From Candidatus Gastranaerophilales bacterium (GTDB lineage Bacteria > Cyanobacteriota > Vampirovibrionia > Gastranaerophilales > Gastranaerophilaceae): a DNA stretch of 35,780 nt. Positions 1-35,780 of the stretch are shown here, in pieces. Both the position numbers and the translations under genes were made by a program. Each line of letters opens with the position of its first letter. Within the stretch, counting starts at the first letter, position 1. The notes beneath the pieces were generated by a model. That model was not told the origin of the DNA and ran no database searches. It saw only the letters and a program-made list of their open reading frames with translations. The DNA is taken from assembly GCA_947857085.1 (NCBI GenBank), contig CANUDF010000011.1, positions 1-35,780 of the forward strand, written 5' to 3'.

Positions 1-62
1 CACTATTAAGTGAGACGCGCCTTTTTTGTTGTCTTATATGCATTAGAAAAAAATTCTTATCT

Positions 63-68
63 TATAAT
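63..68 (+). promoter_or_regulatory. -10 box upstream of the first gene
   Basis: A perfect TATAAT lies about 50 bases before the ATG at 118. I see no convincing -35 box at the usual spacing. The bases before it (about 13-29, GACGCGCC followed by a run of T) look like the 3' half of an intrinsic terminator whose other half is outside the window, so a new transcript probably starts here. Confidence 0.35.
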
Positions 69-117
69 ATTGAAAGAAATTTGTTAGAAATAAAAGAAAT
101 CAGAAAGGAAGAATATT

Positions 118-651
118 ATGGAAACAGAAAAAATTATTATCGAACTTTTCTCAAGAATTAAAAATTTGGAAGAAGATGTTGCAAAATTAAAAGAAATGAT
201 TGCGGTATTAAATGCCTTCCCGACCGATCGGGTATCCAAAAGTATTCCCGATGACATAGAACGTATGTCGACTGGTGCAAAGAAAACTAAATCTTATACA
301 AAGACAACCGATGAAATGATTGAGACTTGTTATGAGCATGGTAAAAAAGCATATGATAATCCGGATGCTGATATAAAAGAATTTGCAAATGAGGTTTCAC
401 AAAAAACAGGCATGAATAAAAGCTCAGCTGTCATATATATATATGTAGCCAAATCCTTGTTAAAAGGTGAAATTTTTAAGCGTGTTGTGAGTAGTGCCGC
501 TTTGAGAAAATATTTGGATAATATTTTGTTAGAATACGGCAAAAATGGATTACGTAAGGCTTTGACCGCAACAGAACTGCATATCGAATATTTGAAAAAG
601 TACAATATTCCAGTAAAGTCTTTTGTTGCTATTTACAATGAATACAAGTAA
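118..651 (+). CDS. Small protein with coiled-coil N-terminus and McrA/HNH-associated-like domain
   Basis: This is a 177-residue soluble protein. Residues 1-35 form a heptad-like coiled coil (ELFSRIKNLEEDVAKLKEMI). A Lys/Thr/Ser-rich linker follows, then an alpha-helical domain (about 65-177) with the pattern TGMNKSSAVIYIY, LLKGEIFKR, YGKNGLRKAL and LHIEYLKKY. From memory, this pattern (S-A-x-x-Y-I ... M-x-x-G-x-x-x-x-R ... YG-x-x-x-L-x-x-AL ... HI-x-Y) is the N-terminal module found before HNH nuclease domains in McrA-like restriction proteins. Here there is no nuclease domain. The start is supported by AAGGAAG seven bases upstream. The gene is monocistronic between a TATAAT and a strong terminator. 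The role is unknown; DNA binding or a restriction-related function is only inference. Confidence 0.8.
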   Translation: METEKIIIELFSRIKNLEEDVAKLKEMIAVLNAFPTDRVSKSIPDDIERMSTGAKKTKSYTKTTDEMIETCYEHGKKAYDNPDADIKEFANEVSQKTGMNKSSAVIYIYVAKSLLKGEIFKRVVSSAALRKYLDNILLEYGKNGLRKALTATELHIEYLKKYNIPVKSFVAIYNEYK

Positions 652-669
652 ATATACATATCCTTCTTT

Positions 670-711
670 CTCGCTTTGCATAAATTTATGCAAAGCGAGT
701 TTTCTTTTTTT
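670..711. terminator. Bidirectional intrinsic terminator
   Basis: Bases 670-699 form a perfect 30-base palindrome (CTCGCTTTGCATAAA and its complement), followed on the plus strand by TTTTCTTTTTTT. It sits between the convergent genes ending at 651 and 710. The upstream side has only short T-runs for the minus direction (AAAGAAGGA), so it works best for the plus-strand gene. Confidence 0.9.
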
Positions 712-1612
712 AAAGCATTGACAGATATCTTTCGCCTAAATCAGGCAAAATCACAACAATCATCTTATCTTTATATTCCTGACGTTTAGAAAGTTCAATT
801 GCTGCATACATTGCCGCTCCTGATGAAATTCCGCATAAAATCCCCTCTTTTGTTGCAAGTTCACGGGCTGTATTCATAGCATTTTCATCACTTACCGGAA
901 TTATTTCATCAATAAGTCTTCTGTCAAAATTTTGCGGTATAAAATTTGCACCTATACCTTGAATTTTATGCGCACCTGCTGGTTTTCCCGCAAGTACCTG
1001 AGAGTTTTCAGGCTCAACCGCAATAGCTTTAATTGTCGTGTTATGCGATTTTAAACCTTTTGCTATACCGGAAATAGTGCCGCCTGTACCCACGCCTGCA
1101 ACAATTATATCAATTTTTCCGTCTGTATCCTGCCAGATTTCTTCGGCAGTTGTTTTTATATGTGATTCAGGATTAGCAGGATTGTTAAATTGCTGCGGAA
1201 TAAAAGAATTTGGATAAATTTTACTTAATTCAATTGCTTTATCAACGGCTCCTTGCATTCCTTTTGCGCCGTCGGTTAAGACCAATTCCGCACCGTATGC
1301 TTTTAAAAGTTTTCTGCGTTCAAGACTCATTGTTTCAGGCATTGTTAGAATCATTTTATATCCTTTGATTGCACAAACCATTGCAAGTCCAATCCCTGTA
1401 TTCCCGCTTGTAGGTTCAATAATAACCGTATTTTTATTGATTAATCCGTCTTTTTCTGCTTGTTCAATCATATTAAGCGCAGGGCGGTCTTTTACGGATC
1501 CCGCAGGGTTAAAACTTTCAACTTTTGCCAGAATGTTTCCGTCTGAAAGTTTGTTTATTTTTACCAGTGGCGTTTTTCCTATTAATTCTGTTAAGTTATC
1601 TGCTATTTTCAT
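710..1612 (-). CDS. cysK: Cysteine synthase (O-acetylserine sulfhydrylase)
   Basis: This PLP enzyme makes L-cysteine from O-acetylserine and sulfide. The 300 residues match the usual CysK length. Visible landmarks are the PLP lysine K41 in NPAGSVKDR, the substrate loop TSGNTG, the phosphate-binding loop GTGGT, the late GISSGAA, and the family C-terminus DLGERYLS. The ATG is preceded by AAGGAGA at good spacing. It lies 83 bases downstream of hydE on the same strand, and that gap holds an unusual GC-rich inverted-repeat element. No serine acetyltransferase (cysE) is next to it. Cysteine supply could serve Fe-S cluster assembly, but the link to hydE is only positional. Confidence 0.95.
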
Positions 1613-1632
1613 TTGTCTCCTTATTTTATACG

Positions 1633-1694
1633 TATATTTGTTTTCGAGGCGATAGCGTGAACAGGGTGGAAGCGTGTCCGAGAAAACAAATATA
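1633..1694. repeat. GC-rich intergenic element flanked by 13-base inverted repeats
   Basis: Perfect arms TATATTTGTTTTC (1633-1645) and GAAAACAAATATA (1682-1694) enclose 36 bases that are about 61% G+C, in a genome of roughly one third G+C. Inside, AGCGTG occurs twice (1654-1659, 1671-1676). There is no ORF. The element fills most of the hydE-cysK gap and would form a long stem-loop in a shared transcript. It could be a miniature mobile or repetitive extragenic element; only one copy is in the window. Confidence 0.55.
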
Positions 1695-1695
1695 T

Positions 1696-2709
1696 TTATA
1701 AATTATCTTTTTTTCTGTATCCTTTGTTTTGTGAAATTGTTCTGCCGATTGCTTTGAATTTTTCTTCCAGTTCAGTATAATCTATTGAAGTTTTACCCGG
1801 ATATATTTCGTATTTTTTTCGTTCAGTTTCTTCTGTAACATTAGGCATTACAACGTTTGCACCGCTTTGAAGTGCTAAAATCCTGCCGTTTCCCTGTATT
1901 GTTTCCATTGCTGTTGTTGCAGGAATATTTATATCAGGCATCAAAAGCCTTACAATAGCCATAACCTTTAACGAAAGCCAAAAACTGTCAGCTTTATAAT
2001 CTCGTAACGGAGTATCTTTATGGGGAATAAGCGGTCCTAAGCCTATCATATCCGCGTCAAGTTCTTTAAAAAATAAAATATCACCGGCAAGACTTTCCAA
2101 AGTTTGTCCTGGAAGTCCGACAAGGCACCCTGTACCTGTTTCATAACCGAGTTTTTTTAAATCTTTTAAGCATCTTATACGGTTTTCATAATCCATATTG
2201 GGATGTAATTTCTTGTATAATTCTTTGTCTGTTGTTTCAATTCTAAGTAAAAATCTGTCCGCGCCCGCTTCTTTCAGTATTTTATATTCTTCATATGTCC
2301 GTTCCCCTATACTCAGGGTAATTGCAGTATCGTGTTTTTTTATTTCTTTTATTATTTCAGCAAGGCGTTCGGCATTGAAATAAACATCTTCTGCCGATTG
2401 CATTACAATTGTTTTATAGCCGTTGTTCAGAGCATTTTCTGCTAATTCTATGATATCTTCTTTATTTAATCTAAAGCGGTCAATATTTTTGTTTTCTGCA
2501 CGAACCCCGCAATAAAAACAGTTTTGTTTGCAAATGTTTGAAAATTCAATTAAAGCACGCAGGTGAATTTCATCACCTACAAATTCCTTGCGTACTTCAT
2601 CTGCAGCTTGAAAAAGTTCATTGTTTAAAAAATTATCTTTAAGTATTTCAATAATTTCAGATTTTGAAAGCAGATGCAGCTTTTTGGCTTTTTCAATTAA
2701 TTTATTCAT
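1696..2709 (-). CDS. hydE: [FeFe]-hydrogenase H-cluster maturase, radical SAM protein HydE
   Basis: This radical SAM enzyme acts in building the H-cluster of [FeFe] hydrogenases. From the ATG at 2709 it has 337 residues. The SAM cluster motif CxxxCxxC is C60-KQN-C64-FY-C67 within [15 protein letters not shown], typical of HydE. Further family motifs are [42 protein letters not shown] and YEIYPGK. These separate it from BioB and PylB. A TTG six codons upstream is in frame, but the ATG is preferred because it lies six bases after a perfect TATAAT. No Shine-Dalgarno sequence is visible. HydF, HydG and the hydrogenase are not in the window. Confidence 0.92.
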
Positions 2710-2715
2710 AGTTGA

Positions 2716-2721
2716 ATTATA
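2716..2721 (-). promoter_or_regulatory. -10 box giving a probable leaderless hydE mRNA
   Basis: Read on the minus strand the sequence is TATAAT, six bases (TCAACT), then ATG. A transcript from this box would begin at or next to the start codon. A clear -35 is not seen. The upstream gene's terminator ends only a few bases before the box. Confidence 0.6.
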
Positions 2722-2725
2722 TAAC

Positions 2726-2757
2726 AAAAACGACCATCAATTGATGGTCGTTTTTTT
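2726..2757 (-). terminator. Intrinsic terminator of the sigma/Spy operon
   Basis: A perfect 30-base palindrome (AAAAACGACCATCAA and its complement, 2726-2755) lies just past the stop of the Spy-like gene. The minus-strand product ends in TTTTT. It also separates the operon from the hydE promoter. Confidence 0.85.
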
Positions 2758-2759
2758 AG

Positions 2760-3350
2760 TTATTTTTCAACAGGAGGCTGAGGGGGAGGCAGCTGCGGTC
2801 CATGTCCATGGTGAGGTCTTGGTCCCATTGGCGGGCGTCTGTGTTCTTGTTCAAAACGTTTTCTGCCTTCCTGTTTCATTTTTTCAAGTTCTTTCTTTTG
2901 TTTTTTTGTTAAAAGCGCTTCAAATTCCTGCATGTTTTTTACGCGGAGTTCGTGTGCCTGTTTATGCAGGTCACGTAATTCTGAATGAATTTTGTCTAAT
3001 TTTTCTTTTTGCATTTCAGGAGAAATTCTGGAAAGTTTTACAACTTCTGCTTCCTGATGCTTAGCTCTAATTTGCTCCATTATAGGCTTCATTTCTTCAT
3101 GACCTTTCATGCGAAGTTCTTTTGCTTTAGTTTTTTGTTCCTCTGTTAATTTAAGACGTTTTTCAAATTCAGCTTTTTTGCAGTCAGGTTTTTTATGTGG
3201 TTTTTGCGGACATACCTGAGGTTTAGCTGGTTGTGCTTCGGCTTGAATTGGAGCGGCAGGAGTTGTATTTGCAGGCGCCGGTGTCTCTGCTGCAATTACA
3301 GCTGTCATAGAAAATGCAAGTAAGCTTGCTAAAAGTAGTGTTTTCTTCAT
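2760..3350 (-). CDS. Spy/CpxP/CnrX-like periplasmic protein
   Basis: This 196-residue protein has a clear Sec signal peptide (MKKTLLLASLLAFSMTAVIA, cleavage near A21), a Pro/Ala linker with two cysteines (C47, C57), and a long charged helical domain. Two LTxxQ motifs (L68-Q72 and L147-Q151) are the hallmark of the Spy/CpxP/ZraP/CnrX group of periplasmic chaperones and metal sensors. The tail is rich in Pro and His (PRPHHGHGP), which could bind metal. Its ATG overlaps the sigma factor stop by one base (TAATG), with AAAGGATGG upstream, so translation is coupled. It is the last gene of the anti-sigma/ECF operon and is the natural candidate for either the sensor or the main output of that switch. 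Confidence 0.82.
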   Translation of the reverse strand: MKKTLLLASLLAFSMTAVIAAETPAPANTTPAAPIQAEAQPAKPQVCPQKPHKKPDCKKAEFEKRLKLTEEQKTKAKELRMKGHEEMKPIMEQIRAKHQEAEVVKLSRISPEMQKEKLDKIHSELRDLHKQAHELRVKNMQEFEALLTKKQKKELEKMKQEGRKRFEQEHRRPPMGPRPHHGHGPQLPPPQPPVEK

Positions 3351-3862
3351 TAATCCATCCTTTCTTTGATTAAGTTTTCTAATTTATAAGCCAATTCTTT
3401 TTTTGCGTTGTAAATTCTTGATTTTACCGTACCTAAAGGACATTTAAGTTTACGCGCGCAATCCTCATAGCTGTATCCTTGAATTTCACAAAGCATTATT
3501 ACTTCTTTTAATTTTGGCTTGAGTGAATTTATTGCATTTATTATTTGTGTTTGTCTTTCGTTTTTAATAAGTTTAAGTTCAGGTGTCTCCTTTTTATCTT
3601 TTATTGTGTGTAAAATATTATCATCAGAAGTTGAATTTTGTTGATATTTTTTGTATGCAGACTTTAAATAATCTTTTGATACATTTTTTGCGATTGTGTT
3701 AATCCAGCTTTTAAAGCTTCCTTGTTCATGGTAGTGCCCTGCATTTTTCCATGCTTTTATATAAACCTCCTGTTCAAGGTCTTCGTTGCTCTCTTTTGTT
3801 ATAAGTTTAATAATGCTTTTTACATTATTTTGATTTTTCTTTATTATCTCGTTAAAATTCAT
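3350..3862 (-). CDS. ECF-type RNA polymerase sigma factor
   Basis: This 170-residue extracytoplasmic-function sigma-70 protein has region 2 at about residues 25-70 (EDLEQEVYIKAWKN, then GSFKSWINTIAKNVSKDYL) and region 4 at about 115-160 (LKEVIMLCEIQGYSYEDCA, then LGTVKSRIYNAKKEL). The linker between them is short and there is no region 1 or 3, as in ECFs. Its ATG directly follows the anti-sigma TAA, so the two are coupled. The gene order anti-sigma, sigma, Spy-like protein suggests control of an envelope or metal stress regulon; the target promoter cannot be defined from this window. Confidence 0.92.
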   Translation of the reverse strand: MNFNEIIKKNQNNVKSIIKLITKESNEDLEQEVYIKAWKNAGHYHEQGSFKSWINTIAKNVSKDYLKSAYKKYQQNSTSDDNILHTIKDKKETPELKLIKNERQTQIINAINSLKPKLKEVIMLCEIQGYSYEDCARKLKCPLGTVKSRIYNAKKELAYKLENLIKERMD

Positions 3863-4207
3863 TTACTCTACCATTACAAATCCGTATGCATCAACAGGAA
3901 AACCTAAGTCTTCCGCTGTTAATGTAGTGCCGTATTTTATTGTGTCTGAAATGTCTGTATTTAGATTTATAACACCCAGTGTTGCGGCGCTCAAACACAT
4001 TGCAAAAACAGCACATGCTATCTTTGCTTTGGCAATAGTTTTTTTCCGCTTAAGAAAATAAGGTCTTGCCTCTTTTATTAATTCGGAAACAGCATTCATT
4101 TTTTCATGCTCAAGCTGACAATCTTTACAACATTTTAAATGCTCGTTGAATGTTTTTTCATCTGCGAATGTAAAAAGAGCTTCATATTTTGTACATTTGT
4201 TTTCCAT
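3863..4207 (-). CDS. Membrane-anchored zinc-finger anti-sigma factor
   Basis: From the ATG at 4207 it is 114 residues. The N-terminal domain carries H23-x3-C27-x2-C30 (HLKCCKDC), the zinc anti-sigma (ZAS/zf-HC2) signature. One transmembrane helix follows at about 62-82, then a 30-residue extracytoplasmic tail. An in-frame TTG lies six codons upstream, but CAGAGG sits correctly in front of the ATG, so the shorter start is chosen. It precedes the ECF sigma gene, which is the reverse of the common sigma-first order. By family, it should hold the sigma factor at the membrane until an envelope signal arrives, perhaps through the Spy-like partner. Confidence 0.85.
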   Translation of the reverse strand: MENKCTKYEALFTFADEKTFNEHLKCCKDCQLEHEKMNAVSELIKEARPYFLKRKKTIAKAKIACAVFAMCLSAATLGVINLNTDISDTIKYGTTLTAEDLGFPVDAYGFVMVE

Positions 4208-4258
4208 TTTTAACCTCTGTACCAATATAACGAAATTGAATTAATAAAAGTTCATTTT

Positions 4259-4286
4259 ATTATATCTTATAAACTTGCATTTGTAA
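4259..4286 (-). promoter_or_regulatory. Promoter of the anti-sigma/ECF/Spy operon
   Basis: On the minus strand TTACAA is followed by 16 bases and TATAAT, about 50 bases before the anti-sigma ATG. This looks like a housekeeping promoter and not an ECF-specific one, so basal expression would not need the operon's own sigma factor. Confidence 0.45.
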
Positions 4287-4351
4287 AATTATTGTAATAT
4301 TATAACATTTGTCTAACAATTTTTTTAATTTACAGACTTGAGATATTTGAA

Positions 4352-5209
4352 ATGAGTATAGCCAATAAAATTGAAGATATATGTCTGTCCCTAGGGAAGA
4401 ATAATAAGCCTACTTATGTTGTAATGGCAATTGCAACGGCAAAAGGTATTTTTCGTCCACTGTTTACAATGATGGACAAAAAAGAGAATTCCGAGACAAA
4501 GAAATATACTGCAATCAGAGAAGGATTGACAGAAGTTATTGCTATCCCCTCATATTTGCTTTGCGGTGAGCTTGCAGGAAAACTCGCAGATAAAGTATGC
4601 GGGGAAAACCTTGGAAAAGGATGGAAAAAACAGGCTATCGGCGACGAGGTTGTTGCTTTTAAAGAATTAAAAAATCATGATTATATAAAACCGGTTAATA
4701 ATGCGGAATATACTTTAAATTATGAAGACGGTCAGAAATATCTTTTAAAAGTCCTTCCTAATGATACTAAGGATTTGAAAATTGCAGATAAATCTGTTGA
4801 AAAAGTAATAAAAATTGGTGATAAAAAGTTCTTACTTCATAAGTTAAATAAAAGCGAAAAAGTCGTTGAAAATACGATTGATAATGTTTTCTCAATTGAT
4901 AATATGGTTGTCGGGTTTAAGAGGTTAAAGGAGAATGCAGCATTACATAATGCAAATAAGAACCTTATGTTTGTTGGTGTTTGTACCGCTGCATTGTTTG
5001 TAATTCCTGCACTTTGCTCTGTAGCTATAAAACCTCTAATGGGATTTATTCAAAAACCGCCTAAGAATGACGCTAATAAACTCGATATTCAGTCTAGACA
5101 GCCAGAAATGGCTATCTACAATGATATGTTAAAGCATAATAATACATTTAAAGCATTTAGTTCATTTTCTAATCGTCCACAATCAGGTATGAAAGTGGGA
5201 GGTGTCTAA
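4352..5209 (+). CDS. Unknown membrane protein, paralogue A of a local family
   Basis: This 285-residue protein matches no function I recognise. Residues about 25-80 hold a segment (GIFRPLFTMMDKK, then ETKKYTAIREGLTEVI and a hydrophobic stretch) shared with the next gene and with the protein at 7437. The middle part (about 95-190) is charged and soluble-looking. A second strong hydrophobic helix lies at about 207-228 (FVGVCTAALFVIPALC), followed by a polar tail. There is no signal peptide. It forms a two-gene unit with the following gene, overlapping by one base. No good Shine-Dalgarno precedes the ATG. The gene is divergent from the anti-sigma operon. Confidence 0.75.
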   Translation: MSIANKIEDICLSLGKNNKPTYVVMAIATAKGIFRPLFTMMDKKENSETKKYTAIREGLTEVIAIPSYLLCGELAGKLADKVCGENLGKGWKKQAIGDEVVAFKELKNHDYIKPVNNAEYTLNYEDGQKYLLKVLPNDTKDLKIADKSVEKVIKIGDKKFLLHKLNKSEKVVENTIDNVFSIDNMVVGFKRLKENAALHNANKNLMFVGVCTAALFVIPALCSVAIKPLMGFIQKPPKNDANKLDIQSRQPEMAIYNDMLKHNNTFKAFSSFSNRPQSGMKVGGV

Positions 5210-5850
5210 TGTTACAGAGTATAGTATCAAGTCCGTTTATTGCTAATATTGCACAAAATACAGCTGCTTCCGTATCTACAGAAACTGTTTTGAAATCTAT
5301 AGGCAGACCGGGATTTATTCTTATTGATAAAGATATAGATGGAGATACAAAGCAATATGCAGCGGCAAAAGAGTTTTTATATCAGATGACCTGTTTAGCT
5401 ATATATGCAGCCCTTATAACCCCAGTATTTAAGGCTGGTGCTTTTAAACTGGGTAAAAAATTCTTCAAAAACTCAGCCGAGTTTGCGAAATTTAAAAATG
5501 CCGATGAATATTTAAAATATCACAAACAGGCGGTAAAAGATTTAAAAACCAGAAAAGCAGTTTTGATGCACCCAGGATTTAAAAAGACAAAAGAAAGATT
5601 AAGGCATGATAATCTTGTAGATGATTTGTATAATAAAGAAAAGCCTGAGAAATATGAAAAAATAAAAGGAACAATAGAATTAGGTTCATTAGTAGGTTCT
5701 GTCTTAGGGCTTGCTGTTATTGCACCTCAAATTGCTCATTTTACAATCCACCCGATATTAAAGGCTCTTGGCTTAGAAAAAAAAGAGCATGACGTAAAAC
5801 AAAATAATTCAGAACAGCATTCTGAACATAAATTAGATAAAGTTGCCTGA
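5209..5850 (+). CDS. Unknown membrane protein, paralogue B of a local family
   Basis: This 213-residue protein has the same architecture as its upstream neighbour: an N-terminal segment SIGRPGFILIDKDIDGDTKQ, then YAAAKEFLYQ and a hydrophobic helix (about 60-80), a charged middle, and a C-terminal hydrophobic helix (about 163-185, LGSLVGSVLGLAVIAPQIA) with a Lys/His-rich tail. The ATG overlaps the upstream stop (TAATG) and is preceded by GGGAGG, so the two are co-translated. The last 18 bases overlap the end of trmFO on the other strand. The function is unknown; likely acts together with paralogue A in the membrane. Confidence 0.75.
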   Translation: MLQSIVSSPFIANIAQNTAASVSTETVLKSIGRPGFILIDKDIDGDTKQYAAAKEFLYQMTCLAIYAALITPVFKAGAFKLGKKFFKNSAEFAKFKNADEYLKYHKQAVKDLKTRKAVLMHPGFKKTKERLRHDNLVDDLYNKEKPEKYEKIKGTIELGSLVGSVLGLAVIAPQIAHFTIHPILKALGLEKKEHDVKQNNSEQHSEHKLDKVA

Positions 5851-7149
5851 AAATATATTGGATAGAGTTTCTAATGAGCGGTTTGCCATTAATTCAGCTT
5901 TCAACTTTTTATTTTTGCGTTCTTTTTTGGGCAGATCTACCGGCGGTAAAATTCCCCAGTTTGAGTTTATGGGTTGAAACTTTTCATGTGCTTCGTCGCT
6001 TATATAATGTGTTAAAGCTCCGAGCATGGTTTCTTCCGGTAATTCTATAAGTTTTTCACCTTGCAAAAGTTTTGCCATGTTAATTCCGGCAAGAAGTCCG
6101 GTGGCAATGGATTCGGTATAGCCCTCCGTACCTGTTATTTGTCCTGCAAAAAACAAATCAGGGCGTTTTTTTGTTTGCAGGCATGCATTTAATACTTTTG
6201 GTGAGTTTATAAATGTATTTCTGTGCATTACTCCGAATCTTACAATATTTGCATTCTCAAGTCCCGGAATGGAATGTAATAGTTCTTTCTGGCTTCCCCA
6301 TTTTAAATTTGTCTGGAAACCTACAAGATTATATAACGTCTTGGCAGAATTATCCTGACGCAATTGTACAACAGCATAGTTTTCTTCATTTGTTCGTTTG
6401 TCAATTAAACCTACAGGTTTCATAGGACCAAATCTTAGGGTATCAACTCCGCGCGACGCTAAAACTTCTACAGGAAGACAGCTTTCAAAAAACTTTGCAT
6501 CTTTTTCAAAATCTTTAAGTTCAATCCTTGGGGCATTTATAAGTATATTATAAAATTTGTCATATTCTTCTTTATTCATAGGACAGTTAATATAAGACGC
6601 TTCGCCCTTATCATATCGGCTTGCGTAAAATGCTTTATCAAAATTAATGCTGTCTCTTTCTACTATCGGGGCAATCGCATCAAAAAAGTGAAGATGTTCA
6701 TTTTCTGTAAATTCTTTAATTTTATCAGCTAATTTATCACTTGTTAACGGTCCTGATGCAATTATTGCAGGAGTATTAGGAAGTTCTGTTAACTCCTCTC
6801 TTATAAGTTTTATATTAGCGTTACTTTCTATTTTTTCTGTAACTGTTTTAGCAAAAAGTTCTCTGTCAATTGCCAGAGCGTTTCCGGCAGGAACACGGCA
6901 TGCGTATGCTATCTTAATCAGTTCGCCGCCTAAAATTTCCATTTCATGTTTAAGAAGTCCGCTTGCATTTGATTTGTCATATGAACCTAAACTGTTTGAG
7001 CATACGAATTCTGCACAGTTTTCACCTGTATGTGCTCCTGTCGTTTTATTAGGCCGCATTTCATATAAATTTACTTTTATATCTCTTTTCGCTAGCTGTA
7101 AAGCTGCTTCAGAGCCTGCTAAACCAGCTCCTATTATTGTTACTTCCAT
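5833..7149 (-). CDS. trmFO: Folate/FAD-dependent tRNA (uracil-54-C5)-methyltransferase
   Basis: This enzyme forms ribothymidine at tRNA position 54, using methylene-tetrahydrofolate and FADH2. The 438 residues are the normal length. Visible are the FAD motif GAGLAG (7-12) with a following acidic residue (LYEMRP), the cysteine C50 in FVCSNSLGS, VPAGNALAIDR, the second conserved cysteine C224 in ESCLPVEVLASRG, and FAGQITGTEGYTESIATGLLAG near the C-terminus. No Shine-Dalgarno is seen; a TATAAT ends 11 bases before the ATG, giving a very short leader at most. Folate-dependent TrmFO is found in Firmicutes, Cyanobacteria and some other lineages, in place of SAM-dependent TrmA. Confidence 0.96.
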   Translation of the reverse strand: MEVTIIGAGLAGSEAALQLAKRDIKVNLYEMRPNKTTGAHTGENCAEFVCSNSLGSYDKSNASGLLKHEMEILGGELIKIAYACRVPAGNALAIDRELFAKTVTEKIESNANIKLIREELTELPNTPAIIASGPLTSDKLADKIKEFTENEHLHFFDAIAPIVERDSINFDKAFYASRYDKGEASYINCPMNKEEYDKFYNILINAPRIELKDFEKDAKFFESCLPVEVLASRGVDTLRFGPMKPVGLIDKRTNEENYAVVQLRQDNSAKTLYNLVGFQTNLKWGSQKELLHSIPGLENANIVRFGVMHRNTFINSPKVLNACLQTKKRPDLFFAGQITGTEGYTESIATGLLAGINMAKLLQGEKLIELPEETMLGALTHYISDEAHEKFQPINSNWGILPPVDLPKKERKNKKLKAELMANRSLETLSNIFSGNFI

Positions 7150-7195
7150 TTTTTTAGTTTATTATAGAGTATTTTATTAGTCAATTACAAAAAAC

Positions 7196-7272
7196 TGTTA
7201 CCTTTGTAGTATAAAAATCTTATTATATTTGCCTTTTCGGGTTTATGTAAAGCAAATGTTACATTTGTAGTA
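7196..7272. repeat. Pair of 16-base direct repeats in the trmFO/7437 intergenic region
   Basis: TGTTACCTTTGTAGTA (7196-7211) and TGTTACATTTGTAGTA (7257-7272) differ by one base and lie 61 bases apart. This is in the 287-base gap upstream of the 662-residue membrane protein gene. They may be binding sites for a regulator. Confidence 0.45.
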
Positions 7273-7311
7273 ATATACTTGCAAATTAATTTTTTATTAA
7301 GTATAATAAAT

Positions 7312-7383
7312 ACACTTATTAAATACATTTATCTTTATTGTTAATTTTTCTTAAAAAATTAAGCTTAAAAAAGCAATAAGTGT
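7312..7383 (+). promoter_or_regulatory. Possible structured 5' leader of the gene at 7437
   Basis: ACACTTATT (7312-7320) and AATAAGTGT (7375-7383) are perfect inverted arms. Between them lie smaller complementary runs (TTAATTTTT with AAAAAATTAA, and TTAAGCTTAA). The whole could fold as one stem structure ahead of the coding region. AT-richness makes chance pairing possible. Confidence 0.3.
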
Positions 7384-7436
7384 GCAGATAAGTTTTTTTA
7401 AATAATATGTGTAGATAGTAGAAAATTAGTAGGGAA

Positions 7437-9425
7437 ATGTCAGTAAAATCAGTTCAATTAACATCAGCGGAGCCTAAACGCAATAATACATTAAAGGCGC
7501 AGAATAATAATCATGTTTCATTCGGGAATGCCGGTAATCCGGTTATTACTTTAATGGATGCTATAGAAAGAGGCGGTTTTGCGGCTTCCTTTATTATGCA
7601 GGATTTTTTAGGTATGGCTGGTCCCCGTGTTCTTACGGGCATGTACCGTAACCATGATAAAACTGGTCAATTAAACTGGGATTTCGCTAAAAAAGAAGGT
7701 ATCAGAGAAATTTTAAGCGGCCCGAGTGCTTTCATAATCCCTTGGATTATGATGGAAGGTATTAAGCGTGCTTCCGGTTCTGCAAATAATATTCCTATAG
7801 ACTTTATTAACGGATTCGGTGACACCTTTGCTGATTACTTAAAGGCTGATAAATCAGTTCTTGGCGATGCTGCAAAAATGAAAAAAGGTTTCTATGAAAA
7901 AGCCTTTGAAAATATGCTGTCTGCATCAACTGATAACAAACTTGCTGGCGAAGAACTGAAAAAGGTTTCAAAAGACTTTGCCGAAAGATTGCTTGAAGCG
8001 GAAAAAGCTCCTAAAAAAGGCTTCTGGAAGCATTTAACAGGCAAACCTGTAAAAGGTTCTGCTCAAGATTTACAGCATGCAATTTTAGAAGATTTCATTG
8101 CATTACGCAAACGGCATTTAGGTTTTGACGGTGATAACGTTATTGCCGAATATGGTGTAAAAGGCGGAAATAAGATTGCCTCTTCATTCAAAACAGCTCT
8201 TAGCCATATGAATGATTACGCAAATGATGCAATTAAACATGTTAATAAGAAAGTTAAAAACGTAAAAGATTTAGATATTGAAAAATTTGTTAAGACATTG
8301 AGCCAAAGACGTTCAGGTACAAGATTCTTATCTAATATAAGCATGTGGCTTGCGGTTGTCGGGTTCTATACAGTTATTCCTAAGTTATACAATCTTGCTA
8401 CAAAAGGTAGAGACCCGGGCTTAGATGGTTTGGGTGTTCAGGATGAAAATGTTAACAAGTCTGCAAATCCGACTTTCTCTAACGAAAAAGGAAAACAGGA
8501 AAAAGCGGAAAATAAAACAGAAGATAAATCACAGCCGAATTTCACAGGTCTTCAAAGTTCAATGGCAAAACTTGGAAAAACAGTTGTTGATAATCCTGCA
8601 GTTAAAAAATTCTCTAACGGATTTGAGTTTGACGGTGCAACAATGTCAATGCCTGCAATGTTAACATTATTGTTCGGGTTCTGTTTGCCGCCAAGATTAA
8701 TTCATGCCCAAAGTAATACAGATAGAAAAGAAATTATAATGCGTGACATTACAAGTTTCCTTGCGATATTATTTGGTTCAAAGGCTATTAACAGAGTATG
8801 TTCAGACATATTTGCGAAACAATCCGGCCTAGCTTTGAATATTAAACCAGAAAGCCATAATAATAATATCTTTAAGAAAATATGGCATTATATTTATCCG
8901 ACCGGCGGTGTACAGGTTCTTGACAGCGATAGAATTATATCAAACTACAGTAATGTATCTGATTTCAAAAACGGAATTAAAGACATGTTTACTTATGTAG
9001 ACAAGAACGGCGGTAATGTCGGTAAAATGCTTAATATTGATAAAGATATTAAAGCTGCGGCTTCTGAAATCCTCGGAAAAACTCCTGATAAAACTATGTC
9101 TTTAGAATTTATCAGCAAGAAGTTTGATGAGGCTAAAGGAACAAAAGCGTATAATAAGATTGTTGAAATTTTATCAGACAAGTCTAATCCGCTTGTAAAA
9201 CGTGCAAAAACTCTTAATAGTACGTTTGGCTTCCTTTCAACAGTTCTGCTTGTTCCGGCATTGATGATATGGATATCTAAACATTGTGAAAAAATGACTA
9301 AAAAACATATTGAAGAACAGAAAAAATTAGCAATGCAAAATCAAGCTAAGCAAACACAGGTTCCTGAAGCAATGCGGGTTGTTACCAATAAACCAACAAT
9401 GGCCGGTTTTTTAAATAAAGCGTAA
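7437..9425 (+). CDS. Large unknown membrane protein, paralogue C with internal duplication
   Basis: This 662-residue protein has no function I recognise. The N-terminus (1-35) is polar and contains the motif HVSFGN. Residues about 57-112 (GMAGPRVLTGMYRNHD, then AKKEGIREIL and a hydrophobic helix) match the shared segment of the proteins at 4352 and 5209. A second, diverged copy of that segment appears at about 413-458 (GFCLPPRLIHAQSNTDRKE, then hydrophobic), after a helix at 300-320 and a Lys/Glu-rich linker containing PNFTG. A last helix lies near 605-625, followed by a charged tail. The start is preceded by AGTAGGG at very short spacing. A strong terminator follows directly, so it is monocistronic. 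Confidence 0.78.
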   Translation: MSVKSVQLTSAEPKRNNTLKAQNNNHVSFGNAGNPVITLMDAIERGGFAASFIMQDFLGMAGPRVLTGMYRNHDKTGQLNWDFAKKEGIREILSGPSAFIIPWIMMEGIKRASGSANNIPIDFINGFGDTFADYLKADKSVLGDAAKMKKGFYEKAFENMLSASTDNKLAGEELKKVSKDFAERLLEAEKAPKKGFWKHLTGKPVKGSAQDLQHAILEDFIALRKRHLGFDGDNVIAEYGVKGGNKIASSFKTALSHMNDYANDAIKHVNKKVKNVKDLDIEKFVKTLSQRRSGTRFLSNISMWLAVVGFYTVIPKLYNLATKGRDPGLDGLGVQDENVNKSANPTFSNEKGKQEKAENKTEDKSQPNFTGLQSSMAKLGKTVVDNPAVKKFSNGFEFDGATMSMPAMLTLLFGFCLPPRLIHAQSNTDRKEIIMRDITSFLAILFGSKAINRVCSDIFAKQSGLALNIKPESHNNNIFKKIWHYIYPTGGVQVLDSDRIISNYSNVSDFKNGIKDMFTYVDKNGGNVGKMLNIDKDIKAAASEILGKTPDKTMSLEFISKKFDEAKGTKAYNKIVEILSDKSNPLVKRAKTLNSTFGFLSTVLLVPALMIWISKHCEKMTKKHIEEQKKLAMQNQAKQTQVPEAMRVVTNKPTMAGFLNKA

Positions 9426-9461
9426 AATAAAAAGAGGTTCATATGAACCTCTTTTTATTTT
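9424..9461. terminator. Bidirectional intrinsic terminator
   Basis: A perfect 38-base palindrome is centred on GAGGTTCATATGAACCTC, with A-runs on one side and T-runs on the other. It serves both the 662-residue protein gene and the convergent DUF1858 gene. Confidence 0.92.
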
Positions 9462-9465
9462 ATAA

Positions 9466-9669
9466 TTAGTCTTCAATAAGAGCGTTTATATCTGCAACCA
9501 TTGCATCAGGGTCAAAGCCGTGAACTTTTGCGCCGGCTTCAAGGTTTTCAAAACGTGCAGCCGCACAACCTATGCAGCCTAAACCGTATCTTTGAAATAC
9601 TTCAATGCTTTGCGGGTAAGCTTGAACTATATCCATAATGTTCATATCTTTTGTTACTTTTTCTGTCAT
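9466..9669 (-). CDS. DUF1858 CxxC protein
   Basis: This 67-residue protein belongs to the DUF1858 / prismane-associated redox family. It shows the typical pattern MNIMDIVQAYPQ, then the CxxC pair C32-IG-C35 in GLGCIGCAAARFE, and a C-terminal HGFDPDAMVADINAL. Such proteins occur in anaerobes, often near hybrid cluster proteins, and are thought to act in thiol or Fe-S chemistry. The start at 9669 is fixed by AAGGAG six bases upstream; a longer in-frame extension lacks support. It is divergent from a small hypothetical gene at 9740. Confidence 0.88.
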   Translation of the reverse strand: MTEKVTKDMNIMDIVQAYPQSIEVFQRYGLGCIGCAAARFENLEAGAKVHGFDPDAMVADINALIED

Positions 9670-9739
9670 AATTTTCTCCTTCTTGACTTCACACAGTTTG
9701 TCATTAAAAATATTATACACTAAAAAAAGAAGGTATGCT

Positions 9740-9901
9740 ATGGAATTATTGAAAAAGCTTTTTAAAGATGAAGATAGAATTATAGGACTGTGCGGTTTTA
9801 AAAAAGCTGAACAGGAACAACTTAGAGTGTTTATTCCCAAATTTGATGCAACAAAGTCAATTTACAATGTTAATTATCAGAAAAACTTTTTTCTTATGTA
9901 A
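9740..9901 (+). CDS. Small hypothetical protein, 53 residues
   Basis: MELLKKLFKDEDRIIGLCGF begins a 53-residue basic, soluble protein with one cysteine and a FIPKFDATKS stretch. I do not recognise it. The ATG is preceded by AGAAGG at suitable spacing. A longer frame opens at 9638 but would run through the divergent DUF1858 start, so the shorter form is chosen. No membrane segment or known motif is visible. Coding status rests on the ribosome binding site and on natural-looking composition. Confidence 0.5.
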   Translation: MELLKKLFKDEDRIIGLCGFKKAEQEQLRVFIPKFDATKSIYNVNYQKNFFLM

Positions 9902-9928
9902 TATTTGTTAATATTATAGCAATTTTTC

Positions 9929-9975
9929 AATCCCCAAATACTTTATTATAATATAATAGGGAAAAATTGGGGATT
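9929..9975 (+). promoter_or_regulatory. Inverted repeat bracketing a TATAAT and covering the Shine-Dalgarno
   Basis: AATCCCCAA (9929-9937) and TTGGGGATT (9967-9975) are perfect inverted arms. The 29 bases between them hold overlapping TATAAT boxes. The right arm contains the GGGGA that would serve as ribosome binding site for the ATG at 9980. If transcription starts upstream, the hairpin hides that site; if it starts within, the arms could be a split operator. Confidence 0.45.
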
Positions 9976-9979
9976 TAAT

Positions 9980-10156
9980 ATGTCTGTACAAGCAATTCAA
10001 TTTGGAAATCTTTCAGCAATAAGAGCATTGCAGGGACAAAGGCCGGCTGCGGTAAAAGAAGTTGCTAAAAATTTCCAGACTAATTATACTAACGGAGAAT
10101 TAGTTCCGAAAGTTCAAAATGAAGTTTTAGCCAATAAATTAAATATTTTCGCTTAA
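9980..10156 (+). CDS. Small hypothetical protein, 58 residues, FGN motif
   Basis: The 58-residue product starts MSVQAIQFGNLSAIRAL and ends VLANKLNIFA. It is basic and soluble-looking, with no membrane segment. The opening MSVxxxQ and the FGN motif resemble the N-terminus of the 662-residue protein at 7437 (MSVKSVQLTS ... HVSFGN). GGGGA lies six bases before the ATG, inside an inverted repeat. The stop is three bases from the end of the convergent nuclease gene, with no terminator between. The function is unknown. Confidence 0.6.
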   Translation: MSVQAIQFGNLSAIRALQGQRPAAVKEVAKNFQTNYTNGELVPKVQNEVLANKLNIFA

Positions 10157-10158
10157 AA

Positions 10159-10674
10159 CTACTGATCGCTTTCGTGTTGTTCATTATCTTTCATCAGTTT
10201 AGCAAAGTCTGACGGTTTAATACTTTGGATAAAGTTTTTAAACTCCTGTGCTTCTTCTTCATCTTTTGCTGTATCAGTTGAAACTGAACCGTTAGAAAGT
10301 ACATTTGCAGTAACAAATATAGGTGCATCTACTCTTATTGCTACAGCTATAGCGTCAGAGGGGCGTGAATCAATTTCAACACAGTTGTCATTTCCATCTT
10401 TTAAAAATAATGTGGCAAAGTATGTTTCTTTTTCAACATCATTAATTTCTACTCTGTCAAGAGTATAACCAGTTTTTTCAATTAAATTAATAATAAGATC
10501 ATGAGTCATAGGTCTTGCCACATTTAGATTTTCAATTTTTCTTATAATGGCACTCGCTTCAGCAGAGCCTATCCATATAGGTAAAGCTTTACGGTTGTCT
10601 TTATCATGCAACACAACTATAGGGGAACCAGTTCGTGTATCAAGGGCTATGCCCATAACTTTCATTTCTATCAT
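10159..10674 (-). CDS. DUF151 bifunctional nuclease family protein
   Basis: This 171-residue protein belongs to the BFN/DUF151 family, whose plant founder was reported to have RNase and DNase activity; the bacterial role is unsettled. Family features visible are the opening MKVMGIALDTRTGSPIVVL, ALPIWIGSAEASAI, RPMTHDLI, the central ATLFLKDG and the signature EIDSRPSDAIAVAIR-DAPIFV. The C-terminal 40 residues are acidic and family-typical. The ATG has no usable Shine-Dalgarno but sits exactly six bases after TATAAT, which itself has a good -35, so the mRNA is probably leaderless. Confidence 0.92.
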   Translation of the reverse strand: MIEMKVMGIALDTRTGSPIVVLHDKDNRKALPIWIGSAEASAIIRKIENLNVARPMTHDLIINLIEKTGYTLDRVEINDVEKETYFATLFLKDGNDNCVEIDSRPSDAIAVAIRVDAPIFVTANVLSNGSVSTDTAKDEEEAQEFKNFIQSIKPSDFAKLMKDNEQHESDQ

Positions 10675-10709
10675 AATTAAATTATAGCCTTTCTTTATAA
10701 AAACGTCAA
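10675..10709 (-). promoter_or_regulatory. Promoter for a leaderless nuclease mRNA
   Basis: On the minus strand the order is TTGACG, 17 bases, TATAAT, six bases, ATG. Both boxes and the spacer are near consensus for housekeeping sigma-70. The transcript should begin at or one base from the start codon. This is the clearest of the leaderless-type starts in the window. Confidence 0.75.
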
Positions 10710-10805
10710 TTCAGAGTTTCTGTAATATTAATATTATAGACTAAAAAAATTTTTTGACCTCTTTCAAAAAAAAATATTTATGTTATACTAAATTTATAAT
10801 AATAC

Positions 10806-10895
10806 GGAGTAATGGCCGAGTGGCTGAAGGCGGCACCCTGCTAAGGTGTTATGTGGGTTATACCTGCATCCAGGGTTCAAATCCCTGTTACTCCG
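10806..10895 (+). tRNA. tRNA-Ser (anticodon GCU)
   Basis: This 90-base class II tRNA has acceptor arms GGAGTAA/TTACTCC, discriminator G at 10895, and anticodon loop CTGCTAA with anticodon GCT (reads AGC/AGU). It has a long variable arm and the T-arm CAGGG-TTCAAAT-CCCTG. CCA is not encoded. A T-run follows directly and serves as terminator. A TATACT at 10784 is a likely -10 box. Confidence 0.95.
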
Positions 10896-10899
10896 TTTT

Positions 10900-12777
10900 T
10901 TAATACTTATATTGCAATGCTCTGAGCGAATTTAATACTGCAATAAGAGTGACTCCTACATCTGCAAAAACAGCACCCCACATTGTCATTAGACCTGAAG
11001 CCCCGAGCACTAAAAACAGAAGTTTTATACCAATTGCAAATATAATATTTTGTTTTACAATTCCCATTGTTTTACGTGCAATATTTATCGCAACGGCTAC
11101 TTTTGAAGGTTTATCATCCATAATAACCACATCTGCTGCTTCTATTGCTGCATCAGATCCTAATCCTCCCATTGCTATGCCTGTATCAGCCCTTGATAGA
11201 ACCGGAGCATCATTAATCCCGTCACCGGTAAATATTACAGTTTTTCCTTTTTGTTTTTTTAATATGAGTTCTTCAACTTTTTCTACTTTGTCTGCCGGTA
11301 AAAGTTCCGCAAAGTAAGTTCTTATTCCAAGTTCTTTAGCAATATTGTCTGCTGTTTCGATAGAATCGCCCGTAAGCATTATGATATTTTCCGAAATTTT
11401 TTTGATATTTTCTACTGCTTTGACAGCATCTTCTTTTACCTCATCAGATATTACAATACTGCCTATAAATTTATTATCTTTAGCAATGTAAATTACTGTT
11501 CCGGCTTCATTAGATTTACAGTAGTCAATGTTAAATTTATCCATAAGTTTATCATTACCGGCAATAATTATATTGCCGGTTACATTTGCTTTTACACCAT
11601 TTCCTGCAAATTCAGATATCTCTTTTACAATATTAGTAGCAATATTTTTGCCGTATGCCTGTTTTATAGAACTTGCTATTGGATGGTTTGAGTAAGCTTC
11701 TGCAAAAGCAGCAGTTTTTAAAAGCTCATGATTGCTTATACCTTTTTGCGGGATTATATGTGTAACCTTAAATACTCCTTTAGTAAGCGTACCTGTTTTA
11801 TCAAAAACTATTGTATCCGGTTTTGATAACGCTTCAAGGTAATTGCTTCCTTTTATTAAAATTCCGCATCTTGACGCTGCTCCTATACCTGCAAAAAAGG
11901 TTAATGGTACTGAAATTACCAGTGCACAAGGACAGGATATTACAAGAAACGTCAATGCCCTTTCTATCCATAGATTAAATTGTGCTCCTGTGAGCAGAGG
12001 AGGTATTATAGCCAGCAATACTGCACCGATAACAACTATTGGTGTATAGTATGATGCAAATTTTGTTATGAAATTTTCAGCTTTTGTTTTTTTTGAACTT
12101 GCGTGTTCAACTAATTCAAGGATTTTTGAGACGGTTGATTCTTTGAATTTTTTAGTAACTTTTATTCGGATAAGTCCGTTCGTATTAATGCATCCACTAA
12201 GTGCATTGTCGCCTTTTTGAACCTGCTGTGGTCTAGCTTCACCTGTTAGCGCCGAACATTCCAAAATAGCGGTTCCATCAATTATTACTCCGTCAAGCGG
12301 AATTTTTTCACCTGTTTTTACAATAATAATATCATTTATGTTTATATCTTCCGGAGACTTTTGTATTATTCTGCCATTTTCTTCTATATTTGCGTAATCT
12401 GGTCTTATATCCATTAATTTAGTTATAGAGCGGCGTGATTTCTCAACAGCTTTATCCTGAAAATATTCGCCTATTTGGTACAGTACCATTACCATTACTG
12501 CTTCAGGATATTCTCCTATTGCCATTGCCCCTATTGTTGCAATACCCATTAAAAAATTTTCATCAAATACTTTGCCTTTAATAATGTTTTTTACAGCTGT
12601 AAAAAGGATATCATAACCCGCAATTAAATAAGCCGCAAATAATATCATAAACTTTGTGTTTTCCGGTATCTTTGCTAATATAGCAAAAAATAAAATACAT
12701 GCCGCTATTATTACTCTTAATATCTGCGTAGAAGCGTTTTTATGGTTATGGTGTTCGTGATGGTGATGATTGCACAT
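10900..12777 (-). CDS. cadA: Zinc/cadmium/lead-exporting P1B-type ATPase
   Basis: This 625-residue inner-membrane pump exports divalent soft metals. The N-terminus is His-rich (CNHHHHEHHNHKN) and lacks the CxxC heavy-metal-associated domain that most relatives have. Motifs in order are SALTGEARP (actuator), the transmembrane CPC in ISCPCALV, phosphorylated DKTGTLTKG, YSNHPIA (the HP motif), and TGDGINDAP. The final helices carry a lysine (FAIGIKLLF) and ADVG as in the P1B-2 (Zn/Cd/Pb) subgroup. AAGGAG six bases before the ATG at 12777 fixes the start; an upstream in-frame ATG would read through the promoter. It is divergent from an SmtB-type repressor, and the operator fills its promoter spacer. 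Confidence 0.94.
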   Translation of the reverse strand: MCNHHHHEHHNHKNASTQILRVIIAACILFFAILAKIPENTKFMILFAAYLIAGYDILFTAVKNIIKGKVFDENFLMGIATIGAMAIGEYPEAVMVMVLYQIGEYFQDKAVEKSRRSITKLMDIRPDYANIEENGRIIQKSPEDININDIIIVKTGEKIPLDGVIIDGTAILECSALTGEARPQQVQKGDNALSGCINTNGLIRIKVTKKFKESTVSKILELVEHASSKKTKAENFITKFASYYTPIVVIGAVLLAIIPPLLTGAQFNLWIERALTFLVISCPCALVISVPLTFFAGIGAASRCGILIKGSNYLEALSKPDTIVFDKTGTLTKGVFKVTHIIPQKGISNHELLKTAAFAEAYSNHPIASSIKQAYGKNIATNIVKEISEFAGNGVKANVTGNIIIAGNDKLMDKFNIDYCKSNEAGTVIYIAKDNKFIGSIVISDEVKEDAVKAVENIKKISENIIMLTGDSIETADNIAKELGIRTYFAELLPADKVEKVEELILKKQKGKTVIFTGDGINDAPVLSRADTGIAMGGLGSDAAIEAADVVIMDDKPSKVAVAINIARKTMGIVKQNIIFAIGIKLLFLVLGASGLMTMWGAVFADVGVTLIAVLNSLRALQYKY

Positions 12778-12805
12778 AGACTTCTCCTTTATTATCCTTA
12801 ATAGT

Positions 12806-12835
12806 ATTATAATTGAACAACTGTTCAATTGTCAA
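12806..12835 (-). promoter_or_regulatory. cadA promoter with embedded metal-repressor operator
   Basis: On the minus strand TTGACA, 18 bases, TATAAT. The 20-base palindrome AATTGAACA-AC-TGTTCAATT (12811-12830) occupies the spacer and touches both boxes. TGAACA-N2-TGTTCA fits the ArsR/SmtB operator pattern, so repressor binding would block RNA polymerase directly. Confidence 0.88.
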
Positions 12836-12872
12836 GTGTATTGTGTTAAAAATTTATAAAAATTAATATAGT

Positions 12873-12886
12873 TGAATAGTTGTTCA
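12873..12886. promoter_or_regulatory. Second SmtB/ArsR-type operator, repressor side
   Basis: TGAATA-GT-TGTTCA repeats the cadA operator core with one arm mismatch and lies 32 bases before the repressor ATG. It suggests that the repressor also controls its own gene. The two sites are about 58 bases apart, centre to centre. Confidence 0.75.
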
Positions 12887-12917
12887 TTTATGTTATCATA
12901 AATTTAAAGGAGAATAT

Positions 12918-13268
12918 ATGGATAACAAAAGTGCTGATTGTGAAGCAATAAATTTGGATTTAATAGATAAAGTTAAGCCTAATATGCCTGAGACAAAAGT
13001 TCTGTATGAATTGTCTGATTTTTTTAAGGTAATGGGAGATGGTACAAGGATACAGCTTTTATGGGCATTAGAGGAAAGTGAAATGTGTGTTGGAGATTTG
13101 GCAGTACTTTTAAACATGACAAAGTCTGCTGTTTCGCATCAATTAAAAGTTTTAAGAATAGCTAAACTTGTAAGAGCCCGTAAAAAAGGTAAAAATGTTT
13201 ATTATTCGCTGGATGATAATCACGTAAAATTAATACTTGAAAAAGCACTTGAACATGTGTGTGAATAA
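12918..13268 (+). CDS. SmtB/CadC-type metal-sensing repressor (ArsR family)
   Basis: This 116-residue winged-helix dimer-type regulator has its recognition region at about 62-80 (LNMTKSAVSHQLKVLR). It carries the alpha-5 zinc site D100-x-H102-x10-H113-x2-E116, an exact match to the SmtB/CzrA pattern. In addition C57 in the alpha-3 region (EMCVGDL) and C8 near the N-terminus resemble part of the CadC thiolate site. It may therefore sense zinc at alpha-5 with some capacity for cadmium or lead. AAAGGAG precedes the ATG. It faces the efflux ATPase, with two operators between, so metal binding should derepress both genes. Confidence 0.93.
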   Translation: MDNKSADCEAINLDLIDKVKPNMPETKVLYELSDFFKVMGDGTRIQLLWALEESEMCVGDLAVLLNMTKSAVSHQLKVLRIAKLVRARKKGKNVYYSLDDNHVKLILEKALEHVCE

Positions 13269-13333
13269 TATTATTCTTTTAAAGGCTCTTATGTCCGTTG
13301 CAAAATTTGAATATGTCTCTTTAATATAATGAT

Positions 13334-14023
13334 ATGGGTGAAATATATGTAAAAGTCATCGGTGATGGACCATATTTAGTATTTGGTAAACCGGAATTAT
13401 GCGAAGAAATTATTATTTCAGATAATGATAATGTAAGTATAGAATATGCAAAAGGAAAAGTTTTTGAGGTTAATTCAAATCCTGTTGCGCTATGCAGATG
13501 CGGTAAGACGAAAAATCCCCCATTTTGTGATAATTCCCACAGTTGTATGGATTTTGACGGAACAGAGACAGCGTCATTTGAGCCTGTTATAAATAATTGC
13601 ATAAAATACTCAGGAAGATATTTGACGCTATTTGACAATGAAAAATTATGCGCCTGCGCAAGATTTTGTGATGCGGCAGGCAGTGTATGGTCATTGATAT
13701 ATAAAGATGATTATTTGAGTACATCTGAAGTTAAAAGGCAGGTTAATTTATGTCCATCCGGGCGTCTTATTTTATTTGACAAAGATGGCAATATGCTTGA
13801 AGACAATTTGCAAAAATGCATAACTGTCCTTAAGGATGACGGGTTGGGAATTAGCGGGCCTTTATGGCTTAAGGGCGGTATCCGCGTTGAAAGTGCAGGT
13901 GGTGCAAGTTACGAGATACGAAACCGTCAGACTTTGTGCCGCTGCGGAAAATCAAAAAATAAACCTTTCTGTGATTGTTCTCATACACATATAAAATTTA
14001 TTGCAGGTAATCCCTACAGTTAA
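13334..14023 (+). CDS. Double CDGSH-type iron-sulfur protein
   Basis: The 229-residue protein carries two CDGSH-type [2Fe-2S] sites with three Cys and one His each: C54, C56, C65, H69 (CRCGKTKNPPFCDNSH) and C202, C204, C213, H217 (CRCGKSKNKPFCDCSH). Between them lies a third Cys group (C106, C108, C112, C140; CACARFCDAAG ... CPSGR), as in the Fer4_19/DUF1271-like domain often paired with CDGSH domains. It is probably a soluble electron-transfer or cluster-carrying protein. No Shine-Dalgarno is seen; a TATAAT lies only three bases before the ATG. Its end overlaps the convergent C_GCAxxG_C_C gene by four bases. Confidence 0.88.
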   Translation: MGEIYVKVIGDGPYLVFGKPELCEEIIISDNDNVSIEYAKGKVFEVNSNPVALCRCGKTKNPPFCDNSHSCMDFDGTETASFEPVINNCIKYSGRYLTLFDNEKLCACARFCDAAGSVWSLIYKDDYLSTSEVKRQVNLCPSGRLILFDKDGNMLEDNLQKCITVLKDDGLGISGPLWLKGGIRVESAGGASYEIRNRQTLCRCGKSKNKPFCDCSHTHIKFIAGNPYS

Positions 14024-14469
14024 TTATTTAACAGATGTTTTGTAATTATATTTGCTGCCGTTAAAATACAATTTTCACAAGGTCTTGTTTTATAGTACTC
14101 TTCGGTACGCTTTGACGGTTCAGGCCGGTCTTTTCCTGGCTCCAATCCGAGAATTTCTCTACAAATAATTGTCTTATATTTTTGTTTAAATTCCTCCGCT
14201 AAGTCTTGAATCAGCTTGTAATGTTTCCCTTTTTGTATATCATCATCAGGTGTTATATAACCGTATTTTAAACCGGCAATCATAAACATTGCTGTTACTG
14301 CTCCGCATACTTCTCTAAGTCTCCCCATTCCGCCTCCGAACGAAGAAGATAGTTTAAGTCCTGTTTCAAAATCAATGTTTAATTCTTCACAAAATGCACA
14401 AAACACTGATTGTGCACAGTTATATCCTTCCTTAAATAACTTGACGGCTTTTTCTGATTTTAATTCCAT
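14020..14469 (-). CDS. C_GCAxxG_C_C family putative redox protein
   Basis: From the ATG at 14469 this is a 149-residue protein of the C_GCAxxG_C_C family, named for its conserved cysteines. Visible are NCAQSVFCAFCEEL (C18, C24, C27), FGGGMGRLREVCGAVTAM (C55), C103 and C131/C134. The family is common in anaerobes and is thought to be redox-active or cluster-binding, with no firm function. A TTG six codons upstream is rejected because the ATG follows a TATAAT by exactly six bases. It is convergent with the CDGSH gene and divergent from the acyltransferase. Confidence 0.9.
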   Translation of the reverse strand: MELKSEKAVKLFKEGYNCAQSVFCAFCEELNIDFETGLKLSSSFGGGMGRLREVCGAVTAMFMIAGLKYGYITPDDDIQKGKHYKLIQDLAEEFKQKYKTIICREILGLEPGKDRPEPSKRTEEYYKTRPCENCILTAANIITKHLLNN

Positions 14470-14475
14470 ATTATA

Positions 14476-14481
14476 ATTATA
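14476..14481 (-). promoter_or_regulatory. -10 box giving a probable leaderless C_GCAxxG_C_C mRNA
   Basis: On the minus strand TATAAT, TATAAT, ATG follow without a gap. The first box puts the transcript start at the ATG. No Shine-Dalgarno sequence fits between. Confidence 0.55.
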
Positions 14482-14514
14482 AAACAAATTAGAATTTTGT
14501 GTTTAAATATAATT

Positions 14515-15603
14515 ATGGATAAATTTTTTTCTAATGAAATGAATATGCTTAAAGCTCTTGCCATAATGCTTGTTGTATCCGGGCATCTTGAATTTTCTCT
14601 GCTTGGAATTTTTCCGCCTTATTCTTTTCAAATCGCTTTATTCTTTTTTATTTCAGGTTGTTTGTTTAAGGATAAATATCTTGAGAATATTTCCGAATAT
14701 ATAATAAAGCGGGTAAAAAGTTTACTTATGCCATATTATTTATATACAGCTTTTTATTTGGTTATAACAATATTGATAGCAAAGTTAACCGGCAAATTTT
14801 GGGGTATGCCTGTTACATTAAAAAATTATATCCTTACCCCCTATCTTAACGGACATGAGCTGGATTTAACTGGCCCGCTGTGGTTTGTTACTCAGTTGTT
14901 TATGACATTAGTTGTGTTTTTGTTTGCATTAAGACAATTAAAAGTTTTGAGGGATAATAAATATTTTCATCTTTTTATATTTACAATTTTTGCGTTATTA
15001 GCTTTGGGTTTGACTGCATTATGCCCTATGAGTTCTGCTTTGTTGGTTGTTGTGAGAACTTTATTTTCACTGTTTTTTGTTTATCTGGGATATTTCTATA
15101 CACATTTTATAAAGGATAATTATAATATCTTTACTGTAAAATGGCTTGGTGCTGTTATAGTTTTGCAGGCTGTATTATGGCTTTTTAATACTGATTATGA
15201 CCCTATGCAGGGAATCGGTTTAAGTTATGTATTAGTTTGGGCCCAGTTTAATACGCCGTTCATTGTTCCAGTTTTAACAAGTATAACAGGAATTTGGGCT
15301 TCTCTTTTTGTTGTAAAATTATTATATCCTATGCTCAAAAATGTAAAATTTTTACAACATATGGGGAATGTAACTTATCATATTATGGCTAATCACCTAT
15401 TTGTTATGTACTTGATAACTGTATTTTTGCTATGGGTGAACGGTATTCCAATTACAGAAAAAGCAAATCATGATATTTATTGGATTTATGATCCAGTGAA
15501 AAATACATATATATATTTTGTTATAACAATGATTGTTACAACTTACACCGGTGTAGGTTTGAAAAAATTAAAAACTTACATTTTTAACCATAAAGCATCG
15601 TAA
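14515..15603 (+). CDS. Acyltransferase 3 family membrane protein
   Basis: This 362-residue integral membrane protein has about ten transmembrane helices. The N-terminus MDKFFSNEMNMLKALAIMLVVSGHLEFS contains the family's helix-1 histidine (SGHLE), and RVKSLLMPYYLYTAFYLV follows, as in acyltransferase-3 (OafA/Fuc4NAc-type) enzymes that acylate surface sugars. Its target is unknown; with the LPS-type genes later in the window, an envelope glycan is likely. The ATG at 14515 is chosen over an upstream TTG. It lacks a Shine-Dalgarno, and TTAAAT lies six bases before it. Its last 28 bases overlap the convergent amylase gene. Confidence 0.88.
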   Translation: MDKFFSNEMNMLKALAIMLVVSGHLEFSLLGIFPPYSFQIALFFFISGCLFKDKYLENISEYIIKRVKSLLMPYYLYTAFYLVITILIAKLTGKFWGMPVTLKNYILTPYLNGHELDLTGPLWFVTQLFMTLVVFLFALRQLKVLRDNKYFHLFIFTIFALLALGLTALCPMSSALLVVVRTLFSLFFVYLGYFYTHFIKDNYNIFTVKWLGAVIVLQAVLWLFNTDYDPMQGIGLSYVLVWAQFNTPFIVPVLTSITGIWASLFVVKLLYPMLKNVKFLQHMGNVTYHIMANHLFVMYLITVFLLWVNGIPITEKANHDIYWIYDPVKNTYIYFVITMIVTTYTGVGLKKLKTYIFNHKAS

Positions 15604-17636
15604 GGTTTTAATTTTACTGTTAACTGTTTATTTTTAACCTGTGCTCTGGTCATTTTGTCTGTAAGCAAGTCATAAAAATAAACTTCTTTTTGCTTTTTTC
15701 CGAAATCATCATCTGTCAGATTAATTGTTGCTTTTATTCTGTTATCGGAAAGATTGTTTATAACTACAACACGTGTTTTATCGTCAGCTCTTACATAGGC
15801 AAATACTTCAGGCGATTCTGTTTTAATCTCTACAAAACTTCCTCTTCTCATTACCGAATATTGTTTTCTTACCTTAATAAGTTTTTTGACACGTTCATAT
15901 ACCATATTATTGTATGAACCTTTATTATTTACAGCACTGTTAAATGTTGCTTCTGTTATAGGTCCTCTGTTAATATCACGGCTGTCAAAGTAGCTTAGCA
16001 ATTTAACTTTGTCTTTGCTGTGTTTTTGTTTGTATTCTCTTATGCGGGCACTTCTTCTTGCGTTTGCATAATTATTTTGTACACCTATTTCATCCCCATA
16101 GTAAATTATAGGAACACCGGGTAATGATAGCAGGATAGAAAATGCCATACCAATTCTGTCCGGATTATTATCAAGAAAGTTTGCAAGCCTTCCGCTTACA
16201 CCAAACCCTTTTCTAAATGCTGCACCCTTTGGCGCTAAATCTTCAAATAAAAGTTCCCGTGTTCTTTGGTTTACCATTTCTAACGTCAGTTCATCATGTA
16301 CCCTTAAAAATATTCCCCAGGCCGCTGTATTAGGAATTTGCGGCGTTTGTTTATATGCTTTCCAAAAATAACTGTTGTCTGCGGCCACAAGAGATGCCCA
16401 GATAGCAGGCATGTACGGAAAATGGTATGCAATTTGAACCTCATCTGTACGTGTAAATTCTTTTTCTTTGCCATTTATTACTGATTTAACTTTGTGTTCG
16501 CTTCCGAAGTAAGGCAAAATTTTGTTCGGGTGCTGGCAAGCCTCAGCCTGTATAACAGAGCGTGGAGCAACGGCCTGTAGATAAGCGCTTAGTAATTTTA
16601 TTATTTTGTGGGTTTCAGCCAGATTTTCAGCATCGGTGCCTTCTTCTTTTATAAGGTATGGTATAGCATCCATCCTGAATATATCAACACCTAAATTAGC
16701 CCAAAAACTTATAGTTTCTAAATTATAGTATAAAACTTGTGGATTTTCCCAATTTATATCAAGTTGAAAAGGATAGAATGTATGATATAAATAATAATCT
16801 TTATTTTGGATATTAACTTTTCGGTAATGATTATCTGTAATTTCAGGGAAAATAAGACGTCTTTTGGAAATTTTTCCATTCAGGTCTTTATATTCAACAA
16901 CGTGTCCGAGTTTAGCATCCTTGTAGCTTGTGTATTCAGGGAGCTGTTCTCTAACTACAAAATAATTTAATTTTTCCAAATCACCGTTTAAGGCTTCCTT
17001 AAACCATTTGTGTTCATCAGAAAAATGATTAAGAACTAAATCAGCTTTAATTTTAAAGCCTTTTGCTTTAGCTGCTTCAATAAATTCCTTAAATTCTTTC
17101 ATTCCGCCCAGATCTGCACGTACATTTCTCGGATTTCTTACATCAAATCCTGCATCTTTCATAGGAGAATCTGCAAAAGGAAGAATATAGATAGTGGTTA
17201 CTCCTAAATTCTTCAGGTAATCAAGCATTTTTATATCATCTTTAAATGTATTGGGTGTAAACGTATTTTTTACTCCAAACTGATCGGCATAAAACATATA
17301 AATTACTTCATCTTTGTACCAATCATCTGCTCTTGTCAGGTCTTCTTCTTTTAATTTCCAGGGGCGGGTGACTTTTGTTTTCAAAGCTATACGTTCAATA
17401 TTTGCATAAATAATATCGACATTTTCAGGTCCGTAAATTTTTGCTAAGGATGTTTTAATTTCTTTTTCAAGTTTCTGCGGAATTATTTCTTCCGTAGTTT
17501 TATTTTGTTCAATAATTAAAGCTTTTAAATCATCTTTGGCAAAAGCTATATTACAAAAACCTGTATAATTTATTGAAAAGATAATAGAAAGAAGTAACGC
17601 AGCAAGTTTATTTTTATTTAAAAATACATTTCCCAT
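15576..17636 (-). CDS. Exported GH13 alpha-amylase family enzyme, trehalose synthase-like
   Basis: From the ATG at 17636 the protein has 686 residues. A Sec signal peptide spans about 1-33 (KLAALLLSIIFSINYTGFC, then NIAFA). The GH13 barrel shows region I DLVLNH (199-204), region II FRMDA with nucleophile D323, region III IQAEA with acid/base E365, and region IV RVHDE with D448. GIFLRVHDELTLEMV and YYGDEIG are close to trehalose synthase and related glucosyl-transferring enzymes, which are usually cytoplasmic. A beta-sandwich C-domain ends the protein. Maltose/trehalose interconversion or maltodextrin cleavage outside the inner membrane is inference. The start follows TATAAT by six bases; an upstream TTG is rejected. 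Confidence 0.9.
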   Translation of the reverse strand: MGNVFLNKNKLAALLLSIIFSINYTGFCNIAFAKDDLKALIIEQNKTTEEIIPQKLEKEIKTSLAKIYGPENVDIIYANIERIALKTKVTRPWKLKEEDLTRADDWYKDEVIYMFYADQFGVKNTFTPNTFKDDIKMLDYLKNLGVTTIYILPFADSPMKDAGFDVRNPRNVRADLGGMKEFKEFIEAAKAKGFKIKADLVLNHFSDEHKWFKEALNGDLEKLNYFVVREQLPEYTSYKDAKLGHVVEYKDLNGKISKRRLIFPEITDNHYRKVNIQNKDYYLYHTFYPFQLDINWENPQVLYYNLETISFWANLGVDIFRMDAIPYLIKEEGTDAENLAETHKIIKLLSAYLQAVAPRSVIQAEACQHPNKILPYFGSEHKVKSVINGKEKEFTRTDEVQIAYHFPYMPAIWASLVAADNSYFWKAYKQTPQIPNTAAWGIFLRVHDELTLEMVNQRTRELLFEDLAPKGAAFRKGFGVSGRLANFLDNNPDRIGMAFSILLSLPGVPIIYYGDEIGVQNNYANARRSARIREYKQKHSKDKVKLLSYFDSRDINRGPITEATFNSAVNNKGSYNNMVYERVKKLIKVRKQYSVMRRGSFVEIKTESPEVFAYVRADDKTRVVVINNLSDNRIKATINLTDDDFGKKQKEVYFYDLLTDKMTRAQVKNKQLTVKLKPYDALWLKM

Positions 17637-17642
17637 AAATTT

Positions 17643-17648
17643 ATTATA
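17643..17648 (-). promoter_or_regulatory. -10 box giving a probable leaderless GH13 mRNA
   Basis: On the minus strand TATAAT, AAATTT, ATG. It lies just after the terminator of the upstream permease operon, so the GH13 gene has its own promoter. The -35 is weak. Confidence 0.55.
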
Positions 17649-17663
17649 AAACAAACATAATAT

Positions 17664-17690
17664 AAAAAAAGCCGCCCCGAAAAGGGGCGG
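17664..17690 (-). terminator. Intrinsic terminator of the OadG/permease operon
   Basis: CCGCCCC (17672-17678) and GGGGCGG (17684-17690) form a GC-only stem with a five-base loop. The minus-strand product continues GCTTTTTTT. It lies just past the permease stop. Confidence 0.92.
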
Positions 17691-17698
17691 GTTTCTTA

Positions 17699-19024
17699 CT
17701 AATGTAAGAATCTAATGTAGATATAAATTGTACTTAAAATTAAAGAAATCAGCATTGTTAAAACGCCGTATTTCAAAAATCTCATAAATGAAATCGGGTG
17801 TCCGTGGTGTGCAGAAGATTCTGAAACAATTACATTTGCAGCTGCACCTATAATTGTCATATTGCCGCCCAGGCAGGCACCTAGTGATAAACACCACCAT
17901 AGTGGATATGTGTAATCAGCCCCCATAACTTTTTGAATTTCTAATAACATTGGTGTCATTGTGGCTGTATAAGGAATATTGTCAATAATTCCTGAAATAA
18001 CGCCTGATGCCCATAAAATAAGCATTGCTGTTGCTTGTTCGGAACCTTGGGTTACATTCAAAATCCATTTTGCCATTAAAGCAATTCCGCCTGATGCTTC
18101 AAGCCCGCCAATTATTATGAATAAACCAATGAAAAAGAATATTGTGTTCCATTCTACATCTTTTAAGATTGAAGTCGGTTTTTCAAATAATAGAAGAATG
18201 CTGGCGCCAATCATAGCTGTCAGATATGCAGGTATATGGGTGATATCATGCATTACAAAACCTATAATTACAAGACCTAATATAATTGCGCTTCTTATCA
18301 TTAACGGATAATCGGTTATAGTTTTTGAGTTATCTAATTCTGCTACAGCAGCCATTTGTTCAGGTGTCGTTTTTAAATCTTTTCTAAATATAAGTGTTAA
18401 AACAACAAGTACAACAAGAAGGATTACTGCAACAACAGGCGTAAGCTCTTTTATGAAATCCATAAATGATAAACCTGCAGCGCTTCCTATAATTATATTT
18501 GGCGGATCTCCTATTAATGTCGCTGTACCGCCGATATTTGATGCAAAAATTTCAGTAATTAAATATGGTATAGGATTTATACCAAGCTGATTTGCGATTA
18601 CAAATGTAATCGGCATAATTAATATTACGGTTGTTACGTTATCTAAAAATGCAGAAGTTACGGCTGTAAATAAGCCAAGTGCGAATAAAATAAGCGCTGG
18701 GTGGCCTTTAGTCATTTTTAAAAGTTCATTGGCAATCCAGTTGAACATTCCGCTTTTTGTCGCAATATTTACTATTATCATCATTGATACCAGTAGAAAT
18801 ATTACACCAAAGTCTACATAGTTAATAAAGTAATGCGGGTTAAAACTTTCCCCGAGCATTTTTTCTGAACCTACAAGTCCAAGAAAAATTGTTAACGCTC
18901 CTCCGATAAGTGCAATTGTTACTTTTGGAATTTTTTCTGTTGCTATAAATATATAAGCAACTATTAATATTGAAGCAGCAATTGCAACGGAATGTGCATT
19001 TACAAGTGAATGTAAAAATTCCAT
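17699..19024 (-). CDS. ArsB/NhaD-type ion transporter (IT superfamily)
   Basis: The 441-residue polytopic protein has about 11-12 helices. Signature stretches are TSAFLDNVTTVILIMP, ASNIGGTATLIGDPPN and, in the second half, GIIDNIPYTATMTP and CLGGNMTIIGAAANV. These are the paired re-entrant signatures of the ArsB/NhaD/P-protein group, whose members move Na+/H+, arsenite or anions. The substrate cannot be fixed from sequence; NhaD-like Na+/H+ antiport fits best with its neighbour, an OadG-like sodium-pump subunit 14 bases upstream in the same operon. AAAGGAGAG precedes the ATG. A strong terminator follows. Confidence 0.9.
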   Translation of the reverse strand: MEFLHSLVNAHSVAIAASILIVAYIFIATEKIPKVTIALIGGALTIFLGLVGSEKMLGESFNPHYFINYVDFGVIFLLVSMMIIVNIATKSGMFNWIANELLKMTKGHPALILFALGLFTAVTSAFLDNVTTVILIMPITFVIANQLGINPIPYLITEIFASNIGGTATLIGDPPNIIIGSAAGLSFMDFIKELTPVVAVILLVVLVVLTLIFRKDLKTTPEQMAAVAELDNSKTITDYPLMIRSAIILGLVIIGFVMHDITHIPAYLTAMIGASILLLFEKPTSILKDVEWNTIFFFIGLFIIIGGLEASGGIALMAKWILNVTQGSEQATAMLILWASGVISGIIDNIPYTATMTPMLLEIQKVMGADYTYPLWWCLSLGACLGGNMTIIGAAANVIVSESSAHHGHPISFMRFLKYGVLTMLISLILSTIYIYIRFLH

Positions 19025-19038
19025 TTTATTTCTCTCCT

Positions 19039-19287
19039 TTATCCTTTTTGGGATTTGGCATATGCTAGTGCTATTGCCAGTGCTACATCACTATCTGAAG
19101 AAGATTGACCCTTTTTGGTGTATTTTACTTCATTGGGTATTTCTTCAGGAAATATATTATTAAGTTTTTTTATTACGAATGCCATTATGTCCATTGAATA
19201 AACCATAATTACCAGGAACAGGAATACAAAACCCATACCTAAGCACATTATTACGGTTCCGTCTCTCAATAAAGAAAGATTATCCAT
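19039..19287 (-). CDS. OadG-like small membrane subunit
   Basis: An 82-residue protein with one transmembrane helix (about 12-33, MCLGMGFVFLFLVIMVYSMDIM) followed by AFVIKKLNNIFPEE and a polar tail. This matches the gamma subunit (OadG) of sodium-pumping decarboxylases, which assembles OadA and OadB. Neither partner is in the window. Instead it heads a two-gene operon with an ArsB/NhaD-type permease. AAAAGGAG precedes the ATG, and a TATAAT lies about 25 bases upstream. The OadG assignment is good by pattern, but the family is short and diverse. Confidence 0.75.
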   Translation of the reverse strand: MDNLSLLRDGTVIMCLGMGFVFLFLVIMVYSMDIMAFVIKKLNNIFPEEIPNEVKYTKKGQSSSDSDVALAIALAYAKSQKG

Positions 19288-19351
19288 TACTTATTCTCCT
19301 TTTTTATAATTATACTAATGAGCTATTAATTTAAATTAATAACCCGGATAA

Positions 19352-19696
19352 TTAAGGAGCTCTTGGATTGGATGAAAATGATAGGAGATATCCATCCAAA
19401 TAATTATATAATTTTAAATTATTTTTATCAGAAATAAATAAATTCTTAAGCTCAAAAATATTATTGCCAGTAAAGCCAAATCCCTCCGGGCTAAACATAT
19501 ATTGGTAAGAGCCGGTTATATTGGTGCATATAAAATACTCGTCTGCATTATTACTATAAGGCTGGCATGCAGAGTTCTCAACTGCTTCTATATTTGCTGC
19601 TGTTTTAGATATAACAGTTTTGTCCGCGGCATTTGTTTTTGTAATTCCGCAGATAAATAGAAATATTACAGCTATAACTACTAAGAATTTTCTCAT
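19352..19696 (-). CDS. Secreted small hypothetical protein
   Basis: This 114-residue protein starts with a Sec signal peptide (MRKFLVVIAVIFLFICGITK, cleavage near NAA-DK). The mature part is about 90 residues, has two cysteines (C44, C57) that may form a disulfide, and includes YQYMFSPEGFGFTGNNIFEL. I do not recognise a family. No clear Shine-Dalgarno precedes the ATG, but a TACAAT box lies 12 bases upstream. It follows the histidine kinase on the same strand by 42 bases and may be co-transcribed with it. Confidence 0.65.
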   Translation of the reverse strand: MRKFLVVIAVIFLFICGITKTNAADKTVISKTAANIEAVENSACQPYSNNADEYFICTNITGSYQYMFSPEGFGFTGNNIFELKNLFISDKNNLKLYNYLDGYLLSFSSNPRAP

Positions 19697-19738
19697 TGTT
19701 TTGAGATTATTGTAGTATAAACACTTAAAAAATACAAA

Positions 19739-20401
19739 TTATTTGATAACAGGTATTATAATTTCAAACTCTGTAAGACTTCTGGTTGATTTGTTAAGTC
19801 TTAACTCGGCATTTTGTACGTTAAGATTTTCCTTGCAGATGTGAAGCCCGAGTCCGCTGCCGGTTGGTTTTGTGGTAAAGCCTTCATTAAAAATTTCTTT
19901 TTGCTTCTCTTTTGAAATCATTTTTCCGTTATTAGCAATTCTCAAATGAGCAAAGCCGTCTTTTACTTCCGCAATAATATTAATTTCACCCTTAATTTCA
20001 ATAGCCTCAATCGCATTTTTTATTATATTGACAACGCATGCAAGAAATTTATTATCATCAACATATATATCGGCTGTATTTTTGATGAAAGTATTAATTT
20101 CAATATTTTTGCCCTGTGTATATGCCGTTGATAGTCTTATGCTTTCTTCGACTAAATATTTAAAATCACAGTTTTGCGGCGACAAGTTGTTTAAGGATTT
20201 TAAATCTAAAAGGCTGGTGCCTATAATTTTTAACGATTTTTGAATACATTCAATTGCATTATCAACAGACTGGTTTTTATAATTATCTTTTACAAGATTT
20301 TTTCTTAATATTTCAGTGTACATTTCACATATTGATATATGATTTCTGATTTCGTGCGAAACGCATCTGGTCTGTAATTTTATTAAATCTATATCGTTCA
20401 T
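19739..20401 (-). CDS. Soluble sensor-less histidine kinase
   Basis: This 220-residue protein is only a transmitter: H-box VSHEIRNH with phospho-acceptor H16, a dimerisation helix pair, N-box NIIKNAIEAI, G1-type NNGKMI, and G2 GSGLGLHICKENL with FNEGFTTKPTG before it. There is no membrane segment and no PAS or GAF domain, so the signal must come from a partner or a cytoplasmic cue. AAAGG precedes the ATG. The gene follows a NarL-type response regulator on the same strand, separated by a hairpin, so the pair is probably a two-component system in reversed order. Confidence 0.9.
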   Translation of the reverse strand: MNDIDLIKLQTRCVSHEIRNHISICEMYTEILRKNLVKDNYKNQSVDNAIECIQKSLKIIGTSLLDLKSLNNLSPQNCDFKYLVEESIRLSTAYTQGKNIEINTFIKNTADIYVDDNKFLACVVNIIKNAIEAIEIKGEINIIAEVKDGFAHLRIANNGKMISKEKQKEIFNEGFTTKPTGSGLGLHICKENLNVQNAELRLNKSTRSLTEFEIIIPVIK

Positions 20402-20418
20402 TTATACCTTTCTTAATA

Positions 20419-20449
20419 TTAAGGTTCAGCTTTTTCAGCTGAACCTTAA
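20419..20449 (-). terminator. Intercistronic hairpin between regulator and kinase
   Basis: TTAAGGTTCAGCT and AGCTGAACCTTAA are perfect 13-base arms around a five-base loop. The minus-strand product lacks a T-run after the stem, so it is more likely a processing, stability or attenuation element than a full terminator. Confidence 0.55.
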
Positions 20450-20469
20450 TCCCTCTTTACTTTATTTTT

Positions 20470-21168
20470 TTATACAGCCATTTTGGTTTTTCTTTTGTTT
20501 GCAAAGCCGTTGTTTAATGCGTATAAAACTGCTTGAGTTCTGTCATTTACCTGTAATTTTTGGAAGATATTGTTGACGTGAGTCTTAACTGTAGTTTCTG
20601 ATATAAATAATTTTCCTGCAATACCCTTGTAGTTATTTCCCTGTGTTAATAAATCCAGAACTTCTTCTTCTCTTGCCGTTAAATATGTAAGTAAATTTTC
20701 TGTGTCTGAAGAAACTGCTTCTTCTTTGAAAGAACGTTGGAAGTATTCAAAAAATCTTGAAGATAAAGCAGATGGAAGATAAATTTTTCCGGCAGCAACT
20801 TCATCTATTGCATAAATAAGCTGAGCAGATGCCATAGTTTTTAATATATATCCTTTTGCTCCGAGTTTCATTGCACGGAAGATTAAATCAGCATCATCAT
20901 AGCCGCTCAGTGCAATAATTTTTGAATTCAAGCCCAGTTTTTCAATGTCTTGAATTGCTTGTAATCCATCTTTTTCCGGCATATTTATGTCCATCAGGAT
21001 AATGTCCGGGCGATATTTTTTAGCAAGATTAATTCCTATATTTGCACTTGTTGTTGCTCCAACTACATCATAACAGCTTTCAAGAGTGATTAATTCTTTA
21101 ACACCTCTTAAGTGGTCTGCGTTATCATCAATTAATAACACTCTTAATTTACTTCTGAACTCTCTCAT
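20470..21168 (-). CDS. NarL/FixJ-type response regulator
   Basis: From the ATG at 21168 the protein has 232 residues. The receiver domain shows the acidic pair D14/D15, phospho-acceptor D60 in ILMDINMPEKDG, S88 (IIALSGYDD) and K110 (GAKGYILKT). The C-terminal LuxR-type helix-turn-helix starts LTAREEEVLDLL and includes GIAGKLFISETTVKTHVNNIF. It is a transcription activator or repressor when phosphorylated, presumably by the soluble kinase next to it. AGGGGAG fixes the start; ten more codons upstream in frame start with GTG and lack support. Target genes are unknown. Confidence 0.93.
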   Translation of the reverse strand: MREFRSKLRVLLIDDNADHLRGVKELITLESCYDVVGATTSANIGINLAKKYRPDIILMDINMPEKDGLQAIQDIEKLGLNSKIIALSGYDDADLIFRAMKLGAKGYILKTMASAQLIYAIDEVAAGKIYLPSALSSRFFEYFQRSFKEEAVSSDTENLLTYLTAREEEVLDLLTQGNNYKGIAGKLFISETTVKTHVNNIFQKLQVNDRTQAVLYALNNGFANKRKTKMAV

Positions 21169-21310
21169 TTTATCTCCCCTTATTTTTGTAACCTTCAACT
21201 ACACTTTACATACTACTATTTTGAGAGGGGATTTTCCTCCATGTTCCGATTGATATTGTAGTCATGGCGGTTTGAGAAATTGGAGTAAATCTTTGGGTTG
21301 ATATTTTGCC

Positions 21311-21355
21311 TCAACCATGCTCTAGACCATGATTTGCAGCATGGTTGATTTTTTT
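21311..21355 (+). ncRNA. Orphan intrinsic terminator, possible 3' end of a small RNA
   Basis: TCAACCATGCT (21311-21321) and AGCATGGTTGA (21338-21348) form an 11-base stem followed by TTTTTTT on the plus strand. No plus-strand gene lies upstream: 21169-21310 is intergenic, behind the divergent start of the response regulator. A short transcript ending here is the simplest explanation. The 5' end is not defined; no clear promoter is visible. Confidence 0.45.
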
Positions 21356-21396
21356 GTAAATAATTTTTTGTTACATTTTATGATGTACAACAATTG

Positions 21397-21405
21397 TGGT
21401 ATAAT
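21397..21405 (+). promoter_or_regulatory. Extended -10 promoter of rmuC
   Basis: TGGTATAAT is an extended -10 element, 18 bases before the rmuC ATG, with AAGGAG in between. Upstream, TTGTTACAT and ATGTACAACAA form an imperfect dyad (about 21368-21393) that may be an operator. Confidence 0.6.
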
Positions 21406-21423
21406 TTTTGACAAGGAGAAATT

Positions 21424-22461
21424 ATGGAAATTTTAATATTTATCGGGGGATTTATACTGGGGGCAGTTTGTGTTTTTATACCTTTTAATGCTGCTCAAAA
21501 GAACAATCAGGCAAATTTTGAAAATATTGCAAATAGAATTTTTAAACAAAATTCTGCTGAATTATCAATGCAGAATCGTGAAAAATTAGACGAGTTTTTT
21601 GTCCGCTTTAAGGAAAAAATTGAGGATTTTGAAAAACGTACGGAAGAAAACTTCAGATTAGAAAAAGAAAACTTTACTAAGTTTGATATGAATATAAAAA
21701 GTTTTCTTGAGACAGGAAACAAAATTTCTGTTGACGCAAATACACTAGTGAATGTTATGAGATCAGATAACCGTACTTCAGGCAAATGGGGAGAGATAGT
21801 TTTGGAAAAAGTTCTGGAGGCTTCCGGTTTAAGAAAAGGCGAAGAATACAGAGTACAGACCGGAACATCCGAGGGGCGTCCGGATGCTACAGTGTATCTT
21901 CCGGGTGACAGATGTATTTATATAGACTCAAAGACCTCTTTCGCATCCTGGGAGGGGTATGTTAACTCGGACAATGAGTATGAAAAAGAAATACACTTGA
22001 AACAGTTTGTTGAGTCAACAAGGGCTCATATTACGGGCTTAGCCAAGCGTGATTATTCTGTTGACGAAAAATCTCCTGACTATGTCTTGATGTTTATTCC
22101 TATTGAGAGTTGTTATGCAATGTTATTTTGCGATGATTGTGCATTATGGGATTTTGCCTGGAAAAATAAAGTAATGCCTGTCTCTCCATCAACATTGCTT
22201 GCTGCTTTAAAAATTATAAATTCATTCCATATGGTTGACAGGCAAAATAAAAATGCTCTGGAAATCTCAAGAATTTGTTCAAAAATGATTGATAAATTTT
22301 CAGACTTACTAAACGATATGAATAAAATAAAAACAGCATTTAATTCTGCAATGACACGTCTGTGCGGCCGTGATAATATTATAAACCAATTATCCAGAAT
22401 TGAAGAACTTGGAGTAAAGGGTTCCAAAACTATTCCGGAAATTCCTGAAACTATAGACTGA
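21424..22461 (+). CDS. rmuC: RmuC family DNA recombination protein
   Basis: This 345-residue protein has an N-terminal membrane anchor (about 2-20), a coiled coil (about 25-95, many Glu/Lys/Phe heptads), then the RmuC nuclease-like domain: NRTSGKWGEIVLEKVLEASG, RPDATVYLPG, YIDSKTSFASWEGY, DYVLMFIPIE and VMPVSPSTLLAALKII. RmuC limits recombination at inverted repeats and resembles restriction endonuclease folds. It is slightly shorter than the E. coli protein. AAGGAG lies five bases before the ATG. It is convergent with comEC, with three bases between the stops. Confidence 0.93.
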   Translation: MEILIFIGGFILGAVCVFIPFNAAQKNNQANFENIANRIFKQNSAELSMQNREKLDEFFVRFKEKIEDFEKRTEENFRLEKENFTKFDMNIKSFLETGNKISVDANTLVNVMRSDNRTSGKWGEIVLEKVLEASGLRKGEEYRVQTGTSEGRPDATVYLPGDRCIYIDSKTSFASWEGYVNSDNEYEKEIHLKQFVESTRAHITGLAKRDYSVDEKSPDYVLMFIPIESCYAMLFCDDCALWDFAWKNKVMPVSPSTLLAALKIINSFHMVDRQNKNALEISRICSKMIDKFSDLLNDMNKIKTAFNSAMTRLCGRDNIINQLSRIEELGVKGSKTIPEIPETID

Positions 22462-22464
22462 ACA

Positions 22465-24861
22465 CTACTTGACGCTTTCTAGTTCGTCTGTTTTCTGATA
22501 CTTCTTAATTGTCCGGTTGAATGTACATACTTCATATTTTCGACCGTCAGTTGAAATTTTTATTGAATTATTGCGGTCAGTTCTGTAAATTTTTGTTTTT
22601 CTCAGGATATCAAGAGTACTTTTGTTAGGGTGTCCATAAGCATTTGGGCCTGTAGAAAGTATAGAAATTTTGCTGCCCAAATATTCAACCATAGCATTAT
22701 TTACAACATTACGGCCGCCATGGTGGCCTACTTTTAAAACTTCAACATTGTGCGGAATGTTATTTTTAATTTTATCAAAAGCTGTTATACCGGCATCTCC
22801 CATAAACAGCATATCAAAATCTTTATAACTGAGAAGTGTTATTATGGAATTTTCATTATCGCTGTCTTTAATGTTTGATATAAAAGTTTTTATGGTGAGG
22901 TTATCCTCTTTATAAATATCAAAGTTGTTTTGTGCCAGCAAGGTATTTATTTTAGCTTTATCAATTGTATCAAAAATTTTGATTACGGTATAAGTATCAC
23001 GTTTAAGAGAATTTACATAAATAGTTTTTATATTTAAGTCGTTAATCAAATCAACAGCGCCGCCGGCGTGATCAAGGTCAAAATGTGTTAAAATCATTGC
23101 TTCAATGTTTTTAATGCCTCTGTCTTTCAGATATTTTTCTATGACTAGCTTTGCTGTTGAAGAACTGCTTTTGTAGCTTAGTTTTGCTGTGTCAATTATA
23201 AAATATTTATTCTGTGGGGTCTTAATTAGAAAAGCATCTGCATTACCAACGTCGAATGTTATAATTTCAAGTCTATTATTCGGGATGCTAATCATTGATA
23301 CTAAAAGTATACCTGTGCTTATAATAATTGAGGCTGCAAGTTTCTTGCTGAAACCTGTTTCAATCATTATAGTTATAAGTAAGATAATTGCATAATAAAC
23401 AAATATTTGAAATATCCCGGGATGGGTAGTTTGAAGAATTGCATGCGGCAACTTTGCAAAATAATTTGATATTATTACAACGATGTCTAATGCGTATTTA
23501 AGGAAAAAGTCAAAGACCATACAAACAAAATCCGCAATAGGTCTTATTACGGAAATTATAGAGCTGACAAAACCTCCGAAGCTGATAATACTTAAGAAAG
23601 GAACCGTGGCTATATTTGCTAATATTGAATACGTACTGAAAGTATTAAAGTAGAACATTTGTATAGGCGCCACCCAGAATTGTGCAATTACAGGAATTAA
23701 TATTCCTCCCTTTATCCATTCAGGCAGTTTAATATTTTGGCATTTCTCAAAAATAACCATACCTGTAGTTAATAATCCAAATGTTACTATAAATGAAAGC
23801 TGAAATCCCACATCATTTATATATGCAGGATTGTATAGGAGCATTAGAAACGCAACAAATGCCAGAAGAGAAACACTGTGAGCATCTCTATCTACAAGTT
23901 TTCCTGCTTGTATAAACAAAAGCATTAATGCGGCTCTTAATACCGATGGGCCCAGACCTGTCATTAATGTATAAAGTACTACCATAACCATTCCGCCAAC
24001 AATGTTTAACTTATACGGGATCCTGAAAAATCTCATAATGAAAAACCAGAATCCGAAAATAAATGCAACGTTCATACCGGAAGCTGCAAGGATATGCAAT
24101 AAACCTGAGTTTACAAAAGTTGTCTTTATATAGTCTGGAGGTGCAACAGCATCATCTCCAAAGACTATTCCTCCGAGAATTTCAAGGTTAGGCGACTTGA
24201 GGTATTTAGAGTGGCTGTTTAAAATACCATTTCTTACTTCGTTTAATTTCCTTAAAAATTCCCAGTGTAGGGAAAGTTTTGAATTTTCAAATTCACAGTC
24301 AGATTCTTCTGCATAAACAGTTGTAAAAGCGTTAAAGTTCCGCAGATACTTTCCGTAATCAAATTGAGACGGGTTGCCTGCTTTAAAAGGTCTTCTTATT
24401 TTTCCGTTAATTTTGACTTCATCACCTATATTAAAGCCTTTATGCGGCACATTTTTTACATTTGTAATTGTTACAAAAGTTTTTCCCGTAACCGGCTTGT
24501 CATTAACTGTGTTTATTTCTAAGAAAAAACGTGTTCTTTCACCTGTTGTTTCAGGAATTGAAACAATCTGTCCTTTTATTGGAGCGTCAACAGGTGCCAT
24601 TGAATATATTTCATCTGTTGTGTTAATTCTAAAAAATGAATTAAAAAAGCCTGCATAAAATATAAATATCCAAAAAATAACAAATTTTACGGAAAGCTTC
24701 TTCTGCAATATAAGAAATATTCCGATGAATGTAAAAACAGCAGATGTTATCACTGCACAATCATTGAAATATGCCAGTATCCCTGCCATAAACATAAAAG
24801 AAGTTATAAACATTACAGAATTTTTGCTCTGTAATGCTGAATTTAAATATTCTCTTAACAT
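22465..24861 (-). CDS. comEC: DNA uptake channel ComEC/Rec2
   Basis: This 798-residue protein carries single-stranded DNA across the inner membrane during natural transformation. The N-terminal part has membrane helices and an OB-like periplasmic domain (about 75-180). The competence domain contains GLLHILAASGMNVAFIFGFW and GLGPSVLRAALMLL, with about ten helices in all. The C-terminal metallo-beta-lactamase domain has LTHFDLDHAGG, LFMGDAG and VGHHGGRN, so the full three-part form is present. The ATG follows TATAAT by 12 bases, giving a very short leader. The start lies just past the stop of the GHL10 gene on the same strand. The prepilin at 28871 could be part of the same uptake route, but this is speculative. 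Confidence 0.95.
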   Translation of the reverse strand: MLREYLNSALQSKNSVMFITSFMFMAGILAYFNDCAVITSAVFTFIGIFLILQKKLSVKFVIFWIFIFYAGFFNSFFRINTTDEIYSMAPVDAPIKGQIVSIPETTGERTRFFLEINTVNDKPVTGKTFVTITNVKNVPHKGFNIGDEVKINGKIRRPFKAGNPSQFDYGKYLRNFNAFTTVYAEESDCEFENSKLSLHWEFLRKLNEVRNGILNSHSKYLKSPNLEILGGIVFGDDAVAPPDYIKTTFVNSGLLHILAASGMNVAFIFGFWFFIMRFFRIPYKLNIVGGMVMVVLYTLMTGLGPSVLRAALMLLFIQAGKLVDRDAHSVSLLAFVAFLMLLYNPAYINDVGFQLSFIVTFGLLTTGMVIFEKCQNIKLPEWIKGGILIPVIAQFWVAPIQMFYFNTFSTYSILANIATVPFLSIISFGGFVSSIISVIRPIADFVCMVFDFFLKYALDIVVIISNYFAKLPHAILQTTHPGIFQIFVYYAIILLITIMIETGFSKKLAASIIISTGILLVSMISIPNNRLEIITFDVGNADAFLIKTPQNKYFIIDTAKLSYKSSSSTAKLVIEKYLKDRGIKNIEAMILTHFDLDHAGGAVDLINDLNIKTIYVNSLKRDTYTVIKIFDTIDKAKINTLLAQNNFDIYKEDNLTIKTFISNIKDSDNENSIITLLSYKDFDMLFMGDAGITAFDKIKNNIPHNVEVLKVGHHGGRNVVNNAMVEYLGSKISILSTGPNAYGHPNKSTLDILRKTKIYRTDRNNSIKISTDGRKYEVCTFNRTIKKYQKTDELESVK

Positions 24862-24889
24862 TCCAACAGAGAAATTATATCATAGAAAT

Positions 24890-26707
24890 TTATTTCTTTT
24901 TACCAAAAATCCAAAAGCCTTTTTTCTTATTTTTCTTTTCCTTCTGTTTTGGCAGCTCTTGTTTAACTGTTTTAAATGCACCTTCAGAGAGAGTTTTACT
25001 ATATTTTTGCGTAGTATGTGCATAATCAAAAAGTATAACGCCGTCAGCTTTAAGTTTACGGGTTTCGTGAATTTGGCGTACTAAATCTTCATTTGTCCCG
25101 CCCATAAATGTTACAAAAATACCTGCATAAATACTTGTATTTCCGCCTTTGATTTTCATAACATCGTTCATCATTTCTGAAACCATTTTTGGGTCATATG
25201 TTAAAAATAAAGGTGTAAATCCGTCTACAAAATCTCTTTTTGACCAGGTTCTCCAATCCTGCTGCTTGGTATTCAATGCGCTTTCAACGTCAGGAAAAAT
25301 TACGGTGCTCATAAATACGCAGTTTTTTCTTCCTAAAGTGCCGGCCTTTGCAACAAAATTAGTTATTTGTTCCCGTCGGTAATTTTCCCAGTCTTTCCAG
25401 AGAGCGTCATTTCTTGTTATAAGAACAGGGTCAACTCCGTACATATCACGAAAATCATTTCTTGCAAATTCAGTATACCCCCAGCTGCCGGCTTCATTTT
25501 TCGATACAGCCTGAGGATATCTTATATAATCCAGATTTATACCATCAGGTTTGTATGTGCACATTATTTCAGTCATAAGTTTAAGCAGAAATTCCTGTAC
25601 TTTAGGATTTGCAGGATCTAAAAAATAACCGTTGTGTTCGGATTTTGAACTTGTCGGGTAGGAATTTTTGTAATCAATTTTTGTTTTATTACCCCATTCC
25701 GGATGAACTGCTAATATACTTTTAGGATTACGTGATGGCGGTAGATTACCTACATAAAATGACTGGAACCATATATGAACTTTCATGTTCCTTTTATGTG
25801 CTTCTTTAATCCATATTTTAAGAGGGTCAAATGATGCAAACTGCTCATTTTGAACAGTAAATCCATAATTTTTCATTGTCTGGCTGGGAAATATTGTTTT
25901 GCCGTGGTAAAAAGTTTCCAAAAATACATTATCAATGCCTGTATTATGCATATTATTCAATGCGGCTATAATCTGGGCCTCTGATTTTTCTGTCGGACGT
26001 ATCCAGACACCTTTTAACTCACCTGGCATATAGGGAAGCACAGTAGAAAGAGCTTTATTTGTTTCTTCAACTGCTAATTTTGAATATTTTTTAACTCTAT
26101 CCTGATCTTCGGTATCTTTTTTTGCTTTTTTAAGATAATTTTGAGCTTCTATTATATGTCTATTCGGTATTCTCGAGTTATAGTTAGGGGACTTTCCCTT
26201 GTAATAATCTATCATTGACTTGGCTTCTGAAATTTTGTTTTCCGCCTCAAACATGTAACTTTCAGAAGTTGTGTATGCATTGATTGTATTTTTTTCTTTA
26301 TCAATATAGACCTTTGTTCCAACTGTGATATTCTTGTTTATCCAGCCTTTTGCATTACCATGGCCGCTTATTACAATACCGTCAGGGGGAATAAACGAAT
26401 TGGCACCGCTTATCATTATAACAGTATTATTTTGTACAATTGCCTCGGTTCCGTATTCATTTGTATTTGTTCTGTCTCCGAAAGCCTGAGTGTATATGAT
26501 AAGCTGGTTTGGTCCTCTGCCTCCGGGAAATATACTGCCGCGCGTATTATTTTTTAACGAAGGGTCAATTACATTTATTGGAAAAGAGGAATTAGAAAAT
26601 ATTACTTCATTACGTGAAAATTTAACAGGAGCAAATATATCAGCGGCATATGTCTGTGTTGCTGCGAGCATAAATAAGTACGTAATTAAACAATATTTTT
26701 TTATCAT
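24890..26707 (-). CDS. Exported family 10 glycoside hydrolase-like protein (GHL10)
   Basis: The 605-residue protein has a signal peptide (MIKKYCLITYLFMLAATQTY, then AA). Residues 25-150 form a beta-rich domain with Asn/Gly-rich stretches. Residues 150-225 are helical with Lys/Glu heptads. The GHL10/DUF187 barrel begins at GELKGVWIRPT and contains MKVHIWFQSFYVGN and DGINLDYIRYP, the family hallmark. The tail is strongly basic (KQKEKKNKKKGFWIFGKKK). GHL10 proteins may act on peptidoglycan or other glycans; the substrate here is unknown. The ATG lies two bases after the stop of the TPR gene, with AGGAA overlapping that stop, so the two are translationally coupled. Confidence 0.9.
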   Translation of the reverse strand: MIKKYCLITYLFMLAATQTYAADIFAPVKFSRNEVIFSNSSFPINVIDPSLKNNTRGSIFPGGRGPNQLIIYTQAFGDRTNTNEYGTEAIVQNNTVIMISGANSFIPPDGIVISGHGNAKGWINKNITVGTKVYIDKEKNTINAYTTSESYMFEAENKISEAKSMIDYYKGKSPNYNSRIPNRHIIEAQNYLKKAKKDTEDQDRVKKYSKLAVEETNKALSTVLPYMPGELKGVWIRPTEKSEAQIIAALNNMHNTGIDNVFLETFYHGKTIFPSQTMKNYGFTVQNEQFASFDPLKIWIKEAHKRNMKVHIWFQSFYVGNLPPSRNPKSILAVHPEWGNKTKIDYKNSYPTSSKSEHNGYFLDPANPKVQEFLLKLMTEIMCTYKPDGINLDYIRYPQAVSKNEAGSWGYTEFARNDFRDMYGVDPVLITRNDALWKDWENYRREQITNFVAKAGTLGRKNCVFMSTVIFPDVESALNTKQQDWRTWSKRDFVDGFTPLFLTYDPKMVSEMMNDVMKIKGGNTSIYAGIFVTFMGGTNEDLVRQIHETRKLKADGVILFDYAHTTQKYSKTLSEGAFKTVKQELPKQKEKKNKKKGFWIFGKKK

Positions 26708-26709
26708 CT

Positions 26710-27345
26710 CTATTTCCTGATAGAATTGTAGTATCCCGATTGTTGATAATTAAGTGAGTCTATTTGTATAGCTTTATCTTTTAAATTGCTGTTTGCACTG
26801 TTTAAAGAATAAGCCTTTTCATAATAATACTTTGCAGTCAGTAAATCTGCAAATTTTTCATATATCGTAGCAATTTTTAAGTTCAAATCATAATATTCGC
26901 TGTAACCGTTTTTGTATGCGATTTTAAAATGTCTTAGAGCTCTTTTGTAGTCGTGTCTTTTAAAATAAAAATCACCAAAATAATAATTCAGGTAAAGGTC
27001 TTTTTTATCAATATCTAGGCAGGTGTAAAAATATTGTTTAGCAAATCTGTCTAATTTTTTTTCATCATAAGTTCTTGCAAGCTGCACCATCGGGTAAATT
27101 TCCACAGGATAAATTTTCGTAACGATATAATATTTCCCCATTGCTGTGCTTAAGTACTTCTTATCTCCGGTGTTTTCGTATTTTTCAAAAAAAGCATCTG
27201 CATCATTTAAAATTTCCTGTCCGTTTAAGACAGAATAATCTATTAAATTATCCTCATATTTAACCGACCCCTTTTCAACAGCAAAACAAGGGAGAATTAT
27301 AAGACATAAAAAAGTAAACAGAGATATTATTTTTTTATAAATCAT
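26710..27345 (-). CDS. Exported TPR-repeat protein
   Basis: From the ATG at 27345 it has 211 residues. A signal peptide (about 1-22, MIYKKIISLFTFLCLIILPC) is followed by helical repeats of TPR type: KYLSTAMGKYYIVTKIYP, YPMVQLARTYDEKKLDR, YLNYYFGDFYFKRHDYKRA and YYDLNLKIATIYEKFADLLT. It is a likely periplasmic scaffold for the GHL10 enzyme encoded right after it. Its start lies inside the end of the upstream small gene (11-base overlap), so all three genes form a coupled operon. The codon before the ATG is an alternative TTG start. Confidence 0.85.
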   Translation of the reverse strand: MIYKKIISLFTFLCLIILPCFAVEKGSVKYEDNLIDYSVLNGQEILNDADAFFEKYENTGDKKYLSTAMGKYYIVTKIYPVEIYPMVQLARTYDEKKLDRFAKQYFYTCLDIDKKDLYLNYYFGDFYFKRHDYKRALRHFKIAYKNGYSEYYDLNLKIATIYEKFADLLTAKYYYEKAYSLNSANSNLKDKAIQIDSLNYQQSGYYNSIRK

Positions 27346-27658
27346 CAAAATGCGGTACTGATTTTGAATCGTGTCTCATAAAAGAGCCATCATCTAATGC
27401 TGGGTCTATGTATATGAAAAAGTTTCTAACCCATCTCACAAATTTTGAATCATTAGCATGCTTTGCATTATCTACAGTTATATATTCTTCGCCGTTTGCT
27501 CCTGCTTTTGTCATCTGAACCATTTCTATAATAGAACCTGAATGTCCATGGTTACGCAAATAGTCAGGAGAACTTGCTTCTACCGGAGTTATGTCTGCTC
27601 TGGACGGCAATGCCGCAAAAGAAATAATTAATGCTGTCAATAAAATTCTTATTTTCAT
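27335..27658 (-). CDS. Secreted small hypothetical protein, first of the GHL10 operon
   Basis: This 107-residue protein has a Sec signal peptide (MKIRILLTALIISFAALPSRA). The mature part of about 86 residues includes SPDYLRNHGHSGSIIEMVQM and VRWVRNFFIYIDPALDDGSF. I do not recognise a family. AGAGG lies five bases before the ATG at 27658; a GTG two codons earlier is rejected. With the TPR and GHL10 genes it makes a three-gene exported set, all with signal peptides and with overlapping or touching reading frames. Confidence 0.75.
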   Translation of the reverse strand: MKIRILLTALIISFAALPSRADITPVEASSPDYLRNHGHSGSIIEMVQMTKAGANGEEYITVDNAKHANDSKFVRWVRNFFIYIDPALDDGSFMRHDSKSVPHFDDL

Positions 27659-27738
27659 ATACACCTCTGTTTATTAATATTATAAATATATTTTCGTTTT
27701 AATACAAATATATTATATTTTTGTTACAGAAACATGTA

Positions 27739-28794
27739 TTATTCGTATGATTTTATTATTATCTCTTCTAATTTATCTAAAAGTTGATGTTCAGGGACTT
27801 TTGCAATAATTTCACCTTTTTTAAAAATGTAACCTTCATTAATTCCGCCTGCAATGCCAAAATCAGCGTGTCTTGCCTCTCCGGGACCGTTTACAGCGCA
27901 GCCCATTGTAGCAATTGTAATAGGTTTATCCAGATTTTTAAATTTTTCTTCAACACTTTTGGCCAGATTAATTAAATCAATCTGAGTTCTGCCGCAGGTA
28001 GGGCATGATACAAAATTAACCCCGCGCTGCCTTAATCCCAGACTTTTTAATATGTCAAATCCGGCGGTTACTTCTTCTGTCGGATTTTCTGTAAGCGAAA
28101 CGCGGATTGTATCGCCGATACCTTCCGCTAAAAGTGTTCCTAAACCAACAGATGATTTGATTAAACCGCCTCGTAATGTTCCTGCTTCTGTTACACCTAA
28201 ATGCAAAGGGTACGGAATTTTTTCCGCAATTGAACGGTAAGCTTCAATTGTGGTTAAAACATCTGAGGATTTTAGAGAAACTTTTATAAGGTCAAAATCT
28301 AAATCTTCCAGAATTTGTACATGTTTTAGTGCGCTTTTAACCATTTTTTCAGAAAGCGGAATATCTTCTTCTAATAATTCTTTTTCTAAAGAGCCTGCAT
28401 TAACACCTATTCTTATAGGAATTTGCTGTTGTTTAGCCAGTGAAACAACTTTTTCAACATTTTCACGTTTCCCTATATTACCTGGATTTAGCCTTAATGC
28501 ATTTATCCCGTTATTAATGCATTGTATAGCAAGCCTGTAGTCAAAGTGAATATCAGCAACAAGCGGAACCGGCGATGATTTTACAATCTCTTTAATTGCA
28601 TCAGCCGCGTCCCTGTTTAAAACAGCAAGCCTAACTATTTCACAGCCTTTTTCTGCCAACTCGTTGATTTGCCTTAAGGTTGCTTTAATATCACGTGTAT
28701 CTGTGTTACACATTGACTGAACACTGATAGGTGCATCGCCTCCAATTTTTATATTGCTGATTGAAATTTGTTTGGATTTTCTTCTATTAATCAT
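27739..28794 (-). CDS. ispG: 4-hydroxy-3-methylbut-2-enyl diphosphate synthase
   Basis: This [4Fe-4S] enzyme of the MEP isoprenoid pathway reduces methylerythritol cyclodiphosphate. The 351 residues match the short bacterial form. The N-terminal barrel starts with ISVQSMCNTDTRD. The cluster ligands are C264 and C267 (SCPTCGRTQ), C299 (MGCAVNGPGE) and E306. RLNPGNIG and HLGVTEAG are further family motifs. The ATG has no Shine-Dalgarno; TAAAAT lies exactly six bases upstream, another leaderless-type start. It is divergent from the prepilin gene. Confidence 0.96.
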   Translation of the reverse strand: MINRRKSKQISISNIKIGGDAPISVQSMCNTDTRDIKATLRQINELAEKGCEIVRLAVLNRDAADAIKEIVKSSPVPLVADIHFDYRLAIQCINNGINALRLNPGNIGKRENVEKVVSLAKQQQIPIRIGVNAGSLEKELLEEDIPLSEKMVKSALKHVQILEDLDFDLIKVSLKSSDVLTTIEAYRSIAEKIPYPLHLGVTEAGTLRGGLIKSSVGLGTLLAEGIGDTIRVSLTENPTEEVTAGFDILKSLGLRQRGVNFVSCPTCGRTQIDLINLAKSVEEKFKNLDKPITIATMGCAVNGPGEARHADFGIAGGINEGYIFKKGEIIAKVPEHQLLDKLEEIIIKSYE

Positions 28795-28800
28795 AATTCT

Positions 28801-28806
28801 ATTTTA
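28801..28806 (-). promoter_or_regulatory. -10-like box six bases before ispG
   Basis: On the minus strand TAAAAT, AGAATT, ATG. One mismatch from TATAAT and no good -35, so it is weaker than the other leaderless candidates. Confidence 0.4.
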
Positions 28807-28833
28807 AATCAAAAAAATTCTTTATTCCATGAC

Positions 28834-28863
28834 TTGCACATAACTATAAATCTGTATTATAAT
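28834..28863 (+). promoter_or_regulatory. Promoter of the prepilin gene, leaderless type
   Basis: TTGCAC, 18 bases, TATAAT, then seven bases to the ATG at 28871. No Shine-Dalgarno sequence is present. The transcript would start at or beside the start codon. Confidence 0.5.
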
Positions 28864-28870
28864 TATATAT

Positions 28871-29944
28871 ATGTTAATTACAAAAGTCATAAAGAATAAG
28901 TTTTTTATAAGAAAAAAACTTAAAGCATATCTTATTTATGGATATACAATTACTGAGATGGCGGTTGTTATTGCAATAATTGGGACAATTGCGGCACTTA
29001 CTATTCCGCCTTTGGTTGGAAAGTATAAAGAAGAAGTATGGTCTAATGCAGCTAAAGTTTTTGAGTCAAAACTTAATGCAGCAATAAGTACAATGAATGT
29101 ACAGCAAACTCTTGCAGGTTACCAGTCAACCGAAGAGTTTGTGAATGTATTATCAAAACATTTAAAAATAACAAGAATTTGTAAAAATGATAATCTTGCA
29201 CCATGTTTTGAAGATGAAGTATATTGGATAGATAATGAAAAAATTGATATGTCTGAAATTAAAACAGCAAGACAATTTGGATATAAAATGTGGAATACTA
29301 ATGTAATGGGGTTACAATTCGCAAACGGGGTAACCGGTGTTATTGCTTATAACCCTGAATGTAAACAAAATGCTTATTCAAATGAGGTTAAAGCAGAGAA
29401 TTGTCTGGCTTTGCTTTATGATACTGACGGATATAAAATGCCCAACGAAAAAGGTAAAGATTTACGTTCAATTAATGTACCAAAACTGGGTAAGGGAAAT
29501 TGCAGTATTGATTTGCTTAACGGAACCTGTTTTACCGCACCGCTTTCTTATGATGCTGTAAGCCGTTCTGAATGCAATCAATTAAAAGAGAATGGTTATC
29601 CAATAAATAACTGCCCGCTGATAATTAAGGATTATTGGGCAGGCGCGGTTAAAACCTGTAAGGATGCAAAATCAAGACTGCCAAATGCCTCCGAACTGCA
29701 ACAACTTGCAAATTTACTTTACGGAGAGCCGGTTAATGATTCAGTTGATGTTGCTTTGGACTTGGATGAAGAAAAAGCTAGCAGTATGGGATTTGAATTA
29801 AGCTTAAATTCATTTTCATTATGGGCTGCTGAGGAGGCAGGTGGTTCTATGGCTTACTATAGATATTTCAATTCAAATAATACAGGATATTCTACGTATA
29901 GCAGAGCTATTAGCGGAAGACAGGTTATTTGTGTTGCAGATTAG
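28871..29944 (+). CDS. Type IV prepilin-like protein with lectin-type C-terminus
   Basis: The 357-residue protein has a class III signal: a basic leader ending G24, then Y25-T-I-T-E29 (E at +5) and the hydrophobic helix MAVVIAIIGTIAALTIPPLV. Prepilin peptidase should cut after G24. The middle region has several cysteines that may form disulfides. The C-terminal part (from about 265: RLPNASELQQLANLLYG, then SLWAAEEAGG, YYRYFNSNNTGYST and a closing RQVICVAD) resembles the C-type lectin/DUF1566-like fold. That makes it a candidate surface adhesin or minor pilin. No pilus assembly genes are nearby. Confidence 0.85.
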   Translation: MLITKVIKNKFFIRKKLKAYLIYGYTITEMAVVIAIIGTIAALTIPPLVGKYKEEVWSNAAKVFESKLNAAISTMNVQQTLAGYQSTEEFVNVLSKHLKITRICKNDNLAPCFEDEVYWIDNEKIDMSEIKTARQFGYKMWNTNVMGLQFANGVTGVIAYNPECKQNAYSNEVKAENCLALLYDTDGYKMPNEKGKDLRSINVPKLGKGNCSIDLLNGTCFTAPLSYDAVSRSECNQLKENGYPINNCPLIIKDYWAGAVKTCKDAKSRLPNASELQQLANLLYGEPVNDSVDVALDLDEEKASSMGFELSLNSFSLWAAEEAGGSMAYYRYFNSNNTGYSTYSRAISGRQVICVAD

Positions 29945-29977
29945 TTCTAGTAAGTAAATTATAAGGAGAAGCTTTAT

Positions 29978-30709
29978 ATGAGAGTTGCAGTTATATCAGA
30001 TATTCACGCAAATTTAATTTCACTTCAGGAAGTGCTTAAAGATATTGAAAATGAGGGTTGTGAGCACATATATTGTCTTGGTGATATTGTTCTTGCAGGA
30101 CCTCAGCCTAAGGAGACTTTGGATTTTGTTAGAGAACAAGACTGGACAATTATCCAGGGAAATACAGATAAACTTATTGCAGAGTTTGGGCCTGATGTTA
30201 TTGAGATGATGAAAGATAAATATCCGGTTATGGCTAATGCTATAGTTGATGATATAAAATATATTGATGAAGATCGGCGTGAATTCTTAAATAATCTGCC
30301 GCCGCAGATGGAGTTAGAAATTGAAGGAGTAAAAGTCCTTTTGGTTCATGGATCTCCAAGAGCTAATAATGAAGATATTTTACCTGGAAGACCGATTGAA
30401 GAAATAGAAGAAATTATTAAAGATACTAGTGCTGATTTAATATTTTGCGGTCATACCCATGTTCCGTGCGGTTATCAAACAAATAATAAACAAACGGTTG
30501 TTAATGTTGGAAGTGTCGGCCGGCCTATGACTCCTACACCTTTAGCTTGTTATGCAATTGTTGATTTTAATGATGGTAAATTTTATATAAAACATAAATT
30601 CGTTGATTATGACAGAGAAACTGCTGCCAACCTTGTTAGCAAAAGAGGGTTTGAAGGAGTGGAGAAATTAGCTGAATTGCTTATCAGTCCTGCTGCCCGT
30701 CACGTTTAG
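29978..30709 (+). CDS. YfcE-type metallophosphoesterase
   Basis: This 243-residue cytosolic phosphoesterase of the calcineurin-like fold has all metal-binding blocks: VAVISDIHANL (D-x-H), YCLGDIVLAGP (GD), IIQGNTDK (GN), LLVHGSPR (H) and FCGHTHVP (GHxH). The substrate is unknown; relatives act on phosphodiesters. AAGGAG lies ten bases before the ATG. It stands just upstream of the polysaccharide genes, but a promoter-like TATAGT in the gap to the heptose kinase suggests separate transcription. Confidence 0.92.
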   Translation: MRVAVISDIHANLISLQEVLKDIENEGCEHIYCLGDIVLAGPQPKETLDFVREQDWTIIQGNTDKLIAEFGPDVIEMMKDKYPVMANAIVDDIKYIDEDRREFLNNLPPQMELEIEGVKVLLVHGSPRANNEDILPGRPIEEIEEIIKDTSADLIFCGHTHVPCGYQTNNKQTVVNVGSVGRPMTPTPLACYAIVDFNDGKFYIKHKFVDYDRETAANLVSKRGFEGVEKLAELLISPAARHV

Positions 30710-30773
30710 TTGTAATTTTTATTTTTGTGTTATAGTGTCTTTACGAGGATTTTTTTTCGAAAGAAGATTTTTT

Positions 30774-31778
30774 ATGAATATGGATAAAGAAAAACTCGTT
30801 TCTTATATTAAGAAACTAACCGAACCCAAAATACTGGTAATTGGTGATTTAGCAATAGATGAAATGATTTACGGCGATGCGGAACGTATTTCCCGTGAAG
30901 CTCCAGTTTTGATTTTACAGCATACACGTACAAAACTTATTCTTGGCGGAGCTTCTAATGCAGCTCATAATGCGTCAACCCTGAATTGCGGCAAAGTAGG
31001 TGTTATTGGTGTCTGCGGAGATGATTATCAGGCAGGACAATTAATAGAAACTTTTGAAAAGGCAAATGTCGACTGTAAATACCTTGTCAAAGATTCTGCA
31101 CGAAAAACTACCACAAAAACCCGTATTTCAGGCTCTATTACTACTTCAATTACACAGCAGATAGTCAGAGTTGACAGACAGACAAATACACCGGTTTGTG
31201 AAGATACTGAACGTAAAATTATTGATAATCTTGAAAAGGCTGTTCCTGAATATGATGCAATTATTCTTTCTGATTATCATATTGGAACTTTGACAAAAAG
31301 AATTATTGATACTGTTGTAAAATTGGCAAATAAATATAATAAGGTTGTTGTTGTCGACGCACAAAAAAATTTAGGTACATATAAAAATATAACTTCAATG
31401 ACACCAAATCTTCCGGATACTGAAAAGGCCGTCGGGTTTGAATTAAACAATGACGAAGATTTGAAAAAAGCGGGTGATAAGCTGCTTTCGGATACAAAAG
31501 CAAAAGCGATATTGATTACCTGCGGTGCAGACGGCATGTTCGTTGTTGAACCTAAGAAAAAATATACAAAAATTCCTGTATTCAACAAATCAGAAGTGTT
31601 TGATGTTACAGGTGCCGGTGATACGGTTACGGCGGTTTATACGCTTGCCTTGGCTGCAGGTGCGGATTTTGTCCATGCTGCAATCATCGGGAATATAGCA
31701 GCAAGTCTTGTTGTCCGCCAGTTCGGCTGTGCTACAACAACAATACATGAGTTATTAGATGCTGCTGCAAAGTTATAG
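30774..31778 (+). CDS. rfaE1: D-glycero-beta-D-manno-heptose-7-phosphate kinase
   Basis: This is a PfkB-type kinase for the ADP-heptose precursor of the LPS inner core. From the ATG at 30774 it has 334 residues. Visible are KILVIGDLAIDEMIYGDAERISREAP, the GGASNAAHNAS substrate loop, TKTRI, RVDRQ, the anion hole and catalytic base in DVTGAGDTVTA, and VVDAQK. It is the kinase half only; the HldE-type adenylyltransferase domain is absent, as in split RfaE1/RfaE2 systems. The start could also be the ATG two codons later at 30780. The frame opens further upstream at 30735 with a GTG, which lacks support. Confidence 0.93.
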   Translation: MNMDKEKLVSYIKKLTEPKILVIGDLAIDEMIYGDAERISREAPVLILQHTRTKLILGGASNAAHNASTLNCGKVGVIGVCGDDYQAGQLIETFEKANVDCKYLVKDSARKTTTKTRISGSITTSITQQIVRVDRQTNTPVCEDTERKIIDNLEKAVPEYDAIILSDYHIGTLTKRIIDTVVKLANKYNKVVVVDAQKNLGTYKNITSMTPNLPDTEKAVGFELNNDEDLKKAGDKLLSDTKAKAILITCGADGMFVVEPKKKYTKIPVFNKSEVFDVTGAGDTVTAVYTLALAAGADFVHAAIIGNIAASLVVRQFGCATTTIHELLDAAAKL

Positions 31779-31787
31779 GAGAAATAT

Positions 31788-32354
31788 ATGCAAAAATTTA
31801 TGGATTTACTTAAAAAAATCAGACCGATTGATATTATAATTATTGCTGGTCTTATTTTAGCTTTAATTGTAGGTTTTTTCACCTTTAATAATTTTAGACA
31901 GACAGCCGATAAACAAATTGAAGCAACATCAAAAATTAGATTTCAGGTTTATATAAGAAGTGTTACTCTGACAGGTGATGAAATTCCTATGAATAAAGGC
32001 GAGCAAACTTTTATAAGTATAAGAAATGTTCCTTATTCTGATTTGGATATAGTAGATGTTAAAGCTGACAGAAAAAAAATCGTGTTACCGACCTTTAATT
32101 CAAAAAAAGTAGTTGTCGTAGAAGATGTTTCTCAAGCAAGCCTTTACGATATTATCGTTACTCTTGAAGATACCGCTAAAATCACAAAAGATGGTGCTGT
32201 CGTAGGTGGTAATAAAATAAAAATGGGTCTGCCTATAACACTTGAGGGTGAAGATTATAAATTTACGGGTATTGTTTCAAATCTCCAAATTGTTCCTGTA
32301 CCTGATAACCACGGCGTAATTAATAATCAAAGTATAACTTACGATGTTCAGTAA
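31788..32354 (+). CDS. DUF4330 membrane-anchored protein
   Basis: This 188-residue protein has one N-terminal transmembrane helix (about 14-34, IDIIIIAGLILALIVGFFTF) and a beta-rich outer part with a VVVEDV stretch and ITLEGEDYKFTGIV. It matches DUF4330, a family I associate mainly with Cyanobacteria, with no known role. TAGGAG precedes the ATG, and the gene lies nine bases after the heptose kinase. Its end overlaps the O-antigen ligase start by 11 bases. The context suggests a job in export or assembly of surface polysaccharide. Confidence 0.85.
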   Translation: MQKFMDLLKKIRPIDIIIIAGLILALIVGFFTFNNFRQTADKQIEATSKIRFQVYIRSVTLTGDEIPMNKGEQTFISIRNVPYSDLDIVDVKADRKKIVLPTFNSKKVVVVEDVSQASLYDIIVTLEDTAKITKDGAVVGGNKIKMGLPITLEGEDYKFTGIVSNLQIVPVPDNHGVINNQSITYDVQ

Positions 32355-33672
32355 AATTGTTTTTAAAATTCAGGATAAATTAAAGTACTTATATGAAAAT
32401 AGTTTATTTTTACAAAATATTGATAAATTCATTTTTGTATCTATTCTTGCTGTCTTGATTTCGTCAACATTTTTGACATCGGATTCGATAGGGTTTATTG
32501 CGCTTGTAACTATGTTTTTGACGTTTGTCAAAATTCTTACTAAGCAGGGTGAAAAGTTAACATTTAATAGTTTTGAAGTGTTTCTTGCTGCGTACTTTAT
32601 GCTTGTTGTTGTCAGTCTTGCCGGTTCAACATTGTTTGCTTTAAGCTTAAAAGGATTTTTAAAAACATTTATTTATATAGGGTTTTATTTTTCAACTGCA
32701 AATTATTTAAAAAATAATTTATCAAAATTACCGGTAATATTTTTTACTATAGCATTATGTATATGTTTTGAGAGTATTGCTGCTCTGATACAAAATTTTG
32801 CCCGCGTTGAGGCTATTTCCACATGGCAGGATACATCAGGATTAAATCCGGAAGAAGTTATGACGCGCGTGTATGGAACTTTAAAGCCGTTTAATCCTAA
32901 CTTATTGGGAGGCTATTTTGTTGCCGGTATTCCGGCATTATTTGCTGCCTGTGCATATTTTATAGTTAAAAATAATTATAAACGTGCGTTAATTGCTGTA
33001 GTTTTATCTTTGACTGCAATTTTTGCATTATTTGCAACCGGCTGCAGAGGGGCATATTTGGCTTTGATGTTGATTCTCGGCTGTACGTTTATTGTGTCTG
33101 GTAAATTTTTCTGGAATAATTACAAAAAAGTTTATTTTGCATTAATCGGAGCCGCTGTTGCATTATTTACTTCTGCATTAATTTTTGTAACCTCTTTAAG
33201 AGCACGATTTTTATCAATTTTTGCAATGCGCCGGGATTCTTCAAATTCATTCAGGTTTAATGTTTATCAGTCTTCAATTGAAATGTTTAAAGACAATTGG
33301 CTTTTGGGAATTGGAGTGGGTAACAGAAATTTCCGAGAAATATACGGATTATATATGAAAACAGGATTTGATGCACTCAGTGCATATAATATATTTCTTG
33401 AAATTGCGGTTGAGAGCGGAATTTTTGCGTTGATTGCATTTTTAGGTTTTTTGTTTGTTTATTTTAAAGATGCTGTGAAAATAATTTTAAGCTCTGTAGA
33501 TGCCGAAAAAACTATTTTTGTTGCCGCGGCTTTAACTTCAGTTCTTGCTGTAATGTTTCACGGTCTTGTTGATACGGTATTTTTTAGACCGCAAATTCAA
33601 TTTGTTTTCTGGATTATGGTGGCGGTTGTTTCTGCTTGTTCCAATAAAAATGCTGAGAATTTGGATGCTTGA
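32344..33672 (+). CDS. O-antigen ligase/polymerase family membrane protein
   Basis: The 442-residue protein has about 11-12 helices. The family features are YGTLKPFNPNLLGGYFVAGIPAL, the arginine-bearing ATGCRGAYLAL, the periplasmic loop MFKDNWLLGIGVGNRNF, and a late YNIFLEIAVESGIFALIAFL. These fit the Wzy/WaaL (PF04932) group, which joins O-antigen to the lipid A core or polymerises O units; ligase and polymerase cannot be separated by sequence. The ATG lies inside the DUF4330 gene without its own good ribosome site, so translation is coupled. Confidence 0.9.
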   Translation: MFSKIVFKIQDKLKYLYENSLFLQNIDKFIFVSILAVLISSTFLTSDSIGFIALVTMFLTFVKILTKQGEKLTFNSFEVFLAAYFMLVVVSLAGSTLFALSLKGFLKTFIYIGFYFSTANYLKNNLSKLPVIFFTIALCICFESIAALIQNFARVEAISTWQDTSGLNPEEVMTRVYGTLKPFNPNLLGGYFVAGIPALFAACAYFIVKNNYKRALIAVVLSLTAIFALFATGCRGAYLALMLILGCTFIVSGKFFWNNYKKVYFALIGAAVALFTSALIFVTSLRARFLSIFAMRRDSSNSFRFNVYQSSIEMFKDNWLLGIGVGNRNFREIYGLYMKTGFDALSAYNIFLEIAVESGIFALIAFLGFLFVYFKDAVKIILSSVDAEKTIFVAAALTSVLAVMFHGLVDTVFFRPQIQFVFWIMVAVVSACSNKNAENLDA

Positions 33673-33745
33673 TATAAAGCTTTTATAAAGGCATGAAATT
33701 CCTGTGCTAAACTTATATAGTAAGGTAATTAAGAAGGAGATTAAT

Positions 33746-34870
33746 ATGATACCTATTTTAGATTCAAAACGTCAATATGCCACGATTGGTGCAGAAGTTG
33801 AAAAAGCTGTTTGTGAAGTTTTACGTTCCGGGTCTTATATTCTTGGACCTAATACAAAAGCTTTGGAACAGGAATTGGCTGATTTTATCGGCTGTAAATA
33901 TACTGTAGGTTTGAACTCTGGTACAGATGCTCTGCATTTGGCTTTACGTGCATTAGATATAGGAGCCGGTGATGAAGTTATAACAGTTGCGTTTACTTTT
34001 GTTGCGACAACTGAAGCAATAGGCATTGTAGGGGCAAAACCTGTTTTTGTTGATATTGATGCTGATACATTTAATCTTGACGCTTCAAAATTAGAAGCTG
34101 CTATAACACCTAAAACAAAAGCAATTATTCCTGTTCACTTATACGGTCAGCCTTGTGATATGGACGTAATTATGGATGTTGCAAAACGCCACAATTTACA
34201 CGTTATTGAAGACTGCTGCCAGGCTATAGGAGCTTTATACAAAGGTAAAATGGTAGGTACATTCGGAGACTTTGGCTGTTTGAGTTTTTATCCGACTAAA
34301 AATTTAGGAGGTATGGGTGACGGCGGTCTTATAATGACTAACGATGAAAAACTTAAAGACAGAGTTGTTGCATTGCGTAACCACGGCGGTGCAATCCGCT
34401 ACCATCATGATGAAATAGGTGTTAACAGCCGTCTTGATGAAATTCAGGCAGCTATTTTACGTGTAAAACTTCCTCATATTAAGGAATGGAATGAAATGAG
34501 ACGTAAACATGCTTATTATTATAATGAATTATTTAAAGATTGTGCAGATGTACAAACCCCAAAAGAGTTAAAAGATACATATTGTGTTTATCACCAGTAC
34601 ACAGTTAAAATTCCTAATCGTGATGAAGTTCATAAAATGCTTCAGGAAAATGGTATAGGCGCAATGTTGTATTACCCTATTCCTCTGCACCTGCAAAAAG
34701 TTCATGAATATCTGGGAGTAGGAAAAGGCTCTTTGCCTGTTTCTGAAAAAAATACCGAAATGGTAATTTCACTTCCTATGTTCCCTGAACTTACAGAAGA
34801 AGAACAAAGAACAGTTGCTAAAACTTTGATTGATTGCATTGATAAATCAAAAGCAAAAGCATTAGCATAA
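33746..34870 (+). CDS. DegT/DnrJ/EryC1 sugar aminotransferase
   Basis: This 374-residue PLP enzyme aminates a nucleotide-linked keto sugar for surface glycans. Motifs are NSGTDALHLALRAL, the PLP-stacking AFTFVATTEAI, PVHLYGQPCDMD, EDCCQAIGA and the Schiff-base lysine K185 in SFYPTKNLGGMGDGG. Closest by pattern are WbpE-like and FdtB-like enzymes; the sugar is not known. AAGGAG fixes the start at 33746; an earlier in-frame GTG at 33704 is rejected. A terminator follows. No epimerase or other nucleotide-sugar gene is adjacent. Confidence 0.93.
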   Translation: MIPILDSKRQYATIGAEVEKAVCEVLRSGSYILGPNTKALEQELADFIGCKYTVGLNSGTDALHLALRALDIGAGDEVITVAFTFVATTEAIGIVGAKPVFVDIDADTFNLDASKLEAAITPKTKAIIPVHLYGQPCDMDVIMDVAKRHNLHVIEDCCQAIGALYKGKMVGTFGDFGCLSFYPTKNLGGMGDGGLIMTNDEKLKDRVVALRNHGGAIRYHHDEIGVNSRLDEIQAAILRVKLPHIKEWNEMRRKHAYYYNELFKDCADVQTPKELKDTYCVYHQYTVKIPNRDEVHKMLQENGIGAMLYYPIPLHLQKVHEYLGVGKGSLPVSEKNTEMVISLPMFPELTEEEQRTVAKTLIDCIDKSKAKALA

Positions 34871-34885
34871 TTTGTATTTAAAAAT

Positions 34886-34925
34886 TAAAAAAGACGCTCC
34901 GGAAAATTTGAGGGCGTCTTTTTTT
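34886..34925. terminator. Bidirectional intrinsic terminator
   Basis: AAAAAAGACGC and GCGTCTTTTTTT form the stem, with an inner CTC/GAG extension broken by a small bulge. It serves the aminotransferase gene and the convergent small-protein operon, whose stop lies in its T-run. Confidence 0.88.
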
Positions 34926-35220
34926 ATCCTATAGTATGTAATAATTTACCTTGATCCGAAGTCAGTTTTTGATTTGGATTTAATCCTGAGGTTGTGCCAA
35001 ATGTGTTATCAAAGTTTTGAGAACTAAATTTTACAGTCGTTCTTTGGGCGGTTAGACTCAAAAATTGTGTTTGATTGTTGGTTTGATTGGCTCTAAAACT
35101 GTTGTAGTCCGAATTTGGAAGATGTACAGGGGTGCTTCCAATGTTTGCCCCTTCCATACCGGATGTGGCTAAGTTTAAATCTTTTATTCCGCCTATTGCA
35201 AAATTATCTCCGTTTGCCAT
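34924..35220 (-). CDS. Small hypothetical protein, second of a two-gene unit
   Basis: This 98-residue protein is rich in Asn, Ser, Thr, Gly and Gln, poor in charge, and has no cysteine, signal peptide or membrane segment. Stretches include IGGIKDLNLATSGMEGAN and QTNNQTQFLSLTAQRTTVKF. I do not recognise it. AAGAGG lies five bases before the ATG, and nine bases separate it from the upstream gene. The composition resembles exported surface or appendage proteins more than enzymes, but no export signal is visible. Confidence 0.65.
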   Translation of the reverse strand: MANGDNFAIGGIKDLNLATSGMEGANIGSTPVHLPNSDYNSFRANQTNNQTQFLSLTAQRTTVKFSSQNFDNTFGTTSGLNPNQKLTSDQGKLLHTIG

Positions 35221-35229
35221 AATATCCTC

Positions 35230-35490
35230 TTATGCTATCCAGGCTGCCGTCGGGCTCGAATAATAGCCGTTTTTGTTGAAAAATTCTATATCCTTATATG
35301 ATGCATTACGGTTAGTTAAACCGTCAATTTTGTCTCCGGTAATTGTATTTGTTCCTACACTTATACCGGCGAAAAAATTACCCAACGCTGCATCTCGTAT
35401 TAGTTGAGATGTATCTTTATCTGTTCCGTTAAAATGTCTGTATGTTGGCTGTGTCAATGCCGCAAATTTTGTACTGAAAAAATTTGACAT
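35230..35490 (-). CDS. Small hypothetical protein, first of a two-gene unit
   Basis: This 86-residue protein begins MSNFFSTKFAALTQPTYRHF and ends YYSSPTAAWIA. It has a moderately charged middle (GTDKDTSQLIRDAALGNFF) and a NTITGDKIDGLTNRNASYKD stretch. There is no cysteine, signal peptide or membrane helix. I do not recognise it. AAGGA lies seven bases before the ATG. It is followed after nine bases by a second small Asn/Thr-rich protein, and the two were probably made together. A shared structural role is inference. Confidence 0.65.
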   Translation of the reverse strand: MSNFFSTKFAALTQPTYRHFNGTDKDTSQLIRDAALGNFFAGISVGTNTITGDKIDGLTNRNASYKDIEFFNKNGYYSSPTAAWIA

Positions 35491-35622
35491 ACTTTTTCCT
35501 TTTTTATACTCTTATATATATAAAGTATATACGTGGTTAATAATTGCCTTTTTGAAATAAAAATAACTATCCCCATGTATATTATTCCCTTGTTACTGTG
35601 CTTTATCCAGCATTGTTAAGAA

Positions 35623-35650
35623 TTGTAAAGTGTAAAATGTACACTATAAT
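35623..35650 (+). promoter_or_regulatory. Promoter-like sequence with dyad in the spacer
   Basis: TTGTAA, 16 bases, TATAAT. The spacer contains GTGTA-N5-TACAC (35630-35644), a possible operator. It points out of the window on the plus strand. Confidence 0.4.
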
Positions 35651-35690
35651 TTAATTTCGGGGTATTGGAAAAAAATATTAAAACAATTAG

Positions 35691-35719
35691 TTGACATTTT
35701 AAAAAGAGTATGCAATAAT
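35691..35719 (+). promoter_or_regulatory. Promoter leading out of the window
   Basis: TTGACA, 17 bases, AATAAT. The -35 is perfect and the spacing ideal. No ORF follows before the window ends, so the gene it serves must start beyond 35780. The rest of the 290-base gap 35491-35780 holds no gene that I can see. Confidence 0.55.
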
Positions 35720-35780
35720 AAATTTGTAAGATTTAAGTGTAGTCGAAACACTAAATATAAATAGATTCATTAACCCCAAA

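Follow-up and report, generated by a model that had tools for sequence, protein, structure and literature searches.

Most known translation-arrest peptides monitor SecA, SecDF or YidC. By published criteria, such monitoring peptides carry an N-terminal signal or transmembrane stretch, a spacer of more than 30 residues and a conserved C-terminus and lie upstream of secA, secDF or yidC, and in the SecM mechanism the stalled ribosome frees the next ribosome-binding site (RBS) (PMC10987492). The authors of that study concluded that the use of arrest peptides is not limited to Sec or YidC, with YwcI showing use beyond the Sec genes, and their list of searched arrest motifs included RAP-stop, one such peptide being located upstream of sacT (PMC10987492). 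An RAP tripeptide in the ribosomal P site blocks peptide transfer (PMC10951233), and VemP of Vibrio demonstrates that a leader of this kind can follow sodium-dependent export (PMC7897499). In the citS-oadGAB-citAB operon of Klebsiella, as at the locus described below, a transporter gene lies beside oadG and is tied to sodium pumping by oxaloacetate decarboxylase; unlike at our locus, oadA and oadB follow directly, and the account of the operon in PMC2735749 mentions no leader peptide. For the group of bacteria considered here, a decarboxylase-driven sodium gradient combined with a sodium/proton antiporter has been proposed to energize the membrane (PMC3787301). Our literature search found nothing joining oxaloacetate decarboxylase with either arrest peptides or Gastranaerophilales, and the main text of PMC10987492 contains no words beginning with Gastranaerophil, Vampirovibrion or Melainabacteria.

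The window analysed here is the whole 35,780-nt stretch of contig CANUDF010000011.1 from a 1.75-Mb, 99.6% complete genome of Candidatus Gastranaerophilales bacterium (GCA_947857085.1). The gene pair reported in a preliminary description of this DNA, an OadG-like subunit and an ion permease, proved to be real, both proteins scoring above family cut-offs and their genes lying 14 nt apart, and the strong terminator noted there was present 3′ of the permease gene (Table 1). However, the same description took the pair for a closed two-gene operon and overlooked a leader ORF that is read in the same direction and ends 64 nt upstream of the oadG start codon; we infer that leader, oadG2 and permease form one three-gene unit transcribed as a single RNA. 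The TATAAT hexamer assigned to the pair as its own promoter does exist, but it sits inside the hairpin predicted to mask the oadG RBS, and promoter-like sites were no commoner in the region than in shuffled sequences (18 found versus 16.9 expected, the hexamer not being among those listed); we rejected it as a promoter. Sequence comparison makes it probable that OadG2 of this three-gene unit is an exchangeable gamma subunit for OadA and OadB encoded on contig 13 of the genome, that the permease functions independently of OadG, and that the leader is an arrest peptide inducing oadG2 and the permease gene. The leader is the part of the locus most worth testing. Directly upstream of it and in the same direction (positions 19739–21198) lie genes for a luxR-type response regulator and a short histidine kinase, which are kept at the locus in 6 of the 7 congeners compared, whatever variable genes are present.

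Table 1 Features of the three-gene locus in the window, with examples of the small membrane gene at related loci.
Feature	Position	Strand	Description
Leader ORF	19352..19696	-	Candidate arrest peptide of the monitoring type, 114 aa; signal peptide, then a variable middle, ending in SNPRAP-stop
Predicted partners of the oadG RBS and preceding bases	19348..19359	-	Leader codons around Ala-Pro-stop and bases 3′ of them
TATAAT	19309..19314	-	Putative promoter; part of the hairpin predicted to mask the RBS (3′ strand)
oadG RBS	19295..19301	-	AAGGAGA, predicted to be masked
Second OadG (oadG2)	19039..19287	-	82 aa; sodium-pump decarboxylase gamma subunit; one N-terminal transmembrane helix, conserved C-terminal helix motif
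Permease	17699..19024	-	CitMHS / ArsB-fold secondary transporter, 441 aa
Intrinsic terminator	17672..17690	-	3′ of permease; 7 G-C pairs, then CTTTTTTT
Small membrane gene (examples)	L050 6330-6482; L112 2881-3033; also L049, L125, L126, others		

The leader starts with a signal-peptide-like stretch, as judged by a hydropathy scan, has a spacer of more than 30 residues and matches no Pfam family. By its anatomy, it is best read as a translation-arrest peptide of the SecM/ApdA type. Like ApcA, ApdA, ApdP, SecM and the RQH family, it combines an N-terminal localization signal, a variable spacer, a C-terminal R/Q-A-P and an upstream position (PMC10987492, PMC7897499, PMC10951233). It also resembles the RAPP-like arrest peptides in the masking, here predicted, of the downstream RBS by pairing near the stall point, but it has a stop codon where those peptides have Pro or Gly after RAP. 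The RAP-stop anatomy raises the question of whether the P-site mechanism can block termination besides peptide transfer. The leader precedes oadG or a permease gene rather than secA, secDF or yidC and thus falls outside the Sec/YidC-related set of arrest peptides, although it may still work like one of them. VemP is, like the proposed leader, an export monitor tied to sodium-dependent versus proton-dependent transport (PMC7897499). VemP controls secDF2, unlike the leader, which stands before an ion transporter and a decarboxylase subunit. Their arrest sequences also differ.

We searched for similar leaders within 320 nt upstream of oadG and permease genes, counting identical upstream sequences once. 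An ORF ending in A-P-stop preceded 44 of the 50 distinct permease-linked oadG loci (45 when one located further upstream, at L069/L117, was included; L055, lying at a contig edge with no upstream sequence, was scored as having no leader) and all five solitary oadGs that are second copies followed by a small membrane gene. Such ORFs were found at 5 of 54 permeases without oadG and at none of the 13 other solitary oadGs or the 47 oadGs of oad operons. Two further oadGs that follow ORFs ending in RAP-stop (L196 and L199) were kept outside these counts; they are second oadGs in two further genomes, and the L196 oadG frame contains a stop codon. All loci fetched together contain 2304 distinct ORFs with 90 or more codons, of which 61 have A-P as their last residues; leaders of this kind account for 57 (53 counted above and 4 recognized by eye among 8 others). 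Upstream of related permeases, the last residues of the leader recur and the middle does not: in 42 leaders less than 70% alike, A at −2 and P at −1 were invariant, and position −3 was R in 32, N in 9 and Q in 1; the codons varied. The N-A-P variant had no precedent in the parts of the arrest-peptide literature covered by our search. In most of 13 leader pairs nonsynonymous change was below synonymous change and reached its minimum over the final 15 residues; compared with the leaders of L008 and L009, that of the window was more divergent throughout. When genomes were tallied by hand, the leader accompanied the unlinked OadG in 29 of the 30 genomes also keeping an operon oadG versus none of the 12 in which the unlinked OadG is the sole one found beside OadB (1e-9, for genomes that are not independent). 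The simplest reading of this distribution is that a spare gamma subunit would be conditional and controlled by the leader, and a sole gamma subunit unregulated.

RNA folding predictions over the same 42 leaders gave the RBS of the next gene a mean probability of 0.22 of being unpaired and of 0.65 of pairing with the 30-nt footprint of a ribosome stalled at the end of the leader, versus 0.39 and 0.16, respectively, in dinucleotide shuffles. The permease's own RBS, used as a control at 28 loci, was 0.47 free and 0.075 paired. Blocking the footprint raised the free probability of the RBS to 0.44 in the 42 leaders but freed it by more than 0.2 in only 28 of 54 leaders. In the window, the RBS was 0.23 free, 0.77 paired with the footprint and 0.47 free once the footprint was blocked; its fold taken alone was modest (z −1.73, with 9 of 200 shuffles as good). 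Masking was weak or absent at L008 (footprint pairing 0.19), L054 (0.04), L065 (0.01) and L060, L097 and L132 (0). Thus, the predictions over the leader set point to a downstream RBS that is masked and would be freed by a stalled ribosome, the signal in the window by itself being modest.

Alternatively, the leader could be an ordinary small secreted protein with a C-terminal AP recognized after export, the RBS pairing being a by-product of its Ala-Pro codons. The leader indeed looks translated and is under purifying selection over most of its length, and shuffling everything except the RAP codons left the RBS 0.31 free with a footprint pairing of 0.40, indicating that more than half of the 0.65 pairing signal comes from the Ala-Pro codons themselves. 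Nevertheless, the observed pairing remained above that of all shuffles in which the RAP codons were kept (0.49 in the highest of 20 sets). The motif also lies immediately before the stop codon and is the tripeptide that occupies the P site in known RAPP arrest peptides, and the leader is absent from 12 of 12 genomes whose unlinked OadG is the sole one found beside OadB. We regard this alternative as unlikely.

The OadG of the window scored 43.9 bits against Pfam OAD_gamma (PF04277, cut-off 27) and 45.9 against NCBIfam oadG_fam (TIGR01195, cut-off 36.05), and its single N-terminal hydrophobic helix, G-M-G-x-V-F-x-F-L pattern and C-terminal A-I-A helix motif were all present. It aligned with the gamma subunit of Salmonella oxaloacetate decarboxylase (PDB 6iva/6iww) over the transmembrane helix (residues 5–52, E 2.8e-4), and the C-terminal part did not align; unlike the Salmonella gene, the window oadG lies away from oadA and oadB, behind a leader. 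The pair had been described as being without OadA or OadB, which is correct for its immediate neighbourhood but not for the genome, where a birA-oadG-oadA-oadB operon on contig 13 contains the only matches to both proteins. In the OadG tree, the 76-aa OadG of this operon clusters with other operon-encoded OadGs, and the window OadG is placed elsewhere, in a clade (support 100/99) with five OadGs of congeners, each of which has no permease beside it and is the sole OadG found in a genome with OadB. The contig 13 operon adjoins, divergently, ORFs that by eye resemble ATP synthase genes.

Comparison within the genus revealed a conserved locus, comEC-rmuC-response regulator-histidine kinase-[X]-amylase, with variable content at X. 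At L008 and L009, X consists of a leader and a permease, and both genomes retain oadG in the oad operon, encoding proteins 88% and 80% identical to the contig 13 OadG. X is oadG alone in genomes G046, G102 and G132 and oadG with one other ORF in G023, and no other OadG was found in these four genomes. In G058 the same OadG lies one gene from the amylase, with different surroundings on the far side. The window carries leader, oadG and permease at X, and its genome also keeps the operon oadG. The empty birA-oadA junction was read in G046 and G058, and the other congeners were judged from a single PF04277 match. In the gene tree built from the flanks, both branches of the genus contain oadG2, so L008 and L009 probably lost oadG2 and others probably lost oadG1, and such reciprocal loss is the pattern that exchangeable copies would give.

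The survey covered the window's own genome and 145 evenly drawn genomes of the order with a completeness of 90% or more, of which 113 had OadG, 112 had OadB above cut-off and at least 144 had a permease relative. Of 146 OadG genes, 97 directly precede OadB, at least 31 directly precede a permease and 18 have other neighbours among the matches listed, which miss some permeases of low identity, so that an oadG beside one of those falls in the last class. The oadG-permease pair therefore recurs in at least 31 of the 145 genomes, well above chance. Every one of the 112 OadB genomes carries at least one OadG: an unlinked copy was present in 15 of 15 OadB genomes without an operon oadG versus 30 of the 97 that have one (Fisher 2e-7, a value that overstates independence because the genomes are related), and in 45 of the 112 OadB genomes versus 1 of 33 other genomes. 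In 11 genomes whose oad operon was read, birA is directly followed by oadA with no oadG between. In two genomes, G044 and G066, no OadG other than the permease-linked one was found beside OadA/OadB, so that this OadG must serve them, if the pump needs a gamma subunit. These findings support the earlier suggestion of a small subunit serving decarboxylase partners encoded elsewhere. On our reading, the window OadG is most likely a second gamma subunit, exchangeable with the operon-encoded one, and reciprocal gene loss suggests that it binds the contig 13 OadA/OadB. Exchangeable copies would provide natural gene-loss evidence for gamma subunits acting in trans. At five further loci, from a separate group of genomes (L096, L100, L103, L104 and L105), a solitary oadG, in four of them near an ilvC-like gene named by eye, accompanies an oad operon without oadG.

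We also considered that permease-linked OadGs work independently of OadA/OadB and rejected this, OadB being found in 24 of 28 permease-linked genomes examined as a separate set. In two of the remaining genomes, G155 and G166, a contig edge lies inside oadA or just past birA, indicating that the oad genes were cut off, and in G149 there was only a poor birA match. The last, G080 (= G168), is 99% complete and has the leader-oadG-permease operon but no OadA, OadB or birA match; since birA is absent too, an assembly gap is a possible reason for the missing OadA and OadB.

Instead of a pump subunit, OadG2 might be a scaffold tethering OadA and its biotin beside the permease and channelling decarboxylation to the transported substrate. 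In favour, the C-terminal OadA-binding motif is conserved in permease-linked OadGs, and OadGs accompanied by both a permease and a small membrane gene occur alongside a complete oadGAB. However, the OadGs of G044 and G066, being permease-linked and the sole ones found beside OadA/OadB, must also serve OadB, and we consider a role purely as scaffold rather improbable.

The permease scored 295.4 bits against CitMHS (PF03600, cut-off 31.9) and 64.8 against Pfam ArsB (cut-off 22.2). It stayed below the NCBIfam cut-offs for ArsB (96.5 versus 457, 82.4 versus 760 and 77.8 versus 415), NhaD (58.7 versus 577.1 and 50 versus 80), DASS and MamN. CitMHS and the CitS of Klebsiella are different transporter families. 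The predicted model (mean pLDDT 88.1) has the ArsB/DASS fold, shared with ArsB of L. ferriphilum (PDB 10tp), its nearest structure (Z 45.1, rmsd 2.6 over 414 residues, 19% identity; next Z 37.8), and with VcINDY (PDB 4f35). Attempts to assign a substrate yielded none, as no NCBIfam cut-off was passed and the structure search gave the fold only. Our guess is cation/proton, specifically sodium/proton, exchange within a sodium cycle, in line with relatives such as MamN, which is recorded as homologous to a Na+/H+ antiporter (PMC3905215); the membrane energization proposed in PMC3787301 fits, without proving, ion exchange by the permease. The window genome contains a second CitMHS permease, 62% identical (L138, contig C40), which by eye lies beside a response regulator and a histidine kinase, and no oadG or leader was found near it.

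The permease and OadG are separable. At least 10 genomes (for example G007, G014, G016, G018 and G036) carry a permease at least 74% identical to that of the window and no OadG anywhere, and the nearest permeases, those of L008 and L009 (87–88%), occupy the same locus with no oadG in between. The 50 linked permeases require five changes on a tree that holds 104 permeases in all, 46 of the 53 rows of linked permeases form one clade, and the closest kin of the window permease are unlinked. The four permease motifs checked were all present in 103 of the 104, linked or unlinked. Mere juxtaposition, in which a wandering oadG landed beside a permease and nothing couples the two, would agree with the widely varying neighbours of unlinked oadGs, with the grouping of the window permease among unlinked ones and with the separate coming and going of oadG and permease within the genus. 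Yet, by the five changes of the permease tree, several branches gained or retained the pairing, and most of the pairs share the leader, and we judge this explanation to have a low probability, on a par with the scaffold. The preliminary description had proposed a dedicated two-subunit sodium transporter, and the results cut both ways, as the pairing does recur in relatives and the nearest kin of the small protein are gamma subunits with OadA/OadB as their necessary partners. Despite the tight spacing of the pair in at least 31 of 145 genomes, the single clade of most linked permeases and the pair in G080 without OadA/OadB, we rejected it as the main reading, and find it very improbable, because either protein is found without its partner, as the genomes with close permeases and no OadG, the permeases of L008 and L009 and the oadGs at the same locus without permease demonstrate. 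In addition, the permease motifs are kept equally with and without linkage, and OadG retains the C-terminal motif through which known enzymes bind OadA.

Returning to the reading of the locus as a leader-controlled unit with an exchangeable gamma subunit, we propose that a ribosome would stall at the A-P-stop of the leader and be released by export of the leader. While parked, it would cover the codons otherwise paired with the oadG RBS, so that oadG and the permease gene could be translated. Poor export, for example at low ion-motive force, would then switch on oadG2 and the permease; OadG2 would join OadA/OadB and the permease would exchange ions. The conditional gamma subunit, the permease and, in relatives, the small membrane protein would together constitute a sodium-cycle annex. 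More tentatively, and at somewhat less than even chances, the leaders may represent an undescribed xAP-stop arrest-leader family of Gastranaerophilales that senses ion-motive force via export and switches on this annex of gamma subunit, ArsB-fold transporter and, often, a new small membrane protein. If true, arrest peptides would control not just the machinery of export but also its energy supply, and arrest leaders preceding genes for an ion transporter and a decarboxylase gamma subunit would tie export stress to energy coupling in gut bacteria.

The small membrane protein is a conserved 35–60-aa protein with a single membrane span, encoded 9–15 nt past the permease stop codon in many leader-oadG-permease operons. 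At L091, L093, L097, L099 and L102 its gene directly follows a second oadG, without a permease. The protein matched no Pfam or NCBIfam family above cut-off and is absent from the window. In five close copies (L050, L112, L063, L059 and L053), nonsynonymous change was well below synonymous change. By hand tally, the gene occurs in 20 of the 30 genomes that carry an unlinked oadG as well as an operon oadG versus none of the 15 OadB genomes without one, a split similar to that of the leader by genome.
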